Shown here in pieces: positions 1-64,000 of a stretch of 64,000 bases of DNA (positions within the stretch are counted from its first letter, which is position 1; every line of letters begins with the position of its first letter). This DNA comes from Actinoplanes italicus (lineage in GTDB: Bacteria; Actinomycetota; Actinomycetes; Mycobacteriales; Micromonosporaceae): NCBI RefSeq assembly GCF_003001815.1, contig NZ_PVMZ01000013.1, forward strand, positions 124,001 to 188,000, read 5' to 3'. The position numbers and the translations under genes were made by a program. Below the pieces are notes generated by a model. That model did not search any database, had not been told where the DNA came from, and saw only the letters and a list, made by a program, of their open reading frames with translations.

Positions 1-1120
1 TGCGCCCTGTCATCCGCAAGGCGTCGCCGAGCACGAGCTGCAGGCGGACCGATCGTTCGGCCGTCGGCACACACCGGATCGCCTGGGCCAGCTCGGCAGC
101 GCCACCGGCCGCGAGGATGTCGTCGGCCCGGGTGTGGATCAGCGTCGACCAGCCCTCCCGGTCCCCGCTCCGCCGCAGGGTCCGGGCCGCGGCGAGCGGG
201 TACCCGTGCGCGCCGTACCAGGCGGCCGCCGTACGCAACCGGTCCTGCCTGGCGGTCACGGCCGACGCCGGCGCCGTGGCGACCCGGTGCCGGCCGAGCA
301 TGGCGCCCACCACCGGTACGACGCGGTAGGCCCGCTCGTGCGGTCCATGGGAGGGCTGAGGGAGCGGCACCAGGAATCCGGTGCGGGCCAGCCAGTCGAG
401 AGTGTCGGCGATCCGGGCACCGGGTGAGGGCGCCTCGTACGTCGCGATGTCGAGACACAGCGATGCGGTGATCGGGTCCAGTTCGGCGACCGCGTCCAGC
501 AGCGCGGCGGGCCGCACGGGCAGGCCCGCCAGCGCGCTCTCCGACAGCCAGGTCGCGCCCGCCGTGCCGGGTTCGGTCAACGCGTCCAGCAGAGTCTGCC
601 GGTCGGCTCCGTGGCGCGCCGCCGCGTCGCCGGCGAACTGCACCAGGGCCGGCCATCCGGCGGTCAGGTCGTACACCAGGGCGGCGACGTCAGCGTCGAC
701 GACGTCGTGCTCGTCTCGCAGGACGCGGGCCACCTCGTCGGAGGCCAGGGCGAGTTGCGCGGGACCGTGTTCGATGACCCGCCCGGGCAGCGCGGTGAGC
801 ACGGACGCGGCCAGGGGCCGACGGGAACCGAGCGACACGGCCACTCCGTCGTCCAGTTCGGTCAGATGGCGTGAGAGCTGCCGTAATGCGGGCGCCGGGA
901 GCTCACCCACGTCGTCCACCACGACATGGGCGGCCTCGATCCCGGCCCTGTCCGCGTTGAGCGGAGTCGTTCCGGGTCCGGCCAGCCACTCCACCATGGC
1001 GTCGGCCGTGTAGTACGCGACCGGTCCGTCCGCGAAGGCCGCCTGCAGCGCTGTCGTCTTGCCATATCCCGCCGCCGCGACGAACAGCCGGCAACCTCGC
1101 GTACGCCGTGATGACGCCAT
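1..1120 (-). CDS. LuxR/MalT-type (LAL) ATP-binding transcriptional regulator, N-terminal part
   Basis: The frame is open from an ATG at 1120 to the left edge (373 codons), so the C-terminus, where a LuxR helix-turn-helix would lie, is missing. A Walker A motif AAAGYGKTT follows about 16 residues in, and HVVVDD about 68 residues in looks like Walker B. This is the start of a STAND/LAL regulator of the MalT type, in which an ATPase and helical repeats control a DNA-binding domain. The last visible residues (LVLGDALRMTGR) resemble the TPR-like region of such proteins. There is no clear Shine-Dalgarno sequence, so the start could be leaderless or slightly different. Its promoter faces the RTX gene, with phased direct repeats between them. 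The DNA-binding domain is inferred, not seen. Confidence 0.75.
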   Translation of the reverse strand, partial: MASSRRTRGCRLFVAAAGYGKTTALQAAFADGPVAYYTADAMVEWLAGPGTTPLNADRAGIEAAHVVVDDVGELPAPALRQLSRHLTELDDGVAVSLGSRRPLAASVLTALPGRVIEHGPAQLALASDEVARVLRDEHDVVDADVAALVYDLTAGWPALVQFAGDAAARHGADRQTLLDALTEPGTAGATWLSESALAGLPVRPAALLDAVAELDPITASLCLDIATYEAPSPGARIADTLDWLARTGFLVPLPQPSHGPHERAYRVVPVVGAMLGRHRVATAPASAVTARQDRLRTAAAWYGAHGYPLAAARTLRRSGDREGWSTLIHTRADDILAAGGAAELAQAIRCVPTAERSVRLQLVLGDALRMTGR

Positions 1121-1195
1121 GGGGCAATGGTCACCCAGCGATGTCCGGCGGGCCAGGCGAGTGGGAGAAACGCGACAGCTGGCGTGAGGTCATGC

Positions 1196-1223
1196 TGACG
1201 CGATCCTGACGCAGCAGTGACGC
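1196..1223. promoter_or_regulatory. Three TGACGC direct repeats, 11 bp apart
   Basis: TGACGC occurs at 1196, 1207 and 1218, exactly one helical turn apart, in the gap between the divergent LAL regulator and the RTX gene. Direct repeats with 11-bp phasing are typical operators of OmpR/PhoP and SARP-type winged-helix activators. Which protein binds is unknown. Confidence 0.4.
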
Positions 1224-1331
1224 CGGAGCGGACGGTGAGTCCGCCACCCAGCGAGGGTGGCCGCGCGACGGGCCGGTCGCGCCGAGCGATCCTCCGCGAT
1301 GCCGCGGGAGACAGGAAGACAGGGAGACAGC

Positions 1332-2129
1332 ATGAGACTCACCGAGGTTCGGACGCGGTTCCGCGTGCCGGCGCTGACCGGCGCGGCTCTCCTCACGACC
1401 GGAGTGCTGCTCGCCGGCTCCGGGACCACCGCCGCGGCTGACGAGCCCGCCATCCCGGCCTGCCAGTTCGCCGTCAATCCGTCCCCGATCACGATCATGG
1501 GCACCAACAGCGACGACGTGATCTTCGGTACCCCGGCCGTGGACGTGATCGACGGTCTCGCCGGCAACGACAGGATCTTCGGGCTCGGTGACGACGACGT
1601 CATCATCGGGGGTGCCGGCGACGACCTGCTGTTCGGCGGCGCCGGGCAGGACGGGATCGATGCCGGGTCCGGGGCCGATGCCGTCGACGGTGGCAACGAC
1701 GGCGACACGATCATCGCCGGCCCGGATGCCGACACCGTCAACGGCGGCAGCGGCGGCGACCGGATCCTCGGCGGTGGCGGTATCGACGTGATCAGCGGGG
1801 ACAACGAGGACGACCTGATCTGCGCCGGCACCGAGAACGACATCGTCAACGCTGGACCGGGCCTCGACACCGTGTACGGAGAGCCCGGCAAGGACACGAT
1901 CGAGGGGGCCGAGGACACGGACCAGTTGTACGGCAACGAGGACGAGGACACCCTCACCGGTGGCGACGGCCCCGACGACCTCTTCGGCGGCCCCGGCGAC
2001 GACACCATGCTCGGCGGCAACGGCAACGACGCTCTGTCCGGTCAGGCCGGATCCGGCGACCTCGGTGACGGTGGTCCCGGCCTGCTCGACGTGTGCTCCC
2101 CGAGCACGGAGATCCAGGTCAGCTGCTGA
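1332..2129 (+). CDS. Secreted RTX-type (hemolysin-like) calcium-binding repeat protein
   Basis: This 265-residue protein starts at the ATG at 1332, behind GGGAGA, rather than at an earlier in-frame codon. Residues 1 to about 36 form a signal peptide (twin basic start, hydrophobic core, cleavage near TAAADE). Residues about 60-245 are glycine/aspartate nonapeptide repeats of the GGxGxDxLx type (GGAGDDLLFG, GGPGDDTMLG), the pattern that folds as a calcium-filled beta-roll. Four cysteines sit outside or between repeats. No catalytic domain is present and no type I secretion genes are nearby, so Sec export and a structural or calcium-binding role outside the cell are more likely than toxin activity. 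A strong hairpin follows the stop. Confidence 0.85.
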   Translation: MRLTEVRTRFRVPALTGAALLTTGVLLAGSGTTAAADEPAIPACQFAVNPSPITIMGTNSDDVIFGTPAVDVIDGLAGNDRIFGLGDDDVIIGGAGDDLLFGGAGQDGIDAGSGADAVDGGNDGDTIIAGPDADTVNGGSGGDRILGGGGIDVISGDNEDDLICAGTENDIVNAGPGLDTVYGEPGKDTIEGAEDTDQLYGNEDEDTLTGGDGPDDLFGGPGDDTMLGGNGNDALSGQAGSGDLGDGGPGLLDVCSPSTEIQVSC

Positions 2130-2136
2130 CAGGCCG

Positions 2137-2173
2137 CCGGCGGGCTCCCGGCGATCGGGCCGGGGCCCGCCGG
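2137..2173. terminator. Bidirectional hairpin between convergent genes
   Basis: CCGGCGGGC at 2137-2145 pairs with GCCCGCCGG at 2165-2173, and CCCGG/CCGGG extends the stem to 14 bp around an 8-base loop with one bulge. It lies between the ends of the RTX gene and the SDR gene and has no U-tract, as is common in actinomycetes. Confidence 0.6.
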
Positions 2174-2177
2174 TGGA

Positions 2178-2888
2178 TCAGCCGAAGAGGGCGGCCGGGA
2201 TGTCGGCGTAGAAGAGGGCCGGGTCGCCTGACAACGAGGCCTTGACGTTGGCGGTGGGCCGGTCGGCGATCACCTCGAGTGCGCCGGCCTCCAGACCGTC
2301 CAGGGCCGTGGCGATCACCTCGTGCGGCGGGAGCTTGGGGATGTCGTACCCGGCCATCATGTCGGTGTCGGCGATGGCCAGCGCCAGGGCGGTGACCTGG
2401 GTCTTCTGGTCGGCCAGCTCGAGCCGGATGCCGTTGGTGAGTGACCATTCCGCGGCCTTGGAGGCGGCGTAGCCGTTGCTGGAGGGCGCGAAGGCGTACC
2501 AGCTCAGCGCCGAGATGACGTTGAGGATGGCGCCGCCGGCGAGCTTGGGCGCGAAGGCACGGGTGACGTTGAGGGTGCCCCAGAAGTTGGTGTCGAACTC
2601 TCGGCGGATGTTCTCGGTGGAGGCGCCGAGCAGCGGGGCGTCCGTGGAGATGCCGGCGTTGTTCACGAGGATGTCGAGCTCGCCGACCTCGGCCGCGGCG
2701 GCGTCGATGGACGCCTGGTCGGTGACGTCCAGCCGCAGGGGTACGACGCCGGGAATGTCGATGCTCTCGGGGCGGCGCGCGGTGGCGTAGACGGTGGTGG
2801 CGCCGCGAGCGAGGAGAGCCTCGGCGAACGCCTTGCCGAGGCCTCGGTTGGCGCCGGTGACGAGGGCTTTTGTTCCGTTGATCTGCAT
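2178..2888 (-). CDS. SDR family NAD(P)-dependent oxidoreductase
   Basis: This is a classical 236-residue short-chain dehydrogenase/reductase. The TGxxxGxG nucleotide-binding motif is at residues 11-18 (TGANRGLG), NNAG at 76-79, and the catalytic YxxxK at Tyr140/Lys144, with serines near 126-129. An aspartate at LDVTD contributes to cofactor binding. The length is close to the family norm, so the gene looks intact. The substrate cannot be told from sequence. The promoter carries a MerR-type dyad, and the ATG lies 6-7 bases after a -10-like box, suggesting a leaderless mRNA induced by a MerR regulator encoded elsewhere. Confidence 0.9.
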   Translation of the reverse strand: MQINGTKALVTGANRGLGKAFAEALLARGATTVYATARRPESIDIPGVVPLRLDVTDQASIDAAAAEVGELDILVNNAGISTDAPLLGASTENIRREFDTNFWGTLNVTRAFAPKLAGGAILNVISALSWYAFAPSSNGYAASKAAEWSLTNGIRLELADQKTQVTALALAIADTDMMAGYDIPKLPPHEVIATALDGLEAGALEVIADRPTANVKASLSGDPALFYADIPAALFG

Positions 2889-2894
2889 GCTGCG

Positions 2895-2926
2895 ACGCTA
2901 AGACCTGACGTTGATGTCAGAGGCAA
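2895..2926 (-). promoter_or_regulatory. MerR-type promoter with dyad in an overlong spacer
   Basis: On the minus strand TTGCCT (2926-2921) serves as -35. TTAGCG or TAGCGT (around 2901-2895) serves as -10, 19-20 bp away. The spacer contains the dyad CTGAC-N6-GTCAG (2905-2920). Overlong spacers holding a dyad are the hallmark of promoters twisted by MerR-family activators. The SDR start codon follows directly. Confidence 0.55.
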
Positions 2927-3096
2927 GCGATGCGAGCCAGGTCACCATGTCGCAGCCGGACGCGGTCGTACTTCCGGCGGCTCGTGCTATCGACCGGGCA
3001 GATCTGTCCGGATAGGAGGCATAACGGCTTCCGAGCGAAGGCGTCGATTGGTATACCTTTCCTGTTGCCGGGTCAGCGATCGAGGAGATCCAGGGT

Positions 3097-3252
3097 ATGA
3101 ACGAGGTTTACTTCTGCGGCAATTGCCGCCGCCAGCAGCAACCGTCCCAGGGCGAGAGGTGCATCATGTGTAATCGCATCACAGTCTCCTGGTATACCGA
3201 CCGGGAATCCGAACAGGATGCGCTACGCAAATGGCGCAGCATCAACGGTTAG
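3097..3252 (+). CDS. Small zinc-ribbon-like protein (51 aa)
   Basis: The ATG at 3097 follows GAGGAGATC, a good ribosome binding site. The 51-residue product begins MNEVYFCGNCRRQQQ and has two CxxC pairs (CGNC and CIMC) about 15 residues apart, the spacing of a minimal zinc ribbon. The C-terminal third is charged (RESEQDALRKW). Such knuckles often bind nucleic acid or a partner protein. No named family was recognised. The local GC content is lower than in neighbouring genes. It is probably translated with the gene that starts a few bases downstream. Confidence 0.55.
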   Translation: MNEVYFCGNCRRQQQPSQGERCIMCNRITVSWYTDRESEQDALRKWRSING

Positions 3253-3259
3253 CCCGCTG

Positions 3260-3721
3260 ATGACATACGAGAACACAACACTGAATGCAGCCGCGCTGCG
3301 CGGCCTCGCCAAAACGACCGCTGCCCGGATCTTTCCCGCCATGCCGGCACCCCGCGTATCGTGGTGGCGCGCGTTCTTCTCCAGCCCGCCGCAGCCACAG
3401 CCGGCGTTCAGGCATCTGTGCCAGCGGTTCACCTCGGGCGAGTTCCTCAAGGAGCCCTACACGAAGGTGAAGGAGGGCCATTCGCTGCGGCTGCGCGACG
3501 ACGGTTCGATCGAGTACGGCTGGTACACGCTCCAACAGGACACGACCGCCTCGTACAGCGGCGTACGCGCGGCAACCGACGAGGAACTCCTGCTGGCCGA
3601 CCACTCCTGGGAGATCGAGTGGAGCGACGGCCCCGAGCGCGTGCTGACGGCAAGCCGGGGCAGGCTCATCGTGAACCAGAAGGGAGCCGGGTTGCGGCGC
3701 ATCCTGGAGGGTCTGCGCTAG
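3260..3721 (+). CDS. Hypothetical protein (153 aa)
   Basis: An open frame follows the zinc-ribbon gene directly. The ATG at 3260 lies 7 bases after its stop; an alternative ATG at 3218 would overlap it by 35 bases. The N-terminal 40 residues are basic and proline-rich. The conserved-looking part starts near FRHLCQRFTSGEF and continues with alternating charged strands (LRLRDDGSIEYGWYTL), suggesting a small beta-rich domain. No signal peptide or membrane segment is evident and no family was recognised. Its 3' end overlaps the convergent membrane-protein gene by 56 bases, so one of the two boundaries may be wrong. Confidence 0.5.
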   Translation: MTYENTTLNAAALRGLAKTTAARIFPAMPAPRVSWWRAFFSSPPQPQPAFRHLCQRFTSGEFLKEPYTKVKEGHSLRLRDDGSIEYGWYTLQQDTTASYSGVRAATDEELLLADHSWEIEWSDGPERVLTASRGRLIVNQKGAGLRRILEGLR

Positions 3722-4091
3722 TTGCGCGTCGGCAGGCGGCGTCGGTCTCTTGCCGCCAGTCGCTGAGCCAGGTTGCGAACGTGAACACTCCCCATGCGAG
3801 CAGGGCAAGACCCAGTCCGCCATGGAGCAGGATGGCGACCGCCGTGCCGCCCACGGTGACACCACCAAGCGCCATCAGCAGGATCCAGAAGGCGACACAG
3901 GCAAGAATGGTCCGTCGGCGTTTGTTCCCAGAATTCCTGCGGCGCCATAACTCAGCTTCGTACGCCCTGGCATCGCCAGACCATTTCTGCTGCAGTTGTC
4001 TCCTGTCCACCTGGTTGATGAAGCCTGCAACCAGCGGCATCGTCGACGCCTTTGCCGCCTCCTGGTCCGCTCGGTGAATCTGGAGCTCCAA
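3666..4091 (-). CDS. Small membrane protein of unknown function, possibly 5'-frameshifted
   Basis: The 141-residue frame (TTG at 4091; next ATG at 4038-4040) has two clear hydrophobic segments, around TILACVAFWILLMALGG and VAILLHGGLGLALLAWGV, after a basic region NSGNKRRR. Family unknown. Immediately upstream in another frame, an ATG at 4170 opens a plausible protein start (MISRIDDALAFEAC ... AIFLTPV). One base less near 4090 would fuse the two, so the gene may carry a frameshift or a sequencing error. The 3' end overlaps the opposite gene. Confidence 0.45.
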   Translation of the reverse strand: MELQIHRADQEAAKASTMPLVAGFINQVDRRQLQQKWSGDARAYEAELWRRRNSGNKRRRTILACVAFWILLMALGGVTVGGTAVAILLHGGLGLALLAWGVFTFATWLSDWRQETDAACRRATSADPPGCAATRLPSGSR

Positions 4092-4314
4092 CGGGAGTCA
4101 GAAAGATTGCGACAGTCTGGCGCTCCCTGCACGCCTCAAACGCTAAAGCATCATCGATGCGACTGATCATGTGGTTCACCGGCCGCGCCATAAAGGCGCC
4201 GATTGGTGAATCTCCGCTTGGTGGTTGGCGGGCGTCATGCCATCTTCGGCGATCGGGATCAGCCATTGGGCGAGATGCCGCGGATCGGGTTGCCGAGCAG
4301 GTTGCGGGCGCGGC

Positions 4315-4358
4315 CACTCGTCCGGGCAGGGAAACTCGTTGGCCGGCCCGGACGAGTG
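4315..4358. terminator. 13-bp perfect hairpin just upstream of the tRNA-like element
   Basis: CACTCGTCCGGGC (4315-4327) is exactly repeated in inverse as GCCCGGACGAGTG (4346-4358) with an 18-base loop. It ends 17 bases before the tRNA-like element. It may be a terminator for upstream transcription or a processing structure. The stretch 4092-4314 holds only the possible 5' extension of the minus-strand gene. Confidence 0.5.
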
Positions 4359-4375
4359 ATGTGATGATCTGCGGC

Positions 4376-4506
4376 GGGTCGCTAGCTCAACGGCTAGAGC
4401 GCTCGGCTTGGTCAGCACGTCCGCTCTCCGTCTCGCGCGGTAATGGGTGTGCTTCCTTCTTCCTTTCTGGACCGAGAGGATCGGGGTTCGACTCCCCGGC
4501 GACCCA
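4376..4506 (+). tRNA. tRNA-shaped element with a 65-base anticodon loop (split, intron-like or pseudo-tRNA)
   Basis: All arms of a tRNA are present. The acceptor GGGTCGC (4376-4382) pairs with GCGACCC (4499-4505), with discriminator A4506. The D arm is GCTC/GAGC (4385-4400), the anticodon stem CTCGG (4402-4406) with CCGAG (4472-4476), and the T arm CGGGG-TTCGACT-CCCCG (4482-4498). The loop between the anticodon-stem strands is 65 bases instead of 7, and the extra 58 bases can fold on themselves (AGCAC 4414-4418 with GTGCT 4449-4453). No standard anticodon can be assigned. Removing an insert would leave something like a Lys or Gln tRNA, but the boundaries are ambiguous. No CCA is encoded. It could be an interrupted pseudogene or a tRNA with a non-canonical insert. 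Confidence 0.55.
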
Positions 4507-4530
4507 CTTTGCCGCGGAACGGGGGAACAC

Positions 4531-6669
4531 GTGCTCGAGAAGACGATCATTCAGAAGACGCTGCGCGTGCCGGCGAGCGCCGGTACGGCCGGTGACGGTT
4601 CCGCGGTGGCGCGGCAGCTGGACGCCGCGCTGCTCGACGTCGGGTTCTCGGCGTCGCGGGAGCTGCTGGAGCATGTCGGCGGCCTCGCGCCGGAGCCGGC
4701 CATGGACCTCGCGGCCACCGTCGTGTCCGCGGTGCGTGAGCTGGTCGGCGACCTCGTCCGGCACAACGCCTACTTCATCGGGTTCCCGCACGACGTGCCG
4801 GACACCGTCGAGTTCTGGCTGGAGCGGCTGCAGGCGGCCGTGCTCACCGGCGGCGGCGACGCGGCGGTCGGCATGGGCGGGCTCAACCTGCTCGCGCTGC
4901 CGGGCTACGGCAGCTACCAGCACACGTACGCCGACCTGCTGGCCGCCCACGACGAGCTCATCGCGTCCGCCGGTGACCGGCTGACCGTCCTGCGCCTCGG
5001 CGACACCGCGGAGGTGGAGGCGCAGCGGCTCTACCTGGCCCTCGCCGGTGGTGTCACGCCGCTCGGCGAGGCCGATCTCGCGATCCTCAGCGAGCTGGCG
5101 CTGCTCTGCGCGGACGGCGAACAGCCCGACGCGATTCCCGTACGGGAGAACCGTGCCGTCCTCAACGGCGTCCGCCTGGTCCTCGGCCGTCCGCTGGTCG
5201 CCGTCGACACCACGACCGACGTGCTGCGCCTGGCCTGCCAGGTCTCCGGCGGTGACGTGTCGCTGGCGGCCCGCACCCGGTTCCGCGCGTTCCGGCGCGT
5301 GGAGCGGCGGGTGCTGCTGGAGGCGCTGGACCGGGTCGTCGGCGCGAACCCGGCCAAACTCGGTGACGTCGCCCGCTTCGCGGAGCCGTGGAAGCGGCTC
5401 GGTGAGCGGCTGCACCCGCACGAGTACGCCCAGTGGCCGCACGCCCAGGCGGTGTTCGCGGTCGCCCGCGGCGAGCGCAAGGCGCACAGCCTCGCCGGGC
5501 GGGCCGAACAGGCCTTCCAGGCCGGTTCGGTGGGACGGGCCGCGTCGGTGCTGTCCGCCGCGCCGGGTCAGCTGCTGCGTGCCGCCGACCGGCTGCTGCG
5601 GTCGGCCGCCGACGAGGAACGGGCCGTCGTGGTCGACGCGGTGGGCCGTGCGCTGGGTTCGGCGTCCGGCCGGGTGCTGCTCTCGCTGCGGGAGCACGTC
5701 GCCAACCGGCTGACGCCCGCGAGCGCCCGGATGTACGTCGGCCGGTCGCGCCGTTCGTGGATCGGCCGGGACGAGCGGTCGCCGCTGCCGGCGGACCTGG
5801 TCGCCGAGCTGTCGGCGCTGCTCGACACCGAGATCGGTGCCCGGCTGCCGGACCCGGGGCGTCCGCTGCTGGTCGATCCGGACGTGCTCGACGTCGCCCT
5901 GCCGCTGTCCGGCAAGGCGGCCGAGGGCGGCTTCGCGGTGCTGCCGCGCGGCTCGAGGGCGCCGGTCACCGGTGAGCTGCTGCGGTTCTTCACGTACTGG
6001 CGTCAGACCCGGAACCGGACCGACTACGACCTGTCGGTGCTGCTGCTCGACGAGCGGTTCCACTCCACGGGTCAGGTGTCGTTCACGAACTACCACCACG
6101 ACGGCGCCGTGCACTCCGGCGACCTCACCGAGGCGAAGAACGGCGCCACCGAGTTCATCGACGTGCCGCTGACGATCGCCGGGCGCTACGTGGTCCCGCA
6201 GGTCAACATCTACGCGGGGGAGTCGTTCGACGAGGTCGCCGAGTCGATGTTCGGGTACCAGACCCGCACCCTGGACCAGCGCGGCGCACCGTTCGACGCG
6301 CGGACCGTACGGGCCCGCTCGCAGATGCGCGGCGGCGGGCGGGTCGCGCTGCCGATGGTCTTCGCCAACGGCGAGCGCGGCTGGGAGGCCATCTGGCTGC
6401 ACCTGTACCTGACCGGTCATCCGTCGTTCAACCAGGTCGAGGAGAACCAGTTCAACACCGCCGACCGGGTGCGCGCGCTGGTCGAGCGGCGCTACCTCAC
6501 GGTGTCCTACCTCGTCGATCTCTGGCGGGCCCGGACCGAGGTGACGACGTGGAACGGGCGGCTGCCGGACGAGCCGGTCACGTTCATCGGCCTGGAGGCC
6601 CCGGAGGGCCTGCCGGCGGGCTCGGACACGATCACGCTGGACCGGCTCACCGAGTTGATCCCCGGGTGA
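4531..6669 (+). CDS. Large protein with C-terminal TerD-like domain
   Basis: The GTG at 4531 behind CGGGGG gives 712 residues. The region from about residue 471 to 620 resembles TerD/stress-response domains: FFTYWRQTRNRTDYDLSV, then GDLTEAKNGATEFIDVPL. In that family these strands hold calcium-binding acidic residues. The first 450 residues are mainly helical, without recognisable catalytic motifs, signal peptide or membrane spans. The overall architecture recalls a family annotated as MXAN_6230/SCO0854-like, but the RING-type cysteines given in that name are not visible here, so I hold that assignment loosely. A cytosolic role in chemical-stress response is the best guess. A dodecin gene follows 47 bases downstream. 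Confidence 0.6.
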   Translation: MLEKTIIQKTLRVPASAGTAGDGSAVARQLDAALLDVGFSASRELLEHVGGLAPEPAMDLAATVVSAVRELVGDLVRHNAYFIGFPHDVPDTVEFWLERLQAAVLTGGGDAAVGMGGLNLLALPGYGSYQHTYADLLAAHDELIASAGDRLTVLRLGDTAEVEAQRLYLALAGGVTPLGEADLAILSELALLCADGEQPDAIPVRENRAVLNGVRLVLGRPLVAVDTTTDVLRLACQVSGGDVSLAARTRFRAFRRVERRVLLEALDRVVGANPAKLGDVARFAEPWKRLGERLHPHEYAQWPHAQAVFAVARGERKAHSLAGRAEQAFQAGSVGRAASVLSAAPGQLLRAADRLLRSAADEERAVVVDAVGRALGSASGRVLLSLREHVANRLTPASARMYVGRSRRSWIGRDERSPLPADLVAELSALLDTEIGARLPDPGRPLLVDPDVLDVALPLSGKAAEGGFAVLPRGSRAPVTGELLRFFTYWRQTRNRTDYDLSVLLLDERFHSTGQVSFTNYHHDGAVHSGDLTEAKNGATEFIDVPLTIAGRYVVPQVNIYAGESFDEVAESMFGYQTRTLDQRGAPFDARTVRARSQMRGGGRVALPMVFANGERGWEAIWLHLYLTGHPSFNQVEENQFNTADRVRALVERRYLTVSYLVDLWRARTEVTTWNGRLPDEPVTFIGLEAPEGLPAGSDTITLDRLTELIPG

Positions 6670-6716
6670 GACTGGGTACTCGCGAAGGCAGTTCCTGAAA
6701 CAGAAGGGGGTTCTCC

Positions 6717-6926
6717 GTGTCACACCACGTGTATCGGCTCACCGAGGTCGTCGGCAGCAGCCCGACCAGCGTCGACGACGCGATCCGCACCGCGGTCAAG
6801 AAGGCTTCGGAGACGGTACGCAACATCGAGTGGTTCGAGGCGAAGGAGATCCGTGGACAGGTGGTCGACGGGGAAGTGGCTCACTACCAGGTCCTCGTGA
6901 AGCTCGGTTTCCGCGTCGAGGACTGA
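6717..6926 (+). CDS. Dodecin family flavin-binding protein
   Basis: This 69-residue protein matches dodecin along its whole length: an N-terminal strand (HVYRLTEVVGSS), a single helix (SVDDAIRTAVKKASETV), then two strands with IEWFEAKEIRGQV and YQVLVKLGFRVED. Dodecins form hollow dodecamers that store riboflavin, FMN or coenzyme A. The tryptophan in the second strand (EWFEA) is the residue that stacks on flavin. The GTG start follows AAGGGGG. It may be co-transcribed with the TerD-like gene. Confidence 0.92.
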   Translation: MSHHVYRLTEVVGSSPTSVDDAIRTAVKKASETVRNIEWFEAKEIRGQVVDGEVAHYQVLVKLGFRVED

Positions 6927-6998
6927 TCGCCGGTGTCGGGTCCGGGCGCGCGGTATGCTCCTTGATCGCCGTCCGGACCGGTACGCCCTGGGGGAAGC

Positions 6999-8525
6999 TT
7001 GATCGACCAGAAGCCGCGCTACGTGCTGTTTCCCGGCCGCCATCACCTCCTGACGCGCTTCCAGGCCGACTATCTGCACCGGCTCGCCTCGGAGAGTGAA
7101 GCCACGATCGTGTGGGCGGTGACGTCGGCCAACCACGACAACACCCGGCGCAACCCGGTCCCGTACCACCGGCGGGAGGCCGCGATCGAGCGGTTCAGCC
7201 TGCTCAGCGGCCTGCGTTCGCTGGTCGTGCCGATCTTCGACACGGCACCCACCGACGCGTTCGCCGAGGTCACCCTCAAGAGCATCGCGGTCGCCACCGG
7301 CATCGACCTGACCCCGGACGACACGGTGGTGGCCTGCTCCACGCCGGAGGTGGCGAAACTCTACGAGCGGATCGGCTTCCCGATCGCGCTGGTAGAGGCC
7401 GACCCCGAGTTGCGTACGACCCCCGAGCGCCCGTGGGACGTGCTGCTGCGCCTGGCCGCCGGCGACGAGGAGTGGCGCAAGCTGGCCCACCCGGCGACCA
7501 TCGACGTGTTCGAGCGCTACCGGCTGGCCGAGACGGTCCGGACCGTCGTGGAGGATCCGCTGGTCGGCGACGAGGGCGGGCTCACCGCCACCCGCGACTA
7601 CCGGACGTACGTGGAGGCGTTCGCCGACGCGGCGGAGCGCAAGTGGTCGGCGGTGCGGCAGTACGTGCGGCCGGGCCGGATCGTGGACATCGGCTGTGGC
7701 GCCGGTTCGCTGCTGGAGCTGGCCGACCGCGAGCCCGGCCTGCACGAGAGCGACCTGATCGGCGTCGAGGTCGCCCGGCACCTTTACACCGAGTGCGTGC
7801 ACAAGAAGGCGCAGGGCGTCTTCCGGAACGCGAACGTGTACTTCTATCAGCGCAACGTCCTCGGCGGTGCGATCTTCGCGGACCGGTCGGTGGACACCAC
7901 GCTGACGTTCGCGCTGACCCACGAGATCTGGTCGTACGGCAGGCAACGCGAGTCGCTGCTCCAGTTCGCCAGCCGCATCTTCGACCACACCGTCCCCGGC
8001 GGTGTCTGGATCAACAGCGACGTGTGCGGCCCCGACGACCGCCGCCGCGAGGTCCTGCTGGACCTGGCCACCGACGACGGCGCCAACCCGGAGCAGCCGC
8101 GGACCGATCTCGCCGAGCTGTCGTCCGGCGAGGTCAACCAGTATGTCGCCGGTCTGTCGACGCGGGCCCGGCTCGACCAGTTCGCGGTGGACTTCGCGTT
8201 CCCGTTCGCGTTCGAGCCGGCCGGCGAGGGCACGGTGCGCCTCGAACTGGGCGCCGCCATGGACTTCCTGACCCGCAAGGACTACGTCGACAACTGGCTG
8301 TCGGAGACGAAGGAGCAGTTCTGCGGCCTGTCCTTCGCCGAGTGGTCCGACCTGCTGGCCGAGGCCGGTTTCGAGCTCGACGCGGCCTCGGCCCCGATCC
8401 GCAACGACTGGGTGATCGACAACCGGATCGCCCCGGTCGCGTCGCTCACCGAACTCGACGGCCGCCCGCTGGCCTGGCCCAGCACGCACCTGCTCGTGGT
8501 GGCCCGCCGCCCCCGCAACAGCTAG
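6999..8525 (+). CDS. Nucleotidyltransferase-like domain fused to a class I SAM methyltransferase
   Basis: A 508-residue protein starting at TTG 6999, directly after GGGGGA. Residues 8-25 (VLFPGRHHLLTRFQADYL) look like the nucleotide-binding start of the HIGH/NadM-type nucleotidylyltransferase fold, and a later CSTPEVAKLYERIG may match its second motif. Residues about 228-237 (IVDIGCGAGS) are motif I of a Rossmann methyltransferase, followed by an acidic IGVEVA. The C-terminal 150 residues continue the methyltransferase fold (LLVVARRPRN at the end). It therefore probably activates a small molecule with a nucleotide and methylates it, or edits a nucleotide-linked substrate. Its stop overlaps the stop of the convergent PaaK-like gene by 4 bases. 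Confidence 0.6.
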   Translation: MIDQKPRYVLFPGRHHLLTRFQADYLHRLASESEATIVWAVTSANHDNTRRNPVPYHRREAAIERFSLLSGLRSLVVPIFDTAPTDAFAEVTLKSIAVATGIDLTPDDTVVACSTPEVAKLYERIGFPIALVEADPELRTTPERPWDVLLRLAAGDEEWRKLAHPATIDVFERYRLAETVRTVVEDPLVGDEGGLTATRDYRTYVEAFADAAERKWSAVRQYVRPGRIVDIGCGAGSLLELADREPGLHESDLIGVEVARHLYTECVHKKAQGVFRNANVYFYQRNVLGGAIFADRSVDTTLTFALTHEIWSYGRQRESLLQFASRIFDHTVPGGVWINSDVCGPDDRRREVLLDLATDDGANPEQPRTDLAELSSGEVNQYVAGLSTRARLDQFAVDFAFPFAFEPAGEGTVRLELGAAMDFLTRKDYVDNWLSETKEQFCGLSFAEWSDLLAEAGFELDAASAPIRNDWVIDNRIAPVASLTELDGRPLAWPSTHLLVVARRPRNS

Positions 8526-9934
8526 GCCGCCCCGTCCTCGGGGCGGGTCCAGCGGTGCTTCACGCCCTTCGGGAAGTACTCCGGGTCGTCCGCGGCCCGG
8601 AGTTCCACCAGCGGTGTCTGCTGCTCGGCCGGCACGTAGTGGGCGAACTCGCTGTTGAGCCGTACCAGCTCGGTGCGGATCGACTCGGCGGCGAGTCGCT
8701 CGCGTTCCGGTGTGGCCTCGGCGCCGGGCGCCAGCTCGACCACCACGGACAGCCAGCGGTCCCGGTCGGCGTCCTCGACCGTGCGCAGCACGAACCGCCC
8801 GGTCGTCCACCCGCTGACCGCCGGCCGTTCCAGACCGACCGTGACGTTCTCCGGGTACACGTTGGCGCCGAAGAACGACACCGTGAACAGCGAACGCCCG
8901 AACACGTAGACGAACGGCAGCGGCGGCCCCTCGCCCGGCTCGAAACCATGCCTTCGGCAGAACAGGATCATTTCGGCGTACGACAGGAGCCCGCCCTCGT
9001 CGGCGATGTGATACCGGACCAGGGGTACCGTGCCGTCGGCGCTGAACACCAGCGTCCCGTCCTCGGCCGTCTCGAACAGGCGCGCCGCCGGGTCGTACTG
9101 CACCAGCGTCGGTAGCCGTGAGTCGCCGAACAGCGCCGACGCCACCTCCGGGTGCCCGGCGAGGAAACGGCGGATGCGCACGCTCAGCGCCGTCTCGTTG
9201 CCGAGCACCCCCGCGTCGGCCGTGCCGTAGAGCGACGCGACCCCGGACTCCGGATCGGCGATGCCGGCCCGCCCGGCCATCAGGTCACGCCACTGCTCGC
9301 TGAACACCTCGCCTGCCAGCACCAGCTTGACCTGCATGGACGGCCAGTCCACGCCTCGGGCCACCCCGGCGTCGACGACGTTCTTGACGAACGGCGGATA
9401 GCCCAGCAGCACGGTCTGCTCGAACAGCGGCCCGAGCTCCCCGACCACCCGCAGGATCTCCTCGACGTCGTTGCCGGGCGCGGCCACCGTGATCGGATAG
9501 CCGCCGGCCGCCAGCTGCCGGCACGCCGCGACCGTGTACATGCCGCCGACCCAGTTGCCGAGCGCGAAGCACACCACGGCCAGGGTGCTGCGCTCGGCGG
9601 CCCGGAACCCGTCCCGGAACACCTGCTCGAAGCGGGCCGTGACCGGCCGCTCGTCCTCGACCGTCCGCGGCCACACCGTCGGACGGCCCGACGATCCGGA
9701 CGACACCGCCACCATGGCCGCCGTGTCGAGGCGCCCGCCACGGCAGCGCTCGCTCAACCCGTACCGCTGATGGTAGTTGATCTTGGTCGTCAACGGGATC
9801 CACGACGGATCGCCGACCGCGCCCGGATCCACTCCCAGCTCCCGCAGAAAACGCGCATAGGCGGGAACGTTCCCGGCCGCGTCGCGGAACAGTGCGAGGA
9901 CCGACAGTGGCTCCGGGCCGCTGGGCTCGTGCAT
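8522..9934 (-). CDS. PaaK-like adenylate-forming enzyme (phenylacetate-CoA ligase family)
   Basis: This 470-residue protein starts at ATG 9934 behind CGGGAG. The phosphate-binding loop SSGSSGRPT is at residues 78-86. Further signs of the ANL/PaaK family are SLYGTADAG (adenine-binding region), VPLVRYHIADEGG and FVYVFGRSLFTVSFFGANVYPENV. The family joins ATP and an aryl or acyl acid to give an acyl-adenylate and then a CoA thioester. The lack of other phenylacetate genes argues against classical degradation and for a specialised acid substrate. Its tail-to-tail overlap with the methyltransferase fusion suggests that the two genes travel together. Confidence 0.75.
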   Translation of the reverse strand: MHEPSGPEPLSVLALFRDAAGNVPAYARFLRELGVDPGAVGDPSWIPLTTKINYHQRYGLSERCRGGRLDTAAMVAVSSGSSGRPTVWPRTVEDERPVTARFEQVFRDGFRAAERSTLAVVCFALGNWVGGMYTVAACRQLAAGGYPITVAAPGNDVEEILRVVGELGPLFEQTVLLGYPPFVKNVVDAGVARGVDWPSMQVKLVLAGEVFSEQWRDLMAGRAGIADPESGVASLYGTADAGVLGNETALSVRIRRFLAGHPEVASALFGDSRLPTLVQYDPAARLFETAEDGTLVFSADGTVPLVRYHIADEGGLLSYAEMILFCRRHGFEPGEGPPLPFVYVFGRSLFTVSFFGANVYPENVTVGLERPAVSGWTTGRFVLRTVEDADRDRWLSVVVELAPGAEATPERERLAAESIRTELVRLNSEFAHYVPAEQQTPLVELRAADDPEYFPKGVKHRWTRPEDGAA

Positions 9935-10125
9935 CCGGTGCTCCCGTTCTCGAAGTGAGACTCCCGGATACCGTCTTACCGGATAAGGGCCGCGAACGGA
10001 CCCTTACCGCGCGGCGCTCGTCCAACGCGCCGTACCCGCCGACGGCCTCCCGCACTGCGAGGAGGCGCTGAAGGGTGTACCGGCAGTGCATCGTCACGGC
10101 CGCGGGCCGCGCGTACGGCCGGGAG

Positions 10126-10330
10126 ATGAACAACCGTGACCAGGTGCGCGCCTTCCTCGTCTCACGGCGCGGCCGGATCACCCGGAGCAGGCCGGGCTGC
10201 CGGCCGGGAGCCCGGCCTGCGTTCCCGGGCTGCGACGCGGCGAGGTCGCGGCCCTGTCCGGCGTGAGCGTCGAGTACTACGGCAAGCTCGAACGCGGCCG
10301 CATCGCCGCGCCCCTACCCGCTTGCTGCCT
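10126..10330 (+). pseudogene. Frameshifted, truncated XRE-family regulator
   Basis: From ATG 10126 the first frame reads MNNRDQVRAFLVSRRGRIT. After position 10180 the homologous sequence continues one frame away (PEQAGLPAG, then VPGLRRGEVAALSGVSVEYY and GKLERG). This is the N-terminal helix-turn-helix of the same regulator family as the intact gene at 21687. One base is missing between ATC and CCGGAG (near 10180). The sequence then stops resembling the family after about residue 65, so the C-terminal ligand domain is gone too. The gene is dead unless programmed shifting and an independent function are assumed. Confidence 0.75.
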
Positions 10331-10412
10331 TGCCGCGATCGTTCGGTGCGCCCCATTCCGTCCGCCGAGGCGCTCGGCGGCAGGGCAACGTCCGCTGGTC
10401 ACGTCCGCTGGC

Positions 10413-10526
10413 GTGGTGATTTGTGGCTCGCGGGTGGGCGTGAGTCACCACGGTGTGGGGGTGGCTGGTGTGTGTGGTGACTTGTGGCTCGCCGGTGGGC
10501 GTGGTTCACCACGGTCTGGGGGTGGC
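10413..10526. repeat. Two 53-bp direct repeats, each an inverted-repeat unit
   Basis: Copies at 10413-10465 and 10474-10526 (period 61) share most positions. Each begins GTGGTGA and has TCACCAC about 25 bases later, so each can form a stem-loop. They lie in the gap of about 350 bases between the dead XRE gene and the end of the ABC permease gene, which holds no gene. They resemble small REP-type repeats. Confidence 0.55.
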
Positions 10527-10577
10527 CGCGAACCGCGGGTCGCCGTGTTGGGGAACGCAGTGACCCGCGGTTCGCGG
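10526..10577. terminator. 16-bp perfect hairpin downstream of the ABC operon
   Basis: CCGCGAACCGCGGGTC (10526-10541) pairs without mismatch to GACCCGCGGTTCGCGG (10562-10577), with a 20-base loop. It lies about 110 bases beyond the permease stop and is the best candidate terminator for the minus-strand unit, though it lacks a U-tract. Confidence 0.5.
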
Positions 10578-10687
10578 GGTGGGCGTCGTGACGTTCGGGA
10601 CGGTGGAAGCCGAACGGCCTGGAACTCACGCTCGGCACCCCCGGCCGGCGGCAGCGGTAGGCCCCGGGCACGAGACCCGCCGGAGCC

Positions 10688-13303
10688 TCAGTCGACGGCC
10701 AGGGCCGCGACCGGGCTGACTCGGGCCGCGCGGCGGGCCGGGAGCAGGCCGGTCAGGACGGTGATCGCGGCTATCGCCACTGCGATCGCGGCGAGCTGCG
10801 CGGCCGGGAAGGTCAGCGGCAGGTCCAGGCGTAGCGACTCCAGCGTCAGCCAGGCCATCGGCACGCCCAGCGCAATGCCGAGGACAGCGCCGATCAGACC
10901 GTACAGCCCCGCCTCCATGCCGACCATCGTCCGCAGCCGGGCCCTGGTCAGACCCAGCGCGCGGGCCAGCCCGAACTCGCGGGTGCGTTCCAGCACCGAC
11001 AGACCGGTCGTGGTGCCGACCCCGACCACGGCGATCAGCACGGTCAGCCCGAGAAGTCCGAGGGCGGCCGCGAACAGCGACGACACCTCGCCGTCGGCCT
11101 TGTCCCGCTCGTCGGCGAGGACCGCCACCTCCGCGCCGGCCGGGGCGCCGATCCGCCGGAAGGCGGCCAGCGCCTCGTCGCGCGTGCCAGAGCCGGAGTC
11201 GGCGTCGAAGCTGGAGTTGGTGCTGGAGCCAGCGTCGGAGCCAGCGCCAGCGTTGGAGCCGGCACCGGAGTTGGAGCCGGCGCCGGCGTCGATGTCGGCC
11301 AGCAGACCGGCCGACGATCCGCCGAGGGCCACCAGATCGCCGTCGCTCAGTACCGCACCTGACCGCAGCGGACCCTCACCGGTCAGCACCGCCACCACCG
11401 TCACGCGGATGGTCGTCGCGTCACCGCCGCCCGGCGCGCCCGGCGCGGCAGTCGGCGACAGGGTCACCACGTCACCGACCCCGGCCCCGAGATCCTCGGC
11501 GGCCACCGACGACAGGATCACCCTGCCGGGACCCAGGGCGGCGATGTCCCCGGCAGCCGCCGAGAGGGTCCGCAGCGCCGGCATCGCCGTCATGTCGATC
11601 GCGATGGCGCCGTGCGAGTACCCGCCGGAGGAGGAACTGAAGTCGGCCATCCGGAACGGTGTGACGTCCCGGAACCGCGGATCGGCCCGCACACCGGACA
11701 CCAGCTGATCGAAACCGGTCGGCGACTCGGCGATCATGGCCAGGTCAGCCGGTGTGCGCGCGGCCATCGTACGGTCGGTCCACAACTGCAGGCTGCTGAT
11801 TCCGACGACCGTGCCGGCGAGCATGGTCACGCCCAGCGCCACGACCACCGACACCGCGGCGGCCCGTTTGGGGGCGCCGCCGATACCGCTGACCGCGAGC
11901 CTCCCGGTCGCGCCGAGCCGGCGCAGCGGCCACCCGGCCACTGCCAGGACCGGGCGGATCAGCATCGGTCCGAGCACGATCAGGGCGCCGAAGGCCAGCG
12001 CACCCACCCCGACCAGGTAGAGCAGCACCTCAGAGGATCCCGTCGAGCGGGCGGTCAGCCACCCCATACCGCCGGTCGCGGCGAGCAGCAGCAAGCCTCC
12101 CACCAGGCGTGGCGTGGCGATGCCCGGCTCTGCGGCCAGCGTGCTCGCCGACCGCAGCGCCTGCAACGGGGAGACTCCGGCAGCGGCGAACGCCGGGGCG
12201 AGAACGGCGCCGGCGGTCAGCAGCGTGGCTCCGATCACCACCGCCACGGCCGCGGCAAGGGAAGGATCAGGACCGGTCAGGGTACGCCCGAACGCGCCCG
12301 CGACCGCAGGCGCTGACAAGCCCGCGAGCTGGGCGAGGACCACACCTGCCGTGCCGGTGACCAGCCCGGTCACCGCGCCCTCGACGGCCAGCGCCACGAC
12401 CAGTTGACCGCGCTGGGCGCCGATCGCCCGCAGCAGCGCCAACTGCCGCAGACGCTGGGCGAACACGATCCGGAACGTGGAGGTGGCGACCAGGGCGGCG
12501 GCCACCACGGCGATCGCCACGAACATCGCCACCAGAGCGAAGATCTGATCGAACTGGCGTACGGCGGCGCGTGCCTCCCGTACCCGCATGGCCTCGCCCG
12601 TGGTGATGCTGATGTAGGCCTGCGGATCCCGGAGCAGCCGCTCGGACAGCCCGTCCATCATGGCCGACACGTCGGCGCCGTCCGCGACCAGCACGTCGAC
12701 CCGCGAGAAACCGGGTTCGCCACTGATCCTGGTGACCACGTCGTCCGGTGCCCAGGCCCGTTCGGCGCTGTCCTGCGGCCCGTCGACCACCCCCGTCACG
12801 GTCACCGTCACCGGTTTCGCGTCGTGGTCGCCAGAGTGCAGGCGCAGCGTGCCGCCCACGGTCGTGCCGAGTCGCGCCGCGGCCCGGCGGTCCATCGCGA
12901 TCTGCCGGCCCCCGGTGGGGTAGGTGCCCGCGATCAGGGTGAGCCGGGACAGCGGGCCGGTGCCCGGGTCGGCGAGCAGTTCCAGGTCGGTGCCGGCCGC
13001 CGCGTCGCCGACCGTGAACCAGGCGGTCGTCCGGCCGGCTGACTCCCGTACGCCCGCGGTGGTCTTGATCTCGGTGATCTGTTCGGGGTTGAGCGGTTCC
13101 CCGCCGGCCGCGTAGACGACCAGGTCGACCGCTTCCGGGGTCTCGCTGAACGTGTCGAGCGTGGTCCGGGTGACGACCGAGTAGGCCAGCACCGTGCCGA
13201 ACACCACGAACGCCGCCACCAGCACCGACAGGCCGGTCAGCAGCAGCCGTCCGGGTCGGCGCCACACCCCGCTGAGTTGGGTACGCAGCACGCCCCCGCT
13301 CAT
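10688..13303 (-). CDS. ABC transporter permease, FtsX/MacB type
   Basis: This 871-residue membrane protein has an N-terminal anchor (LLLTGLSVLVAAFVVFGTVL), a large extracytoplasmic domain, three membrane spans of the first FtsX domain from about residue 250 on, further spans in the middle, a second extracytoplasmic part and a C-terminal FtsX domain ending PARRAARVSPVAALAVD. FtsX permeases work as mechanotransmitters or export lipids, peptides and drugs. A serine/glycine-rich stretch of repeated AGSNAGAGSD-like residues (nt about 11165-11300) lies in the second external domain and looks like an expanded linker. Its ATG overlaps the stop of the ATPase gene by 4 bases, so the two are coupled. 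Confidence 0.9.
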   Translation of the reverse strand: MSGGVLRTQLSGVWRRPGRLLLTGLSVLVAAFVVFGTVLAYSVVTRTTLDTFSETPEAVDLVVYAAGGEPLNPEQITEIKTTAGVRESAGRTTAWFTVGDAAAGTDLELLADPGTGPLSRLTLIAGTYPTGGRQIAMDRRAAARLGTTVGGTLRLHSGDHDAKPVTVTVTGVVDGPQDSAERAWAPDDVVTRISGEPGFSRVDVLVADGADVSAMMDGLSERLLRDPQAYISITTGEAMRVREARAAVRQFDQIFALVAMFVAIAVVAAALVATSTFRIVFAQRLRQLALLRAIGAQRGQLVVALAVEGAVTGLVTGTAGVVLAQLAGLSAPAVAGAFGRTLTGPDPSLAAAVAVVIGATLLTAGAVLAPAFAAAGVSPLQALRSASTLAAEPGIATPRLVGGLLLLAATGGMGWLTARSTGSSEVLLYLVGVGALAFGALIVLGPMLIRPVLAVAGWPLRRLGATGRLAVSGIGGAPKRAAAVSVVVALGVTMLAGTVVGISSLQLWTDRTMAARTPADLAMIAESPTGFDQLVSGVRADPRFRDVTPFRMADFSSSSGGYSHGAIAIDMTAMPALRTLSAAAGDIAALGPGRVILSSVAAEDLGAGVGDVVTLSPTAAPGAPGGGDATTIRVTVVAVLTGEGPLRSGAVLSDGDLVALGGSSAGLLADIDAGAGSNSGAGSNAGAGSDAGSSTNSSFDADSGSGTRDEALAAFRRIGAPAGAEVAVLADERDKADGEVSSLFAAALGLLGLTVLIAVVGVGTTTGLSVLERTREFGLARALGLTRARLRTMVGMEAGLYGLIGAVLGIALGVPMAWLTLESLRLDLPLTFPAAQLAAIAVAIAAITVLTGLLPARRAARVSPVAALAVD

Positions 13304-14022
13304 GAGAAGCCGCCGGCGGAGGGAGGGACTGAGGAAAGAACAGTGTGCGGGGCGGTGTCCTGGACGATACGGCCGTCGGCCAGCACGAGCACGCGGTCGG
13401 CGTACCCGGCGGCCTCCGGGTCGTGGGTCACCATGACGACGGTCTGGCCGAGCCGGTGCACCGAGTCGCGCAGGAAACCGAGCACCTCGGCGCCCGACTT
13501 CGAGTCGAGGTTGCCGGTCGGCTCGTCGGCGAAGATCACGTCCGGGCGGGTGCTCAGCGCCCGGGCGAGGGCGACCCGCTGCTGCTGGCCGCCGGAGAGC
13601 TCGGACGGCCGGTGCCCGAGCCGGTCGCCGATGCCCAGAACACCGACGACGTGCTCGAACAGGTCGGAGTCCACGGCCCGGCCGGCCAACTCGGCCGGCA
13701 GCGTGATGTTCTGCCGCGCGGTGAGCTGCGGCAGCAGGTTGAACGCCTGGAACACGAATCCGATCCGGTCGCGGCGCACCGCGGTCAGCGCCCTGTCGGA
13801 CAGCCCGGTCACCTCGGTGTCGCCGATGCTGATCCGGCCACTGGTGACCGAGTCGAGCCCGGCCAGGCAGTGCATGAAGGTCGACTTGCCGGATCCCGAC
13901 GGGCCCATGATCGCGGTGAACCGGCCGCGGGCGAAGGTGGCCGACACCCCGTCGAGGGCGCGAACCGCGCCGTGGCCGGCCCCGTAGACCTTGACCAGGT
14001 CGGTGGCGGTGACGGCGGCCAT
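13300..14022 (-). CDS. ABC transporter ATP-binding protein (MacB/LolD type)
   Basis: A 240-residue ATPase with Walker A GPSGSGKST (residues 40-48), Q-loop FVFQAFNLLPQL, signature LSGGQQQR, Walker B VIFADEPTGNLDSKSG and the switch histidine in VMVTHDPEAAG. The GNLDSKSG D-loop and the FNLLPQLTARQNI segment are typical of ATPases that drive FtsX-type permeases. It energises the permease encoded directly downstream. Its start codon shares a base with the stop of the preceding small anchored protein (TGATG), so translation is linked. Confidence 0.95.
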   Translation of the reverse strand: MAAVTATDLVKVYGAGHGAVRALDGVSATFARGRFTAIMGPSGSGKSTFMHCLAGLDSVTSGRISIGDTEVTGLSDRALTAVRRDRIGFVFQAFNLLPQLTARQNITLPAELAGRAVDSDLFEHVVGVLGIGDRLGHRPSELSGGQQQRVALARALSTRPDVIFADEPTGNLDSKSGAEVLGFLRDSVHRLGQTVVMVTHDPEAAGYADRVLVLADGRIVQDTAPHTVLSSVPPSAGGFS

Positions 14023-14423
14023 CAGAGCGCGATCTTCGGGATGCGCAGCCTCACGCCGCTGTCCTCGCAGTGCCCGGCGGCCAGCTCGTAGATCTCGTCG
14101 AGTTCACCGACGTCCGGGCGTACGGACTCGCCGGTCGCCCTGGCCTTCTGCCAGCGGACGTAGCGGCCGACCTCCGTGCTGATCCCGTCGTTCTCCAGCC
14201 GGGTGTAGCGGACCTGCCGGATCTGCTGCTCCCACTTCTCGGCCTCGGCGGCGTCGGCGGGCGGGGTCTGCGCCTTGTCGATCAGCTCCTGGGCGAGCCT
14301 GCAGTCGGCGGCCGACGCGGCGGTCGGGCCGAAGCGCTTGTCCCACAGGTAGTTCACCCCGAAGGCGACACCGGCGAGGACGATCGCGGTCAGGATCCCG
14401 AAGGTGACGTGTCTGCTGTTCAC
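14022..14423 (-). CDS. Membrane-anchored protein of unknown function in the ABC operon
   Basis: The likely start is GTG 14423 (133 residues); a TTG at 14480 would add 19 basic residues. One N-terminal hydrophobic segment (FGILTAIVLAGVAFGVNYL) anchors a soluble domain outside the cell, rich in charged helices (EAEKWEQQIRQVRYTRLEND). Two cysteines (ADCRLAQ and HCEDSG) could form a disulfide. No family was recognised. The TGATG junction with the ATPase gene makes it part of the transporter unit, perhaps as an accessory or sensing subunit. Confidence 0.6.
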   Translation of the reverse strand: MNSRHVTFGILTAIVLAGVAFGVNYLWDKRFGPTAASAADCRLAQELIDKAQTPPADAAEAEKWEQQIRQVRYTRLENDGISTEVGRYVRWQKARATGESVRPDVGELDEIYELAAGHCEDSGVRLRIPKIAL

Positions 14424-14506
14424 GGTGACGATTCTTCGGCGTGCGGAGGCTCCGGCGCATTGACGCCAGATCAGATTCAAAGGCTGCCCGATGTACGACT
14501 CAGGTC

Positions 14507-15166
14507 TTACACCCCTGGCTTGACCAGGCCTATCTCGTACGCGAACACGACGGCCTGCACGCGGTCGCGTAATTCCAGTTTAGCCAGGATGCGACCGAAA
14601 TGAGTCTTCACCGTGCCCTCGGCCACGAACAGCCGGGCGGCGATCTCGCCGTTCGACAGCCCGGACGCGACCAGCTCCAGAACCTCGCGTTCCCGTTCGG
14701 TCAGCGACGCCAGCCGCTCGTCGGCGCGCCCCGGCAGGGTCAGCTGCCCGGAGAACCTGTCCAGCAGCGCCCGGGTCACCCGTGGCGCCACCACCGACTC
14801 ACCGGCCGCGAACACCCGGATCGCGTCGAGCAGTTGCTCGGGCGGCGCGTTCTTCAGCAGGAACCCGCTCGCCCCGGCCTGCAGCGCCGCGAACGCGTCC
14901 TCGTCGGTGTCGAACGTGGTCAGCACCAGCACCCGCGGACCGTCAGCCCCGGTACAGATCCGCCGGGTCGCCTCCACGCCGTCCATCACCGGCATCCGGA
15001 TGTCCATCACCACCACGTCGGCACTCGTGCGGGCCAGCAGGGCGAGCGCCTCGGCGCCGTCCCCGGCCTCGCCGACCACCTCCATGTCGGCCTGCGCGGA
15101 CAGCACCATCCCGAACCCGGCGCGGACCAGCGCCTGGTCGTCGACAAGCACGACCCTGATGCTCAT
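14507..15166 (-). CDS. NarL/LuxR-family response regulator
   Basis: Start ATG 15166, behind a perfect AAGGAGG; the ATG overlaps the kinase stop by 4 bases. The 219-residue protein has a receiver domain with acidic Asp9/Asp10, phospho-acceptor Asp55 (VVVMDIRMP), Thr in LVLTTFD and Lys in FLLKNAPPE. The C-terminal LuxR helix-turn-helix runs LTEREREVLELVASGLSNGE to VKTHFGRIL. The family is activated by phosphotransfer from HisKA_3 kinases such as the one encoded upstream. The obvious target is the ABC transporter unit 83 bases downstream. Confidence 0.95.
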   Translation of the reverse strand: MSIRVVLVDDQALVRAGFGMVLSAQADMEVVGEAGDGAEALALLARTSADVVVMDIRMPVMDGVEATRRICTGADGPRVLVLTTFDTDEDAFAALQAGASGFLLKNAPPEQLLDAIRVFAAGESVVAPRVTRALLDRFSGQLTLPGRADERLASLTEREREVLELVASGLSNGEIAARLFVAEGTVKTHFGRILAKLELRDRVQAVVFAYEIGLVKPGV

Positions 15167-16332
15167 GAATCCTCCTTGATCGGGATCATGGCACGGACCA
15201 GCCATCCGCCGTCCGGGGCCGGCCCGGCCGACAGCTCCCCGCCGTGCACGGCCACCCGCTCACGCATGCCGATCAGCCCGTTGCCGCCGCCCGTGGCGGT
15301 GGGTGCCTCGCCCGTGCCGTCGTCGCGGACCTCCAGCACGGCCCGGCTGGGCTCGACGACCAGGCCGACCGTCACGCGGGTGCCCGGTCCGGCGTGCCGC
15401 AGCGCATTCGTCAGCGACTCCTGCGCGATCCGGAACACGGTCAGCTCCTCGGCCGCGGACAGCCTCTCCACGTCTCCGTCGATCCGTGACGCGACGTCGA
15501 GGCCCGCCGCCCGGGCCCGCTGCACCACAGTGCCGAGCTGCCCGAGACCGCGACGGCGGCGGTCCTCGGGGTCCTCCTCGCCGCCGGTGCCGCGCAGTAC
15601 CGCCACGATCCGGTGCATGTCGTCCAGCGCCTCCCGGCCGGTGCCGGCGACCGTGCACATCGCCTCCCTCGCCCGCTCGGCGTCGGTGTCGAGCACGTAC
15701 CGGGCCCCGTCGGCCTGCGCGATCATCACGGCCAGGCTGTGCGCCACCACGTCGTGCAGCTCACGGGCGATGAACGCCCGCTCGTCCGCGGCCGCCAGAC
15801 GGGCCAGCTGGTCGCGCTCGCGCTCCGCGGTGGCGGCCCGCTCGGTCAGCACCAGGCCGCGTTCGCGGTTCGTCCGCAGCACGTAGGCGACCAGCCACAG
15901 CGCTCCGCTGACGGCCAGGATGACCGCCTGCTCCGCGAGGTACGGGTAGTCGAGGATCGACCCCGGCCACTCGGTCTCGATCTGGACAGCGGTGGCGACG
16001 AGGGCTCCGGCCGCGACCACGAGGCCGGACAGGTACACCGCCCCCTGGTCGGGGGAGTGGGTCACCACCGCCAGCATCGCCACGAGCAGCGCGACGTCGT
16101 ACCCCGCCGGAATCGCCGAAGCGGCCACCAGCTGCACCGCACAGAGAACGGTGACCACCGCGAAGACCCGGATCGGCGCGTAGCGCCGGGCGATCAGAGC
16201 GGCGGCCATGCCGACGCCGATGACCACGTCCCAGACCGAGTAGTCGCGGTACTGCACGGCGACGGTCGCCACCACCGTGGCGATGATCAGATCCCACAGG
16301 AGGAGCAGCTGCGGGGCCCACCGATGGAACAT
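15163..16332 (-). CDS. Sensor histidine kinase, HisKA_3 (NarX/DesK) type
   Basis: I take ATG 16332 (MFHRWAPQ), 30 bases inside the longest frame, because GGCGGG precedes it. The 389-residue protein has about five membrane spans in its first 150 residues and almost no external loop, as in intramembrane-sensing kinases that detect envelope or antibiotic stress. Next come a short coiled coil, the dimerisation box ELHDVVAHSLAV with the phospho-histidine near residue 194, and an HATPase domain (ESLTNALRHA, DDGTG, GNGLIGMRERV). Translation is coupled to the response regulator gene. Confidence 0.93.
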   Translation of the reverse strand: MFHRWAPQLLLLWDLIIATVVATVAVQYRDYSVWDVVIGVGMAAALIARRYAPIRVFAVVTVLCAVQLVAASAIPAGYDVALLVAMLAVVTHSPDQGAVYLSGLVVAAGALVATAVQIETEWPGSILDYPYLAEQAVILAVSGALWLVAYVLRTNRERGLVLTERAATAERERDQLARLAAADERAFIARELHDVVAHSLAVMIAQADGARYVLDTDAERAREAMCTVAGTGREALDDMHRIVAVLRGTGGEEDPEDRRRRGLGQLGTVVQRARAAGLDVASRIDGDVERLSAAEELTVFRIAQESLTNALRHAGPGTRVTVGLVVEPSRAVLEVRDDGTGEAPTATGGGNGLIGMRERVAVHGGELSAGPAPDGGWLVRAMIPIKEDS

Positions 16333-16453
16333 CCCGCCACCATAGACGGCCCCGATCACCACCGGCGGAACGCCGAGATCCCGCCGACGATGATGCGGGG
16401 CACGACTCGAAGGTCGTGCCCACCGTGCCGGCCTTCGTCCTGCCTACCGTGGC

Positions 16454-16563
16454 GGCTTCACCGCGCTTGCGTGCTGGCTTCACCGCGCTTGCGTGCTGGC
16501 CTCACCGCGCCCGCGTGCTGGCCTCACCGCGCTTGCGTGCTGGCCTCACCGCGCCTGTGCCGT
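16454..16563. repeat. 22-bp tandem repeat, five copies
   Basis: CACCGCG recurs at 16459, 16481, 16503, 16525 and 16547, exactly 22 bases apart, within near-identical units that include CTTGCGTGCTGG. The array lies just upstream of the kinase gene start region, so it may affect the promoter of the kinase-ABC unit. 22 is not a multiple of 3, which argues against coding. Confidence 0.8.
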
Positions 16564-16767
16564 CGGCTTTCGTCGCGCCTGCCGTGCCGGCCTTCGTGGC
16601 GCAGACCTTCATCGCGGTTCGCCGGCAGCGGAGATACTCGTTGCTGCTGGCAGATCAGTCTGTTTAGTCCCTGTGCACATCGAGGGCGCACTGCATCGCT
16701 ACATCTCGATCGGTGGCGGCCCAGATCTGTGATCTTTGGGTTTCCGCGCTTCTGGTCCGTTCCCCCG

Positions 16768-16810
16768 GGTTGATATGAGAGCCAGTTCGGGTCGACATGA
16801 GAGCCAAATT
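16768..16810. repeat. Two-copy 22-bp direct repeat with ATGAGAGCCA
   Basis: Two adjacent units, GGGTYGAYATGAGAGCCA followed by an AT-richer tail, lie 22 bp apart in a stretch with lower GC than its surroundings. They could be an operator or a relic of a mobile-element end. No gene is seen between 16564 and about 16940. Confidence 0.4.
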
Positions 16811-17120
16811 CCCAAGATCGGCTCCGATCCGGCGAAGTTTGCCCGTCGCTCCGGCGGGATTCAAGTGATGCACTGGCGGGTGGAAAAAATCTGGATTGGC
16901 ATGATCAACTTCTTACACTTCTTCGTTGGAGCGCGGAAGAATTAATGCATGGGACAGGGGTCGTTGTTCAGCAGGGCGCAAATCGCTGAGATGCGCGATC
17001 CGGCCTCGGCGCGCAACCATTCGCCGTCGCGTGACGAATTCCGCCGCGAGCACCAGCGGCGCCGAGCTTTCGGCCTCCGGCACCGCCACGCCGAAAAGCT
17101 TCGCCGCCCGCGCCCCGCCG

Positions 17121-17200
17121 GTGTCGCCTTGCCTGCCGGTGTCGCCTTGCCTGCCGGTGTCGCCTCGCCTGCCGGTGTCGCCTTGCCCGCCGGTGCCGGC
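17121..17200. repeat. 18-bp tandem repeat, about five copies
   Basis: GTGTCGCC recurs at 17121, 17139, 17157 and 17175, with a diverged copy at 17193. The unit of 18 bases includes TTGCCTGCCG. In frame it would encode a repeated AGVALP-like hexapeptide, but the host frame is not supported as a gene. Confidence 0.75.
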
Positions 17201-17515
17201 CCGACACGCCCGCCGGCACGAGCCATCCCCCGCAGCCGAACCGCACAAGCTCTCTCTCCGAGTCCTTCCGCGCAGCGCACTCCCACGCCACACGAGCCAT
17301 CCCCCGCAGCCGAACCCGTCACGACACCTGAGCCGGCCATCACAGTCCACCCCGCTACAGCGGTTCGACCTGTTCCTACGGCCGGCCTTGTCGGCGCAGC
17401 TGAACTTGTTGCCGCAGGCGAGCCCATCATCGCTGCTGAGCGGTCCGCTGGTGAGTCGTCCGGTGCTGAGCCGATCACCGCTGAAATGGCCGCCAGTGAG
17501 CCGTTCCTTGTTGAG

Positions 17516-17680
17516 CCTGCGGCCGTTGGGGCGGTGGTCGCGGGGTGGTTCTTTGCTGGGCCTGCGGCCGTTGGGCCGGTGGTCGCGGAGTGGTTCTTTG
17601 CTGGGCCTGCGGCCGTTGGGCCGGTGGTCGCGGGGTCGTTCCCTGCTGGGCCTGCCGCCGCTGGGTCGGTCACCGCTGAA
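17516..17680. repeat. 45-bp tandem repeat, three and a half copies
   Basis: CCTGCGGCCG begins units at 17516, 17561 and 17606, with a diverged copy at 17651. Each unit contains TTCTTTGCTGGG or a variant. The 45-base period keeps frames open on both strands, which explains the long low-complexity reading frames here. Confidence 0.75.
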
Positions 17681-18291
17681 CTGGCCGCTGTAGAGCTCAC
17701 CGCCGCAGCCGGGCCAGCTCCCGCGTTCGGGTCGGCTACGGCGACTGCCTTCGTCGCCGTAGCAGGGAATGCCGCAGTGGACGATGCGTTCTGTGGGCCG
17801 CCCGGGAGGCCCGGCTTCTTGTCGCTGTTCTTGACATGGCCATCGACATCGATTCCACGAGCATTCGCGGCCCCGGCGGCGGACGCGGTCCTATCGACGG
17901 TCGAATCCATCCAGACTGCACCCGATGCCACCCGGCACCACCAATTCCCGCCGAGCCATTACACGTATGTCGTAAGAAAGGCGTATCGGCGCCACCCGCA
18001 ATCCGGCCGGGTCGTTGCGCGACGTTTGCCGACCCCAGAACAGGTGGGAGATGTCCGCGCACCAACGGAAGGTCGGAAACGCATATCCGCATACCGTGAG
18101 TTTCAGTCGCCGGCGGCGACATCCAGCACTATCGGCCATGGGTTGGGCGGTGGCAGGCATTCTCTCGGTTCAGCAGGACGGACCGAATGGTCAACTCACC
18201 CGATTCAGCAGTTCAAGGCATCGGCTACCTTCGTTGATCGAACATCTCGACGTGACGGCTCGTTAGTGCGTGTCGGAAGCTGCCGGAAGCG

Positions 18292-18529
18292 TCGGTCCGG
18301 GGCGTCAGGTCTGGAGGGCCAGGTCTGGGGCGTTGGGCCGGGAGGGTCAGGTCTGGGGCGTCAGGTCTGGAGGGTCAGGTCTGGGGCGTCAGGTCTGGAG
18401 GGTCAGGTCTGGGGCGTCAGGTCTGGAGGGTCAGGTCTGGGGCGTTGGGCCGGGAGGGGCAGGTCTGGGGCGTTGGGCCGGGAGGGGCAGGTCTGGAGCG
18501 TCAGGTCTGGAGCTTCAGGAGGTCTCGAT
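18292..18529. repeat. 14-bp tandem repeat, about 16 copies
   Basis: Units of the form CAGGTCTGGRGSGT follow each other every 14 bases from about 18292 to 18516, with three interspersed TTGGGCCGGGAGGG variants (18334, 18446, 18474) and alternating AGGG/GGCG cores. The alternation gives a weaker 28-bp higher-order period. The last unit runs into AGGAGGT just before the ATG at 18528. Confidence 0.85.
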
Positions 18530-18989
18530 GTTCAGCTCTCCGGATACGTGGCTGGAGGTCTGGTTTCCCATGCCGCCGCGCAGCAACGCGACAAGCCTGG
18601 GCGTGGGCGCGCAGTAGGTCGCCCCGGACCGCGTGCGGCTGCCGGCGGCGGCCTGGGGGCCGTTCGATGCCGCGGAGGACGAGATGCTCCGCATCGAGCA
18701 TCAGGACGGCAATTGGGGGCAGGGAGATGGCCACGGCTTCGGGCTACTGCGCTGTCCGGGTCTGGATGACCGATGGCGGGGACCTCGAACACTTCGAGGA
18801 CCTCGTCCTGGCCGAGTTCGCCCCGCTGCGGATCACCGGTGGCGGCATGTCGGGCTCGTCGTCCTCGACATCCCGCCCACGGCGGACCCGGCAGCGGTCC
18901 AGCGGCTGCTGCGTGCCGGTGAACACGCCGGCCGCTGGACCGTGAACGAGCTGTGCGTAACCCCGGCATGGCGTGCGGCCGTGCTCTGA
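18528..18989 (+). pseudogene. Degenerate gene with in-frame stop and frameshift
   Basis: From ATG 18528, behind AGGAGG created at the end of the 14-bp array, the frame reads MFSSPDTWLEVWF, meets TAG at 18615, then continues (WGPFDAAEDEMLRIEHQDG). A second frame from ATG 18727, behind GCAGGGAG, reads MATASGYCAVRVWMTDGG to ITGGGMS. The first frame then resumes sensible sequence near 18855 (VGLVVLDIPPTADPAAVQRL) to the stop at 18989. The best reading is one or two short genes broken by a stop and a frameshift. The family is unknown. Confidence 0.45.
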
Positions 18990-19032
18990 ACGCCTGTGCC
19001 AGCGGCGCTCTCACAGGAGAGCGGAGCCGCCC

Positions 19033-19222
19033 GCGGGCGGGGACAGGACTGGCGGGCGGGGACCGGGTTGGCGGGCGGGGATCGGGTTGGCGGGCGGGGA
19101 CAGGACTGGCGGGCGGGGACAGGACTGGCGGGCGGGGACAGGACTGGCGGGCGGGCACCGGGTCGGCGGGCGGGGACAGGACTGGCGGGCGGGGACCGGG
19201 CTGGCGGGCGGGCACCGGGCCG
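19033..19222. repeat. 19-bp tandem repeat, ten copies
   Basis: GCGGGCGGG starts units at 19033 and then every 19 bases to 19204. The variable part is mostly GACAGGACTG, GACCGGGTTG or CACCGGGTCG. A further two-copy 25-bp repeat (GCCCTGGGCCGGGTGTTCGC at 19260 and 19285) follows. There is no coding signal. The array lies immediately downstream of the GNAT gene on the minus strand. Confidence 0.85.
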
Positions 19223-19339
19223 ACCTGGTCGGTGGCCGTCCTGTCGGTGGTCGCCGGGCGCCCTGGGCCGGGTGTTCGCTGGCTGCCCTGGGCCGGGTGT
19301 TCGCCGGCCGCCGCGGGCCGTGCGGTCAGCAGGGACGGA

Positions 19340-19942
19340 TCATGACGATCGGGCCGCCGGCGATGCCGTACCGCTCCACTCGTCGGAGAGCAGGGCGTAG
19401 CCGACGCAGTCGAGCCATTCGCCGGATCGGTGCAGGGAGTCCCGCACGGTGTAGAACTCGCGGCGCATCCCGACACGTTCCATGAGTCGCCACGATGGCT
19501 CGTTGGCGGCGAAGCAGGTGGCCGTCACCCGGTGCAGTCCGAGCTCCTCGAAGCAGAGCCGGAGCAGTTCCCGGACAGCCTCGGTGGCGTATCCGTGGCC
19601 GGCGTGCCCGGGATCGAGGACCCATCCCAGCTCCGCCTGCATGCCCCGGGCGAGTTCGGCGATCTCCGCCTGCGCCCAGGCGTCCTCGATCTTCACCATC
19701 AGGTCGCCGATGATCGTGCCGCCGTGCTCGAGCACGAGGGTCCTGGCCAGGCTGTCGGGGTTCTGGAACCAGGATCGGTGCTCGTCCGGGGTGGCGGGGG
19801 CGCGGGTGATCCAGCGGCTCACGTCCTCGCGGCGACGGAACTGCCAGGTGGCGTCGGCGTCGTCCGCGGTCGCGGGCCGCAGCGTCAGACGGTCGGTGTG
19901 TGCCGGCCAGGTGAGGGCGGCGAGTCCGGTGTTCATGCTCAT
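19340..19942 (-). CDS. GNAT N-acetyltransferase (RimJ/RimL-like)
   Basis: The ATG at 19942 overlaps the stop of the reductase gene by 4 bases, which fixes the start (200 residues; an inner ATG at 19936 is possible). The protein reads TDRLTLRPATADDADATWQF at its start, typical of RimJ/RimL. Motif A is ELGWVLDPGHAGHGYATEAV (acetyl-CoA pyrophosphate loop GHAGHG), followed by the LHRVTATCFAANEPS strand-helix and MERVGMRREF. Such enzymes acetylate protein N-termini or small amines with acetyl-CoA. The GC-rich 19-bp array begins 118 bases downstream. Confidence 0.92.
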   Translation of the reverse strand: MSMNTGLAALTWPAHTDRLTLRPATADDADATWQFRRREDVSRWITRAPATPDEHRSWFQNPDSLARTLVLEHGGTIIGDLMVKIEDAWAQAEIAELARGMQAELGWVLDPGHAGHGYATEAVRELLRLCFEELGLHRVTATCFAANEPSWRLMERVGMRREFYTVRDSLHRSGEWLDCVGYALLSDEWSGTASPAARSS

Positions 19943-20517
19943 GCGCGCGCCTTCCGGACGGCGTACCGATGGAGGCTGACGCCCTGTTCGAAACGCGCCT
20001 GTTCGAGCAGGTCCAGCTCCAGTGGCTCGTCGTGACCGTCGAACAGAGGCCGGCCGGCGCCGAGGACGACGGGGTGGACGAAGAGCAGCAGCTCGTCCAG
20101 CAGCCCCGCCCGGAGCAAAGCGGTGGCCACAGTGGCGCCCCCGACGCCGATGTCGCCCTCGGTCTGCTCGCGCACGTCCGCGAGCGCGGCGACGTCGCTG
20201 ACCACCCGGGTGTTGTGCCCGGCGCTGGTACGGGTCCGCGACACCAGCACCTTCGGCATCGAGATCCAGATCTGACCGTACTCGCGAAGGAAGCCGGGCA
20301 ACGAGGCGTCGTCGCGCGCCTCCGGCCAGAATCCCTCCATCGTCTCGTAGATCGTGCGTCCCTGGACCATGAGCGACAGCGCTCGCGCCCGCGAGTTGAA
20401 CTCCTGGTGCAGGGCCTCGCCGATGCGCATCCACGAACCGCCGCCCTGCTCGTTCTCGGCGTGCTCGATTCTCAGGTCGAGGGACACATTCATCCAGTAC
20501 ACGAACCGGCCCGGCAC
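19939..20517 (-). CDS. Dihydrofolate reductase family protein (RibD C-terminal-like)
   Basis: GTG 20517 is chosen because GGGGAGGG lies just upstream and the protein then begins GRFVYWMNVSLDLRIEHA, the usual start of this family (192 residues). Other motifs are LMVQGRTIYETMEGFW, PKVLVSRT, GDIGVGGATVATALL (cofactor-binding GGxx) and LLLFVHPVVLGAGRPLF. These proteins resemble the riboflavin reductase domain of RibD and bind NADPH; most actinomycete paralogs have unknown substrates. Translation is coupled to the acetyltransferase. Confidence 0.88.
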   Translation of the reverse strand: MPGRFVYWMNVSLDLRIEHAENEQGGGSWMRIGEALHQEFNSRARALSLMVQGRTIYETMEGFWPEARDDASLPGFLREYGQIWISMPKVLVSRTRTSAGHNTRVVSDVAALADVREQTEGDIGVGGATVATALLRAGLLDELLLFVHPVVLGAGRPLFDGHDEPLELDLLEQARFEQGVSLHRYAVRKARA

Positions 20518-20552
20518 GAGCCCTCCCCATCGTCGCGGTCTACTGCTCACCG

Positions 20553-21581
20553 TCACCTTAGAGGGGTTCTGATCATCGACTCGGCGGCGGCGACGATGGC
20601 GTCGGCGGCCGGGCGGGGCTGCCAGCCCAGCACCCGGCGGGCCTTGGCGTTCGACGGCTTCTTCACGTAGCCGAGGTCCGGGACGAGCGACCGCAACTCG
20701 GGGTTGAAGAGCGCGCCCACCCGTACGACGAAGTCTGGGATCTTCCGGGTCGGAACCCGGCCCGCCGCATCGCCGAGGTTCGCCCGCAGCAGTTCGCCGA
20801 CCTGCCTCATCGCGATGGCCGGGCCGTCGGCCAGCAGGAACCGCTGACCGGCCGCACCGGGCGCGGTCATCGCCAGCACGTGCGCCGACGCGACGTCCCG
20901 CACGTCGACGAACGGGATGAACAGGTTCGGGTAGCCGGGCATGCCGCCGTCGAGGACACGCTGCACCAGGTGGTTCGTCCCGGAGACCTCCCGGCCCATG
21001 AGCGGCCCGACCACGGCGACCGGGCAGAGCGCGACCAGCTCCATGCCCCGGCCCTCGGCGGCCACGAAGTCCCAGGCGTCCCGCTCGGCGAGGGTCTTGC
21101 TCCGGCCGTACGCGTCCACGCCCGGCCCGTCCAGGATCGTCCAGTCCTCCTCGGTGAACGCGTGCTCGCGATGCGGATGACCCCAGCTCACCGCGTGGAA
21201 CGCCGAGGTCAGCACCACCCGCTTCACCCCCGCGTCCCGGGCGGCGCGCAGCACCCGCACCGTGCCCTCCCGGGCGGGGACGATGACGTCGTCCTCGTTC
21301 GCGACCTTGCCCGGGTGCACCGGCGAGGCCACGTGCATCACGTAGTCGCAGCCCGCGACCGCGTCCGCCCATCCGGCGTCGCCGAGCAGGTCCGCCGCCA
21401 CGAAGCTCAGCGAGTCCCCGCCGGACATGCCGGCCTCGGTCAGGACCGCCCGTACCGCCGCCTCGCGCTGCAGCGACCGCACCGTGGTGCGTACCCGGTA
21501 GCCCTGTCCGAGCAGCTGGAGGATGACGTGGCCGGCGATGAACCCGGAGCCGCCGGTGACGAGGACGAGTTTCTGTGTCAT
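20553..21581 (-). CDS. NAD-dependent epimerase/dihydroflavonol-reductase-like extended SDR
   Basis: 342 residues with an N-terminal Rossmann motif TGGSGFIAG (residues 9-17), catalytic Tyr158/Lys162 in YGRSK, and CPVAVVGPL downstream. The order matches extended SDRs of the dihydroflavonol/cinnamoyl-CoA reductase group, which reduce a carbonyl with NADPH. SASPVHP-type active-site context is visible as HVASPVHP. It ends with the SNAKARRVLGWQPR segment typical of the family. It is divergent from the XRE regulator at 21687, which is the likely controller. The reductase pair downstream is read in the same direction 36 bases later. Confidence 0.92.
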   Translation of the reverse strand: MTQKLVLVTGGSGFIAGHVILQLLGQGYRVRTTVRSLQREAAVRAVLTEAGMSGGDSLSFVAADLLGDAGWADAVAGCDYVMHVASPVHPGKVANEDDVIVPAREGTVRVLRAARDAGVKRVVLTSAFHAVSWGHPHREHAFTEEDWTILDGPGVDAYGRSKTLAERDAWDFVAAEGRGMELVALCPVAVVGPLMGREVSGTNHLVQRVLDGGMPGYPNLFIPFVDVRDVASAHVLAMTAPGAAGQRFLLADGPAIAMRQVGELLRANLGDAAGRVPTRKIPDFVVRVGALFNPELRSLVPDLGYVKKPSNAKARRVLGWQPRPAADAIVAAAESMIRTPLR

Positions 21582-21686
21582 GGGATCAACGATCGGTGGC
21601 CGGTTCCGGGGCAGGCAGAGCCCCGATCAGCCGGGGTCCTGGCAGGGCCCCCTCGTCAGCCCCGGCACGCGCCTACCGTGGGTTCC

Positions 21687-22511
21687 ATGACCGGGGAATC
21701 GAACCTTCTCGGCGCCTTCCTCCGCGCCCGCCGCGAGCTCGTCACTCCGGAGCAGGCCGGCGTTCCGGTCGTCGGCGTCCGGCGGGTGCCGGGGCTGCGC
21801 CGTGAGGAGGTCGCCATGCTGGCCGGCATCAGCGCCGACTACTACCTGCGGCTGGAGCGTGGCCGCGACCGCAGCCCGTCGGTGCAGGTCCTCGAATCGC
21901 TGGCGCGTGTGCTGCACCTGGACGACACATCCCGCGAGTACCTGCTCGGGCTGGCCGCCGCCAAGCCCCGGCGCAGGCGTCCGCGCCGGGAGACGGCGCC
22001 GTCCAGCACCGCGCAGCTGGTCGCGACGATGCCGTTCCCGGCCTTCATCGAAGGGCGCTGTCTCGACGTCCTGGCCGCGAACCCGCTGGCCACCGCGCTG
22101 TCTCCGCGTCTGGTCGCGGGCGGCAACCGGCTGCGTGACGTCTTCCTCGACCCGGGTGAGCAGGCCATGTGGCCGGACTGGGAGATGGCGGCCGCCATGC
22201 TCGTCGCGTCCTTCCGGGGCGCGGTCGGCGCCGACACCGACGACCCGCGGTTCATCGAGCTCGTCGGCGAGCTGTCGCTGGCCAGCCCGCTGTTCCGCAC
22301 CCTGTGGGCCCGTCACGACGTGCGGCCGCGGGTCGGTGCGACGGTCATCCCGTTCCTGCATCCCCAGGTCGGCGAGCTGCGCCTCAACCGGGAGAAGCTG
22401 CACATCAGCGGTACGGACGGGATCATGCTCGTGATCTATCACCCGGATCCCGGCACCGCCGACGCCGACAGGCTGGCGTTGCTCGCATCGGCGTCGATGC
22501 CGGTCCGGTAA
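21687..22511 (+). CDS. XRE-family helix-turn-helix regulator (MmyB-like)
   Basis: 274 residues. The N-terminal HTH runs LGAFLRARRELVTPEQAG, VPGLRREEVAMLAGISADYY and LRLERGRDRSPS, a hallmark of the actinomycete MmyB-like group. Residues about 110-270 form the C-terminal PAS-like ligand domain (FPAFIEGRCLDVLAANPLA, VGELRLNREKL). The start is leaderless: TACCGT lies 7 bases before ATG 21687. Members usually repress or activate a divergent oxidoreductase gene, here the extended SDR. The pseudogene at 10126 is a decayed relative. Confidence 0.93.
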   Translation: MTGESNLLGAFLRARRELVTPEQAGVPVVGVRRVPGLRREEVAMLAGISADYYLRLERGRDRSPSVQVLESLARVLHLDDTSREYLLGLAAAKPRRRRPRRETAPSSTAQLVATMPFPAFIEGRCLDVLAANPLATALSPRLVAGGNRLRDVFLDPGEQAMWPDWEMAAAMLVASFRGAVGADTDDPRFIELVGELSLASPLFRTLWARHDVRPRVGATVIPFLHPQVGELRLNREKLHISGTDGIMLVIYHPDPGTADADRLALLASASMPVR

Positions 22512-22521
22512 AGTGCCGCGC

Positions 22522-22560
22522 ATGAGTATCTTCGCCGCTGATCGCACCCGTCTCGTCTGA
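22522..22560 (+). CDS. Leader peptide MSIFAADRTRLV
   Basis: A 12-codon frame lies 10 bases after the XRE gene. TAAAGT stands 7 bases before its ATG, the spacing of an actinobacterial leaderless promoter, so a transcript could begin at this very codon. The stop is followed at once by an 11-12 bp hairpin and then, 78 bases later, by an acetyltransferase gene. Short frame, promoter and hairpin placement suggest a regulatory leader. The peptide itself carries no obvious run of a single amino acid. Expression is inferred. Confidence 0.5.
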   Translation: MSIFAADRTRLV

Positions 22561-22619
22561 CCGGTCGCGACACCGTTCACTGCGTCGCGACCGGTTGATG
22601 CCCGCTTTCCGGTATCAAC
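22560..22619 (+). promoter_or_regulatory. Attenuator-like pair of hairpins after the leader peptide
   Basis: ACCGGTCGCGAC (22560-22571) is followed by its exact inverse complement at 22584-22595, loop 12 bases. A second stem, GTTGAT (22594-22599) with ATCAAC (22614-22619), shares bases with the first, so the two exclude one another at their base. A ribosome at the leader stop would cover the left arm of the first stem. Confidence 0.55.
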
Positions 22620-22637
22620 TCCTCGAGAGGCAGACGC

Positions 22638-23120
22638 ATGCTCATTCGTACGTTCGATGAATCCGATCTGACCGCGGTCGTCGCCCTGGCCGTCGACGTC
22701 TTCGGCCCGTTCCACGAGAAGTCCTTCCGCCCCGTGGTCGGCGAGGTGATCTTCGCCAACCAGGACGCCGACTGGCGTGCCGACTACGCCCGGCAGATCC
22801 CGGACCTGCACGCCCCGGCCGAGCATCGTCGGATGGCGATCGCCGAGGCCGGCGGAGCCATCGCCGGTTTCGTCGCCTGGACCGTCTCTCCAGCGGCCCG
22901 GAACGGCGAGATCACGCATGTCGCGGTGTCGGCCGCGCATCGCGGGGCAGGCGCCGGGACGGCCCTGTGCGAGCACGCCTTCGCCGAGCTCAGACGGGCC
23001 GGCGCCCAGGTCGTCACGATCGGCACCGGCGGCGACGACTTCCACGCCCCGGCCCGCAGGCTGTACGAGAGCCTGGGCTGCACCCCGTTCCCGGTCGTGA
23101 CCTACTACCGCGAGTTGTAG
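22638..23120 (+). CDS. GNAT family N-acetyltransferase
   Basis: 160 residues with an N-terminal strand IRTFDESDLTAVVALAVDVF, motif A ITHVAVSAAHRGAGAGTALCEHAF (acetyl-CoA loop HRGAGAG) and a C-terminal LYESLGCTPFPVVTYYREL. The insertion FANQDADWRADYARQIP between the first helices is typical of small-molecule acetyltransferases, including drug-modifying ones, but the substrate is not known. The ribosome site is GAGAGG. It stands behind the leader peptide and hairpins described above, and its stop abuts the stop of the convergent LtrA gene with no intervening base. Confidence 0.88.
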   Translation: MLIRTFDESDLTAVVALAVDVFGPFHEKSFRPVVGEVIFANQDADWRADYARQIPDLHAPAEHRRMAIAEAGGAIAGFVAWTVSPAARNGEITHVAVSAAHRGAGAGTALCEHAFAELRRAGAQVVTIGTGGDDFHAPARRLYESLGCTPFPVVTYYREL

Positions 23121-24374
23121 TCACACCTTCGCGACCTTGATCTCGCCGTGCCGGTGCTGGCGGATGCCGACGACGACGCCGATGACCACCACGGCGGCGC
23201 AGAGCCCGACCAGCACCGGTGGGGCGAGATCGAGGGTCGCGATCACGACGACGGCCGGGATGCCGAGGCCCGGCCAGATCAGGGCGGGCCGGTACCGCTG
23301 GGACAGCACGCCCTGGATGACGGCGGTGCTGAGCAGATAGCCGGCCACCCCGGCGCCCAGGATCACACGGGCGCCGGTACCGAGATGACCGTCGGCACCG
23401 TGCTTGATCGCCTGTTCCAGTCCGACGGCCACCGCGGCCAGGCTGATCGCGACCGGCAGGTGGGCGTACACGTAGAAGTCGTGGACCCCCTCCCGGACCC
23501 GCTCGCCGCCCTCCTGGACCAGACGCCGTTTCGCGGCGCCGCCGGACAGGTCGAAGTAGGACCACCACAGGGCCGCCGCCAGCAGGAACGCGGCGGTCGC
23601 GGTGGCCACCGCCCCGCCGGTCCACTTGCCGTCGTGCAGACCGTGCACGGTCGCGGCGACCGACTCGCCGAGCAGCAGGATCACGAACAGGCCGAAGCGC
23701 TCCGGCAGATGCTCCATGTGCAGCGGCGGAGCGTCCGGCACCCGGGCCGCCAGCGCCGGGCCGAGCACGTCCACCAGTACGCCGACCGCCCACAGCACGT
23801 ACCGGCCGGGCGCCGCCACCATCAGCGACACCAGCCAGAACGCGGCCCCGGCGGCGTGCCCGTACAGATAGGGCCGGATCCCGCGCCGGGTCTCCGGCAG
23901 GTTCCGCCAGACCCGCAGATAGCCCGCCACGAGCACGAGCCGCAATGTCACGTAGCCGAGCACGAACCACCGCCACGCCGCGCCGTCGACCTGGTCGGCG
24001 GACGCGGCCATCGCGATCACACCGCCCATCCCGATCAGGGTGAGCAGCCGGAAGATCGCGTCGTCGGTGTCGAACCGGTTCGCGTACAGCGTGGTGCTCG
24101 CCCACGCCCACCAGCCGACCGCGAGCACGGCGGCGAACCGTACCCCGCCGATGATCGTCTCGTCCTTCGACAGGACGTCCGCGCACCCGGCCACGAACAG
24201 CACGAACGCCAGGTCGAAGAAGAGCTCGAGCCGGGTCGCCGACCGGTTCGTCTCCTGGTTGACGTCCGGTTCGCGGACGAGCTCACGTTCCTCCCGGTCC
24301 TCCTCGTCGAGACGGGCGCGATCCTCGGGTGACGGGCCGCCGGTTTCGGTGCTCTGCTCTGTCGACACGGTCAC
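23121..24374 (-). CDS. LtrA family (low temperature requirement A) membrane protein
   Basis: 417 residues: an acidic cytoplasmic N-terminus, then the family signature RLELFFDLAFVLFVAGCAD and about a dozen hydrophobic segments. HLPERFGLFVILLLGESV in the middle and DFYVYAHLPVAISLAAVAVGLE later are also diagnostic. The family is named from a Listeria mutant that fails to grow in the cold, but the biochemical role is unsettled. The GTG at 24374 (or a second GTG two codons later) is the start. The C-terminus is basic (RQHRHGEIKVAKV). Confidence 0.9.
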   Translation of the reverse strand: MTVSTEQSTETGGPSPEDRARLDEEDREERELVREPDVNQETNRSATRLELFFDLAFVLFVAGCADVLSKDETIIGGVRFAAVLAVGWWAWASTTLYANRFDTDDAIFRLLTLIGMGGVIAMAASADQVDGAAWRWFVLGYVTLRLVLVAGYLRVWRNLPETRRGIRPYLYGHAAGAAFWLVSLMVAAPGRYVLWAVGVLVDVLGPALAARVPDAPPLHMEHLPERFGLFVILLLGESVAATVHGLHDGKWTGGAVATATAAFLLAAALWWSYFDLSGGAAKRRLVQEGGERVREGVHDFYVYAHLPVAISLAAVAVGLEQAIKHGADGHLGTGARVILGAGVAGYLLSTAVIQGVLSQRYRPALIWPGLGIPAVVVIATLDLAPPVLVGLCAAVVVIGVVVGIRQHRHGEIKVAKV

Positions 24375-24404
24375 GGCCTACCCGGAAGACGTCCACTCCC
24401 AACC

Positions 24405-25289
24405 ATGACGGTCGAAGTGGCGGTGGGCGGGTATTGGCCGGTCATGCAGATTCGCGACATCGCCCGGATGGGTCCGGCCCGATTCCGTGCGGCCATGGCG
24501 GCCCCCGGCCCGGCGTACGGGTTCGTGAGCCGTCATCGATCCGTCCGAGGACTGCGCCTGCACGTGCGCACCCGCACCGACCGGTCCGCACCGACGGTGT
24601 GGATGCTGCTGCACGGTCTGGCGGTGTCACATCGCTATCTGATGCCGACCGCCCTGGCCCTGCGCGGGGACGTCCACGTGCCGGATCTGCCGGGATTCGG
24701 ATTGTCCGAGCGTCCCGGCCATGCCTACGACGTGGTCGAGCACGCCGCGGTGACGGCCGCTTGGATGGACGCCGAGTCGCTGTCCGGCGTCAGCGTGGTG
24801 GCCAACTCCTTCGGATGCCAGGTCGCGGTCGAACTCGCCGTTCGCCGGCCTGATCTGGTGTCGGCACTGGTGCTCGTCGGCCCGACGGTCGACCCGTCCG
24901 CGCCGACCTCGGCCGGGCAGGCTTTCCGCTGGCTGCGCGATCTGGCCCGCGAGGACCCGCGGCAGGCACGCATCATCGCCCGCGACATCCGGGATGCCGG
25001 CCCGCTGCGCATCCTGCGGACTCTGCGGCACAGCACCCGCCATCCGATGGCCCGGCGACTACCTCTGGTCACCGCGCCCGTCCTGGTGCTGCGTGGTGAA
25101 CACGACCCGATCGCGCCGCCGCGATGGGCCGCCGAGGCCGCGGCCCTGGCCCCGGACGGCCACGCCGGCACCGTGCCCCGGGCCGCCCACAACGCGGTGA
25201 CCACCGCCGGGCCATCGGTCGCCGCGAGGGCGATCACCTTCGCGGGGCGGCTAAGTCCTGCACTCGATGCGCCGATACGGAGGTTGTGA
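24405..25289 (+). CDS. Alpha/beta hydrolase
   Basis: 294 residues from ATG 24405; an ATG at 24444 is equally possible and lacks a better ribosome site. The oxyanion region is LLHGLAVSHRYL, the nucleophile elbow VVANSFGCQVAVELA (serine in NSFGC, replacing the usual GxSxG first glycine with asparagine), the acid GEHDPIAP and the catalytic histidine RAAHNAV. It is an esterase/lipase-like soluble enzyme with unknown substrate. Its stop overlaps the GTG of the diguanylate cyclase gene (GTGA), so the two are translated together. Confidence 0.85.
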   Translation: MTVEVAVGGYWPVMQIRDIARMGPARFRAAMAAPGPAYGFVSRHRSVRGLRLHVRTRTDRSAPTVWMLLHGLAVSHRYLMPTALALRGDVHVPDLPGFGLSERPGHAYDVVEHAAVTAAWMDAESLSGVSVVANSFGCQVAVELAVRRPDLVSALVLVGPTVDPSAPTSAGQAFRWLRDLAREDPRQARIIARDIRDAGPLRILRTLRHSTRHPMARRLPLVTAPVLVLRGEHDPIAPPRWAAEAAALAPDGHAGTVPRAAHNAVTTAGPSVAARAITFAGRLSPALDAPIRRL

Positions 25290-27565
25290 GCGGTGAGGAC
25301 GCCCAGCGGCGGGCCGTCTCGTCCTGGGTCCTCCTGGGCGCCGGTGTGCCCGTCGCCGTGTTCGTCGCCGCCGCCGAGGCCACGATCGCGACGGCCGCGT
25401 ACGTCGTCGGCGTCATCGCCGCCGTCGTAGCCGCGACTGTCGGCATCCGCGCCAACCTCCCACGCGAACATCGGCGGCCTTGGCTGCTGATCCTGGCCAC
25501 GTTGTGCGTGTCGCTGGTGGGGGAGTGCACCCGCCTTCTGCTGCGCGTGGTCGAGCCACTCGCGCACACGGCGCTCGCCGTGATTCCGGCCCTGGTGATG
25601 ATTCCCAGCTATCTGCTGCTCGGCGCCGGCGTCCTCGACCTGCTGAGACGTAGCCGGGCCGCCGACGACGACCCGGCCCGCGTCGACACCGTGCTGATCT
25701 TCGTCGGATCGGCCCTGCTGGTGTGGTCGCTGTGGATCGAGCCGTGGATCGCCGGGCCCGACCCGCGCTGGCAGAACCTGCTCGCCGCTCTGATGCCGCT
25801 GATCGGGGTGCTGCTGTTCGCGTTCGCCCTGCCGATGCTGCTGCTGGGCCGGACCCGCGCGCCCGCCCTGTGGTTCTTCGTGACCAGCGGTGTCGCGCTG
25901 CTGGCAGCCAACATGATGCTGGCCACGCGCGGCTGGTTCGCGCCCGGCCCGGAAAGCATGCCGTTGCACGTCGTCGGCGGTGCGATGCTGCTCGCGTACA
26001 TCGGCATCGCCGCCTGTGCGCTGCACCCGACGGTCATCGTCCTCGGCCAGCCGGTGCAGGGCCGCTCCCGGCTGCTCAACAAAGGCCGCACCGCCATGAT
26101 CACCGCGTCCCTGTGCGTCCCGACGGTGCTCGGCGTGGCCGCCCCTCCCCAGAGTCAGACCTTCTCTCTGGTACGGGCCGCGCTCTCGCTGGCACTCATC
26201 GGCGTCGTGATCGCGCGAGTGGTCCGGGCCAACAACTCCCGCGCCCGCGCCGAGCAGGAGACCCGCTGGCGTGCCCAGCATGATCCGCTCACCCGGCTGC
26301 CGAACCGTGAGATGCTCGCCGCCACCGTCACCCGCTGGACGGCCCGCGGCGGTGCCCAGTCCCGGGTCAGTGTGCTGCTGCTCGACCTGGACCGGTTCAA
26401 ACTGATCAACGACCACTGGGGTCACGAGACCGGCGACGAGCTGCTGTGCGCGGTCGCGGCCCGGATCACCACCGCGACCCGCGCCGAGGACCTGGTTTGC
26501 CGGGTCGGCGGCGACGAGTTCGCGGTGGCCCTGAGCGCCCCGGACGACGAGCCGGTCGCCGAGCAGCTGGCCGAGCGGTTGCGAGCGGTCGTGGCCGAGC
26601 CGCTCCCGCTGTCGGTCGGGGCGGTCGACGTCACCACCTCGATCGGCATCGCCCACGCCGAGCACGACAGCACCGCGGTCTCGCTGCTCCGGGACGCCGA
26701 CGTCGCGATGTACCGGGCGAAGGACTCCGGCCGCAACGGCTGGACCGTCTTCGACCCGCGGCTGCGCGAGCAGCTGCAGCGGCGGTTCACCATCGAGCAG
26801 GCCTTCCGCGGCGCCCTCGACCGGGGCCAGCTGGCCGTGCACTATCAGCCGCTGGTGCACCTGGCGACCGAGCGGGTCGACGGGTTCGAGGCACTCATGC
26901 GCTGGACCCATCCCGAACTCGGTGCGGTGTCGCCGGTCGAGTTCATCCCGGTGGCCGAGGACACCGACATGATCGTCACGGCGGGGGCGTGGCTGCTGGA
27001 GGAGTCCGCCGCCCAGGCGCAGGCCTGGCGGGCCGCGAATCCGGGGCGGGGTCCGTTGCACGTGTCGGTGAATCTGGCCGTACGGCAGCTGAGGGAACCC
27101 GGTCTTGCCGAGTGTGTCCGGCAGATCCTGGCGAGGACCGGGCTGCCGCCCGAGGGGCTGTGGCTGGAGGTCACCGAGTCCGGCTTCATGGAGGACCCGG
27201 ACACCTGCCTGCGGACCCTGCACGACCTGGAGAGTCTCGGCATCACGCTGTGCATCGACGATTTCGGCACCGGCTACTCCTCGCTCAGCTATCTGCAGCG
27301 CCTCCCCGTGGCCATCGTCAAGATCGACAGGGCGTTCGTGGCCGGGGTCGGCGACGGCGGTCCCAACGAGTCGATCGTGCGCGCGGTCCTCGCGATGGCG
27401 CACGCGCTGGGGCACCGGGTTGTCGCCGAAGGAGTGGAGACGGCCACCCAGAGGGACTGGCTGAGGTCCAACGGATGTGACTTCGGGCAGGGCTGGTTGT
27501 ACGGCAAACCCCTGCCCGCAGTCGAGCAGCACGCCGCGTTCACGCAGCTCACGGTCGCCGGATAG
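25286..27565 (+). CDS. Membrane GGDEF-EAL protein (cyclic di-GMP cyclase/phosphodiesterase)
   Basis: 759 residues. About ten membrane spans fill residues 1-320, then a short coiled coil (RARAEQETRWRAQHDPLTRL), a GGDEF domain with intact RVGGDEF near residue 410 and an inhibitory RxxD site (RAED) exactly five residues before it. An EAL domain follows with DGFEALMRW, NLAVRQL, EVTESGF, DDFGTGYSSL and KIDRAFV. Both active sites look complete, so it could make and break c-di-GMP. The many-span sensor resembles the Streptomyces CdgA/RmdB-like architecture and may sense a lipid or small molecule. The GTG at 25286 is coupled to the hydrolase. Confidence 0.93.
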   Translation: MSGEDAQRRAVSSWVLLGAGVPVAVFVAAAEATIATAAYVVGVIAAVVAATVGIRANLPREHRRPWLLILATLCVSLVGECTRLLLRVVEPLAHTALAVIPALVMIPSYLLLGAGVLDLLRRSRAADDDPARVDTVLIFVGSALLVWSLWIEPWIAGPDPRWQNLLAALMPLIGVLLFAFALPMLLLGRTRAPALWFFVTSGVALLAANMMLATRGWFAPGPESMPLHVVGGAMLLAYIGIAACALHPTVIVLGQPVQGRSRLLNKGRTAMITASLCVPTVLGVAAPPQSQTFSLVRAALSLALIGVVIARVVRANNSRARAEQETRWRAQHDPLTRLPNREMLAATVTRWTARGGAQSRVSVLLLDLDRFKLINDHWGHETGDELLCAVAARITTATRAEDLVCRVGGDEFAVALSAPDDEPVAEQLAERLRAVVAEPLPLSVGAVDVTTSIGIAHAEHDSTAVSLLRDADVAMYRAKDSGRNGWTVFDPRLREQLQRRFTIEQAFRGALDRGQLAVHYQPLVHLATERVDGFEALMRWTHPELGAVSPVEFIPVAEDTDMIVTAGAWLLEESAAQAQAWRAANPGRGPLHVSVNLAVRQLREPGLAECVRQILARTGLPPEGLWLEVTESGFMEDPDTCLRTLHDLESLGITLCIDDFGTGYSSLSYLQRLPVAIVKIDRAFVAGVGDGGPNESIVRAVLAMAHALGHRVVAEGVETATQRDWLRSNGCDFGQGWLYGKPLPAVEQHAAFTQLTVAG

Positions 27566-27703
27566 CGGCTGGCCCCGAGGTGTCACCCGGAAGGGTGGGG
27601 CCGATCGGCCCTTCCCTGGCACGGCGGAACGTCCATACGCTGCGATCGGTTGGTCACCGGGCGTGAACGCCCCGCCGCCCACAAACCCGGAGGACGACGG
27701 CTC

Positions 27704-28495
27704 ATGCCGGACACCCGTGACGCCGAGCGCCCCGCGCCCGTGCTCGGCCCGATCAGCGATGCCGAAGCGGCGCACACGCGGATGGTCATCGACGGCGTGC
27801 TCAGTACCGTCACGCAGCGCGTCGAACGGCTCCGGTTGCGCCTGAGCCGGCACGGCGGGCACGACGGCCGGGCGGCGGTGGTGATCGCGCAGGTCAACGT
27901 GACGGTCCAGGCCCGGATGATCCGTGTGCAGGCGGCCGCGCCGAACCTGCCCGAGGCGGTCGACCAGGCCGGTGAGGCCCTGCTGCAGCGGCTGCAGCGC
28001 CTCGACCGGCACCTGACCGCCGAATGGACCGGCGACGTCGGTTTCACGGCCGCGGACTGGGCCTCGCCGTACCCGCAGAACCCGGTCGGACTGACCGGCC
28101 CGCCGGTGGAGGCGGGCCGGCTCGTACGGATGAAGGACTGTCATCTCGCCGTGCAGAGCCCCGACTCGGCGGCCTTCGCCATGGACCTGCGCGACTATCC
28201 GTTCCACCTGTTCGTGGACGACAGCACGGGGGTGGACGCCCTGGTCCACCGCGGTGGACCGACCGGGTACCGCCTGCACCGGTCGGCCGTCGTGCCGGCT
28301 CCCAGCGACTTCACCGTGCCGCTGACGATCCAGAGCTGGCCGGCCGTGCCGATGCCGATCACGCGGGCGGTCGACCTGCTCAACGCGGCACCGGACCGGC
28401 CGTACCTGTTCTTCACCGATCCCCGCAGCCGCCGGGGCCGCGTGCTGTACCGCCGCTTCGACGGTCAGCTGGGGTTGCTCGCGCCTATCTGGTGA
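27704..28495 (+). CDS. HPF/RaiA-type ribosome-associated protein with tandem C-terminal S30AE domains
   Basis: I start at ATG 27704, after GGAGGACGACGG (263 residues). The N-terminal part (IDGVLSTVTQRVERLRLRLSRH to AAVVIAQVNVTVQARMIRVQAA) follows the strand-helix pattern of hibernation-promoting factors but lacks their usual basic helix density. Two copies of the S30AE C-terminal dimerisation domain follow: VRMKDCHLAVQSPDSAAFAM with YPFHLFVD, and ITRAVDLLNAAPDRPYLFFTD with RVLYRRFDGQLGLL. Such long HPFs dimerise ribosomes. A protein with two C-terminal domains is common in actinomycetes next to a separate housekeeping HPF. Confidence 0.85.
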   Translation: MPDTRDAERPAPVLGPISDAEAAHTRMVIDGVLSTVTQRVERLRLRLSRHGGHDGRAAVVIAQVNVTVQARMIRVQAAAPNLPEAVDQAGEALLQRLQRLDRHLTAEWTGDVGFTAADWASPYPQNPVGLTGPPVEAGRLVRMKDCHLAVQSPDSAAFAMDLRDYPFHLFVDDSTGVDALVHRGGPTGYRLHRSAVVPAPSDFTVPLTIQSWPAVPMPITRAVDLLNAAPDRPYLFFTDPRSRRGRVLYRRFDGQLGLLAPIW

Positions 28496-28907
28496 CGGCC
28501 ACGTCGAGGACCCAGGTGACGCCGAACGGGTCGGTGACCATGCCGTAGAGCGGCGCCCATCCGGACGGCGCGAGGTCGACCACGACCGTGGAGCGGTCAT
28601 CAGCGCTGAGCCGCTTCCAGTAGCCGCTCACCTCGTCGGCGTCGGCGCCGCGGACCGAGACGAAGTACGGGCTGTCGCCCCGGCTCCACGGACGGGACGA
28701 CGGCACGTCGTACGCCATGATCCGGAAGCCGTCCGGGGAGGTCACCTGACCCCACATGATCTGGTCGGCCTCCTCGGGGCGCTGCGCGGCGTGCGCGTCG
28801 GCGTAGGTGACCGCGACCAGGTCCCCGCCGAACACGGACCGGTAGAACTCGAGGGCGGCCCGCGCGTCGCCGCGCAGGTTGACGTGAGTGGTGGTGTCGA
28901 TGCTCAT
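28485..28907 (-). CDS. VOC family protein (PhnB/YdcA-like)
   Basis: 140 residues starting MSIDTTTHVNLRGDARAALEF, the typical first strand and helix of PhnB-like vicinal-oxygen-chelate proteins. DQIMWGQVTSPDGFRIMAYD, SPYFVSVRGADADEV and PLYGMVTDPFGVTWVLDV complete the beta-alpha-beta repeats. These bind a metal or a small ligand; many are of unknown function. It overlaps the end of the HPF-like gene by 11 bases and is divergent from the WYL regulator, with a dyad operator between them. Confidence 0.9.
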   Translation of the reverse strand: MSIDTTTHVNLRGDARAALEFYRSVFGGDLVAVTYADAHAAQRPEEADQIMWGQVTSPDGFRIMAYDVPSSRPWSRGDSPYFVSVRGADADEVSGYWKRLSADDRSTVVVDLAPSGWAPLYGMVTDPFGVTWVLDVAVTR

Positions 28908-28925
28908 GAGCGAACGATCGCAGCG

Positions 28926-28950
28926 GTAGAGGACAGGGTGTGGCCTCTAC
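28926..28950. promoter_or_regulatory. Inverted-repeat operator between VOC and WYL genes
   Basis: GTAGAGG (28926-28932) and CCTCTAC (28944-28950) form a perfect dyad with an 11-base spacer. It lies in the 62-base gap between two divergent genes, where an autoregulating WYL protein would be expected to bind. Confidence 0.55.
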
Positions 28951-28969
28951 TCGGGGAAGAATGTGATTC

Positions 28970-29905
28970 ATGCAGAAGACGTCCGCGCGGCTGCTGTCGC
29001 TGCTCTCCCTCCTCCAGTCCCGCCGTGACTGGCCGGGCGGTCTGCTGGCCGAACGTCTGGAGGTCAGCCCGCGCACGGTCCGGCGCGACGTCGACCGGCT
29101 CCGGGAACTCGGCTATCCGATCCGCACTTTCAAGGGCCCGGACGGCGGGTACCGCCTCGACGCCGGTGCGCACATGCCGCCGCTGCTCTTCGACGACGAG
29201 CAGGCCGTGGCCATCGCCGTCGCACTCCAGACGGTCGCCGGCGCGGGCGTCCGGGAGGGCGCGGCCCGAGCGCTGAACACGATCCGGCAGGTCATGCCCA
29301 GCCGGCTTCGACACCGCATCGACGCCCTTCGCGTCACCGCCGTCGATCGGCCGGAACACCCGGCTGACCCGGCGGTCCTGGCCGTCATCGGCGCGGCCGT
29401 GCAGTCCCGCGAGACGCTGCGCTTCGACTACCCGCCGGGCGACACGCCGCCCCGCCGGGCCGAGCCGCACCACCTGGTCACCTGGAACGGCCGCTGGTAC
29501 CTGGTCGCCTGGGACCTCGATCGCACCGACTGGCGGACCTTCCGCGCGGACCGCATCACCCCGCGCACCCCGCCGGGCCCGCGATTCACACCGCGGCCGC
29601 TCCCGGCCACCGACGTCGCCACGTTCGTGACCGCCCGGTTCCGGGGCAACACGGAGACCGGCGAGTGGCCGTGCCGCGGTGAGGTGATCCTCGATCGGCC
29701 GGCCGCCGAGATCGCCGGCTGGATCGGTGACGGTGTCGTCGAGGAGGTAGCCCCCGGCCGGAGCCGGCTGATCACCGGCTCCTGGTCCTGGAACGGGCTT
29801 GCCGCGTCGCTCGGCCGCTTCGACACCGCCATCGAGGTCGTCGGGCCGGTCGAGCTCAAGCAGGCCTTCGCCCGGCTGGCGCAGCGCTACGCTGCTGCGG
29901 CATGA
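28970..29905 (+). CDS. YafY-type transcriptional regulator (HTH-WYL-WCX)
   Basis: 311 residues. The N-terminal winged HTH (SARLLSLLSLLQSRRDWPGG to SPRTVRRDVDRLRELGYPI) is followed by the WYL domain (RRAEPHHLVTWNGRWYLVAWDL, then RTFRADRI with the conserved arginines) and a C-terminal WCX domain. WYL domains bind ligands, often nucleic-acid fragments or small molecules. The gene is divergent from a VOC gene, the classic arrangement in actinomycetes for a regulator and its target. The lipoprotein gene downstream starts within its stop codon (ATGA overlap). Confidence 0.94.
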   Translation: MQKTSARLLSLLSLLQSRRDWPGGLLAERLEVSPRTVRRDVDRLRELGYPIRTFKGPDGGYRLDAGAHMPPLLFDDEQAVAIAVALQTVAGAGVREGAARALNTIRQVMPSRLRHRIDALRVTAVDRPEHPADPAVLAVIGAAVQSRETLRFDYPPGDTPPRRAEPHHLVTWNGRWYLVAWDLDRTDWRTFRADRITPRTPPGPRFTPRPLPATDVATFVTARFRGNTETGEWPCRGEVILDRPAAEIAGWIGDGVVEEVAPGRSRLITGSWSWNGLAASLGRFDTAIEVVGPVELKQAFARLAQRYAAAA

Positions 29906-30426
29906 AGATCGTTCTCGCCGTGGCGGCGCTCACCCTGACGGCCGGCTGCACGACGGTGCCGGCGGTGGGCGCCGAGCCGTGGCACTCGTTCGGCGCCGGG
30001 TGCCCGGCACTCGGCGGATACCGGTCCAAGGGCGATCCGCGGGCACTCGACACCGCGGAGAACTACCGGCTCCTGTGCGAGTACACCGCCGCCGACGGGA
30101 CCGATCTGCCGCTCAGCGTGATGATCGATCGGGAGACCGGCAGCAGTGCCGCCGACTTCGAGACCAGTGCGAAGTCGGCCCGCGAGACCGGGCTGCTGGT
30201 GCTGCCGCTGGCCGGTGTCGGCGACGACGCGATGGTCGTCGCCGACCCGGCGGGACGCTTGCAGCCGGCCACCGTCGTGCACGGTGAGACGGTCTCCCGC
30301 AACGCGATCCTCTACGCCAAGGTGACCGGGCCCGAGCCGGTCAGGACCGAGGCCGATGTCACGGCGCGGGCGCCCGTGCTGGCCGCCGTCCTCAACGAGG
30401 CCCTCGAGAACCTGAAAACCCGATAG
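29902..30426 (+). CDS. Lipoprotein of unknown function
   Basis: 174 residues with a lipoprotein signal: MKIVLAVAALTLTAGCTT, where the lipobox LTAGC places the lipidated cysteine at residue 16. The mature part has three more cysteines (GAGCPAL, LLCEYT), alternating strands and LLVLPLAGVGDDAMVV, resembling small DUF3558-like cell-surface lipoproteins. Family membership is not certain. The ATGA overlap couples it to the WYL gene, although no functional link is obvious. Confidence 0.75.
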   Translation: MKIVLAVAALTLTAGCTTVPAVGAEPWHSFGAGCPALGGYRSKGDPRALDTAENYRLLCEYTAADGTDLPLSVMIDRETGSSAADFETSAKSARETGLLVLPLAGVGDDAMVVADPAGRLQPATVVHGETVSRNAILYAKVTGPEPVRTEADVTARAPVLAAVLNEALENLKTR

Positions 30427-30440
30427 CGGCGGTACGGAGT

Positions 30441-30776
30441 TCAGGCGGCGGTGGTCGCGGTGTCGGTGCTCGCGGCGTCGGTGGAGCGGCGGCGGGCACG
30501 CAGCACGAACTGGGTCGCCCCGACGAGCACCAGCACCCCGCCGACCCCGGCGATGACGTAGCCGGCGGTGACGTTGCCGTCCTTCACCTCGTCGAGGGTC
30601 TGCTCCCGCGTCGAGCCACGCTTGGTCGTCTGGCAGATATCGCCCTCCTGCATCACCTGTCCGCCACAGGTGACCTCACCCTGCGAGTTGGCGTAGAACA
30701 GGCCCAGAGGGATCAGCGCGAGGCCGATGAAAAGCGCAGCCCAGCGGTTCTTGGCGATGGTGAAAAGCAGATTCAT
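30441..30776 (-). CDS. Small two-span membrane protein
   Basis: The ATG at 30776 follows GGGGAGGAAGATC (111 residues). The first membrane span is WAALFIGLALIPLGLFYA and the second VIAGVGGVLVLVGATQFVL. Between them an external loop holds a cysteine pair (VTCGGQVMQEGDICQTT) that can form a disulfide. The C-terminus is an Arg patch followed by Thr/Ala. The pattern (CGG-x-MxxGDxC) recurs in actinomycete membrane proteins of unknown role; no function is proposed. Confidence 0.75.
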   Translation of the reverse strand: MNLLFTIAKNRWAALFIGLALIPLGLFYANSQGEVTCGGQVMQEGDICQTTKRGSTREQTLDEVKDGNVTAGYVIAGVGGVLVLVGATQFVLRARRRSTDAASTDTATTAA

Positions 30777-30869
30777 GATCTTCCTCCCCGTAGTGACGGC
30801 ACACCTTAGCCGCCGGGGGTGACACCAAGATCGCGACCATTCAGCCACTTCACAGCAAACTGTGCATGA

Positions 30870-30885
30870 TGTGGTTCAGATCACA
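30870..30885. promoter_or_regulatory. CRP/GlxR-like site TGTGG-N6-TCACA
   Basis: TGTGGTTCAGATCACA matches the cAMP-receptor consensus TGTGA-N6-TCACA with one mismatch. Its centre is about 50 bases before the predicted start of the downstream transcript (TTGCGC at 30894, 16-base spacer, TACCCT at 30916), a position suited to activation. Confidence 0.45.
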
Positions 30886-30927
30886 TCGCGGCATTGCGCT
30901 TGATCGATGGACGCCTACCCTCTTGCT

Positions 30928-31863
30928 ATGGCGGCGGACCGTGACATTCACCGGATCGGCGGGGCCCTGGCCGAGAGCTCCCGGGCGACCGGCTTCACCC
31001 TCGTCGCACTCACCTACGTCGCGGCCGGCCTGGCCGCCGCGGCGGTGGTGGCCGCGCTGCGGGTCGGGCATCCGTTGCTCGTCGCGTTCTGGGCCGACGT
31101 CATCGCCACACTCGTGGTGTTCGCGGCGAGCATGGCGGTGGCCAACGCGAGCCTCTACGACCCGTACTGGAGCGTCGCCCCGCCGGTGATCGCGGCCGGC
31201 TGGGTGGTGTGGAGCGCCGGTGGCGACCTCGGTGCCGCCACCGGCCGGCAGTGGGCGGTGCTGCTGCTGATGCTCGTCTGGGCGATCCGGCTGACCGCCA
31301 ACTGGGCGGTGTCGTGGCGCGGTCTGAGCCATGAGGACTGGAGGTACGTGCAGCTGCGCGAACAACGCCCGTCCGGTGTGCCCTGGTGGCTGGTCAACCT
31401 GGCCGGGATCCAGATGATGCCGACGCTCGTGGTCTTCGCCGGCCTGCTCGCCGTCTGGCCCGCGGTTTCGGTGACCAGCCGCCCGTGGGGCCCGCTGGAC
31501 GTGGCCGCCGTCCTGGTGACCGGCGGCGCCATCCTGCTCGAGGCGGTGTCGGACCGGCAACTGCACCGGTTCGCCGGCGACCCCGTCAACCGCGGCCGGA
31601 TCGTCGACGTGGGCCTGTGGCGGTACTCGCGGCACCCCAACTATCTCGGCGAGATCCTGTTCTGGTGGGGGCTGTGGCTGTTCGGCCTGGCCGCGGCACC
31701 GGACTGGTGGTGGACGGTGATCGGCCCGATCACCATGGTGCTGCTGTTCGTGTTCGTCAGCGTGCCGATGATGGATCGCCGATCCGCGGCCCGCCGGCCC
31801 GGGTACGCCCGGCACATGCGCCACGTGCCCGCGTTGTTCCCCCGCCCTCCCCGCGACGACTGA
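30928..31863 (+). CDS. DUF1295 / steroid 5-alpha-reductase-like membrane protein
   Basis: I use ATG 30928 because TACCCT ends 6 bases before it, giving a leaderless mRNA (311 residues); an ATG at 30907 is the alternative. The protein has about seven spans, a NASLYDPYWSVAPPVIA segment, RLTANWAVSWRGLSHEDWRY and the C-terminal signature GLWRYSRHPNYLGEILFWWG. The last motif is shared with isoprenylcysteine methyltransferases and steroid reductases, where it contacts the cofactor. It probably reduces or methylates a lipid; the substrate is unknown. A CRP-like site lies upstream. Confidence 0.88.
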   Translation: MAADRDIHRIGGALAESSRATGFTLVALTYVAAGLAAAAVVAALRVGHPLLVAFWADVIATLVVFAASMAVANASLYDPYWSVAPPVIAAGWVVWSAGGDLGAATGRQWAVLLLMLVWAIRLTANWAVSWRGLSHEDWRYVQLREQRPSGVPWWLVNLAGIQMMPTLVVFAGLLAVWPAVSVTSRPWGPLDVAAVLVTGGAILLEAVSDRQLHRFAGDPVNRGRIVDVGLWRYSRHPNYLGEILFWWGLWLFGLAAAPDWWWTVIGPITMVLLFVFVSVPMMDRRSAARRPGYARHMRHVPALFPRPPRDD

Positions 31864-31868
31864 CCGGT

Positions 31869-33065
31869 TCACGCCACCAGGAACGTTCCCGCCATGAACA
31901 CTGCCAGGAACACGGCGTGCAGTGACACCCCGGTCACCAGCACGACGCGGTCGGCGGTCCGGTCGGCCCCGATCCGTGCCAGCACCAGCAGGATCGCCAC
32001 CGCCTCCATCGCGTACCGCGCCGCCGACTGCATCGACCGCCCGCCGACCTCCGTGGACATCAGCAGCAGCAGGGTCAGCCCGGCCTGCACGACCAGGTAC
32101 ATCTGGTCGCGCCGGAACTTCCACGGCCCGGCCACCGTGAGCGCCAGCAGCACCAGGGCCAGCAGGGTCGTGCCCGCGTCCACGAGCGCGCCCAGCGTCG
32201 CCTTCCCCAGCAGGTCGTCGCCGTCGATCTGCTGCACGGCGGTCACCCAGGCGCCGCCCGGGAACGTGTACCGCCGGCCCCACTCGTCCTGCGCGACGCT
32301 GAAGGCCAGCGGATCGCCCAGCTCCACCGCGCAGTACACGCTGTAGGCCACCACCCCCAGCGGCACCAGTGCCAGGGCGAGGACCTCGGCGCGGATCCGT
32401 CTCGGCTGCCAGTCGATCTGGCGCAGGTACTCGATCGCCAGCGGCAGCATCAGCAACAGTCCGAAGAGCCGGGTCGCGGACGCCAGCGCGCCGAGAGCGC
32501 CCGCCAGCCACCAGTGGCCGCGCCGGCCGGCGTACAGCGCGCCGACGGCCAGGAGCAGGAACAACGACTCGTTGTAGCCGATGAACAGGAAGAAGCCCAT
32601 CGGGAACGCCGCCAGGTACCAGGTGGCACGCCTGGCGGCCGGTGGCCCGAACTCGTGCTCGGCCAGCCGGTGCAGCACCGCGAAGGCGCCGATCGCGGCG
32701 GCGTTGGCGACCAGTAGCGCGGCCACCAGGCCGTCGCCCGGCGCCACCGCGTTCACGACATGGATCAGCAGTGGGAACAGCGGGAAGAAGGCGGGAAAGC
32801 CCGGACCCAGGTGGTAGCCGCTCTCCGCGATGCGCACGTAGTGGCCGGCGTCCCAGTTGTTCCAGCCGAGGACCATCGTCCACAGGTCCGGCGACGCCGC
32901 CCCCGCACCGGCGCGCGGCAGCCACGCCAGCGCGCTCACCGCGAGGTGTGCGACGGTGAAGACCACCCAGACCGTCACCGCCGTGCGCAGCGCGGCATGC
33001 CAGGGCCGGCGGGCGGGCGTCTCCGGTGCGGCGGCGAAGGTCGTGCTCTCGGTCAGAGACTGCAC
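31869..33065 (-). CDS. PIG-V-like mannosyltransferase family membrane protein
   Basis: GTG 33065 lies inside the end of the glycosyltransferase gene (13-base overlap), which sets the start (398 residues). Roughly nine membrane spans are seen. The family motif WDAGHYVRIAESGYH in the first external loop contains the Asp used by polyprenyl-phosphate-sugar dependent GT-C enzymes, followed by FFPLFPLLI. YNESLFLLLAVGALYA and SATRLFGLLLMLPL also fit PIG-V/GPI-mannosyltransferase-II relatives. It presumably transfers mannose from the product of its operon partner onto a cell-envelope acceptor. Confidence 0.85.
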   Translation of the reverse strand: MQSLTESTTFAAAPETPARRPWHAALRTAVTVWVVFTVAHLAVSALAWLPRAGAGAASPDLWTMVLGWNNWDAGHYVRIAESGYHLGPGFPAFFPLFPLLIHVVNAVAPGDGLVAALLVANAAAIGAFAVLHRLAEHEFGPPAARRATWYLAAFPMGFFLFIGYNESLFLLLAVGALYAGRRGHWWLAGALGALASATRLFGLLLMLPLAIEYLRQIDWQPRRIRAEVLALALVPLGVVAYSVYCAVELGDPLAFSVAQDEWGRRYTFPGGAWVTAVQQIDGDDLLGKATLGALVDAGTTLLALVLLALTVAGPWKFRRDQMYLVVQAGLTLLLLMSTEVGGRSMQSAARYAMEAVAILLVLARIGADRTADRVVLVTGVSLHAVFLAVFMAGTFLVA

Positions 33066-34027
33066 AGCGCGTCCTCGGACGGGCGACGATCGTCGGCGGA
33101 GTCGAACGCGACGACGTAGGACGGTCGTCCCTGCAGCGAGGTGAAGATCCGGGCCACGTACTCGCCGAGCAGCCCCAGGCAGAGCAGCTGCAGCGCGCCC
33201 AGGAACAGCACCGCCACGATCAACGACGTCCAGCCGGGTACCACGTTGCCGGACAGGTAGGCGGCTCCGCCCGCGCCCGCCAGCACGGCACAGAGGACCA
33301 TGCCGATCAGGCCGAGCCACGTCGCGACCCGCAGAGGCGCGGCCGAGAACCCGACGACGCTGTCCAGCGCCAGCCGGATCATCTTGGCGATGGGGTACTT
33401 CGAATGTCCCGCCGCCCGCTGTTCCCGCGTGTAGGCGACCTCCCCGCTGGGCAGGTCCAGCCATGGCACGAGCAGCCGGTAGACCGGCAGATGCTCGGGC
33501 ATCGCGGTCAGCGCGTCGACGGCGGTGCGGCTGAGCAGCCGGAAGTCGCCCGCGTTGTGCGGCACCGTGCGGCCGACCAGCCTGCGGATCAGCCGGTAGT
33601 ACACGTCCGCGGTCCACCGCTTGAACCGGCTGTCGGAGCTGCGGTCGGTGCGTACCCCGTGAACGACGTCCAGGTTCGCGCTCTCGGCGAGCCGTAACAT
33701 CTCACCGATCGTCTCGGGCGGATCCTGCAGGTCGACGTCGATGCTGACCACGTACTCGCCCTGGGCCCGGTGCAGTCCTGCGGTCAGCGCGTTCTGGTGC
33801 CCACTGTTGCGCCGTAACCGGACGACCCGCAGTTGCGGCCAGCGGCGGCACATCAGTTCGAGCACCACGGGGGTGGCATCGCGGCTGCCGTCGTCGACGG
33901 TGATCACCTCGTAGGGCACCCGCAGGCCGTCGAGTACCGGCCGCATCCTCTCCGCGAACAGTGGCAGCACGTCCTCCTCGTTGAAGACCGGTACGACAAC
34001 GCTCAGTCGCGGCGCCTCGCCATCCAT
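33053..34027 (-). CDS. Family 2 glycosyltransferase, DPM1/GtrB type with C-terminal spans
   Basis: 324 residues from ATG 34027, behind GAGGGGAG. The GT-A domain shows LSVVVPVFNEEDVL, ITVDDGSRDAT, LRRNSGHQNALTAGL and the metal-binding DVDLQDPPE. Later FRLLSRTAVDAL and AAGHSKYPIAKMIRLALDS are typical of dolichol/polyprenyl-phosphate sugar synthases. Two spans close the protein (LGLIGMVLCAVLAGAGG and SLIVAVLFLGALQLLCLGL). It likely makes a polyprenyl-phosphate hexose at the membrane, which the following PIG-V-like enzyme uses. Confidence 0.93.
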   Translation of the reverse strand: MDGEAPRLSVVVPVFNEEDVLPLFAERMRPVLDGLRVPYEVITVDDGSRDATPVVLELMCRRWPQLRVVRLRRNSGHQNALTAGLHRAQGEYVVSIDVDLQDPPETIGEMLRLAESANLDVVHGVRTDRSSDSRFKRWTADVYYRLIRRLVGRTVPHNAGDFRLLSRTAVDALTAMPEHLPVYRLLVPWLDLPSGEVAYTREQRAAGHSKYPIAKMIRLALDSVVGFSAAPLRVATWLGLIGMVLCAVLAGAGGAAYLSGNVVPGWTSLIVAVLFLGALQLLCLGLLGEYVARIFTSLQGRPSYVVAFDSADDRRPSEDALCSL

Positions 34028-34165
34028 GTGAGCTCCCCTCGTGATCTTCACGGCGGGGAATGCTGGCCGAATCGGCGAAGTGACCAGTTGAGGCTCTGGG
34101 GGCGTGGCACTTTCTGGGGAGTGTCCGCCGGTGTGAGATGACCGATCCCGATTTTGGTCCCCGGA

Positions 34166-34195
34166 TGCAACCTCAGGGGTGGGTTCATCCGTCGT
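34166..34195 (+). promoter_or_regulatory. Probable ECF-type autoregulated promoter
   Basis: TGCAACC (34166-34172) and CGTCGT (34190-34195) stand 17 bases apart directly upstream of the SigE-family gene. AAC-type -35 and CGTC-type -10 elements are recognised by many ECF factors, which often control their own gene. The rest of the 34028-34225 gap shows no gene. Confidence 0.45.
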
Positions 34196-34225
34196 GCCGG
34201 GAGAAGCGCATCGGGGAGGACGACC

Positions 34226-34723
34226 TTGCAGAGGTCCGAGGAGGACGAGTTCCTGACGTTCATCCGTGTTCGGATGGAACGCTGGCGGCGGGCGGCCTAC
34301 CTGCTGTGCCATGACTGGCACACCGCCGACGACCTGGTCGGGATCGTCGTGGCCAAGCTTTACGAGCACTGGCGGCGGGTCTCCGCCGCGGACAATCCGG
34401 ATGCGTACGCCCAACGCGTCCTGACCAGGGCCTGGATCGACGAGCGCCGCCGTCCGTGGCGGCGTGAGCATCCGGCCGACGCGTTGCCCGACCGCGGCTG
34501 GACACAGGCCGACCGGGTCGGTGACCGGGCCGACCTGATCGGCCTGCTGTCGCAGCTGGGCCGCAAGCAGCGGGCCGTGATCGTGCTGCGCTTCTACTTC
34601 GACAGGTCGGTCGAGGAGACCGCGGAGCTGCTCGGCATCTCCGTCGGAACGGTCAAGAGCCAATCGGCGCGGGCGCTCGAGGCGTTGCGCGCGCTGACGC
34701 AGGAAACGGGGAGCCCACAGTGA
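34226..34723 (+). CDS. SigE-family RNA polymerase sigma factor (ECF)
   Basis: I choose TTG 34226, 6 bases after GGGGAGG (165 residues). Region 2 runs FIRVRMERWRRAAYLLCHDWHTADDLVGIVVAKLYEHW, with the D-x-x-D/L promoter-melting helix, and region 4 LSQLGRKQRAVIVLRFYFDRS to LGISVGTVKSQSARALEALR. The AYLLCHDWHTADDL phrase marks the actinomycete SigE/SAF subgroup. Its stop overlaps the start of a membrane-anchored partner (GTGA), the usual sign of a cognate regulator. Confidence 0.93.
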   Translation: MQRSEEDEFLTFIRVRMERWRRAAYLLCHDWHTADDLVGIVVAKLYEHWRRVSAADNPDAYAQRVLTRAWIDERRRPWRREHPADALPDRGWTQADRVGDRADLIGLLSQLGRKQRAVIVLRFYFDRSVEETAELLGISVGTVKSQSARALEALRALTQETGSPQ

Positions 34724-35541
34724 ATCAGGAGACACTCGACCAGCTCATCGGCATCGCGCCCCCGTCCACCGTCGACGTGCCCGGCGTCATCCGCCGCACC
34801 CGGCGACGCCGCCGGGTCCGCCGGGCTCTGGCCGGCGGCTCCACGGCCACGGCCGTCGTCGCCGCGATCGCGGTGGGCGCCGCCCTGATCAACGGCTCCG
34901 GCCGGCCATCGGAGGTGATCCCGCCGCCGGTCGCCGCGTCCGTCCCGGCGCCGCCGAGCCCCAGCGTGAGCCCGCCGCCGGCCGGGTTCGTCCTGGACAC
35001 CTCCACCAGGGCCGGCCAGGAACGCGCCCTCGACTGGCTGCGCACGGCACTGGAGGAGGCGGCCGTGAAACACGCCCCCGGCACGAAGTGGATCTACATG
35101 CCGGACGTGCCCGGTGAATCGCGCACGCCGGACGGACGCCCGATCCTGCTGTACACCGTCGCCGACGACACGCTCCGGGGCCGCTCCGGCATCACCCGTG
35201 ACGGCCGCAAGGGAGGCTTCTACCTCAGGCTGCGGCCGATCGACTGTGCGGCGGGCGAGCCGTGCCAGCCGCTGTACGAGTGCGAGCGCGGGGTGTCCGA
35301 CTGCCAGACGGACACCACGCCGTCGGGCCTCACGATCGTCCGTTACGTCGACCGGCCCGGCGGGAAGTGGCTGTTCTACGACGTCGACGTCGAACTCCCC
35401 GGCGGCCGGTACGCGCTGAACCTGAGTGCGGTCAACTACTTCGGCGGCGACGGCAGCCCGGCGGTCGCCCCGGCGCCGGTCTTCACCCGGGCGCAGCTCG
35501 CCGCCATCGCCACCACGATCGCCGAGCAGGTCACCGGCTGA
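34720..35541 (+). CDS. Membrane-anchored partner of the SigE-family sigma factor
   Basis: 273 residues from GTG 34720. A short cytoplasmic stretch (MNQETLDQLIGIAPP) and an Arg-rich patch ([13 protein letters not shown]) precede a single span (ATAVVAAIAVGAALI), then a Pro-rich linker and an extracellular domain with four cysteines (DCAAGEPCQPLYECERGVSDC). The topology is that of actinomycete sigma-associated membrane proteins, though the cytoplasmic part is too short for a classical anti-sigma zinc fold. It may sense the envelope or tether the factor. The region to 35652 has no gene. Confidence 0.75.
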   Translation: MNQETLDQLIGIAPPSTVDVPGVIRRTRRRRRVRRALAGGSTATAVVAAIAVGAALINGSGRPSEVIPPPVAASVPAPPSPSVSPPPAGFVLDTSTRAGQERALDWLRTALEEAAVKHAPGTKWIYMPDVPGESRTPDGRPILLYTVADDTLRGRSGITRDGRKGGFYLRLRPIDCAAGEPCQPLYECERGVSDCQTDTTPSGLTIVRYVDRPGGKWLFYDVDVELPGGRYALNLSAVNYFGGDGSPAVAPAPVFTRAQLAAIATTIAEQVTG

Positions 35542-35652
35542 GCCCCGCCGGGCGCGCGGCCCGGAGCCCTGTCATCCGGCCGGCGGTGTCGAGCAGGCGC
35601 TGCGGGCCGGGGCCGGCGGGTGGGCCGCGCGCAAGGGCAGGAGGGCGTCATG

Positions 35653-36891
35653 TCAGGGGAAGCAGCCGGCGAACGGGTCGGGGAGGGCGTGCCAGGTTTC
35701 CGTGCCGCCGGCCAGTTCGGCGTCGGTCAACAGGCAGGACTCGAGCAGGGCGGTGGTCGTGGCGTGGTTCAGGTGCAGGCCGATCAGGGCAATCACGGTC
35801 CGGCGGTCGCCGTAGTAGGGGTCCCAGGTCAGGTCGGCGGCGATGCGGCGGCCGATGCTCGTCTCGGTCCAGCGTTCGGGCGGTAGCGCGGCCAGCCAGT
35901 AGCCGAGGCCGCCCATCCTCACGCCGCCGCCGGCGGACTCGAAGGCGACGACGGTGTCCGGCTGGCTGGCGATCCACAGCTGGCCGCGGCCGCGCAGCGC
36001 CTCGCCGGTCAGTTCATCGAGGGCGTCGTGCAGCCGTTGCGGGTGGAACGGCCTGCGTGACTCGAACAGCAGGGACACCACCTCGGAGGAGCCGGTGTCG
36101 TGCACGGCGATGGGGCGGCCTTCCAGGGCGAGGCCGAGCAGGCCGGGCCGCTCCGGGTTGTGCCGGCCGGTACGGCGTACCAGCGTGGTGAGACCGGTGC
36201 AGTCGAGGCTGCGGCTGGTGCCCACCGGGACCTGGACAGCCCACGGCGCGAGGCGGTGCACGAGCGTGCCGATCCGGCTGAGCTCCAGGGTGTCGGTGCC
36301 GGGGCGGCTCCACAGCACGACGGTGTCGCTGAACTCGACCTGGTGCACGACGACCTCGGCGACCGCCCGGTGGTCGTCGTCGGCGGCGTGCAGGTCACGG
36401 TGGCGCAGGTCGTCGCTGCTGGTCAGATCGTCGAGGAAGCGGTCGGCGTCGACCACGGTGACGTACGAGTCGAACCGTACCGTCTCGGTGACCGGCACCC
36501 CGTCGACCCGGCAGTGCGCGCACGCCGAGGCGACCGCTTCGGGTTCCACGCTGGGCGGCAGGACCAGCACGATGTCGTCGCCGGGCCGGGTGTGCGCGAG
36601 CCGGGCCAGGGTGGGCAGCACGTCCTCGCGCAGGGTGCAGGACACGCAGCCGTGCACCAGCTCGACGGTGGTCTGCTCCAGCAGCCGGTCCGCGGTCCGC
36701 ACGGTGCGCCGGACGAGGCCGTCGCGGATGCCGGTCAGGTCGTGGCTGACGACGAGCAGCCGGTCGTCGGCGATCAGCAGGGCGCGGGCGGCGGCGTGGA
36801 CGGCGCCGGGGGAGAAGCCGGACAGCACGGTGACGGCGGGCCGGCTGTCCGCCGGGGCGGGCAGGGCGGAGGTGATCGGATTGGCGCTCAC
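35653..36891 (-). CDS. COG0523/CobW-like protein with degenerate P-loop, Zur-associated
   Basis: 412 residues starting at the ATG nearest the Zur box. The frame matches CobW-family metal chaperones along its length: [19 protein letters not shown] stands where the Walker A GxxGxGK[ST] should be, and the lysine and Ser/Thr are absent. [15 protein letters not shown] matches the GCxCC metal-binding motif with only a CxxC, the base-specifying NKxD is replaced (VVLWSRPG), and the C-terminal domain ([15 protein letters not shown]) is intact. It thus seems unable to hydrolyse GTP in the usual way. Divergence from cysteine-free rpmB/rpmG resembles mycobacterial zinc-starvation loci, where a similar protein recruits a hibernation factor to ribosomes; this analogy is inference. 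Confidence 0.8.
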
Positions 36892-36904
36892 GCCCCCATC
36901 TTGT

Positions 36905-36919
36905 TGGAAATGGTTTTCA
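36905..36919. promoter_or_regulatory. Zur box
   Basis: TGGAAATGGTTTTCA is a near-perfect match to the actinobacterial Zur operator TGAAAATGATTTTCA (two differences). It sits between the divergent COG0523 gene and rpmB. TAAAGT (36923-36928) lies 7 bases before the rpmB ATG, so the Zur dimer would cover the -35 region and block both promoters when zinc is available. Confidence 0.85.
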
Positions 36920-36935
36920 TTGTAAAGTCGCCACC

Positions 36936-37163
36936 ATGTCCAACATCTGTGACGTGACCGGCGCGAAGCCCGGCTTCGGCAACGCCGTGTCGCACTCCCA
37001 TCGCCGCACCCGTCGCCGCTGGAACCCCAACGTCCAGCGCCGCCGGTTCCGCCTCGCCGACGGCCGCACCGTCCGCCTGAACGTCAGCACCACCGGGTTG
37101 AGGATCATCGACCGGGACGGCGTGAACGCGGTGCTGGCCCGCGTTCGGAGAGGTGCGATCTGA
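36936..37163 (+). CDS. rpmB: Ribosomal protein L28, zinc-independent (C-) paralog
   Basis: 75 residues, a full-length L28: [20 protein letters not shown], then [18 protein letters not shown] and [13 protein letters not shown]. Zinc-binding L28 proteins carry CxxC pairs; here the first pair is reduced to one cysteine (ICDVTG) and the second is missing. That is the mark of the paralog made during zinc shortage. The start is leaderless and sits behind a Zur box. Its stop overlaps the start of rpmG (TGATG). Confidence 0.95.
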
Positions 37164-37330
37164 TGGCCGGGAGCACCGACATCCGGCCCGTCGTCAAACT
37201 GCGCAGCACCGCCGGCACCGGCTTCACCTACGTCACCCGCAAGAACCGCCGGACCACTCCCGACCGCCTGGTCCTGCGCAAGTACGACCCGGTCGTGCGC
37301 CGCCACGTCGACTTCCGGGAGGACCGCTGA
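37163..37330 (+). CDS. rpmG: Ribosomal protein L33, zinc-independent (C-) paralog
   Basis: 55 residues ([20 protein letters not shown], then [20 protein letters not shown]) align with L33 throughout. Where the zinc form has two CxxC pairs (KYCPxC region), this protein reads [12 protein letters not shown] with no cysteine at all. It is co-translated with rpmB through a one-base stop/start overlap. Replacing zinc-bearing L28 and L33 frees zinc from ribosomes. The usual partners rpsN and rpsR of such clusters are not in this window. Confidence 0.93.
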
Positions 37331-37337
37331 CAATCCG

Positions 37338-37350
37338 TGAAAGCGCTTCA
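37338..37350. promoter_or_regulatory. LacI-type operator-like sequence
   Basis: TGAAAGCGCTTCA has an AAGCGCTT core, the style of half-sites bound by LacI-family sugar repressors. It lies 245 bases before the GH16 gene, in a gap without other features up to 37453. One arm is offset by a base, so affinity is uncertain. Confidence 0.35.
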
Positions 37351-37452
37351 CCAAAAGACGTTATCCGGACGGCTCCCGAGCCGTCACGGTGAACTGCCGA
37401 GGGCCGGCTCGAGTTCCGGAACTTCTTCGCTGACCCACCCGTGAGCTGCGAT

Positions 37453-37517
37453 TTCGCGGAACCGGTGCCGGAACCGGTTCCGCGAACCATTGACACTCTT
37501 CATGCGCGGGACCACAG
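37453..37517 (+). promoter_or_regulatory. 13-bp dyad abutting a TTGACA promoter of the GH16 gene
   Basis: TTCGCGGAACCGG (37453-37465) and CCGGTTCCGCGAA (37474-37486) form a perfect inverted repeat with 8 bases between, and the inner GGAACCGGTTCC is itself a palindrome. TTGACA begins at 37490; 17 bases later CACAGT (37513) may be the -10. A repressor bound here would touch the -35 box. Confidence 0.55.
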
Positions 37518-37594
37518 TGGCGGGCAAGAGAGCGGTTTCACAGTTCGTTCCCCGACTGGAAACAGGTTCGACACACCTCGAGGAGTCCCGTCCC

Positions 37595-39304
37595 ATGATC
37601 ACTCCTGCTCGAAAACGGCCACTCTCCGGCCGTACCAGAAGAATCGCTCTTGCCGCGAGCCTCGCCGGCCTGATGGCCGGCTTCCTCGCGGTGACCACCG
37701 GACCGGCCGCGGCCGCCGAGGTTCTCGTCTCCCAGGGCAAGGCCGCCACCGCCTCGTCCACCGAGGCGGCCGGCGCCTTCCTCGCGCCCGAGGCCGTCGA
37801 CGGCAACACCGGCACCCGCTGGGCCAGCCAGTTCTCAGGCTCCCAGTGGTTCCAGGTCGACCTCGGCGCGGCGACCGCGGTCAGCCGGATCGCGATCAAC
37901 TGGGAGGCCGCCTACGCGCGCGGCTTCAACATCCAGTTCTCCACCAACGGCACGACCTTCACCCAGGCGTACGCCACCACGACCGGCACCGGCGGCCAGC
38001 AGAGCATCGCGGTCTCCGGCACGGCACGCTACGTGCGGATCAACCTCACCCAGCGAGCCCTCGAGGCGTACGGCTACTCGTTCTGGGAGTTCCAGGTCTA
38101 CGCCGGCGACGCACCGCCGACCGGCACCACGCGCCTGCTCTCCTACGGCAAGCCGGGCGCCGCCTCCACCTGGCAGAACGACGTCAACTGCAACCCGTGC
38201 AGCCCGGACAAGGCGTTCGACAACGACCCGGCCAGCCGCTGGGCCACCAGCTCCACCAACGGCTGGGTCGACCCCGGCTGGATCTCCGTCGACCTGGGCG
38301 CCACCGCCCAGATCAGTCAGGTCGTCCTGCAGTGGGACCCGGCGTACGCCCGCTCGTACCAGATCCAGCTCTCCCCGGACAACGTGAACTGGACGAGCAT
38401 CTACAGCACCACCACCGGTGACGGTCTCAAGGACGTCATCAACGCCACCGGCACCGGACGGTACGTGCGGATGTACGGCACCGCCCGCAGCAGCGCCTAC
38501 GGCTACTCACTCTGGGAGTTCAGCGTCTACGGCACCGGTGGCAACCCGACCACCCCGCCCGCGAAGCCCGCCGACCCGGCCTTCCCCGCCACCCGGCTGG
38601 TCTTCTCCGACGAGTTCAACGGACCGGCGGGCAGCAAACCCGACACCACCAAGTGGACGTACGACCCGGGCGTCCCGCAGAACGGCGAGATCCAGTACTA
38701 CACCCCCAACAGCGAGAACGCGTCCATGAACGGCTCGGGCTCGCTCGTCATCGAGGCGCGGCGGCAGGACTACCAGGGCCGCCAGTACACCTCGCACCGG
38801 ATGAACACCGGCAACAAGTTCAGCGTGCAGTACGGCCGCATCGAGGCCCGCGTCAAGGTCCCGAAGGGTAACGGCCTGTGGCCCGCGTTCTGGCTGATGG
38901 GCGACGACTTCCTGCAGGGCCGCCCGTGGCCGTACAACGGTGAGATCGACATCATGGAGGTCCTCGGCCGCAACACCAGCGAGGCCTACTCGACGCTGCA
39001 CGCCCCGGCCTACAACGGAGCCGGCGGATACGGCCAGAAGTACGCCACGGTCGACCTGTCCCAGGACTACCACGTGTGGGCCGCCGAATGGGACAGCAAG
39101 GGCATCCGCTTCTTCCTCGACGGCAGGCAGGTCTTCGACGCCGCCAAGGAGACCGTGGAGAACACCCGCGGCCCGTGGATCTTCGACCACAAGTTCTATC
39201 TGATCCTCAACCTGGCCGTCGGCGGCGACTTCCCCGGCCCGATCGACGCCACCACCCCGTTCCCCAGCCAGATGCTGGTCGACTACGTCCGCGTCTACCA
39301 GTGA
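37595..39304 (+). CDS. Secreted glycoside hydrolase family 16 with two discoidin/F5-8C-type domains
   Basis: ATG 37595 follows GAGGAG (569 residues). A signal peptide covers residues 1 to about 36 (RRIALAASLAGLMAGFLAV, cut near AAAAE). Two carbohydrate-binding F5/8 type C modules follow (residues about 37-170 and 175-320), each with AVDGNTGTRWASQF or AFDNDPASRWATSS and a DLGA segment. After a Pro-rich linker, the GH16 domain (about 335-569) shows the catalytic motif GEIDIMEVLG near residue 450, with the two glutamates flanking the aspartate, and PAFWLMGDD before it. GH16 enzymes with this motif are laminarinases or other beta-1,3-glucanases. It is secreted and probably induced by a glucan. 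Confidence 0.95.
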   Translation: MITPARKRPLSGRTRRIALAASLAGLMAGFLAVTTGPAAAAEVLVSQGKAATASSTEAAGAFLAPEAVDGNTGTRWASQFSGSQWFQVDLGAATAVSRIAINWEAAYARGFNIQFSTNGTTFTQAYATTTGTGGQQSIAVSGTARYVRINLTQRALEAYGYSFWEFQVYAGDAPPTGTTRLLSYGKPGAASTWQNDVNCNPCSPDKAFDNDPASRWATSSTNGWVDPGWISVDLGATAQISQVVLQWDPAYARSYQIQLSPDNVNWTSIYSTTTGDGLKDVINATGTGRYVRMYGTARSSAYGYSLWEFSVYGTGGNPTTPPAKPADPAFPATRLVFSDEFNGPAGSKPDTTKWTYDPGVPQNGEIQYYTPNSENASMNGSGSLVIEARRQDYQGRQYTSHRMNTGNKFSVQYGRIEARVKVPKGNGLWPAFWLMGDDFLQGRPWPYNGEIDIMEVLGRNTSEAYSTLHAPAYNGAGGYGQKYATVDLSQDYHVWAAEWDSKGIRFFLDGRQVFDAAKETVENTRGPWIFDHKFYLILNLAVGGDFPGPIDATTPFPSQMLVDYVRVYQ

Positions 39305-39421
39305 GACCCGGCTCCGTCCTCCGGTGATCTGAGGCAGAGGCGCCCGGCTCGGCGGCCGGGCGCCTCACCTCCGGCCGTCGGCCGTACCCCGGGCACCGAA
39401 TCCGCCGCAGATGAGGTGGCT

Positions 39422-39463
<42 letters not shown>

Positions 39464-39499
39464 GGCCGACGGCCGGCCGGCGGCGGTAGCCTGCCGCAC

Positions 39500-39631
39500 G
39501 TGACCTGGACCAACACCGGCGGCCGGCCCGGGCATCGGGCGCTGCTGTTCCTGACGCACCACGGCCCGGCGAACCGGATGATCTCCCGGATGTACACGTC
39601 CGCACGGGACCGGTTCGCCGATGACGCCTGA
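39500..39631 (+). CDS. Small protein (43 aa) leading the Imm1 unit
   Basis: TAGCCT (39487-39492) lies 7 bases before GTG 39500, the standard leaderless layout. The 43 residues include RALLFLTHHGPANRMISRM and are basic. The stop overlaps the ATG of the Imm1-type gene by 11 bases, so translation of one could feed the other. No family was recognised. It may be a genuine small protein or a translational leader. Confidence 0.45.
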   Translation: MTWTNTGGRPGHRALLFLTHHGPANRMISRMYTSARDRFADDA

Positions 39632-40559
39632 GCCCGGCGGCCTCGACCTCTTCGACCGGATGCTGCGACGGCAGACCCACTGGTTCCCCGGCTTCGGCGC
39701 GGGAGACCGGGTCCTGCTCACCGGCGACAGCCGACTCGAGGTGCACGTCAACACCTTCACCGGTTACGGCGGCCTGATCTGGTACGAGTCGCACGCAACC
39801 GCGGACAGCCCGCCGTGCTGGATCTCCGACGCCTCGGATCCACCGGACTTCGATCCGATGGTCATCGCGAACGATGCCCCCTCCACGTTCGACCCCCGCA
39901 GCCTGCTGCCGGTCACGGAGGTCCGCGCCGCGGTGGCCGAGTTCTGCCGCACCGGTGCCCGTCCCCGGTGCGTGGGCTGGGTTCCCGGGAACCTGGACGG
40001 CCGGCGCGACGACGAGGCGACCGACCGGTTCCACGGCGACACCAACGAGGCGTTGCGCCTGGCCATGGTGACCGACCCGGTCCGGCTGCGGGTCCTCGGA
40101 GCGTTGCGGGTCCTGCGGATGGTGCCGCTGCTCCCCACGTCCGACGGGTCCCCGGCCGCAGCCATCACCGGGATCTGCGAGGTACGCGGCGGCGGAGCGG
40201 ATCGGCCGCTCGACGGCCCGGTGCGTACGCTCCAGCGGCTCGACTGCACCGAGTACACCCTGATGGCAGCGGTGCAGGTGGCGTTGGACCTGGCCCGCGA
40301 GGACGATCCCGACGCCCTGTTTCGTTCGGTCGACTTCGGAACCTGTGCCTTCTGGTCGGTGGCGCACCAGGCCGTCCTGAAGTCCGGCCTCGAACCCGAG
40401 GAGCGCGCCTGGGACCTGGCTCGCGAGATGCGCGACGCGGAGGAGGCCGCGCGGCTGATGGAGCTGCGGGCGCTGCTGTCCGGTGCGGATCCGCGTAAGG
40501 TGTTCCGGCGGGTGCGGGTTCAGGCCGCCGCGCCGAACACGACGACGTTGTCCTCGTAG
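39621..40559 (+). CDS. Imm1-type immunity protein with C-terminal extension
   Basis: 312 residues. The first 140 follow Imm1, the immunity family of actinomycete polymorphic toxins: LEVHVNTFTGYGGLIWYES, then CWISDASDPPDFDP, LLPVTEVRAAVAEFCRTGA and CVGWVPGNLDG. Residues about 145-312 form a second, mostly helical part (EDDPDALFRSVDFGTCAFW, EERAWDLAREMRDAEEAAR) that is not part of Imm1 and that I cannot place. No toxin gene is adjacent, so this is an orphan immunity gene. Its 3' end overlaps the convergent sortase gene by 40 bases. Confidence 0.75.
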   Translation: MTPEPGGLDLFDRMLRRQTHWFPGFGAGDRVLLTGDSRLEVHVNTFTGYGGLIWYESHATADSPPCWISDASDPPDFDPMVIANDAPSTFDPRSLLPVTEVRAAVAEFCRTGARPRCVGWVPGNLDGRRDDEATDRFHGDTNEALRLAMVTDPVRLRVLGALRVLRMVPLLPTSDGSPAAAITGICEVRGGGADRPLDGPVRTLQRLDCTEYTLMAAVQVALDLAREDDPDALFRSVDFGTCAFWSVAHQAVLKSGLEPEERAWDLAREMRDAEEAARLMELRALLSGADPRKVFRRVRVQAAAPNTTTLSS

Positions 40560-41839
40560 TGGCCGGTGCGACGGTCGAAGTCTCCGCCGCACGTGATGAG
40601 CCGTAGTCCGGCGTGGTCGATCGGGCCGTACACCTTCTCGGTCGGGAAGCGGTCCTTCGGGTAGCGGCCCACCTCGGTGACGGCGAAGACCGCTGCCGTG
40701 CCGTCGCGGCGGGACACCCGTACCTCGTCGCCGGGGCGCAGTGCGGACAGCCGGGCGAACGTCCCGGCGGTGCCCTTGAAATCGACATGACCGGCCAGGA
40801 TCGCCGGACCCAGCGACCCGGGCGTCGGTGCCCCGGTGAACCAGCCGACGGTTCTGGCGTCGTCCGGTACCTCCATGGCGCCGCCCGGACGGAGGCCGAG
40901 GCCGGTCAACGGCACGTCGATGTTCAAGGCGGAGATCGTCAACCGCGTCGGCGGCGAGGCGGGCAGGAGGCCACCACGGGTGAGCGCCGGGGTGGCCGGA
41001 GGAGCCGCCGGGGCTCCGGCGCTCGCAGGGGCCGGGGGAGAGGGCGGCTCCGCGGCCGGGCGAAGGGCGACGGCGACCGCGACAAGACAGGCGACCGGGA
41101 CGCCCACCAGCGCGAGCGCACCGAACGTCGGCCACGGCGAGACCGAGGCCAGGCTGCTGCCGTCACCGGTCGCCACCCCGCCGACCGGCACCGAACCGGC
41201 CGCCGCGCCCGCGATCATGCCGCAGGTCGCCGGATGGGTCGCCTCCTGCGGGATGCCGCTCAACCCCGCCGACTTCGCGAGCGTCGACTCACCGAGTGTG
41301 CCCAGGTCGTACTTCCCGTTGCCGTTCGCGTCGACACCGTGCTGGACGACGTGCAGGTCCTTCAGGTGTTCGACGGTTCCGGGCGGCAGGTCGGCGGCCG
41401 CGATCGTACGGTCGAAGCGAACCGTCCCCGACGCGTCGGCCACCGGCATCCGGTCCATCGCGAGCCCGCTCGCCCGCGAGACGTCGCCCCAGGTGGTCAG
41501 CGCCACGAAGATCGCCCCGTACGAGGGCAGCCCCTCCTCGGTGCTGATCCAGCCGTCGGCGTCCCGGTCGGCCGACGGCGGCGGGCAGTGGAAGTTCATC
41601 CCGTCCACCGACCCGTGCAGGTGCTGAACGTGCACCACGCCCGGGACGAGCCCGGAGGCGGTGACCCGGATCCGCAGGTCACCGCCGGGCAGAGCGGTCA
41701 GCACCGCGGTCCCGGACGCTCCCGAGGAGTTGAGTTCGAGCAGCCGCACGTGGACGCTCTCGTCGGCGTACGCGGGCGACGGCGCGACCGCCAGCGCCAT
41801 TGCGGCCACGGCCAGTACCCAGCGCATTCTCATGGTCAT
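40520..41839 (-). CDS. CHRD-like domain fused to a class F sortase
   Basis: The ATG at 41839 overlaps the kinase stop (ATGA) and gives 439 residues. A signal peptide covers 1 to about 26. Residues 27-190 resemble extracellular CHRD domains (GGDLRIRVTASGLVPGVVHV, HLHGSVDG), including conserved histidines and a DVNGNGKYD-like calcium loop (DANGNGKYD). A membrane span near residues 225-245 is followed by an Ala/Pro linker, then a sortase domain with catalytic His in LAGHVDFKG, Cys in LRLITCGGDFD and the Arg in RRTGHYEDNVVVF. Class F sortases in actinomycetes have no known LPxTG partner. The fusion and its coupling to a kinase are unusual. Confidence 0.85.
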   Translation of the reverse strand: MTMRMRWVLAVAAMALAVAPSPAYADESVHVRLLELNSSGASGTAVLTALPGGDLRIRVTASGLVPGVVHVQHLHGSVDGMNFHCPPPSADRDADGWISTEEGLPSYGAIFVALTTWGDVSRASGLAMDRMPVADASGTVRFDRTIAAADLPPGTVEHLKDLHVVQHGVDANGNGKYDLGTLGESTLAKSAGLSGIPQEATHPATCGMIAGAAAGSVPVGGVATGDGSSLASVSPWPTFGALALVGVPVACLVAVAVALRPAAEPPSPPAPASAGAPAAPPATPALTRGGLLPASPPTRLTISALNIDVPLTGLGLRPGGAMEVPDDARTVGWFTGAPTPGSLGPAILAGHVDFKGTAGTFARLSALRPGDEVRVSRRDGTAAVFAVTEVGRYPKDRFPTEKVYGPIDHAGLRLITCGGDFDRRTGHYEDNVVVFGAAA

Positions 41840-43224
41840 CTCCGGGATCCGAACAGTTCGACGAGTTGTCTCTGAAGGCCGGTGCTCGCGGCCCAGCCGG
41901 TGTCGGCGACCGTCCACCGCAGCAGGTAGGACCGCTTGTCGTCGACCGCGACCAGCACCCGGCGCTCGTGGCGCACCGAGTCCGATCCGGGTCGCCACGT
42001 GTACTCCCAGTCGGCGCCGCCACGGTCGAGCAGCAGCAGGCCCATGCTGATCCGCTGGTAACCGGGCAGGTCGCCGCGTGACAGCGAGGCCCTCTCCCTG
42101 CCCTGCCAGTAGTCGAGCGGCCGGGCGGTGACGATCGGCGCCACGTTGCCGCTGATCGACCGCCGCCAGCCGGAGGGCAGGGCCAGCGCGAACCCGGTCG
42201 CGTCCCGGAACCACACCCAGCCGTCCGGCAGACCGGCCGGCACGTCGTCGGTGGCGGCCGTGACCGGCTCCGACACGGCCCCGAGCCCGCAGGCGTCCAC
42301 GGAGAAGGACATCAGCGCCGCGGGCGGCCGGCTCGACGGCTGCACCAGTACGGCCGGACGCGACGACGCGTTCACCGCGGCCAGCGCCGCGCCGGAGGTG
42401 ACCGCCAGCAGGACCGCGCCACCGGCCAGGGCCAGCCGCGCCCGGAGAGGAGACCGGGACGGCGGCTTGAGGATCTCCCGCAGGCGGGCCTCGGTATCGT
42501 CGAGGGCCGGCCGCCGCGCCGGATCCTTGCCGAGCAGCCCGAGCAGCAACGATGACAGCGGCCCGGCCAGCACCAGCGGGTCCGGCGGCTCACTGATCAG
42601 CGCCCGCAGCGCGGCCCCGCCGTCGCCGCGCGTGTACGGCGGCCGCCCCTCCACCGCGAAGTACAGCGTCGCGCCGAGCGACCACAGATCCCCGGGCACC
42701 CCGGCCTCGCGCGCGAGCAGCCGCTCCGGGGCGATGTAGCTGGGCGATCCGAGCCGCGGATCGGGGCCGTCCGTACCCCGGATGGTGGCCAGTCCGAAAT
42801 CGGTCAGCACCGCCCGTCCGTCCGTGGTGAGCAGCACGTTGTCCGGTTTGACGTCGCGGTGCAGGACCCCGGCCCCGTGTGCCGACCGCAGCGCCGCCAG
42901 CATCCGCAGCCCGAGCCGGGCCACGTCGGCCGGTGCCAGCGGGCCGTCCTCGGTCACGACCCGGTGCAGGGACCGGGACGGCACGTACTCCATCACGATC
43001 CACGCGCGCTCCTCGGTGGTGAGAACGTCGTAGACCTTCACCACACCCGGATGGTCGAGGCGGGCGGCGGCACGCGCCTCGCGTACCGGGCTGGTCGGTG
43101 TGATGAGTTCCTTGATCGCGACTGTGCGTTGCAGCAGCGTGTCGTCGGCCCGCCAGACCCGGCCCATGCCGCCGGCCCCGATCACCTCGAGCAACCGATA
43201 GCGGCCACCCAGCTCCCCGGCCAT
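41836..43224 (-). CDS. Membrane-anchored serine/threonine protein kinase
   Basis: 462 residues. The kinase domain (1-260) is complete: GAGGMGRVW glycine loop, Lys38 in TVAIKEL, HRDVKPDN with Asp124, DFG at 142-144 and APE at 165-167. A span near residues 263-285 (LALAGGAVLLAVTSGAAL) leads to an external domain of about 165 residues (GWVWFRDATGFALALPSGW), a fold seen in other actinomycete Pkn receptors. The external domain may sense a ligand. The overlap with the sortase gene suggests a shared envelope function. Confidence 0.95.
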   Translation of the reverse strand: MAGELGGRYRLLEVIGAGGMGRVWRADDTLLQRTVAIKELITPTSPVREARAAARLDHPGVVKVYDVLTTEERAWIVMEYVPSRSLHRVVTEDGPLAPADVARLGLRMLAALRSAHGAGVLHRDVKPDNVLLTTDGRAVLTDFGLATIRGTDGPDPRLGSPSYIAPERLLAREAGVPGDLWSLGATLYFAVEGRPPYTRGDGGAALRALISEPPDPLVLAGPLSSLLLGLLGKDPARRPALDDTEARLREILKPPSRSPLRARLALAGGAVLLAVTSGAALAAVNASSRPAVLVQPSSRPPAALMSFSVDACGLGAVSEPVTAATDDVPAGLPDGWVWFRDATGFALALPSGWRRSISGNVAPIVTARPLDYWQGRERASLSRGDLPGYQRISMGLLLLDRGGADWEYTWRPGSDSVRHERRVLVAVDDKRSYLLRWTVADTGWAASTGLQRQLVELFGSRR

Positions 43225-43286
43225 CCCCGGACCCCCTTCACGTCACAGGGGGTTCGGAGCGGCCGGGCCCGCGGATGGGTGGAGGA

Positions 43287-44021
43287 TCAGGCGAGATTCA
43301 CGAGCGCGTCCAGCGGTGCGGTCGGTGTGGCGGAACTGGGCGCGTTCTCGATGGTGACGCCCACGTTCGACATGCCCGGTAGACCCTCGACGACCTGCAC
43401 GGCCGCGGCCTGGCCCACGCCGAGCGCGCCCGCCGAGGCCGGTGCGCCGGCCTGGATGGTCCACATCTGGTAGACCCGTCCGGGGCCGGGTGCGCTGTCG
43501 GCCGCCAGCAGGATCACACCGGCGTTCTGCAGGCGGGAACTGGCGACCGTGACCTGACCGCCGCTCTTGAGCTGCTCCGAGCGCGTCTGCACGTCCGGTG
43601 CGCCGAGGATCGACCGCACGCGGGCCTCGCTCGCTCGCGCGGCCTCGAGGCGGGACTGCGTCTCGCGTACCCGCTGATCCTGAATCTGATAGACCACCCC
43701 GGCCGCTCCGGCCGCGGTGACCACCGCGGCGGCCGCGGCGACCAGGCGCAGACCGCGCCGGCTCCTCTGCTGCGGGCGTGGCGGGATCGCCGGCGGAAGC
43801 TGGCGGGTGTTGGTGATCTCGGCCATCACGTTGTCGCGAAGTCTCGGCGGCGGCACGGACCAGGCGCCGTCGGCGAGCCGGGCGGTCACCTCGAACAGTT
43901 CGTCGGCCTCCAGCCGGCAGACGTCGCAGTCACGCAGATGCCTGTCGAACGCGGCCCGGTCGATGTCGTCGAGCGCGTCGAGCACATAGGCGCCGATCAG
44001 GGAGTGCACGTCATCGGTCAT
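43287..44021 (-). CDS. Anti-sigma factor, RskA/ZAS type
   Basis: 244 residues from the ATG at 44021 (TGATG overlap with the sigma gene). The N-terminal zinc-associated anti-sigma domain has LIGAYVLDALDD and FDRHLRDCDVCRLE (the HxxxCxxC zinc ligands). A span at about residues 90-110 (LVAAAAAVVTAAGAAGVVY) separates it from an external RskA domain (GRVYQMWTIQAGAP, ASAGALGVGQAAAVQ). It would hold the cognate sigma at the membrane until regulated proteolysis releases it. The sequence agrees with SigK/RskA pairs. Confidence 0.93.
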   Translation of the reverse strand: MTDDVHSLIGAYVLDALDDIDRAAFDRHLRDCDVCRLEADELFEVTARLADGAWSVPPPRLRDNVMAEITNTRQLPPAIPPRPQQRSRRGLRLVAAAAAVVTAAGAAGVVYQIQDQRVRETQSRLEAARASEARVRSILGAPDVQTRSEQLKSGGQVTVASSRLQNAGVILLAADSAPGPGRVYQMWTIQAGAPASAGALGVGQAAAVQVVEGLPGMSNVGVTIENAPSSATPTAPLDALVNLA

Positions 44022-44635
44022 CAGGCCGCCACCTCCGGCGTGAGGCAGTCGCGCAGGCGGATCAAGCCGTCCCTCATCCGGCTCTTGATCGTGGGTAACG
44101 GAACTCTGAGCAGCTCGGACACCTGTGGATAGGAGTGGCCCTGATAGAAGGCGAGTGTCACGGCCTGGCGCTGCACCTCGGTCAGCACGTCGAGGCAGTG
44201 CCGCACCTGCTGGCGTTCCAGGCGCACCGCCACCTCGTCGGCGACCTCGTCGTAGGGCGTGTCCACCGAGGCGACCCCGGCCCGGACCGTGCGGTCGCCG
44301 GCGGCCTGCTCGGCGCGCACCCGGTCGACGGCCCGGCGGTGCGCGATCATGAAGATCCAGGCGGTCGCCGAGCCGCGCTGCGGATCCCACCGGGTCGCCG
44401 TGCGCCACACCTCGACGAGGACCTCCTGCGCGACCTCCTCGGCCTGCGCGGGATTCCTCAGCACGCGGCGGACCAGGCCGTACACGCGTGGGGCGACCAG
44501 GTCGTACAGCCGGCCGAACGCCTTCTCCTCGCCGCGGGCCACCGCGGCCAGCAGCAAACCGGCATCCGGCACCGTCTCCTGGGCCGGCACCGGAGTCAGG
44601 TACTCCGGCCGGTCACCGATGCCATGCTCCGCCAT
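44021..44635 (-). CDS. ECF RNA polymerase sigma factor, SigK-like
   Basis: I take ATG 44635 after GGAGAGCG (204 residues), 28 codons inside the longest frame. Region 2 spans FGRLYDLVAPRVYGLVRRVL to EVLVEVWRTATRWDPQRGSATAWIFMIAHRRAVD. Region 4 runs VQRQAVTLAFYQGHSYPQVSELL to TIKSRMRDGLIRLRDC. The DPQRGSATAWIF phrase is characteristic of the SigK/ECF19-type subgroup, whose partner is the RskA-like anti-sigma encoded immediately downstream with an overlapping stop/start. Redox or envelope stress is the usual trigger. Confidence 0.95.
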   Translation of the reverse strand: MAEHGIGDRPEYLTPVPAQETVPDAGLLLAAVARGEEKAFGRLYDLVAPRVYGLVRRVLRNPAQAEEVAQEVLVEVWRTATRWDPQRGSATAWIFMIAHRRAVDRVRAEQAAGDRTVRAGVASVDTPYDEVADEVAVRLERQQVRHCLDVLTEVQRQAVTLAFYQGHSYPQVSELLRVPLPTIKSRMRDGLIRLRDCLTPEVAA

Positions 44636-44776
44636 CGCTCTCCATCCACTGCGCGTCGAGAAAGTCCGGCTGGGTTTCGGAGCCGTGCCGGTCGCGGATG
44701 GGTGATTCCCACGGCTCATTTTTCACCCGTCCGGCCGCTCGTGGCCAGCACCGGCGATCGTGCAAGATCCGCTCTC

Positions 44777-45370
44777 GTGGACGACTACGGATGGTTCGAG
44801 GATCACGGTGCGGCGCTGGACTCCTGCCTGACGTTCGTCAGGGGCCGCGACGTCGATGCGGTGATGCGGATTCTCGGCGGCGAAACCATCGGGAGAATCA
44901 AGGGCATCTCGGATATGTACGAACACGCGATGTTCGACATCACGGCGGTGACCGAGCTCGACGGCGGTGTTCTGATCGCCGAGGCGTACAGCACGCTCGG
45001 CCTGAAGAAGAAGACCGGCGGGGCGCTGTCCGCGGGCGGCGCCGCCGTCGCGACCGTGTACCACTCGCAGGCCAACGACGCGCGCTTCATCTGGGCGGTC
45101 GACGGTGAGATCAGGTCGGACTTCGACTACGGCAACGCGTGGTACCGGGAGGGCAGCGACCCCGACGCTCTGATTGACGTGTTGACGACACTCGGGTTCA
45201 ACCTCACCGAGGACGATCCGGACGGTTTGGACTTCTCTTACGACGAGGACGCGTCCGCTCGGGCGTTCACGCTGGTGGAGCACCTGACGGGAATGCGGCT
45301 GACCGAAAGCGTCATGACCGGAAATGAATTCGCGTTGGTGCGCATGCCCGCTAACCTCATGGGCTGTTGA
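44777..45370 (+). CDS. DUF6461 family protein
   Basis: 197 residues from GTG 44777. DDYGWFEDHGAALDSCLTFV, GRDVDAVMRILGGE and NEFALVRMP are features of a widespread actinomycete family annotated DUF6461. It is soluble, acidic and has no membrane or signal segment. Members are often found near polymorphic toxin or immunity genes; here the Imm1 gene is 4 kb away, so no link is claimed. A CAAGAT box about 8 bases before the start may indicate leaderless transcription. Confidence 0.8.
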   Translation: MDDYGWFEDHGAALDSCLTFVRGRDVDAVMRILGGETIGRIKGISDMYEHAMFDITAVTELDGGVLIAEAYSTLGLKKKTGGALSAGGAAVATVYHSQANDARFIWAVDGEIRSDFDYGNAWYREGSDPDALIDVLTTLGFNLTEDDPDGLDFSYDEDASARAFTLVEHLTGMRLTESVMTGNEFALVRMPANLMGC

Positions 45371-45389
45371 CCAGCTGAAAGGCGTATAG

Positions 45390-45839
45390 ATGTCGAAGAA
45401 GTGGCCGGTTGTGGCCCTCGTGGCCGTTGTGTGCGGATTGGCCGGCTGCACGTCGTCCGGATCGTCCGCGTCGTCCTCCACATCCGGCAAGACGACCACG
45501 ACGAGGAAGGCGACACCCGCCAAGACCACGAAGGTGACCGTCAAGCCCACGGCGACCGCGACGGCGACCTCGACGCGGATGAGCGAGTTCCCCCGCATCG
45601 TCCGCGACAAGCTGCCGGAGATCGCCGAGGGCCGCACCGACACCGACCTGCAGGCGATCGCCGACACCGCCTGCGACGGCCTGGCCTCGAAGAAGAGCGC
45701 GGACGCCATCGTCGACGTGACCCGCACCCTGGGCACGCTCGACGCCGAGGCGACCGATCACGTCACCGCGCGTGAGCTGGTCAAGCTGGCGATCGACACC
45801 ACCTGCTTCGAGCAGCGTGGCCGTGTCGACGAGTTCTGA
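45390..45839 (+). CDS. Lipoprotein with DUF732-like domain
   Basis: 149 residues. The signal MSKKWPVVALVAVVCGLAGC ends in a lipobox (LAGC, lipidated Cys at residue 20). A Ser/Thr/Lys-rich linker of about 40 residues follows, then a compact helical domain (EFPRIVRDKLPEI, DLQAIADTACDGL, ELVKLAIDTTCFEQ) with two cysteines. The pattern is like DUF732 cell-surface proteins. It starts 19 bases after the DUF6461 gene and is probably in the same transcript. Confidence 0.75.
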   Translation: MSKKWPVVALVAVVCGLAGCTSSGSSASSSTSGKTTTTRKATPAKTTKVTVKPTATATATSTRMSEFPRIVRDKLPEIAEGRTDTDLQAIADTACDGLASKKSADAIVDVTRTLGTLDAEATDHVTARELVKLAIDTTCFEQRGRVDEF

Positions 45840-45867
45840 GCCGTCCGGCTCAGAACCACCCGGCCGG

Positions 45868-48276
45868 TCAGGACAGCAGCTCGACGTGACCGTCGGTGGC
45901 GTTCACCCGGATCCGCTGCCCGTCAGCGATCGTCCGGGTGGCGCCGACCACCCCGACCACGGCCGGCAGACCGTACTCGCGGGCGATCACGGCGCCGTGC
46001 GTCATCAGGCCACCCACCTCGGTGACCAGGCCCGCGATCGCCACGAACAGCGGTGACCAGCTCGGATCGGTGAAGGCGGTGACCAGGATGTCGCCGGGTT
46101 CGAGGTCGGCGTCGGCCATGTCGAGGATGACGCGGGCACGGCCCTCGACCGTTCCGGCGGAGACCGGCAATCCGACCAGCGCCCCGGCCGGTGCGTCGTC
46201 ACGCCGGTAGGCCCCGTCGAGCGCCTCGCCGTCGGAGGTGAGCACCCGCGGCGGCGTGAGGGCCTGGTATGTCCGGAACTGTTCACGGCGCTGCCGGATC
46301 AGGCCGCTGTCGAGCCGCTCCGTGCGTACGACATCGTGAAGCTCTTGAAAGGTCAGGTAGTAGGCGTCCTCCGCCGTCTCGAGCACTCCGGCCCGGACGA
46401 GTCGCCCGGCCTCGCCCGTCAGCGCCTGCTTGTAGAGGAAGTAGCGGCAGATGATCGCGTACTTCGGGTACTCCCGGTAACCGATGAACGTCCGGACCCG
46501 GTCGATCATCCGCTCGGTCTCGGCGGCGCGCTCCTCGCCGTCCGGCTGCTCCCGCAGTCGTTGCAGCAGCTCGTCCCGTTTGGCGAGGGCGGTCTGCCGG
46601 CCCTGTTCGAAGCGCCGGACGCCCGCGCCCGGCTCGAACATCCGGACGTTGTCGAGGATCAGCGGTACGAGCGTGGCGGGCTGCTCGCTCCACCGCGGCC
46701 GGGTGATGTCGATCTCCCCGACGCAGCGCATGCCGTACCTGTCGAGGTATCCGGTGATCGCCTCGCGCGCCTCGGCTCCGCCCGGCAGTTTCCCGAGCTC
46801 GTCCAGGAAGTCACCGTCCACGCCCCGCAGGAACGCGACGACCTCCGGGTGGGGCCGGATCACGTCGGCGACATCGAGCAGCGCGAGCCCCATCTCCGAG
46901 GTGATGTTGCCGGGTGCGGAGAGGGTGAGCGTGTCGGCCGCGTTCTTCTCGCCCAGCCAGTCGAGCAGCTTCTCGTTGAGCCACCAGGTGGCGTCCATCC
47001 CCGCCATGATCGCCTGAATGCTGACCGGGTCCCGCAGCATGCGCTTGTGTTCCTCGAACGCTTCGAGGAGGAAGCCGAACAGATCGGTCCCGGTCTTCCC
47101 GCTGATGTCCTGCCGCAGTTGTTCGATCGACGCCTGACTGCTTTCGATCAGACCGGTGACGATGGCCGGGTCCGTCTCGAGCGGGACGGGCGGCTGCCAC
47201 CCGGGCGGTGGTTTGCCGGGACCGACCGCCGGGCCGGCGGGCAGATACCCGTCCCGGTCCAGCAGGGTCTCCAGCGCGTCCCGGACCAGCGGTTCGGCCT
47301 TGCCGAGCATCTCCAGGAACCCGTCCCTGATCGCCGGGTTCGTCAGATTCCGGGTGGCGTCGACCCACAGCCGCCCACCGGCCTCGATCATCGGAGCCAT
47401 GGCGGTGAGCTGCCACATCGACCAGCCGAGCGGCCTCATGGCGTCGGTCATCATCTGCTGATGGCCGACCGAGACGTAGACGTGGTTCCCGCCGTCGCCC
47501 GCCGCCGCCGGGACCGGGTACAGCGTGGTGATCGGCCGGCTCTGCACGATCTGGAAATCGTCGCCGGTCAGGCACCACTCGATGTCCTGCGGGCGGCCGA
47601 AGTGCTCCTCGATGCGCCGGCCGAGCGCGACGAGGCGTACCACCTGCTCGTCGGTGAGGGCGGGTCGTTCCGCGGCGATCGCCCGCCCGACGACCACGCC
47701 GTCGCGGACCTTGAAGCCGTCCGGGTTCACCAGGCCGGACACCAGCGCCTCGCCGAGACCGAAGACCGCGTCGACGGCGGACACGCGACGGTCGCCGGTG
47801 ATCGGGTCGGCGGTGAACAGGACACCGGACGCCTCCGCGGGGACCATCTCCTGCACGACGACGGCCATGTGGACCCGGCTGTCGTCGAAGCCGTTGCGCC
47901 GCCGGTAGGCGACCGCCCGTTCGGTGAACAGCGACTCCCAGCAGCGGCGAACCCCCTCCAGGACCGCTTCGGCGCCCACCACGCCGAGGTAGGTGTCGTG
48001 CTGCCCGGCGAAGGACGCGGTCGGCGTGTCCTCGGCCGTCGCGCTGGAGCGGACGGCATACGACGTGTCCGCCCGGATCCGCCCGGCGATCGCCGCCTCG
48101 ATCTCCCGCCGGTGGTCCTCGGCCCGCCGGAACGCCTCGGTGGTCACACAGAACCCGGCCGGCACCGTCACACCGTCGATCCTCGACAGCTCCCCCAGGT
48201 TGGCGCCCTTGCCGCCGACTAGTGTGATATTGGTCCCGCTGACCTCGCGGAGATCCAGAACGTACTGATCAGTCAT
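45868..48276 (-). CDS. rph: Rifamycin-inactivating phosphotransferase (Rph)
   Basis: 802 residues from ATG 48276, behind GAAGGA. An N-terminal ATP-grasp domain of the PEP-synthase type opens the protein (VGGKGANLGELSRI, YAVRSSATAEDTPTASFAGQ, EASGVLFTADPITGD, FGLGEALVSGLVNPD, IEWCLTGDDFQIVQSRPIT). The middle part (about residues 320-700) corresponds to the rifampin-binding region. The C-terminal swivelling phosphohistidine domain contains TEVGGLMTHGAVIAREYGLP, with the phosphoryl-transferring His near residue 760. The enzyme uses ATP to phosphorylate the ansa chain of rifamycins. The RAE element upstream supports this identification over a plain PEP synthase. Confidence 0.92.
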   Translation of the reverse strand: MTDQYVLDLREVSGTNITLVGGKGANLGELSRIDGVTVPAGFCVTTEAFRRAEDHRREIEAAIAGRIRADTSYAVRSSATAEDTPTASFAGQHDTYLGVVGAEAVLEGVRRCWESLFTERAVAYRRRNGFDDSRVHMAVVVQEMVPAEASGVLFTADPITGDRRVSAVDAVFGLGEALVSGLVNPDGFKVRDGVVVGRAIAAERPALTDEQVVRLVALGRRIEEHFGRPQDIEWCLTGDDFQIVQSRPITTLYPVPAAAGDGGNHVYVSVGHQQMMTDAMRPLGWSMWQLTAMAPMIEAGGRLWVDATRNLTNPAIRDGFLEMLGKAEPLVRDALETLLDRDGYLPAGPAVGPGKPPPGWQPPVPLETDPAIVTGLIESSQASIEQLRQDISGKTGTDLFGFLLEAFEEHKRMLRDPVSIQAIMAGMDATWWLNEKLLDWLGEKNAADTLTLSAPGNITSEMGLALLDVADVIRPHPEVVAFLRGVDGDFLDELGKLPGGAEAREAITGYLDRYGMRCVGEIDITRPRWSEQPATLVPLILDNVRMFEPGAGVRRFEQGRQTALAKRDELLQRLREQPDGEERAAETERMIDRVRTFIGYREYPKYAIICRYFLYKQALTGEAGRLVRAGVLETAEDAYYLTFQELHDVVRTERLDSGLIRQRREQFRTYQALTPPRVLTSDGEALDGAYRRDDAPAGALVGLPVSAGTVEGRARVILDMADADLEPGDILVTAFTDPSWSPLFVAIAGLVTEVGGLMTHGAVIAREYGLPAVVGVVGATRTIADGQRIRVNATDGHVELLS

Positions 48277-48369
48277 TCGCCAATTCCTTCGCGACGGCTG
48301 TTCTTGAGCGCATTTCCTGCATTGTCGTGGCTGCTCCCGGCCTCGGACGACGATTCTGCGCCCCGTACC

Positions 48370-48388
48370 GGGCCTTGCGGCAAGCCCC
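48370..48388 (-). promoter_or_regulatory. Rifamycin-associated element (RAE)
   Basis: Read on the minus strand, GGGGCTTGCCGCAAGGCCC is a 19-bp inverted repeat with TTGC/GCAA arms. It agrees with the RAE described upstream of rifamycin-inactivating genes in actinomycetes, which mediates induction by rifampin. It lies 94 bases before the rph start, and also 53 bases before the -10 box of the divergent ankyrin gene. Confidence 0.88.
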
Positions 48389-48453
48389 CCGGTCCGCGAT
48401 AGGTTTGAGTTGGCAGGAAACCCGCGCGTGAAATCGAAGGTTAGGCTTCGGGC

Positions 48454-48855
48454 GTGGCAGAACTGGATGAAGAGACGATTCGATTCGCGCATCGCATGTT
48501 CGACCTGGCGCGCTCCGGCGGCACCGAGGAGCTGATCGTCAACGTCGTTGCGGGCCTGCCGGCCAACCTGACCAACGACAAGGGCGACACGCTGCTGATC
48601 CTGGCGGCCTACCACAACCATGTCGACACCGTGACGGCTCTGCTCGAGCAGGGCGCCGACCCTGACCGGGTCAACGACCGGGGGCAGACCGCTCTGGCCG
48701 CCGGCGTCTTCCGGCAGAACCCGGAGACGGTGAAGTCGCTGCTCGCCGCCGGCGCCGACCCGCACGGCGGCTCGCCGTCGGCGGTGGCCACGGCCGAGTT
48801 CTTCAAGCTCCCCGAGATGGCCGCGCTGCTGACCGACGGTCAACTTAATCGATAG
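48454..48855 (+). CDS. Ankyrin repeat protein
   Basis: 133 residues. About three ankyrin repeats are visible: NDKGDTLLILAAYHNHVDTV, NDRGQTALAAGVFRQNPETV and a capping helix at the end (EFFKLPEMAALL). Ankyrin repeats bind partner proteins. TAGGCT (48442-48447) stands 6 bases before the GTG, a leaderless start. The RAE lies just upstream of this promoter as well, so rifamycin could induce the gene; that is inference. Confidence 0.9.
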   Translation: MAELDEETIRFAHRMFDLARSGGTEELIVNVVAGLPANLTNDKGDTLLILAAYHNHVDTVTALLEQGADPDRVNDRGQTALAAGVFRQNPETVKSLLAAGADPHGGSPSAVATAEFFKLPEMAALLTDGQLNR

Positions 48856-48911
48856 TTATAAATGCATTGGTAGGTTTCCCTTCTACGGCAACCCCGTGAA
48901 GGGAGACACCC

Positions 48912-50408
48912 TTGCTCCGCAGAACAGTCACCGTGACGGCGGCCGTCCTCGCCGCCGTCCTCACCGTCCAGACCGGCTCCCAGGCCGCACCGGCGCCCGG
49001 GAGCCCAGGGGCGGGCGACGTCTACTACCCCGAGTACGGCAACGGCGGATACGACGTCGGGCACTACGACATACGCCTGCGCTACTACCCGGACACCGAC
49101 CGCCTGACCGGCGCCACCACCATCCTGGCCACCGCGACCCAGGACCTCTCCCGCTTCAACCTCGACTTCGCCCTCAAGACCACGTCGGTACGGGTCAACA
49201 ACCGTCCCGCCACGTTCACGAAGCAGAGTGATCACGAGCTGGTCGTCACCCCGGCCCGCCCGATCACCAAGGGCACCCCGATCACCGTCGTCGTCGAGTA
49301 CGACGACATCCCGTCCGCGGTCGTGGCGGCGGGCTTCACCTCGTGGAACCGCACCGACGACGGCGCGCTCGCCGTCAACGAGCCGGAGATCGCCTGGTGG
49401 TGGTACCCGAGCAACGACCACCCCACCGACAAGGCCAGCTTCGACGTCTCGGTCCTCGTGCCCGACGGCGTCGAGGTGATCTCCAACGGCACACCGACCC
49501 GGTGGGCCACGCCCGCGTTCGCGGGCTGGGACCGCTGGTCGTGGCGGCAGGAGAAGCCGCAGGCCACCTACCTGGCGTTCCTGGCGATCGGCCAGTTCGA
49601 CACCTACCAGGACACCTCCGCCGACGGCAGCCCGATCGTCACGGCCTACAACACCCGCCTCGACCCGGTCACCGCCGCGGCGGCCCGCGCCAGCGTGGAA
49701 CGCAGTGACGAGATCACCGACTGGGCCGCCGGGCTGTTCGGGCCGTACCCGTTCGGCGCACGCGGTGGCGTGGTCACCGGCGCCGGAGACCAGGGCTTCG
49801 CCCTCGAGACACAGACCCGGCCGGTGTACGACGGACGCTCGTTCATCCGTGGCTCGAACAACTCACTCGTCGTCCACGAACTCGCGCACCAGTGGTTCGG
49901 CGACTCCGTCGCGCTCGGCCAGTGGAAGGACATCTGGCTCAACGAGGGCTTCGCGACGTACGCCCAGTGGCTCTGGTCCGAGGACCAGAACGAGGGGACG
50001 GCCGCCGAGATCGCCCGGTACGTCTACTCCGAGGTCCACCCCGCCGACGACCCGTTCTGGCAGGTGCTGCCGGGCGACCCCGGCGCGGACCGCCTGTTCG
50101 ACAGCGCCGTCTACGACAGGGGCGCGCTGACCGTGCACCACCTGCGCGAGCTCGTCGGTGACGAGAAGTTCTTCGCGATCCTGCGCGCCTGGACCGAGAA
50201 GAACGAACACGGCGACGGTACGACCCCCGAGTTCCAGGCCCTCGCCGAGCAGATCTCCGGCCAGGACCTGGACGCGTTCCTGCAGACCTGGCTCTACACC
50301 CCCGGCCGCCCGGAACTCGGCCCGTCCACCCTGGCTCCCGCTTTCGTTCCCACCCGGCCGAAGTCGTGGCCGAAGATCGTCGCCGCGCACGAGGCCGCCC
50401 ACCCCTGA
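48912..50408 (+). CDS. Secreted M1-family metallopeptidase
   Basis: 498 residues from TTG 48912, behind GAAGGGAG. Residues 1-26 are a Sec signal (VTVTAAVLAAVLTVQTGSQAA). The M1 fold starts with YDVGHYDIRLRYYPDTDRLT and has the zinc site VVHELAHQWFGDSV (HExxH) plus WLNEGFATYAQW (third ligand Glu, 18 residues on). The GAMEN exopeptidase motif is altered: GDQGFALETQTRP is seen where it is expected. At about 500 residues it lacks the C-terminal domains of full aminopeptidase N. It is probably an extracellular aminopeptidase. Confidence 0.92.
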   Translation: MLRRTVTVTAAVLAAVLTVQTGSQAAPAPGSPGAGDVYYPEYGNGGYDVGHYDIRLRYYPDTDRLTGATTILATATQDLSRFNLDFALKTTSVRVNNRPATFTKQSDHELVVTPARPITKGTPITVVVEYDDIPSAVVAAGFTSWNRTDDGALAVNEPEIAWWWYPSNDHPTDKASFDVSVLVPDGVEVISNGTPTRWATPAFAGWDRWSWRQEKPQATYLAFLAIGQFDTYQDTSADGSPIVTAYNTRLDPVTAAAARASVERSDEITDWAAGLFGPYPFGARGGVVTGAGDQGFALETQTRPVYDGRSFIRGSNNSLVVHELAHQWFGDSVALGQWKDIWLNEGFATYAQWLWSEDQNEGTAAEIARYVYSEVHPADDPFWQVLPGDPGADRLFDSAVYDRGALTVHHLRELVGDEKFFAILRAWTEKNEHGDGTTPEFQALAEQISGQDLDAFLQTWLYTPGRPELGPSTLAPAFVPTRPKSWPKIVAAHEAAHP

Positions 50409-50459
50409 CAGTGCCGATGCCGTCCACCGCACGGGTCGCGGTGGACGGCATCCCCCCGA

Positions 50460-51665
50460 TCAGCAGCCGGCCGGCTCCTGCACGTCCTCCGGCAGCGCCC
50501 CGGCGGTGTCCGGCGGCACGTCGTCGGTCCACCGGGTCCGCAGCACGGCCTCGTAGTCGAAGACCGCGCCCGCCGGAACCCAGGACAGGTAGTCGGCCGG
50601 GCGCAGCACCCGCGTCTCCCACGCCAGCGGAACGCCCGACTCCGGGTCGAAGATCAGTCGGACCTCACGTGCGCCACCGGTGTCGGCCTGCCGTACGCCC
50701 GGCTCGTCCTCGTTCGTGACCAGGGTGACCGCGTTGCCGGGCCGGCCCTTCGGATCGGTCACCGGCCCGAGGTCACGCAGGCCGGGCAGCACGGCCAGTA
50801 GACGGTAGGCCGCCGCCCGGACCTCCGGCGTGCCGGGCGCCTGGTAGAGCAGGTTGAGCATCGAGGAGAAGATGCCCTTCGACAGCTCGGCTGCCGTCAG
50901 ATCCGGGTTCCCGCGACGCAGCGAGTCGACCAGCCACGCCTCCAGGCGTACCGGATCCGTCGGCAGATCCCGCACCTGCGCCGCGGTGATGTAGCCCCCG
51001 CCGATCGAGAACGTGCTGGCCCCCGGCTTGCTGATCACCGTGCGCGTCGCACCGGCCCCGGCCGGATAGCTGCCGCTGTCGGGGCACGCCTCGTCCTTCG
51101 GCCAGCTCGCCGGTGAACCGGCCCGCTTCCATGCGGCCCGATCGGCGTCCGAGGCGGGCGCGGCACCCACCCAGCGGAAATAGTGCACGGCCCGGTCGTC
51201 ACGGCGGACCGTGTGCCAGACCGTCTCCTCGGTGCGGCCCATGATCGCGTACCGGTTGCCGTCCCGGCCCACCTCGAGCAGTGTTCCCGACTCGACCTCG
51301 GAGACCCAGTACCGGCCGCCGGCGGTGCTGTCGCCCATCGTCCGGTCGGCGGCCGCCAGCAGCAGGTTCCGCAGTTTCTGCGGCGGGCGCGGCCCGGCGT
51401 CGGCCAGGTCGACATCGGGGCGGACCGGGTCGTCCGGCCGTCCCCACGACGAGGTCAGCACCACGACCAGCGCGAGGGCGGCCGCCATCGCCGGGACCAG
51501 GCCCCAGCGGAACGCCCGGATCCGGCGTCGCGGCACGGTGACGGCCGGTGCGGCGGCCGGTGCGGCGTCCATCAGGTCGAACAGCCGCTGCCGGGCGGCG
51601 GCCGTGGTCTCGGCGGTCGGCGGCGTCACCGGCCGCGCGGTGGCCAGCAGGTCGAGTTCATCCAT
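50460..51665 (-). CDS. CU044_5270-type membrane-anchored protein, sigma-factor partner
   Basis: 401 residues from ATG 51665, overlapping the ECF gene by 8 bases. A cytoplasmic stretch (MDELDLLATARPVTPPTAET) is followed by a span near residue 60 (GLVPAMAAALALVVVLTSS) and a long external domain with GRYWVSEVESGTLLEVGR, DPVRLEAWLVDSLRRG and PGLRDLGPVTDPKGRPG. The whole order fits a large actinomycete family named after CU044_5270. Members routinely accompany ECF sigma genes, so an anti-sigma or sensor role is likely but unproven. Confidence 0.87.
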   Translation of the reverse strand: MDELDLLATARPVTPPTAETTAAARQRLFDLMDAAPAAAPAVTVPRRRIRAFRWGLVPAMAAALALVVVLTSSWGRPDDPVRPDVDLADAGPRPPQKLRNLLLAAADRTMGDSTAGGRYWVSEVESGTLLEVGRDGNRYAIMGRTEETVWHTVRRDDRAVHYFRWVGAAPASDADRAAWKRAGSPASWPKDEACPDSGSYPAGAGATRTVISKPGASTFSIGGGYITAAQVRDLPTDPVRLEAWLVDSLRRGNPDLTAAELSKGIFSSMLNLLYQAPGTPEVRAAAYRLLAVLPGLRDLGPVTDPKGRPGNAVTLVTNEDEPGVRQADTGGAREVRLIFDPESGVPLAWETRVLRPADYLSWVPAGAVFDYEAVLRTRWTDDVPPDTAGALPEDVQEPAGC

Positions 51666-52257
51666 GGCGGGCTGTCCTCTCGGTCGGTCGGGTCGGGTCG
51701 ACGTCGTCCAATGCGGCGCGGATCTTGCGGCGGGCACGGTGCACGCGAGAGCCGACCGTCCCCACCGGCACACCGAGGGCGGCCGCGGTCTCCTCATGCG
51801 ACAGTTCGCCCCACACCACCAGCAGCAGGGCGTCCCGGTCCCGCGCCGACAGGCCGGCGAGCGCGGCGACGATGCGGTTCCGGGCGGCGGCCGCCGCCAC
51901 CCGGTCGGTGGTCTGCTCCTCGTGCATCGGATCGGCGGCCGGGTGGGCCGCGGCCCGTGCGTACGCCAGATAGCCCTGCGCCTCGTCCCGCCGCCGCGCC
52001 CGGATCAGGTTGGTGGCGATCCCGTACAGCCAGGCCCGGACGGACCCCCGGCCCGGATCGAACCGGTCCCGCTGCCGGAACGCGATCAGGAACGTCTCGG
52101 CCGCCACGTCGTCGCCGCCCGGCCCGTCCAGCCGCCGGGAGGCGTACCCGTGCAGGCCCGTGAAGTAGCGCTCGAACAGCTCGGCGAAGCAGTCCGGCTC
52201 ACCCCGTGATCGCAGCAGCACCGCGACGTCGTCCTCGCTGGTCTCAAGTCCACCCAT
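51658..52257 (-). CDS. ECF RNA polymerase sigma factor
   Basis: 199 residues. Region 2 is FAELFERYFTGLHGYASRRL to AWLYGIATNLIRARRRDE with FRQRDRFDPGRGSVRAW; region 4 runs LSARDRDALLLVVWGELSHE to GTVGSRVHRARRKIRAAL. The family directs RNA polymerase to a small stress regulon, commonly its own operon. It is translationally coupled to the CU044_5270-type membrane protein, the presumed regulator. It is divergent from the SplB-like gene across an 80-base gap. Confidence 0.94.
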   Translation of the reverse strand: MGGLETSEDDVAVLLRSRGEPDCFAELFERYFTGLHGYASRRLDGPGGDDVAAETFLIAFRQRDRFDPGRGSVRAWLYGIATNLIRARRRDEAQGYLAYARAAAHPAADPMHEEQTTDRVAAAAARNRIVAALAGLSARDRDALLLVVWGELSHEETAAALGVPVGTVGSRVHRARRKIRAALDDVDPTRPTERTARHG

Positions 52258-52337
52258 CGTTACCTCTCGTAGCGCGTCGTCCTTCCTGATTGACGAAACC
52301 CGATGTTGATCTTCACGTTCGGGGGTAACCAGCGGGT

Positions 52338-53510
52338 ATGACCGACCTCGACCGGCCGCTCGCCCAGGATGCCCCTGCCGCTCCGCACAGCGCCAGTGGT
52401 GAGCTCGTGGCCACGTCCGGCCTGAGCGGGGTGGCGCCGCCCGCCCGGCCCGGTCGCCGCTGGACGCCGCGACGGGTGGTGGCGACCCCGCCGGCGTACG
52501 ACCATCCGCACGGCCGCCGGATCATGGCGCTCGTCGAGGACCAGGGCATCGAGGTGGAGCGGCTGCGCTCCGCACGGCTGACCGGCGTCCGCGGGGAGAA
52601 CGACCGCGAGACGTACGCCCGCGCCAAGAGCACGATGGCGATCGTGGTGAGCCCGCCGTCGCGCCGGCGTCTGCAGCCGATCGCACCGAGCGCGGACTGG
52701 CGGTTCGACCTCGCGGAGGGCTGCCCGGCGCACTGCCAGTACTGCTACCTGGCAGGATCGCTGTCCGGGCCGCCGGTCACCCGTGTCTACGCCGACCTGG
52801 ACGACATCCTCGACGGGCTCGCCGCGTACGCCGGACAGGGCACCGTCACCAGCCGCCGCCCGGCCAGGCGCGACGAGGGCACCACGTTCGAGGCCTCCTG
52901 CTACACCGACCCGCTCGCGCTGGAACACCTGACCGGTGGCTGGCGGCGGGCGGTGGAGCACTTCGGCGCCTGGGACGCGCCGGTGCAGCTGCGCTGGACG
53001 ACCAAGTTCGACGACGTGGACACCTTTGTCGGCCTTGCGCACCGCGGCCGTACCCGGGTGCGGTTCAGCGTCAACTGCCTGCCGGTGACGACCCGGTTCG
53101 AAGGGGGAACGAGCCGCCTGGCGGACCGGCTGGCCGCGTTGCGTCGTCTCGCGCTCGACGGCTACCCGGTCGGACTCACGATCGCTCCGATCATGCCGAT
53201 CGACGACTGGCGCGCTTCCTACGGCGCGCTGCTGGACGACGTGGCGGCGGCCGTCGACGGGGTGCCCGGCCTCGACCTGACCGCTGAACTGATCACCCAC
53301 CGGTTCACGCCCGGCAGCAGGGACGTGCTGCTGGGCTGGTATCCGCGTACCCGGCTGGAGATGGACGAGGAGGTCAGGTCACGCAAGCACGGCAAGTTCG
53401 GTGCGGTGAAGTACGTCTACCCGGCGCCGGTGATGGCCGACCTGCGCGGCTGGTTCGAGACCGAGATCAGCCGCCGGCTGCCTGCCTGCCGCATCCTCTA
53501 CTGGACGTGA
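52338..53510 (+). CDS. SplB-like radical SAM protein (spore photoproduct lyase-related)
   Basis: 390 residues. The radical SAM cluster motif is CPAHCQYCYL (CxxxCxxC) near residue 135, preceded by ADWRFDLAEG. FEASCYTDPLALEHLTGGW, LRWTTKFDDVDTF and RVRFSVNC follow, as in spore photoproduct lyases. The C-terminus has KYVYPAPVMADLRGWFETEI, also found in SplB. The first 60 residues are a disordered extension. Actinomycetes carry such proteins without Bacillus-type endospores, so the lesion repaired or substrate is unsettled. A conserved cysteine for hydrogen transfer is not certain. Confidence 0.88.
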   Translation: MTDLDRPLAQDAPAAPHSASGELVATSGLSGVAPPARPGRRWTPRRVVATPPAYDHPHGRRIMALVEDQGIEVERLRSARLTGVRGENDRETYARAKSTMAIVVSPPSRRRLQPIAPSADWRFDLAEGCPAHCQYCYLAGSLSGPPVTRVYADLDDILDGLAAYAGQGTVTSRRPARRDEGTTFEASCYTDPLALEHLTGGWRRAVEHFGAWDAPVQLRWTTKFDDVDTFVGLAHRGRTRVRFSVNCLPVTTRFEGGTSRLADRLAALRRLALDGYPVGLTIAPIMPIDDWRASYGALLDDVAAAVDGVPGLDLTAELITHRFTPGSRDVLLGWYPRTRLEMDEEVRSRKHGKFGAVKYVYPAPVMADLRGWFETEISRRLPACRILYWT

Positions 53511-53664
53511 CCGCCCGCCCGCCCTCTCCTGCCGCTTCGCGCCCATCGCCGCGCGTTTCCGTCGATCTTGTGAGTTTTGGGTGGTGGGGGCGGCGAAAGG
53601 TCACTAGATCGCGGCGTTAGGTGCACATCCCATTGCTCGATGATCAACATGGGCGCTTCTGGGA

Positions 53665-53725
53665 CTCCGGCTCTGGGATATGGCTGCACTCTGGCGCGGG
53701 AAGCAGCCATATCCCAGAGCCGGAG
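53665..53725. repeat. Perfect 23-bp inverted repeat
   Basis: The arm at 53665-53687 is the exact reverse complement of that at 53703-53725, with a 15-base loop. It contains CTCTGGGATATGGCTGC. It lies between the ends of the SplB-like gene and the truncated oxidoreductase. It can terminate both transcripts, but it is longer and more perfect than other hairpins here. The rest of 53511-53803 shows no gene. Confidence 0.75.
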
Positions 53726-53803
53726 GAATCGAGGGGCCGCCGGAAGAGGCCAGCCGTGGGTTACGGCTGATACGGCCGGGGCACAGCGACGACGGCGGCG
53801 ACC

Positions 53804-53989
53804 TCAGCGGTGTGATGGCGGGTGCGGCGGGTGCCGTGACGGCAGGGGTGGTGGCGGGTGTGGGTGGCGGCCGGTGCGCCGGCCGACGGTGTTCAGGACC
53901 AGCACCTCCATGCCCATGATGGTGCCCCTGCCGTCGCGGACCTTGCGGGCGTTCACGGCGCGCTGCATCCAGCGGGAGAAGGCTGCCAT
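53804..53989 (-). pseudogene. Truncated deazaflavin-dependent (Ddn-type) oxidoreductase
   Basis: From ATG 53989, behind GAGGAG, the first 37 residues (AFSRWMQRAVNARKVRDGRG, TIMGMEVLVLNTVGRRTGR) match the start of F420-dependent nitroreductase-family proteins, which bind deazaflavin. After GRRTGR the product becomes His/Pro/Arg-only and stops at residue 61, while the family needs about 130 residues. A deletion has removed the cofactor-binding half; the 23-bp hairpin begins about 80 bases further on. It follows the AbM-like gene at 10 bases, so it was once the last gene of that operon. Confidence 0.65.
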
Positions 53990-53999
53990 CGTGGGCTCC

Positions 54000-54290
54000 T
54001 CAGCGCTGGTCGACGACAAGGCCGTTGCGGGCCGTCCCGTCCCTGGTCAGGGCCATGGTGAGCGGGGCCTCCGGGAAGGTGGCGATGGCGGCGAGGGCCG
54101 CCTGCAGCTCGGCGGCGCTCGCCCAGTGCCAGGTGTCGGTGTACGTGTCGTCGTCGAGCCGGACCAGAACGGTCCTCGTGAGGCCGGGGTGGGTCTCACG
54201 GACCGTGCCGATCAGCGAGGCGCGCCTGGCCAGGAACTCTTCAAGATCGACGGGATCGATGCCGTACGTGTGCGCGCGAACCACGGTCAT
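54000..54290 (-). CDS. Small ABM-like (dimeric alpha-beta barrel) protein
   Basis: 96 residues from ATG 54290, 5 bases after the carboxymuconolactone decarboxylase-like gene. EEFLARRASLIGTVRETHPG, LTRTVLVRLDDDTYTDTWHW and LQAALAAIATFPEAPL fit the strand-helix layout of antibiotic-biosynthesis-monooxygenase-like ferredoxin folds. No active-site residues can be named with confidence. The order AhpD-like, ABM-like, Ddn-like suggests a small redox or detoxification operon. Confidence 0.7.
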   Translation of the reverse strand: MTVVRAHTYGIDPVDLEEFLARRASLIGTVRETHPGLTRTVLVRLDDDTYTDTWHWASAAELQAALAAIATFPEAPLTMALTRDGTARNGLVVDQR

Positions 54291-54295
54291 CGGGC

Positions 54296-54745
54296 TCACC
54301 ACGCCCCGGCGGTCTGGCGGATGGGGGCGTTGAGCCGGTTGAACAGGTTCGTCACCGCGACCCACAGCAGGATCGAGGCCAGCTGCTCCTCGGTGAAGTG
54401 GTCGGCGGCCGCGTCCCACACGTCGTCGGGGACGGCGTCGGTGCGGTCGGCGAGCCGGGTCACCGACTCGGCCAGAGCGAGCGCGGCCCGCTCCTCGTCG
54501 GTGTAGTACGGCGTCTCCCGCCACGCCGGCACCAGGCCGATCCGCTCGTCGCTGACGCCGGCCTTGCGCAGGCTCTTCACGCCGCCGTCGACGCAGGGGC
54601 TGCAGCTGTTGATCTGGCTGACCCGCAGGTGCACCAGGTCCATCAGCTCCTGGTCGACGTCCTGCGAGCGGGCGGCCTTGGCCAGCTCCTGGATCGGCTG
54701 CATCGCGGCCGGGACCAGCATCGCCGGGTTCTTCATGCGTGCCAT
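54296..54745 (-). CDS. Carboxymuconolactone decarboxylase family / AhpD-like alkylhydroperoxidase
   Basis: ATG 54745 has GAGGAG 8 bases before (149 residues). The core DLVHLRVSQINSCSPCVDGG holds the CxxC redox pair of AhpD-like peroxidases, followed by SLRKAGVSDERIGLVPAW and YYTDEERAALALAESVTRL. AhpD reduces peroxides through this cysteine pair with help of a lipoyl or thioredoxin partner. It is divergent from the SARP-STAND regulator (94-base gap containing repeated GTGCATC/GATGCATC words), which may control it. Confidence 0.92.
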   Translation of the reverse strand: MARMKNPAMLVPAAMQPIQELAKAARSQDVDQELMDLVHLRVSQINSCSPCVDGGVKSLRKAGVSDERIGLVPAWRETPYYTDEERAALALAESVTRLADRTDAVPDDVWDAAADHFTEEQLASILLWVAVTNLFNRLNAPIRQTAGAW

Positions 54746-54839
54746 GTCGTACTCCTCGGGTTCGTTCGTGTTCCTGTGCCACGAAAGATGTCGGACCCCG
54801 TTGATAGATTCGCGATGCATCGGCGATGGGAGGTGCATC

Positions 54840-57800
54840 GTGGTTTCCCGGTTCCTGCTCCTGGGCCCTGTCCAGGTCATGGATTGCGACGGCATCGCCC
54901 CGCGGCACCGGGCCGTGCTGGCCTATCTGCTGCTGCACGCCGGCCGGGTGATCCCGATGGAGCGGCTGATCGACGCCATGTGGGGTTACGAGCAGCCCGA
55001 CACGGCCCGGTCACAGATCCACGCGGCGATCACGGCGCTGCGCCGGGCCGGGGTGCGCGACGTGTTGCAGACCCGGCCGGGCGGCTACCTGGCCGACGCC
55101 CGCACCGACGTGCACGAGTTCGACGACCTCGTCGCGGCCGGCCGGCTCCGTGAGGCGCTCGACCTGTGGCGCGGTGAGGCGCTGGCCGACGTGCACGCCC
55201 ACTACGCGACCGGTGCCCGCGCGCTGCTCGACGATCGCCGCCTTGCCGCGGTCGAGCAGCTGATGGAGCAGGCGCTGGCGGCGGGGGAGCACGCCAAGGT
55301 CCTCGACGAGCTGGCCGCGCACGTGGCGGCGCATCCGCTGCGGGAGCGGCTCGCCGGGCAGCTGGTGCTGGCCCTGCACCGGTCGGGGCGGCAGGCCGAC
55401 GCGCTGGCCGCGGCCCGCTCCTACCGGTCGGTGCTCGCCGACGAGCAGGGTCTGGATCCTGGGCCGGCCTTCATCGAGGTGGAGCGGTCGGTGCTGTCCG
55501 GTGCGCCGCCGGGGCGTGGCCGCAGCTTCCTGCCCTACGACGTCCCCGACTTCGCGGGCCGTGCCGAGGAGCTGTCACGCCTGGTGGCCGACGGCGGCAG
55601 CAACGTCATCACGATCGACGGGATGGCCGGGGTCGGCAAGACGACCCTCGCGGTTCACGCCGCCCACCGGCTCGCCGGGCGTTTCCCGGACGGGCGGTTC
55701 TTCGTCGACCTGACCGGGCAGGATCCGGCAGCGGCCCTCGAGACGCTGCTGCGACAGGCGGAGATCAACGACATTCCGCCTACTCTCGCTGACCGCTCCG
55801 CGCTGTGGCGTGCCGAGCTGGCCGCGCGCCGGGCGGTCGTGGTGCTCGACAACGCCGCAGACGGGGCTCAGGTGCGGCCGCTGCTGCCCGGCGCCACCGA
55901 GAGCCTGCTGCTGATCACCAGCCGGCGTCGGCTCGTCGACCTCGACGGCGCACGGGCGCTGTCGATGGACGTGCTGCCCGCCGGCGACGCGGCCGCGCTG
56001 TTCGGCGGCATCGTGGGGGAGCGGGCCGCCGCCGAGCCCGACGCGGTCCGTGACGTGCTGGAGCTGTGCGGACGCCTTCCACTGGCCCTGCGCCTGGCCG
56101 CGGCCCGCCTGCAGCACCGCCCCCGCTGGAGCGTGTCCTACCTGGCCGGGCGCCTGCGACTGGCCGACCTCGCGACACCCGAACGCAGTGTGGCCGCCGC
56201 GTTCACCGTCTCCTACGAGCAGCTGGAGCCGGCCGAGCAGCGCATGTTCCGGCTCCTCGGGCCGGCGCCGGGCCGCGACATCGAGCCGCACGCCGCGGCG
56301 GCGCTCGCCGACGTGCCCGTCCAGGACGCCGAGGACCTGCTGGAGAGCCTGCTCGACGCGCACATGCTGATCCAGCGCGAGCCTGGCCGATACACGATGC
56401 ACGACCTGCTGCGCGAGCACACCCGAACCCTGGACGGTCAGGCCGGCCTGGGCGGTGGGGGCCGCGAGACCGGTGGGGGCGGCGAGACCGGTGGGGGCGC
56501 TGCGGTCATGCGGCTCCTCGTGCACTACCTGCATCGGTCGCGGTCGGCCGTGCGGCAGCTCTATCCGGACAACATCGGCGACCGGCCGGGTCTGCCACCG
56601 GAGCTCACCCCCATCGTTCCGGTCGCCGGGCCGGACGAGGCGATCGACTGGCTCGACGCCGAACGCGGCAACATCATCGCCACCGTGGTGCACGGTCCAC
56701 GGGTCTGCGTCGGGCATCTGGCGCACGCCCTACGGCCGTACCTCGACCGGCAGGCCCACCACGACGACGCCGTCACCCTGCACACCGTCGCCCTCCAGCG
56801 CAGCCGTGCCAACGGCGATCCGGACGTGGCCGGCCGGGCTCTGGCCGACCTGGCCTGGACGCACTGGCGGCGCGGCGACTACGAGCAGGCCGCCTCGTTC
56901 GCGGAGCAGGCGCTCGACGTGACCGACGACGAGTTCCCACGTTCCCTCGCCATGCACACGCTCGGTGACGTGGCCTGGCAGCTCCGGGACACCGGACGCG
57001 CCGAGACCTGCCTGAAGGAGGCACTCGACCTGGCCCGGGTCGCCGGTGACCGGGCGCGGGAGGGTTTCGTGCTCGGAGATCTCGGCATGATCCTGGATCG
57101 GGCCGGGCGGCACGACGAGGCCCGCCGACACCTCGACCTGGCACTCGCCCTGCACCGCAAGGACGGCAACCCGCTCGGAGAGGCACGGGTCCTCAACCAG
57201 GTCGGGCTGCTGTTGCGGCACCAGGGCCGGCCGTTTGAAGCGGGGGACCGCCACCGGCGGGCGGCGGAGGTGTATCGGGCCATGGGCAACCGCAGCGACC
57301 TCGCGGCGGCGCACAACGGGCTCGGCGAGGCGTTGCTCGCCTCAAGCACGCAGGCCGGGCCGGCCGCCGAGCACGAGATGACGCTCCGGGCGTGGCACGA
57401 GAAGGGGCACGAGCAGGGAAGGGGAAAGGGGCGCGAGCAGGAGAGCGAGCAGGGGCACGAGCAGGAAAAGGGAAAGGGCCGCGAGCAGGAGGGCGAGCAG
57501 GGGCACGAGCAGCAAAGGGGTAGGGAAAGCGAGAACGGGCTCGTCGGCAGGGCCGCCGCCGAGCATGAGACGGCGCTCAACCTGGCGGTGTCCGCGGGCA
57601 ACCGGCCGGAGGAGGCTCGGGCCCGACACGGGCTGGCCGGAGTTCACCTTCACCGGGCGGAGTGGGAGCAAGCCGCGTGGCAGGCCGAGTCCGCGCGGCT
57701 GCTGTACACCGCGCTCGGCGTTCCCGAAGCCGCCGACGCCCAGCTGCTGGAGCTGCTCGCGCGAGCGGAGCGACCACCGGGCGATCCGCCGCTGCGGGGT

Positions 57801-58232
57801 GCCGGCGAGGCCGAGATCGCCACGATCGCGGCTTGCTGTCCGGTCCGGCTTCCGGATCCGTACGTCGCGTGGCTGCGGTTCTGCAACGGCTCGGCGGCCG
57901 GGCCGGGCGGGGTCTTCGGGACGGACACCGTCGCGGAGACGCTCGCGTTCTTCCCGGGCTGGGCGGAGCAGGGGCGGATCCCGGTCGCCGGTGACGGGTG
58001 CGGCAACTACTACGTGCTCGACGCCGGTTCGGGTGCCGTCTACTTCATCGACACGACGGAGGGCGACGACTACAGCTACCTGGCCGGCAGCGATCTGCCG
58101 CACTTCCTGCGGTTCCTGCTCTCACGGGAGGCCGGGGTCCGCGGGTGGCCCTTCGACCGCGCCTTCGTCACCGGAGCCGACCCCGCGATCCTCGAGGCCG
58201 GCGCCGCCGAGCTGCTGCCCTGGAACGCTTGA
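54840..58232 (+). CDS. SARP-family regulator with STAND ATPase, TPRs and C-terminal SMI1/KNR4 domain
   Basis: GTG 54840 follows GGGAGG (1130 residues). Residues 1-90 are a winged-helix SARP domain (RFLLLGPVQVMDCDGIAPRH, IHAAITALRRAGVRDVLQT), 95-235 the bacterial transcriptional activation domain (LAGQLVLALHRSGRQADALA). The NB-ARC/STAND ATPase follows with P-loop GMAGVGKTT at 260-268 and VVVLDNAADGAQVRPLLPG. TPRs run from about 640 to 990, broken by a charged low-complexity insert at about 853-900 (repeats like EQGHEQ) and a Gly/Glu run near 540-556. Residues about 987-1110 match SMI1/KNR4 (LPDPYVAWLRFCNGSAAG, GDGCGNYYVLDAGSGAVYF). The last 37 codons overlap the LysR gene. Confidence 0.88.
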   Translation: MVSRFLLLGPVQVMDCDGIAPRHRAVLAYLLLHAGRVIPMERLIDAMWGYEQPDTARSQIHAAITALRRAGVRDVLQTRPGGYLADARTDVHEFDDLVAAGRLREALDLWRGEALADVHAHYATGARALLDDRRLAAVEQLMEQALAAGEHAKVLDELAAHVAAHPLRERLAGQLVLALHRSGRQADALAAARSYRSVLADEQGLDPGPAFIEVERSVLSGAPPGRGRSFLPYDVPDFAGRAEELSRLVADGGSNVITIDGMAGVGKTTLAVHAAHRLAGRFPDGRFFVDLTGQDPAAALETLLRQAEINDIPPTLADRSALWRAELAARRAVVVLDNAADGAQVRPLLPGATESLLLITSRRRLVDLDGARALSMDVLPAGDAAALFGGIVGERAAAEPDAVRDVLELCGRLPLALRLAAARLQHRPRWSVSYLAGRLRLADLATPERSVAAAFTVSYEQLEPAEQRMFRLLGPAPGRDIEPHAAAALADVPVQDAEDLLESLLDAHMLIQREPGRYTMHDLLREHTRTLDGQAGLGGGGRETGGGGETGGGAAVMRLLVHYLHRSRSAVRQLYPDNIGDRPGLPPELTPIVPVAGPDEAIDWLDAERGNIIATVVHGPRVCVGHLAHALRPYLDRQAHHDDAVTLHTVALQRSRANGDPDVAGRALADLAWTHWRRGDYEQAASFAEQALDVTDDEFPRSLAMHTLGDVAWQLRDTGRAETCLKEALDLARVAGDRAREGFVLGDLGMILDRAGRHDEARRHLDLALALHRKDGNPLGEARVLNQVGLLLRHQGRPFEAGDRHRRAAEVYRAMGNRSDLAAAHNGLGEALLASSTQAGPAAEHEMTLRAWHEKGHEQGRGKGREQESEQGHEQEKGKGREQEGEQGHEQQRGRESENGLVGRAAAEHETALNLAVSAGNRPEEARARHGLAGVHLHRAEWEQAAWQAESARLLYTALGVPEAADAQLLELLARAERPPGDPPLRGAGEAEIATIAACCPVRLPDPYVAWLRFCNGSAAGPGGVFGTDTVAETLAFFPGWAEQGRIPVAGDGCGNYYVLDAGSGAVYFIDTTEGDDYSYLAGSDLPHFLRFLLSREAGVRGWPFDRAFVTGADPAILEAGAAELLPWNA

Positions 58233-59102
58233 GAGGAGATTCAGCAGCAACGCCAGCGGTGGCCACCGGGTGCTGCCCGCCCGCACCACGGCGTAGGTGC
58301 GCAGGACCGGCGTGGGATCCCGCAGAGGCAGCAGCCGCACACCGTCGATGAGTTCGCGATCGACCGGGAGCAGCCCGACGCCGAGACCGGCGACAACCAG
58401 GTGCTGCAGCAGCGTCAAGCTGTCGGCCCGGTGGGTCACCAGAGGATCAAAACCGGACATTGAGGCGATGGTACGTACGACGAGCTCATCCGCGTTGCCG
58501 CGGGAGTTCACGATCCACTCCGCGTCCCGGTAACGCTGGAACACCTGCGGGGAAGGCGCGTCAGCGTCCGAGTCGTCAGCGGGCACACCCAGCGCCCACG
58601 GGACGGACCACAGCGGCCGGGCCTCCAGCGAGCGGTCCGGCTTCTCCGGCGCGAGGTTGAAGTCGTAGGTGAGCGCCAGGTCGATCTTGTCGGCGGCGAG
58701 CAGTTCGAGCGCCTCGTCCGGTTCGTGTTCGTGAATGCGTACCCGTACCGCCGGATGGTTTTTCGCCAGAAGGGCCGTGACCGGCATGAGAGAGCGCCGG
58801 ATCGCCGTGCCGAAACCGGCGACACGCAGTGTTCCGGCGGGTTCCGCGGCCGGATCCAGGTCCAGCCGGGCGGCCTCGATCGCGGCCAGGATCGTCACGG
58901 CGTGCTCGGCGAGCCGCCGCCCGGCCGGCGTGAGGCGGACGCGCCGGCCCTCGGGTTCGATCAACGGGGTGCCGGCCTCCCTGCTCAGGGCGGCGATCTG
59001 CTGCGACACGGTCGACGTGGTGGTGTGCGTCTCATCGGCGACGGCACGCATCGATCCCAGTCGAGACAGCACCAGGAGCGTCTCCAGGCGGCGTACGTCC
59101 AC
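58122..59102 (-). CDS. LysR-family transcriptional regulator
   Basis: 326 residues from GTG 59102. The HTH is RRLETLLVLSRLGSMRAVAD to TTSTVSQQIAALSREAGTPL, and the effector domain shows AGTLRVAGFGTAIRRSLMPV, DLALTYDFNL and LVVAGLGVGLLPVDRELID. The last 35 residues (after LALLLNLLSSV) look like an extension past the normal end of the family and overlap the SARP gene by 111 bases, as if the original stop was lost. It is divergent from an EamA transporter gene, with a T-N11-A box between, so it likely controls that exporter. Confidence 0.93.
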   Translation of the reverse strand: MDVRRLETLLVLSRLGSMRAVADETHTTTSTVSQQIAALSREAGTPLIEPEGRRVRLTPAGRRLAEHAVTILAAIEAARLDLDPAAEPAGTLRVAGFGTAIRRSLMPVTALLAKNHPAVRVRIHEHEPDEALELLAADKIDLALTYDFNLAPEKPDRSLEARPLWSVPWALGVPADDSDADAPSPQVFQRYRDAEWIVNSRGNADELVVRTIASMSGFDPLVTHRADSLTLLQHLVVAGLGVGLLPVDRELIDGVRLLPLRDPTPVLRTYAVVRAGSTRWPPLALLLNLLSSVPGQQLGGAGLEDRGVGSGDEGAVEGPPADPGLP

Positions 59103-59108
59103 GCCGTC

Positions 59109-59131
59109 ATTGTTAAGCAGTCGCGAACGAT
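59109..59131. promoter_or_regulatory. LysR box ATTGTT-N11-AACGAT
   Basis: The two half-sites (59109-59114 and 59126-59131) are inverted with one mismatch and have the T-N11-A core bound by LysR regulators. It lies 7 bases before the lysR start codon, so it would serve both autorepression and activation of the EamA gene. Confidence 0.6.
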
Positions 59132-59185
59132 ATGTCCATCAACCTCACGTGGACGCGAACGTTCCGGTCGCCGTCTACTGGGGGC

Positions 59186-60325
59186 GTGACCCTCTCCAAC
59201 ACCCGCACCGGCACCGGTTTCGCCGTCGCCTCGATGAGCTTCGTGCAGCTCGGCCTCGCCGCCTCGGTCGGTCTGGCCATCCAGATCGGCGCCCTCGGCA
59301 CGGCCTGGCTCCGGCTCGCCTGGGCCGGCCTGCTGCTCCTGGTTCTGGTCCTGCTCTTCGACCGGGCCCGCCTGTTCCGTGTCAGCCGGGCCGGCATCAC
59401 CTCATCGGTCGCGCTCGGGGTGGTGACCGCCGCGCTGACGCTGCTGTTCATGCTGGCCGTCACCCGGCTGCCGCTCGGCACGGCCAGCGCCCTGGAGTTC
59501 CTCGGCCCGCTCGGTGTGGCCGTGTTCCGCGGGCGGCGCCTGCTCTGGCCGTTGCTCGCCGGGGCCGGGGTGCTGTTGCTGACCTCGCCGTGGCAGGGGT
59601 CGGTCGATCCGCTGGGCGTCGTCTTCGCTCTCGGGGCGGCGGTCTGCTGGGCCGCGTACATCCTGCTCACCCAGCATGTCGGCGACGAGGTCTCGGGCGT
59701 CGCCGGTCTCGCGATCTCGATGCCGGTGGCCGGCGCGGTGGCCACCCTAGTCGCGTGGCCGTCGGTGTTCGGGCAGCTCACGCCGCGGATTCTGGTCGAG
59801 GGACTACTGCTGGCGATGCTGCTGCCGGTGGTGCCGTTCGTCCTGGAACTCCTCGCCCTGCGCAAGCTGACCACGGCCGCGTTCGGCACGCTGATGAGCC
59901 TCGAACCGGCCCTCGCCGTCGTCGTCGGGCTCGTCCTGCTCCACCAGGTGCCGGGCTGGGCGGCCGTCGCCGGTGTCGCCTTGGTGGTCACCGCGGGCAT
60001 CGGCGCCGAACGCGCCGGAGCCCGCGTGTCGCTCGGGCCCGTGAAGGAAGGCGCCGAACGCGCCGGAGCCCGCGTGTCGCTCGGGCCGGTGAAGGAAGGC
60101 GCCGAACGCGCCGGGGTCCGTGTGTCGCTCGGGCCGGTGAAGGAAGGCGCCGAACGCGCCGGGGTCCGTGTGTCGCTCGGGCCCGTGAAGGAAGGCGCCG
60201 AACGCGCCGGAGTCCGCGTGTCGGCCGGGCCGGTGAGGGAAACAGCGGGGTATGGCGGTGATTCTGATGACCGGAGCCTCCGGGCGGATCGGCGGGATGC
60301 TCCGGAAGCGGCTGGACGATCATGA
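59186..60325 (+). CDS. EamA/RhtA-type exporter with C-terminal 16-residue repeats
   Basis: 379 residues from GTG 59186. The first 270 form ten membrane spans in two EamA halves ([55 protein letters not shown]), as in RhtA-like exporters of amino acids or metabolites. After the last span five repeats of [16 protein letters not shown] type (residues 275-354) are appended, and the frame then reads out of phase into the next gene, ending 74 bases beyond its start. Normal family members end near residue 275-290. The tail is therefore an expansion product, though it may be translated. Confidence 0.88.
60008..60247. repeat. 48-bp tandem repeat, five copies
   Basis: Units start at 60008, 60056, 60104, 60152 and 60200. 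Copies differ at few positions (GGAGCC/GGGGTC, CCC/CCG). The period is a multiple of three, so the transporter frame stays open. Each unit contains GTGAAGGAAGG, which is also ribosome-site-like; the last, GTGAGGGAAAC, may be the actual site for the following gene. Confidence 0.9.
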
Positions 60326-61010
60326 GCTGCGGCTCACCGACCTGACGCCCGGCGACGGCGTCGAACGGCTCGACGTCACCGACGGGGCGGCGGTCGAGCG
60401 GGCCGCACGCGGTGCCGACGCGATCCTGCACCTCGGCGGCATCCCGGGCGAGAAGCCGTTCGAGGACCTGCTCGCGGCCAACGTGCGGGGCACCGAGCGG
60501 GTGCTCGCGGCGGCGCACCGGGCGGGCGTGCCGCGGGTGATCCTCGCGTCGAGCAACCACGCGGCCGGACTTCAGACCCGCGACCAGGCCGGACCGGACG
60601 GGCTGGCGGACGACGTGCCCGCCCGGCCGGACACCTACTACGGCTGGAGCAAGGCGGCGATCGAGTCGCTCGGGCGCCTGCACCACGACCGGTACGGCCT
60701 GCACGTCGTCTGCCTGCGCATCGGCAAGTGCGCCGAACGGCCGTCGAGCCCGCGTGACCTTGCCGTCTGGTTGTCCCCTGACGACATGGCCCGGCTGGTC
60801 GAGGCGTCTCTGACAGCGACCGGCTGGCGGCTCGTGTGGGGCGTCTCGGCCAACACCCGCCGGTGGTGGTCGGAGGCCGGCGGCCGGGCGATCGGCTACC
60901 GGCCGCTGGACGACGCGGAGAAGTGGGCCGGCGAGGTGGGGGAGGCGGACCCGGACGACGAGGCCCAGCGGTTCGTCGGCGGCGCCCGGCCGGATCGGGC
61001 GCTCGGCTGA
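60252..61010 (+). CDS. NAD-dependent dehydrogenase/epimerase (uronate dehydrogenase-like)
   Basis: 252 residues. [16 protein letters not shown] is the Rossmann glycine motif, [20 protein letters not shown] and SSNHAAGLQ follow, and the active site is [12 protein letters not shown] (Tyr and Lys in YxxxK). The late [15 protein letters not shown] and [15 protein letters not shown] are found in uronate dehydrogenases and related extended SDRs, which oxidise hexuronates to lactones with NAD. It begins within the 3' end of the EamA frame; the overlap is probably secondary. Confidence 0.9.
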
Positions 61011-61017
61011 CGTACCG

Positions 61018-61455
61018 TCAAAAGGTCTTGAGGAATCTCGCGCTCACCGGGCACCGGTCCTCGTATCCGAGGCGCTGGTAGAACTCGTGTGTCCGGACCC
61101 GATGGCGGCTTGAGGTGATCTCCATCCGGAGGCAGCCGGTCGCCCGCGCCAGCTCCTCCACGGCGCTGACCAGCGATTCTCCGACGCCTTGACCACGGTG
61201 GTGCTCGTCGACGACCAGTGCCAGCAATCGCCCGAGCCGGCCGTCCGTCTCCAGCGCCGGCATGGTGTGCAGCGCGGCCACGCCGATCAGGACACCGTCC
61301 GCCTCGGCGCCGAGCAGGTGGCTCGCCGGGTCGTCGGCCCAGCCGCGGAGACGTTCGCGCACGGTGGCCTCGTCGGTGGGATAGCCGAGTTGCCCGAGCA
61401 GGACGGCGAGCCGCTTCGCGTCATCAGAGACGATCTTTCTCAGCTGTACGGACAT
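61018..61455 (-). CDS. GNAT family N-acetyltransferase
   Basis: 145 residues, a compact GNAT: LRKIVSDDAKRLAVLLGQL, LLALVVDEHHRGQGVGESLV (acetyl-CoA loop HRGQGVG) and THEFYQRLGYEDRC. It is close in pattern to AAC(3)-I-like or small aminoglycoside/peptide acetyltransferases, but nothing proves the substrate. It overlaps the MFS transporter gene upstream by 32 bases, so the two form an export-plus-modification pair. Confidence 0.93.
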   Translation of the reverse strand: MSVQLRKIVSDDAKRLAVLLGQLGYPTDEATVRERLRGWADDPASHLLGAEADGVLIGVAALHTMPALETDGRLGRLLALVVDEHHRGQGVGESLVSAVEELARATGCLRMEITSSRHRVRTHEFYQRLGYEDRCPVSARFLKTF

Positions 61456-62662
61456 CTGCGCGCTCCTCGAGACCCGGCGGCTCCCCGGCCGGCCGCAGAC
61501 AGAATGCGGCCGTGATCACGGCACCGGCCGCCGCGGCGCCGAGCATGAGACGGTAGTCGACCACCGCCAGCATCGTCGCGCCGAGCGCCTGACCCACCGC
61601 ACCCGGCGCGAAGGTGAGCAGCTGAACAGTTCCGGACACGCGCCCGAGGTACCGCGCCGGGACGTCCTGTTGCAGCCTGGTCGCGATCGCGATGAGGACC
61701 CATGGCACGGCCACTCCGATGATCACGGACGAGACGGCGACCGCGGGCAGCGACGGCAGCGCCCGCAGCACCACGCCGGCGGAGAACAACGCGATGCTCG
61801 CCCCGACGAACAGGTGCGCCCGCACCCGTCGCTGCAGCGGGCCGGCGAGGAATCCGGCCGCCAGTGACCCGGCGCCCTGTATGGCCGACAGCACACCGAC
61901 GAACACCGGCGCGCGGTGGAGCCCTTCATCGGCCACCGCGTACACGACGGTCCCCGTGAAGCCGGTGAGCAGCATGACCGCCGTCCCGGAGAAGACGATC
62001 CGGCGCAGCACCGGAAGCCGCCAGAGCTGGCGCCCCCCTTCGGCGACCCGCTGCCGCCACGCCGTGTCCTCGGTCTCGGCGGTGACCGGGCCGGGCCGCA
62101 CGAGCAGGAACAGCGCCGCGGCCGCGAAGAACGTCACCGCGTCGAGGACCGCCACTCCCGCGCCACCGATCCAGACGAACAGTCCCGCGCCGATCAGCGG
62201 CGCCGCCAGTTTCATCCCCTCGGAGGCTGACATCCGCAGGCCGTTGACGTCGCCGAGCAGATCGGCGGAGACGGCGGCGGGCAGGACCGCGGTCTCGGCC
62301 GCGTCGAGAACCACGAAGCTGACGCCGTAGAAGGCCATCACCACGAAGATCAGCCAGACGTCGGTGACGTCTCGGACCAGCAGCAGGAGCAGCAACAGCA
62401 GACCCATCACCAGGTGGGAGCCGATCATCACCCGGCGGCGTTGCGGCACCCGGTCCACCAGCGCGCCGATGACCGGGCCGGCCAGGGTCGGCGCCCACAT
62501 CAGGAAGCCCACCCATGCCGCGAGACTGCTTGATCCGGTCAGCGTCATCACCCAGATCCCGGCGGCCAGCATCATCGCGCTGGTGCCGAAACCGGAGACG
62601 ACGACGGAGCCGAGGTACGCCTTCGCGTTCCGGTTCCTCATCACCCGCGTGAACCCATCCAC
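61424..62662 (-). CDS. MFS transporter (drug-export type)
   Basis: 412 residues from GTG 62662, behind TTAGGAGG. Twelve membrane spans are seen. The cytoplasmic loop 2-3 motif GPVIGALVDRVPQRRRVMIG is a motif A variant, and VLDAAETAVLPAAVSADLLGDVNGLRMSASEGMKLAAPLIGAGLFV is typical of the MDR-type MFS_3 group that includes macrolide and other drug exporters. LQQDVPARYLGRVSGTVQLL is a second marker. It is likely co-expressed with the downstream acetyltransferase. Confidence 0.93.
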   Translation of the reverse strand: MDGFTRVMRNRNAKAYLGSVVVSGFGTSAMMLAAGIWVMTLTGSSSLAAWVGFLMWAPTLAGPVIGALVDRVPQRRRVMIGSHLVMGLLLLLLLLVRDVTDVWLIFVVMAFYGVSFVVLDAAETAVLPAAVSADLLGDVNGLRMSASEGMKLAAPLIGAGLFVWIGGAGVAVLDAVTFFAAAALFLLVRPGPVTAETEDTAWRQRVAEGGRQLWRLPVLRRIVFSGTAVMLLTGFTGTVVYAVADEGLHRAPVFVGVLSAIQGAGSLAAGFLAGPLQRRVRAHLFVGASIALFSAGVVLRALPSLPAVAVSSVIIGVAVPWVLIAIATRLQQDVPARYLGRVSGTVQLLTFAPGAVGQALGATMLAVVDYRLMLGAAAAGAVITAAFCLRPAGEPPGLEERADVRTAEKDRL

Positions 62663-62747
62663 CGGCGTCCTCCTAAAGTTGAGCCAGCACGACTCAGGCT
62701 ATGAGCGGACGTTTCGGCAGAGCAACGCTTCAGAAGTCAATTTATCG

Positions 62748-62775
62748 TTGACAAGAGCGTCGGCGCGAATAATTC
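62748..62775 (+). promoter_or_regulatory. TTGACA-16-TAATTC promoter
   Basis: A consensus -35 (62748-62753) and a good -10 (62770-62775), 16 bases apart, stand in the most AT-rich stretch of the neighbourhood. The transcript would start near 62783 and include a leader of about 158 bases with a small open frame before the acetyltransferase gene. Confidence 0.65.
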
Positions 62776-62848
62776 GGTGGCGGATCGGCGGGCGCTCTGG
62801 TGGAATCTCGGCGATCGATCCACCGACCAAAGGAAGGAGGGCTGAGCG

Positions 62849-62896
62849 ATGTACCGCACGCACACCGCGCTCACCTCCTGCCGGGTACACGACTGA
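62849..62896 (+). CDS. Leader peptide MYRTHTALTSCRVHD
   Basis: A 15-codon frame behind a very strong ribosome site (AAGGAAGGAGG). It ends 44 bases before the acetyltransferase start. The following bases can form a hairpin (TCTCT 62923-62927 with GGAGA 62931-62935) that hides the ribosome site of that gene, while GGAG at 62911 offers a competing partner. This is the plan of translational attenuators upstream of drug-resistance genes. The peptide has adjacent Cys-Arg codons but no clear stalling motif. Confidence 0.55.
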   Translation: MYRTHTALTSCRVHD

Positions 62897-62940
62897 CCGT
62901 TGCCCGGAGCGGAGTGGGCGCCTCTCTCACGGAGAACGCC

Positions 62941-63828
62941 TTGACACCGTTGACCATCCGACCCGCCGTCATCCCCGGCGAGCTGGACCTCTTCAACTCC
63001 TTCCCGTACACCCTCAACACACAGATCGCCGGTGACCTCGCCGCCGGACGCCGCCGCCCCGAGTGGCTGTGGCTCGCCCTGCGCGGTGACCGGATCGTCG
63101 CCCGGGCCGCCTGGTGGTCCCGCCCCGGTGACGAACATCCGCTGGTCATGGACATCCTCGACGTCGCCGCAGGCCACCTCGAGGACGCGGTCCGCCTCGT
63201 CGAGACGGCGCTGCCCACACCCGCGCCGGAGTACACCCGGTTCCTTCCGCCCGACTGGCGGCGTTCCGACGCCGACACCTGGCTGACCGTGCTCGAACGC
63301 TGCGGCGCCAAGCCGTTCGTCGAGCGCCTGCGCCTGCACTGGGAACCGGGGACACCCGTCGCCGAGCCGTCCGGGCGGCTGACCTTCCGGCCACCCCGGG
63401 ACGCGGGCGAGCTGATCGACCTCATGACGCTCGTGCTCGAGGGCACCCTCGACGCCTACAGCCGTCAGGAGCTGACCCGGATGACGGCACGGGAGGCGGC
63501 CGCCGAGCAGTACCGCGAGGAGCTGGCCAGGTACCCGAGCCCGCCGGAGTGGTGGCGGGTCGCGACGCTGCCCGGCGGCGAGCCGGTCGGGTTCGTCATC
63601 CCGGGACACAACGGCTACAACCCGATCATCGCCTACATCGGCGTGGTCCCCGCCCACCGCGGCCGGGGCCACATCGACGACCTGCTCGCCGAGGGCGTCC
63701 GGGTTCTCGTGGCCCAGGACGTGCCCCGGATCAGGGCGGCCACCGACGTCGGCAACGTGCCGATGGCGGCCGCCTTCGGCCGCGCCGGATTCCACGTCTT
63801 CGAGCGGCAGTTCGACATGACCTGGTGA
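62941..63828 (+). CDS. GNAT protein, tandem acetyltransferase-fold type
   Basis: TTG 62941 is selected because GGAGA lies 6 bases before it and the protein then begins LTIRPAVIPGELDLFNSFPY (295 residues). The N-terminal half resembles a degenerate GNAT fold (DDRIVARAAWWSRPGD-like region). The C-terminal half is a complete one: LTFRPPRDAGELIDLMTLVL, AYIGVVPAHRGRGHIDDLLA (acetyl-CoA loop HRGRGH) and NVPMAAAFGRAGFHVFERQF. Two-domain GNATs include mycothiol synthase and some drug-modifying enzymes. Its position behind a leader peptide suggests induced expression. Confidence 0.87.
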   Translation: MTPLTIRPAVIPGELDLFNSFPYTLNTQIAGDLAAGRRRPEWLWLALRGDRIVARAAWWSRPGDEHPLVMDILDVAAGHLEDAVRLVETALPTPAPEYTRFLPPDWRRSDADTWLTVLERCGAKPFVERLRLHWEPGTPVAEPSGRLTFRPPRDAGELIDLMTLVLEGTLDAYSRQELTRMTAREAAAEQYREELARYPSPPEWWRVATLPGGEPVGFVIPGHNGYNPIIAYIGVVPAHRGRGHIDDLLAEGVRVLVAQDVPRIRAATDVGNVPMAAAFGRAGFHVFERQFDMTW

Positions 63829-63833
63829 CGCCG

Positions 63834-63865
63834 GGGCAGCCGCCACCGGCCGGTGGCGGCTGCCC
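63834..63865. terminator. 32-bp palindrome between convergent genes
   Basis: GGGCAGCCGCCACCGG is followed directly by its exact reverse complement. The transcript forms a 14-bp stem with a four-base loop. It begins 6 bases after the GNAT stop and faces the membrane gene at the right edge, so it can end both transcripts. Confidence 0.75.
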
Positions 63866-63889
63866 GTACGGCAGCCGTGACATCCCGGC

Positions 63890-64000
63890 TCAGCCGAACC
63901 CGCCCAACCCGCCGAACTCGCCGAACTCGCCGAACCCGCCCATGAGGCGGTAGGCGAGCACCGCGAAGCCCAGGAAAATCAGGCCGAGGACGACGGCGAC
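63890..64000 (-). CDS. C-terminus of a membrane protein with Gly/Phe-rich tail
   Basis: Only the last 36 codons lie in the window. A membrane span (VAVVLGLIFLGFAVLAYRL) is followed by a tail of GGFGEFGEF-type repeats and the stop at 63890-63892. The rest of the protein is beyond the right edge, so no family can be given. Confidence 0.6.
   Translation of the reverse strand, partial: VAVVLGLIFLGFAVLAYRLMGGFGEFGEFGGLGGFG

Follow-up and report, generated by a model that had tools for sequence, protein, structure and literature searches.

The window analysed here, a stretch of 64,000 nucleotides of the Actinoplanes italicus genome, carries at positions 4376 to 4506 of the forward strand a tRNA-like RNA, hereafter the 5' RNA, followed by the gene for a 712-residue protein, hereafter the partner protein (Table 1). 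A preliminary description had read this RNA as a complete tRNA cloverleaf with four perfectly paired stems and an anticodon loop of 65 nucleotides, and had placed the start of a gene 24 nucleotides beyond it. All of this holds: the Rfam tRNA model RF00005 matches the RNA from its first to its last position (52.8 bits, E = 1.3e-10; the printed alignment omits 62 bases of the anticodon region), every pair of the acceptor, D, anticodon and T stems read on the sequence is a standard one, and the gene begins with the GTG at 4531. Both ARAGORN and a fast Rfam scan of the window missed the RNA, which according to a DNA search is single-copy in the genome (11.15 Mb, 71 contigs). Farther along the window lie a methyltransferase-like gene (6999-8525, forward strand) and a weakly phenylacetate-CoA ligase-like gene (8522-9934, reverse strand). 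Neither is a conserved neighbour in the 40 loci examined; a conserved third gene was rejected, as no other gene is common to more than five of these loci.

Table 1. Features of the RNA-gene locus, with positions counted along the window.
Feature	Position	Strand	Basis
Conserved distal block AAACTCGTTGG, promoter-like	4332..4342	+	Pattern in 43/52 upstream regions
Conserved proximal block ATGTGATGATC, -10-like, 6 nt before the RNA	4359..4369	+	Strict pattern in 37/52
5' tRNA-mimic RNA, whole	4376..4506	+	RF00005, 52.8 bits; our own model R1, 130.4 bits
Acceptor stem, 5' strand	4376..4382 (partner 4499-4505; 4506 is the discriminator A)	+	Two-sided changes in 3/7 pairs, 47 RNAs
D arm with G18G19	4385..4400 (stem 4385-4388/4397-4400)	+	Stem invariant in 47 RNAs; GG in every D-loop listed
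Anticodon stem, 5' strand	4402..4406 (partner 4472-4476)	+	Two-sided changes in 3/5 pairs; all cells paired, 47 RNAs
Anticodon loop, 65 nt	4407-4471	+	Read on the sequence
Insert hairpin: stem AGCAC/GTGCT, TCC/GGG, internal loop, apical CCGT/GCGG	4414..4453	+	Helices 4 and 5
Single-stranded pyrimidine tract, TCCTTCTTCCTTTC in the window, TCCTTCTC in most relatives	4454..4467	+	Comparison of RNAs
T arm, loop TTCGACT	4482..4498 (stem 4482-4486/4494-4498)	+	Stem invariant in 47 RNAs; loop TTCGANT in 47
Gene of the 712-aa partner protein, RING-less relative of the MXAN_6230/SCO0854 family	4531..6669	+	Family searches, alignments

The body of the 5' RNA has what is expected of a tRNA, namely the four stems, U8-A14, G18G19, the T-loop and R15-Y48. 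The residues U8, A14, A15 and U48 are present together in 44 of 47 RNAs, the exceptions being one G15-C48, one A8 and one G15-U48, and the discriminator is followed by C in 51 of 52, as in the tRNAs of the same genome that were read. Under model R1 the best ordinary tRNA of the genome is tRNA-Lys(CTT) (C15:99060-99132, 73.4 bits); judged by its sequence, the tRNA body of the window RNA is close to tRNA-Lys. When RF00005 was applied to the RNA of four relatives' loci, its cut-off was reached in two (L136, L122) and the RNA was missed in the other two (L115, L116). Elsewhere in the A. italicus genome there are two dense tRNA arrays, C4:16326-17612 (L035) and C15:98906-99832 (L036), with 14 and 11 tRNA genes in the stretches read with ARAGORN, and two more tRNA-like matches with long inserts, C15:275980-276107 (L031; 128 nt, 30.8 bits) and C13:54883-55019 (L032; 137 nt, 26.6 bits), neither of which is found by our model of the insert.

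The hairpin that the preliminary description had assigned to the insert itself is real, and the single-stranded UCCUUCUC tract of the insert is near-invariant. The ends of the anticodon loop vary among the 47 RNAs (CTGAGT, CTGGTC, CGAGT, CAGAAGT, TCTGCGT and others), and anticodon and U33 are not kept; since the bases flanking the insert differ between RNAs, no single anticodon is obtained once the insert is removed. In Rfam the window RNA has no group I or group II intron match, and neither it nor the second RNA described below has a family of its own. The proposal of a new class of insert is therefore retained in the sense of a conserved RNA motif with no Rfam family, but not in the sense of an intron, as splicing would yield no constant anticodon. 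An extension of the anticodon stem by four base pairs was tried and rejected.

Upstream of the 5' RNA a AAACTCGATGG-like block is followed by a GTGCGATGAT-like one, with a spacing of 16-17 nt wherever both patterns are found and with the proximal block ending 5-9 nt ahead of the RNA. The window's own proximal block misses the strict pattern by one base, and a sigma-70 consensus scan of the window found no promoter; by their pattern the two blocks look like a dedicated promoter of the 5' RNA. A 13-bp inverted repeat reported just upstream (4315-4327/4346-4358) is present, but is private to the window, the only one of the 52 homologous upstream regions with a perfect repeat of at least 10 bp. 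On the other side of the RNA, a start codon was found nearby in 45 of 52 loci, at a gap of 1-91 nt. It begins one base past the discriminator at two loci, L057 and L113, where a cut at the 3' end of the tRNA body would thus yield an mRNA with almost no leader.

Full-length DNA matches to the window RNA (127-133 nt) were found in 23 of 150 relatives; the remaining matches are pieces of 22-34 bases, and five of the six such loci inspected are ordinary tRNA-Lys genes. RNAalifold, applied to 20 of 24 RNAs (four with a misaligned T arm were excluded), returns the cloverleaf and the insert hairpin unprompted. Covariation was calculated on 47 of 52 distinct RNAs, the excluded ones being the same four misaligned sequences and the Salinispora vitiensis copy. 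In this set 99.2% of 1551 cells (33 pairs in 47 RNAs) are paired and two-sided changes occur in 9 of the 33 pairs, values that none of 500 shuffles reaches; the number of pair types is unremarkable, being reached by 55 of 500 shuffles. The share of paired cells drops by half when the partners are moved one column. The covariation is located in the acceptor, anticodon and insert stems, while the D and T stems are invariant and therefore uninformative in this respect. Covariation in related genomes had been put forward as a check, and it can be seen in three kinds of stem; the arms, whose conservation had been in question, are kept across the relatives. Plain energy folding gives a different picture, with the anticodon stem formed in only 2 and the D stem in 28 of the 47 RNAs, and with the cloverleaf at a median of 12.4 kcal/mol above the minimum energy. 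We trust the covariation over the folding energies, because both RNAs with GTCGA as the 5' strand have the matching TCGAC as the 3' strand. Overall, the 5' RNA is almost certainly a conserved structured RNA and, by the pattern of base changes, is under selection for structure.

A scan of 84,980 species genomes yielded 39 named loci encoding relatives of the 712-residue protein. The 5' RNA is upstream of the gene in 36 of them (118-152 bits with our own model), and within 200 nt in 34. The three named loci with no RNA nearby are those of Nocardia and Streptomyces (proteins at 52-54% identity), whose genomes contain no 5' RNA match at E 1e-12, and that of S. vitiensis, where the RNA (151 bits) lies 24 kb upstream of the gene. 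Among the first 150 relatives a close homologue (76-80% identity) occurs in 22, and the 5' RNA adjoins all 22 genes, including one that is broken (G032) and one in two pieces (G031). One genome of the 150 (G025) has the RNA and no gene, two (G084, G052) have gene remnants and no RNA, and two (G073, 49%; G103, 59%) have full-length proteins and no 5' RNA. Since a model of the full RNA also matches ordinary tRNAs in 395 of 396 genomes of the phylum, an insert-only model was used for counting. This model finds 62 of 300 genomes of the family, one of which (G035, 31 bits) was dropped as weak. With the 300 genomes drawn for the protein search taken as the same draw as those of the RNA search, 54 genomes have both RNA and gene, 7 the RNA only, 5 the gene only and 234 neither (Fisher p = 1e-45, uncorrected for kinship); of the five gene-only genomes, three encode proteins at 49-54% identity and two have broken genes. 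In 394 genomes of the class, that of A. italicus included, the insert model matches only two members of the family and, weakly, one more genome. We are confident that the 5' RNA is tied to the partner gene.

The partner protein had been called TerD-like, a name that finds indirect support at best. None of 38 family members, among them the window protein, matches the Pfam TerD domain (PF02342), and the whole A. italicus genome has no match either; on the other hand, the window protein shares 28% identity, along 524 aligned positions, with a Deinococcus protein that carries the annotation 'TerD family', which itself has no Pfam TerD match and whose gene has VWA-like and MoxR genes in its vicinity. 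For TerD domains, a role in recognising nucleotide derivatives within conflict systems has been proposed (PMC7159879). Over most of its length the window protein is also 30% identical to a Streptomyces halstedii member of the MXAN_6230/SCO0854 family. That member has a RING at 132-177; no RING match was obtained in the window protein, which scores 334.6 bits against the cut-off of 600 for the corresponding RING family in NCBIfam (NF041916). Searches of Pfam, PADLOC and PDB returned no match for the partner protein beyond a few chance listings with a single member or with E>1, and among solved structures there is no significant match. Distant homologues are found on actinobacterial and other plasmids. 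In the protein tree two Pseudonocardiales proteins fall among those of Micromonosporaceae, with no firm support, and a transfer between orders may be considered as a lead. No literature on the 5' RNA or on the partner protein was found among open-licence papers.

The search of distant homologues with the insert model first showed matches just 3' of the gene. The layout of this 3' element is GAGGCCATG-stem-CTTCCTTCT-loop-stem-GCTCTCCTC, and pattern searches find the same layout 3' of the gene in many loci. The 3' RNA is present in 33 of the 39 named loci (it is absent from L115, L121, L122, L125, L127 and L134, the last of which has a truncated gene), in all 22 gene-bearing relatives among the first 150 (at least nine of these genomes overlap the named-loci set) and in 9 of 10 distant homologues, none of the ten having the 5' RNA. 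It is found at none of ten loci that belong to relatives at an even greater distance (L062-L066, L069-L071, L166, L168), and the window locus itself has no 3' RNA, neither in the window nor in its 8.7-kb upstream neighbourhood. The element is a plain hairpin in Streptomyces, Nocardia and a few others, and directly 3' of one distant homologue (G073; L061 5120-5426) the motif hairpin occurs in four tandem copies. In most Micromonosporaceae the tip is elaborated into a T-arm-like hairpin, a 6-7-bp stem capped by GCAA or alike, and a short GG stretch, with a T-arm-like loop that is TTCRANT in 27 of 27 RNAs; one locus (L128) has a plain tip. Such a tip reads as a putative permuted tRNA with no anticodon arm. 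RNAalifold returns the structure of the 3' RNA unprompted, and two-sided changes occur in 7 of its 27 pairs, with none of 500 shuffles as good on any measure.

The two RNAs share a motif in opposite strand order. In the 5' RNA, strand B (AGCGC..CGCTCTCC) is followed by a cap and then by strand A (GGTCATGG..GCGCTTCCTTCT); in the 3' RNA the order is the reverse, strand A, tip, strand B. The internal loop GG-NNA-UG is found in 45 of 47 5' RNAs and in 26 of 27 3' RNAs, and the strand opposite it consists of four bases closed by CC, mostly CUCY (23 of the 45 5' RNAs that could be parsed and 22 of 27 3' RNAs). None of 2000 letter shuffles matches the similarity of strand A between the two RNAs; that of strand B taken by itself is weak, being equalled by 100 of 2000 shuffles. 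The 5' RNA has open tRNA ends and a capped motif; the 3' RNA has open motif ends, and a short loop caps its tRNA-like acceptor stem. We conclude that the two RNAs are, as predicted structures, circular permutations around the shared motif.

These results can be interpreted as follows. The explanation towards which we lean is that positions 4376-4506 encode a dedicated noncoding RNA that would form a tRNA-mimic ribonucleoprotein with the SCO0854/TerD-related protein and would work like bacterial Ro60-YrlA. The 5' RNA keeps a complete tRNA body in which a motif of hairpin and pyrimidine tract replaces the anticodon. The shared motif would be the site of protein binding; the tRNA body would lead the cell to process, stabilise and recognise the RNA as it does a tRNA, and the tRNA-like part may recruit a tRNA partner, or mimic one, as does the tRNA-like domain of YrlA with PNPase. 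Protein and RNA together would then be built like Ro60 with YrlA, from a protein-binding stem and a tRNA-like effector module, and would probably act in stress or RNA-conflict responses. The parts of this explanation differ in strength. Binding of the shared motif by the partner protein is probable. A Ro/Y-like function has in our estimate slightly less than an even chance, and we put forward a little more tentatively that we are dealing with a new kind of ribonucleoprotein with no Ro60, in which one protein is served by two circularly permuted tRNA-mimic RNAs encoded on either side of its gene. On the other side of the balance are the results of plain energy folding, the unremarkable number of pair types, the weak likeness of strand B, the two loci whose RNA RF00005 misses, the missing 3' RNA at the window locus, at six named loci and at one distant homologue, the two high-scoring RNAs with no intact gene, the lack of a Ro60 (TROVE) protein in the genome and the lack of a solved structure that matches the partner protein.

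The main rival explanation, to which we would give perhaps one chance in four, is autoregulation in cis: the 5' and 3' elements would be the two ends of the mRNA, and the bound protein would control its own translation or the stability of its mRNA. The thrS operator mimics a tRNA. That the RNA adjoins the gene in nearly all loci, at the short gaps given above, agrees with such a role, as do the flanking of the gene by both motifs and the near absence of a terminator-like hairpin between RNA and gene, which among the 45 short-gap loci was found only in Longispora (L125). The behaviour of the RNA upon loss of the gene points the same way, and also speaks for the tie between the two: the median score is 122 bits where the gene is missing or, as in L104 and L134, broken (n = 11) and 141 bits elsewhere (n = 49). 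The difference has p = 0.004, which becomes 0.012 if G031 is treated as broken too, uncorrected for kinship and with one RNA cut by a contig end dropped, even if two RNAs with no intact gene still score 143 and 151 bits. In one genome (G634) a single deletion fuses the 5' half of the RNA to the C-terminal part of the gene. In another (G640, L153), which has lost the gene in between, the 5' RNA is fused to the 3' RNA.

Other observations speak against an operator. The length of the gap varies widely, the tRNA elbow, which an operator does not need, is kept, and the nine distant homologues with a 3' RNA have this element only. Moreover, RNA and gene can lie 3-24 kb apart with both of them intact. 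In S. vitiensis the comparison with S. pacifica shows an island of 24.3 kb between RNA and gene, placed precisely at the RNA 3' end; in G674, a near relative of S. vitiensis, the distance is 18 kb, and in M. rosaria it is 3.1 kb. In S. vitiensis and M. rosaria the 5' RNA, the gene and the 3' RNA are all intact. The joints at the RNA 3' end in S. vitiensis (L141, L142) and G674 (L159) both contain CCGCACCATTGTGCGAA. In Actinophytocola (L116 3398-3877) the RNA stands first in a tRNA cluster that continues with tRNA-Ser, tRNA-Asn and another, weaker tRNA match; the gene at this locus is followed by two 3' elements (6166-6356). The separated loci, the Longispora hairpin and the Actinophytocola cluster favour, as genomic arrangements, a free RNA over a leader, but intact separated parts are no proof of action in trans, because the separating islands may be recent. 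The earlier suggestion of a tRNA-like regulator of the downstream gene shares this mixed outcome: the strong link between RNA and gene speaks for it, while their integrity across islands and the second RNA 3' of the gene in relatives speak against it.

The near-invariant pyrimidine tract could also belong to an antisense small RNA that masks the Shine-Dalgarno sequences of other genes, an explanation that we consider improbable. Perfect 11-nt complements of the tract number 30 in 8 genomes, or 24 when six RNA genes themselves are left aside, compared with 23 for the reversed control; one genome (G069) has no such site apart from the RNA gene, and the tract is also part of the motif of the 3' RNA. 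As far as perfect 11-nt complements are concerned, a simple antisense RNA was rejected. A phage or plasmid RNA was likewise rejected, with no DNA match and no viral-contig homologue of the protein.

Two further explanations have in our view hardly any chance. A functional tRNA with a short intron, spliced by a novel bacterial activity, would account for the complete arms, the position of the insert and the C after the discriminator, but it is contradicted by the varied loop ends with no constant anticodon or U33, by a possible archaeal-type junction pairing that is weak (78.6% of cells) and lacks the two 3-nt bulges, by the lack of any matched intron family in Rfam and by the recurrence of the insert motif outside a tRNA cloverleaf beside the same gene; that the 5' RNA is not a spliced tRNA we regard as almost certain. 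A dead tRNA kept solely as an attachment site for islands, as had also been proposed, agrees with the location of the S. vitiensis island at the 3' end of the RNA and with the different sequence at the same joint in G674, but finds no support because the stems covary, those of the insert hairpin included, and must contend with constant promoter-like blocks and a partner gene in 54 of 61 RNA-bearing genomes.

If the preferred reading of a tRNA-mimic ribonucleoprotein is correct, it would provide a direct handle on the role of SCO0854/TerD-related proteins and on tRNA mimicry arising by permutation. In any case the results add two RNA families that Rfam lacks, both linked to a protein family of unassigned function, and show one RNA motif presented on tRNA-like scaffolds with its strands in either order; a tRNA-like locus should not be dismissed as a pseudogene for its long anticodon loop. 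To our knowledge few bacterial RNAs that mimic tRNAs have been described, tmRNA and Y RNA being examples.

Among known systems, the group I and group II introns of bacterial tRNAs resemble the window RNA in the location of the insert in the anticodon loop; one review recognises no other significant example of diversity among the tRNA genes of bacteria (PMC4033280), and group I introns are likewise reported for tRNAscan-SE 2.0 (PMC8450103). The window insert differs from them in its size of about 58 nt, in matching no such intron and in leaving no constant anticodon. With tmRNA the RNA shares the joining of a tRNA-like part to other RNA at the place where the anticodon arm would be (PMC8394870); it is, however, only 131 nt long, its insert is unlike any tag-coding part, and ARAGORN, which covers tmRNA too, lists nothing at its position. 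On the protein side the comparison is with the Deinococcus protein annotated as TerD and with the MXAN_6230/SCO0854 family, by virtue of the identity to the S. halstedii member, from which the window protein departs in being below the family cut-off and RING-less, and the loci of the more distant relatives are devoid of the 3' RNA (0 of 10).

A further comparison is with Ro60 and YrlA. Bacterial Y RNAs are described as having a stem on the protein side, formed by the ends of the molecule, and a tRNA-like module with D, T and acceptor arms, which in YrlA binds PNPase; in some bacteria the rsr and Y RNA genes lie together (PMC8394870). TROVE, the Ro60 domain, is absent from the A. italicus genome and from the 38 family members of the partner protein, and the Rfam YrlA family is not among the matches up to E 10 for the 5' RNA or for one 3' RNA (L136); because of these two results the RNA is not classed as a Y RNA, and a canonical Y RNA was rejected. 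The likeness would reside in the 3' RNA, which adjoins the gene of its protein and is predicted to combine an end stem with a putative tRNA-like part; as read from the sequence, it carries the end stem, the T-arm-like hairpin, the capped stem of 6-7 bp and the GG-bearing stretch. The present system differs in having a protein of the SCO0854 kind as the partner, and a 5' RNA of opposite topology, with real tRNA ends.
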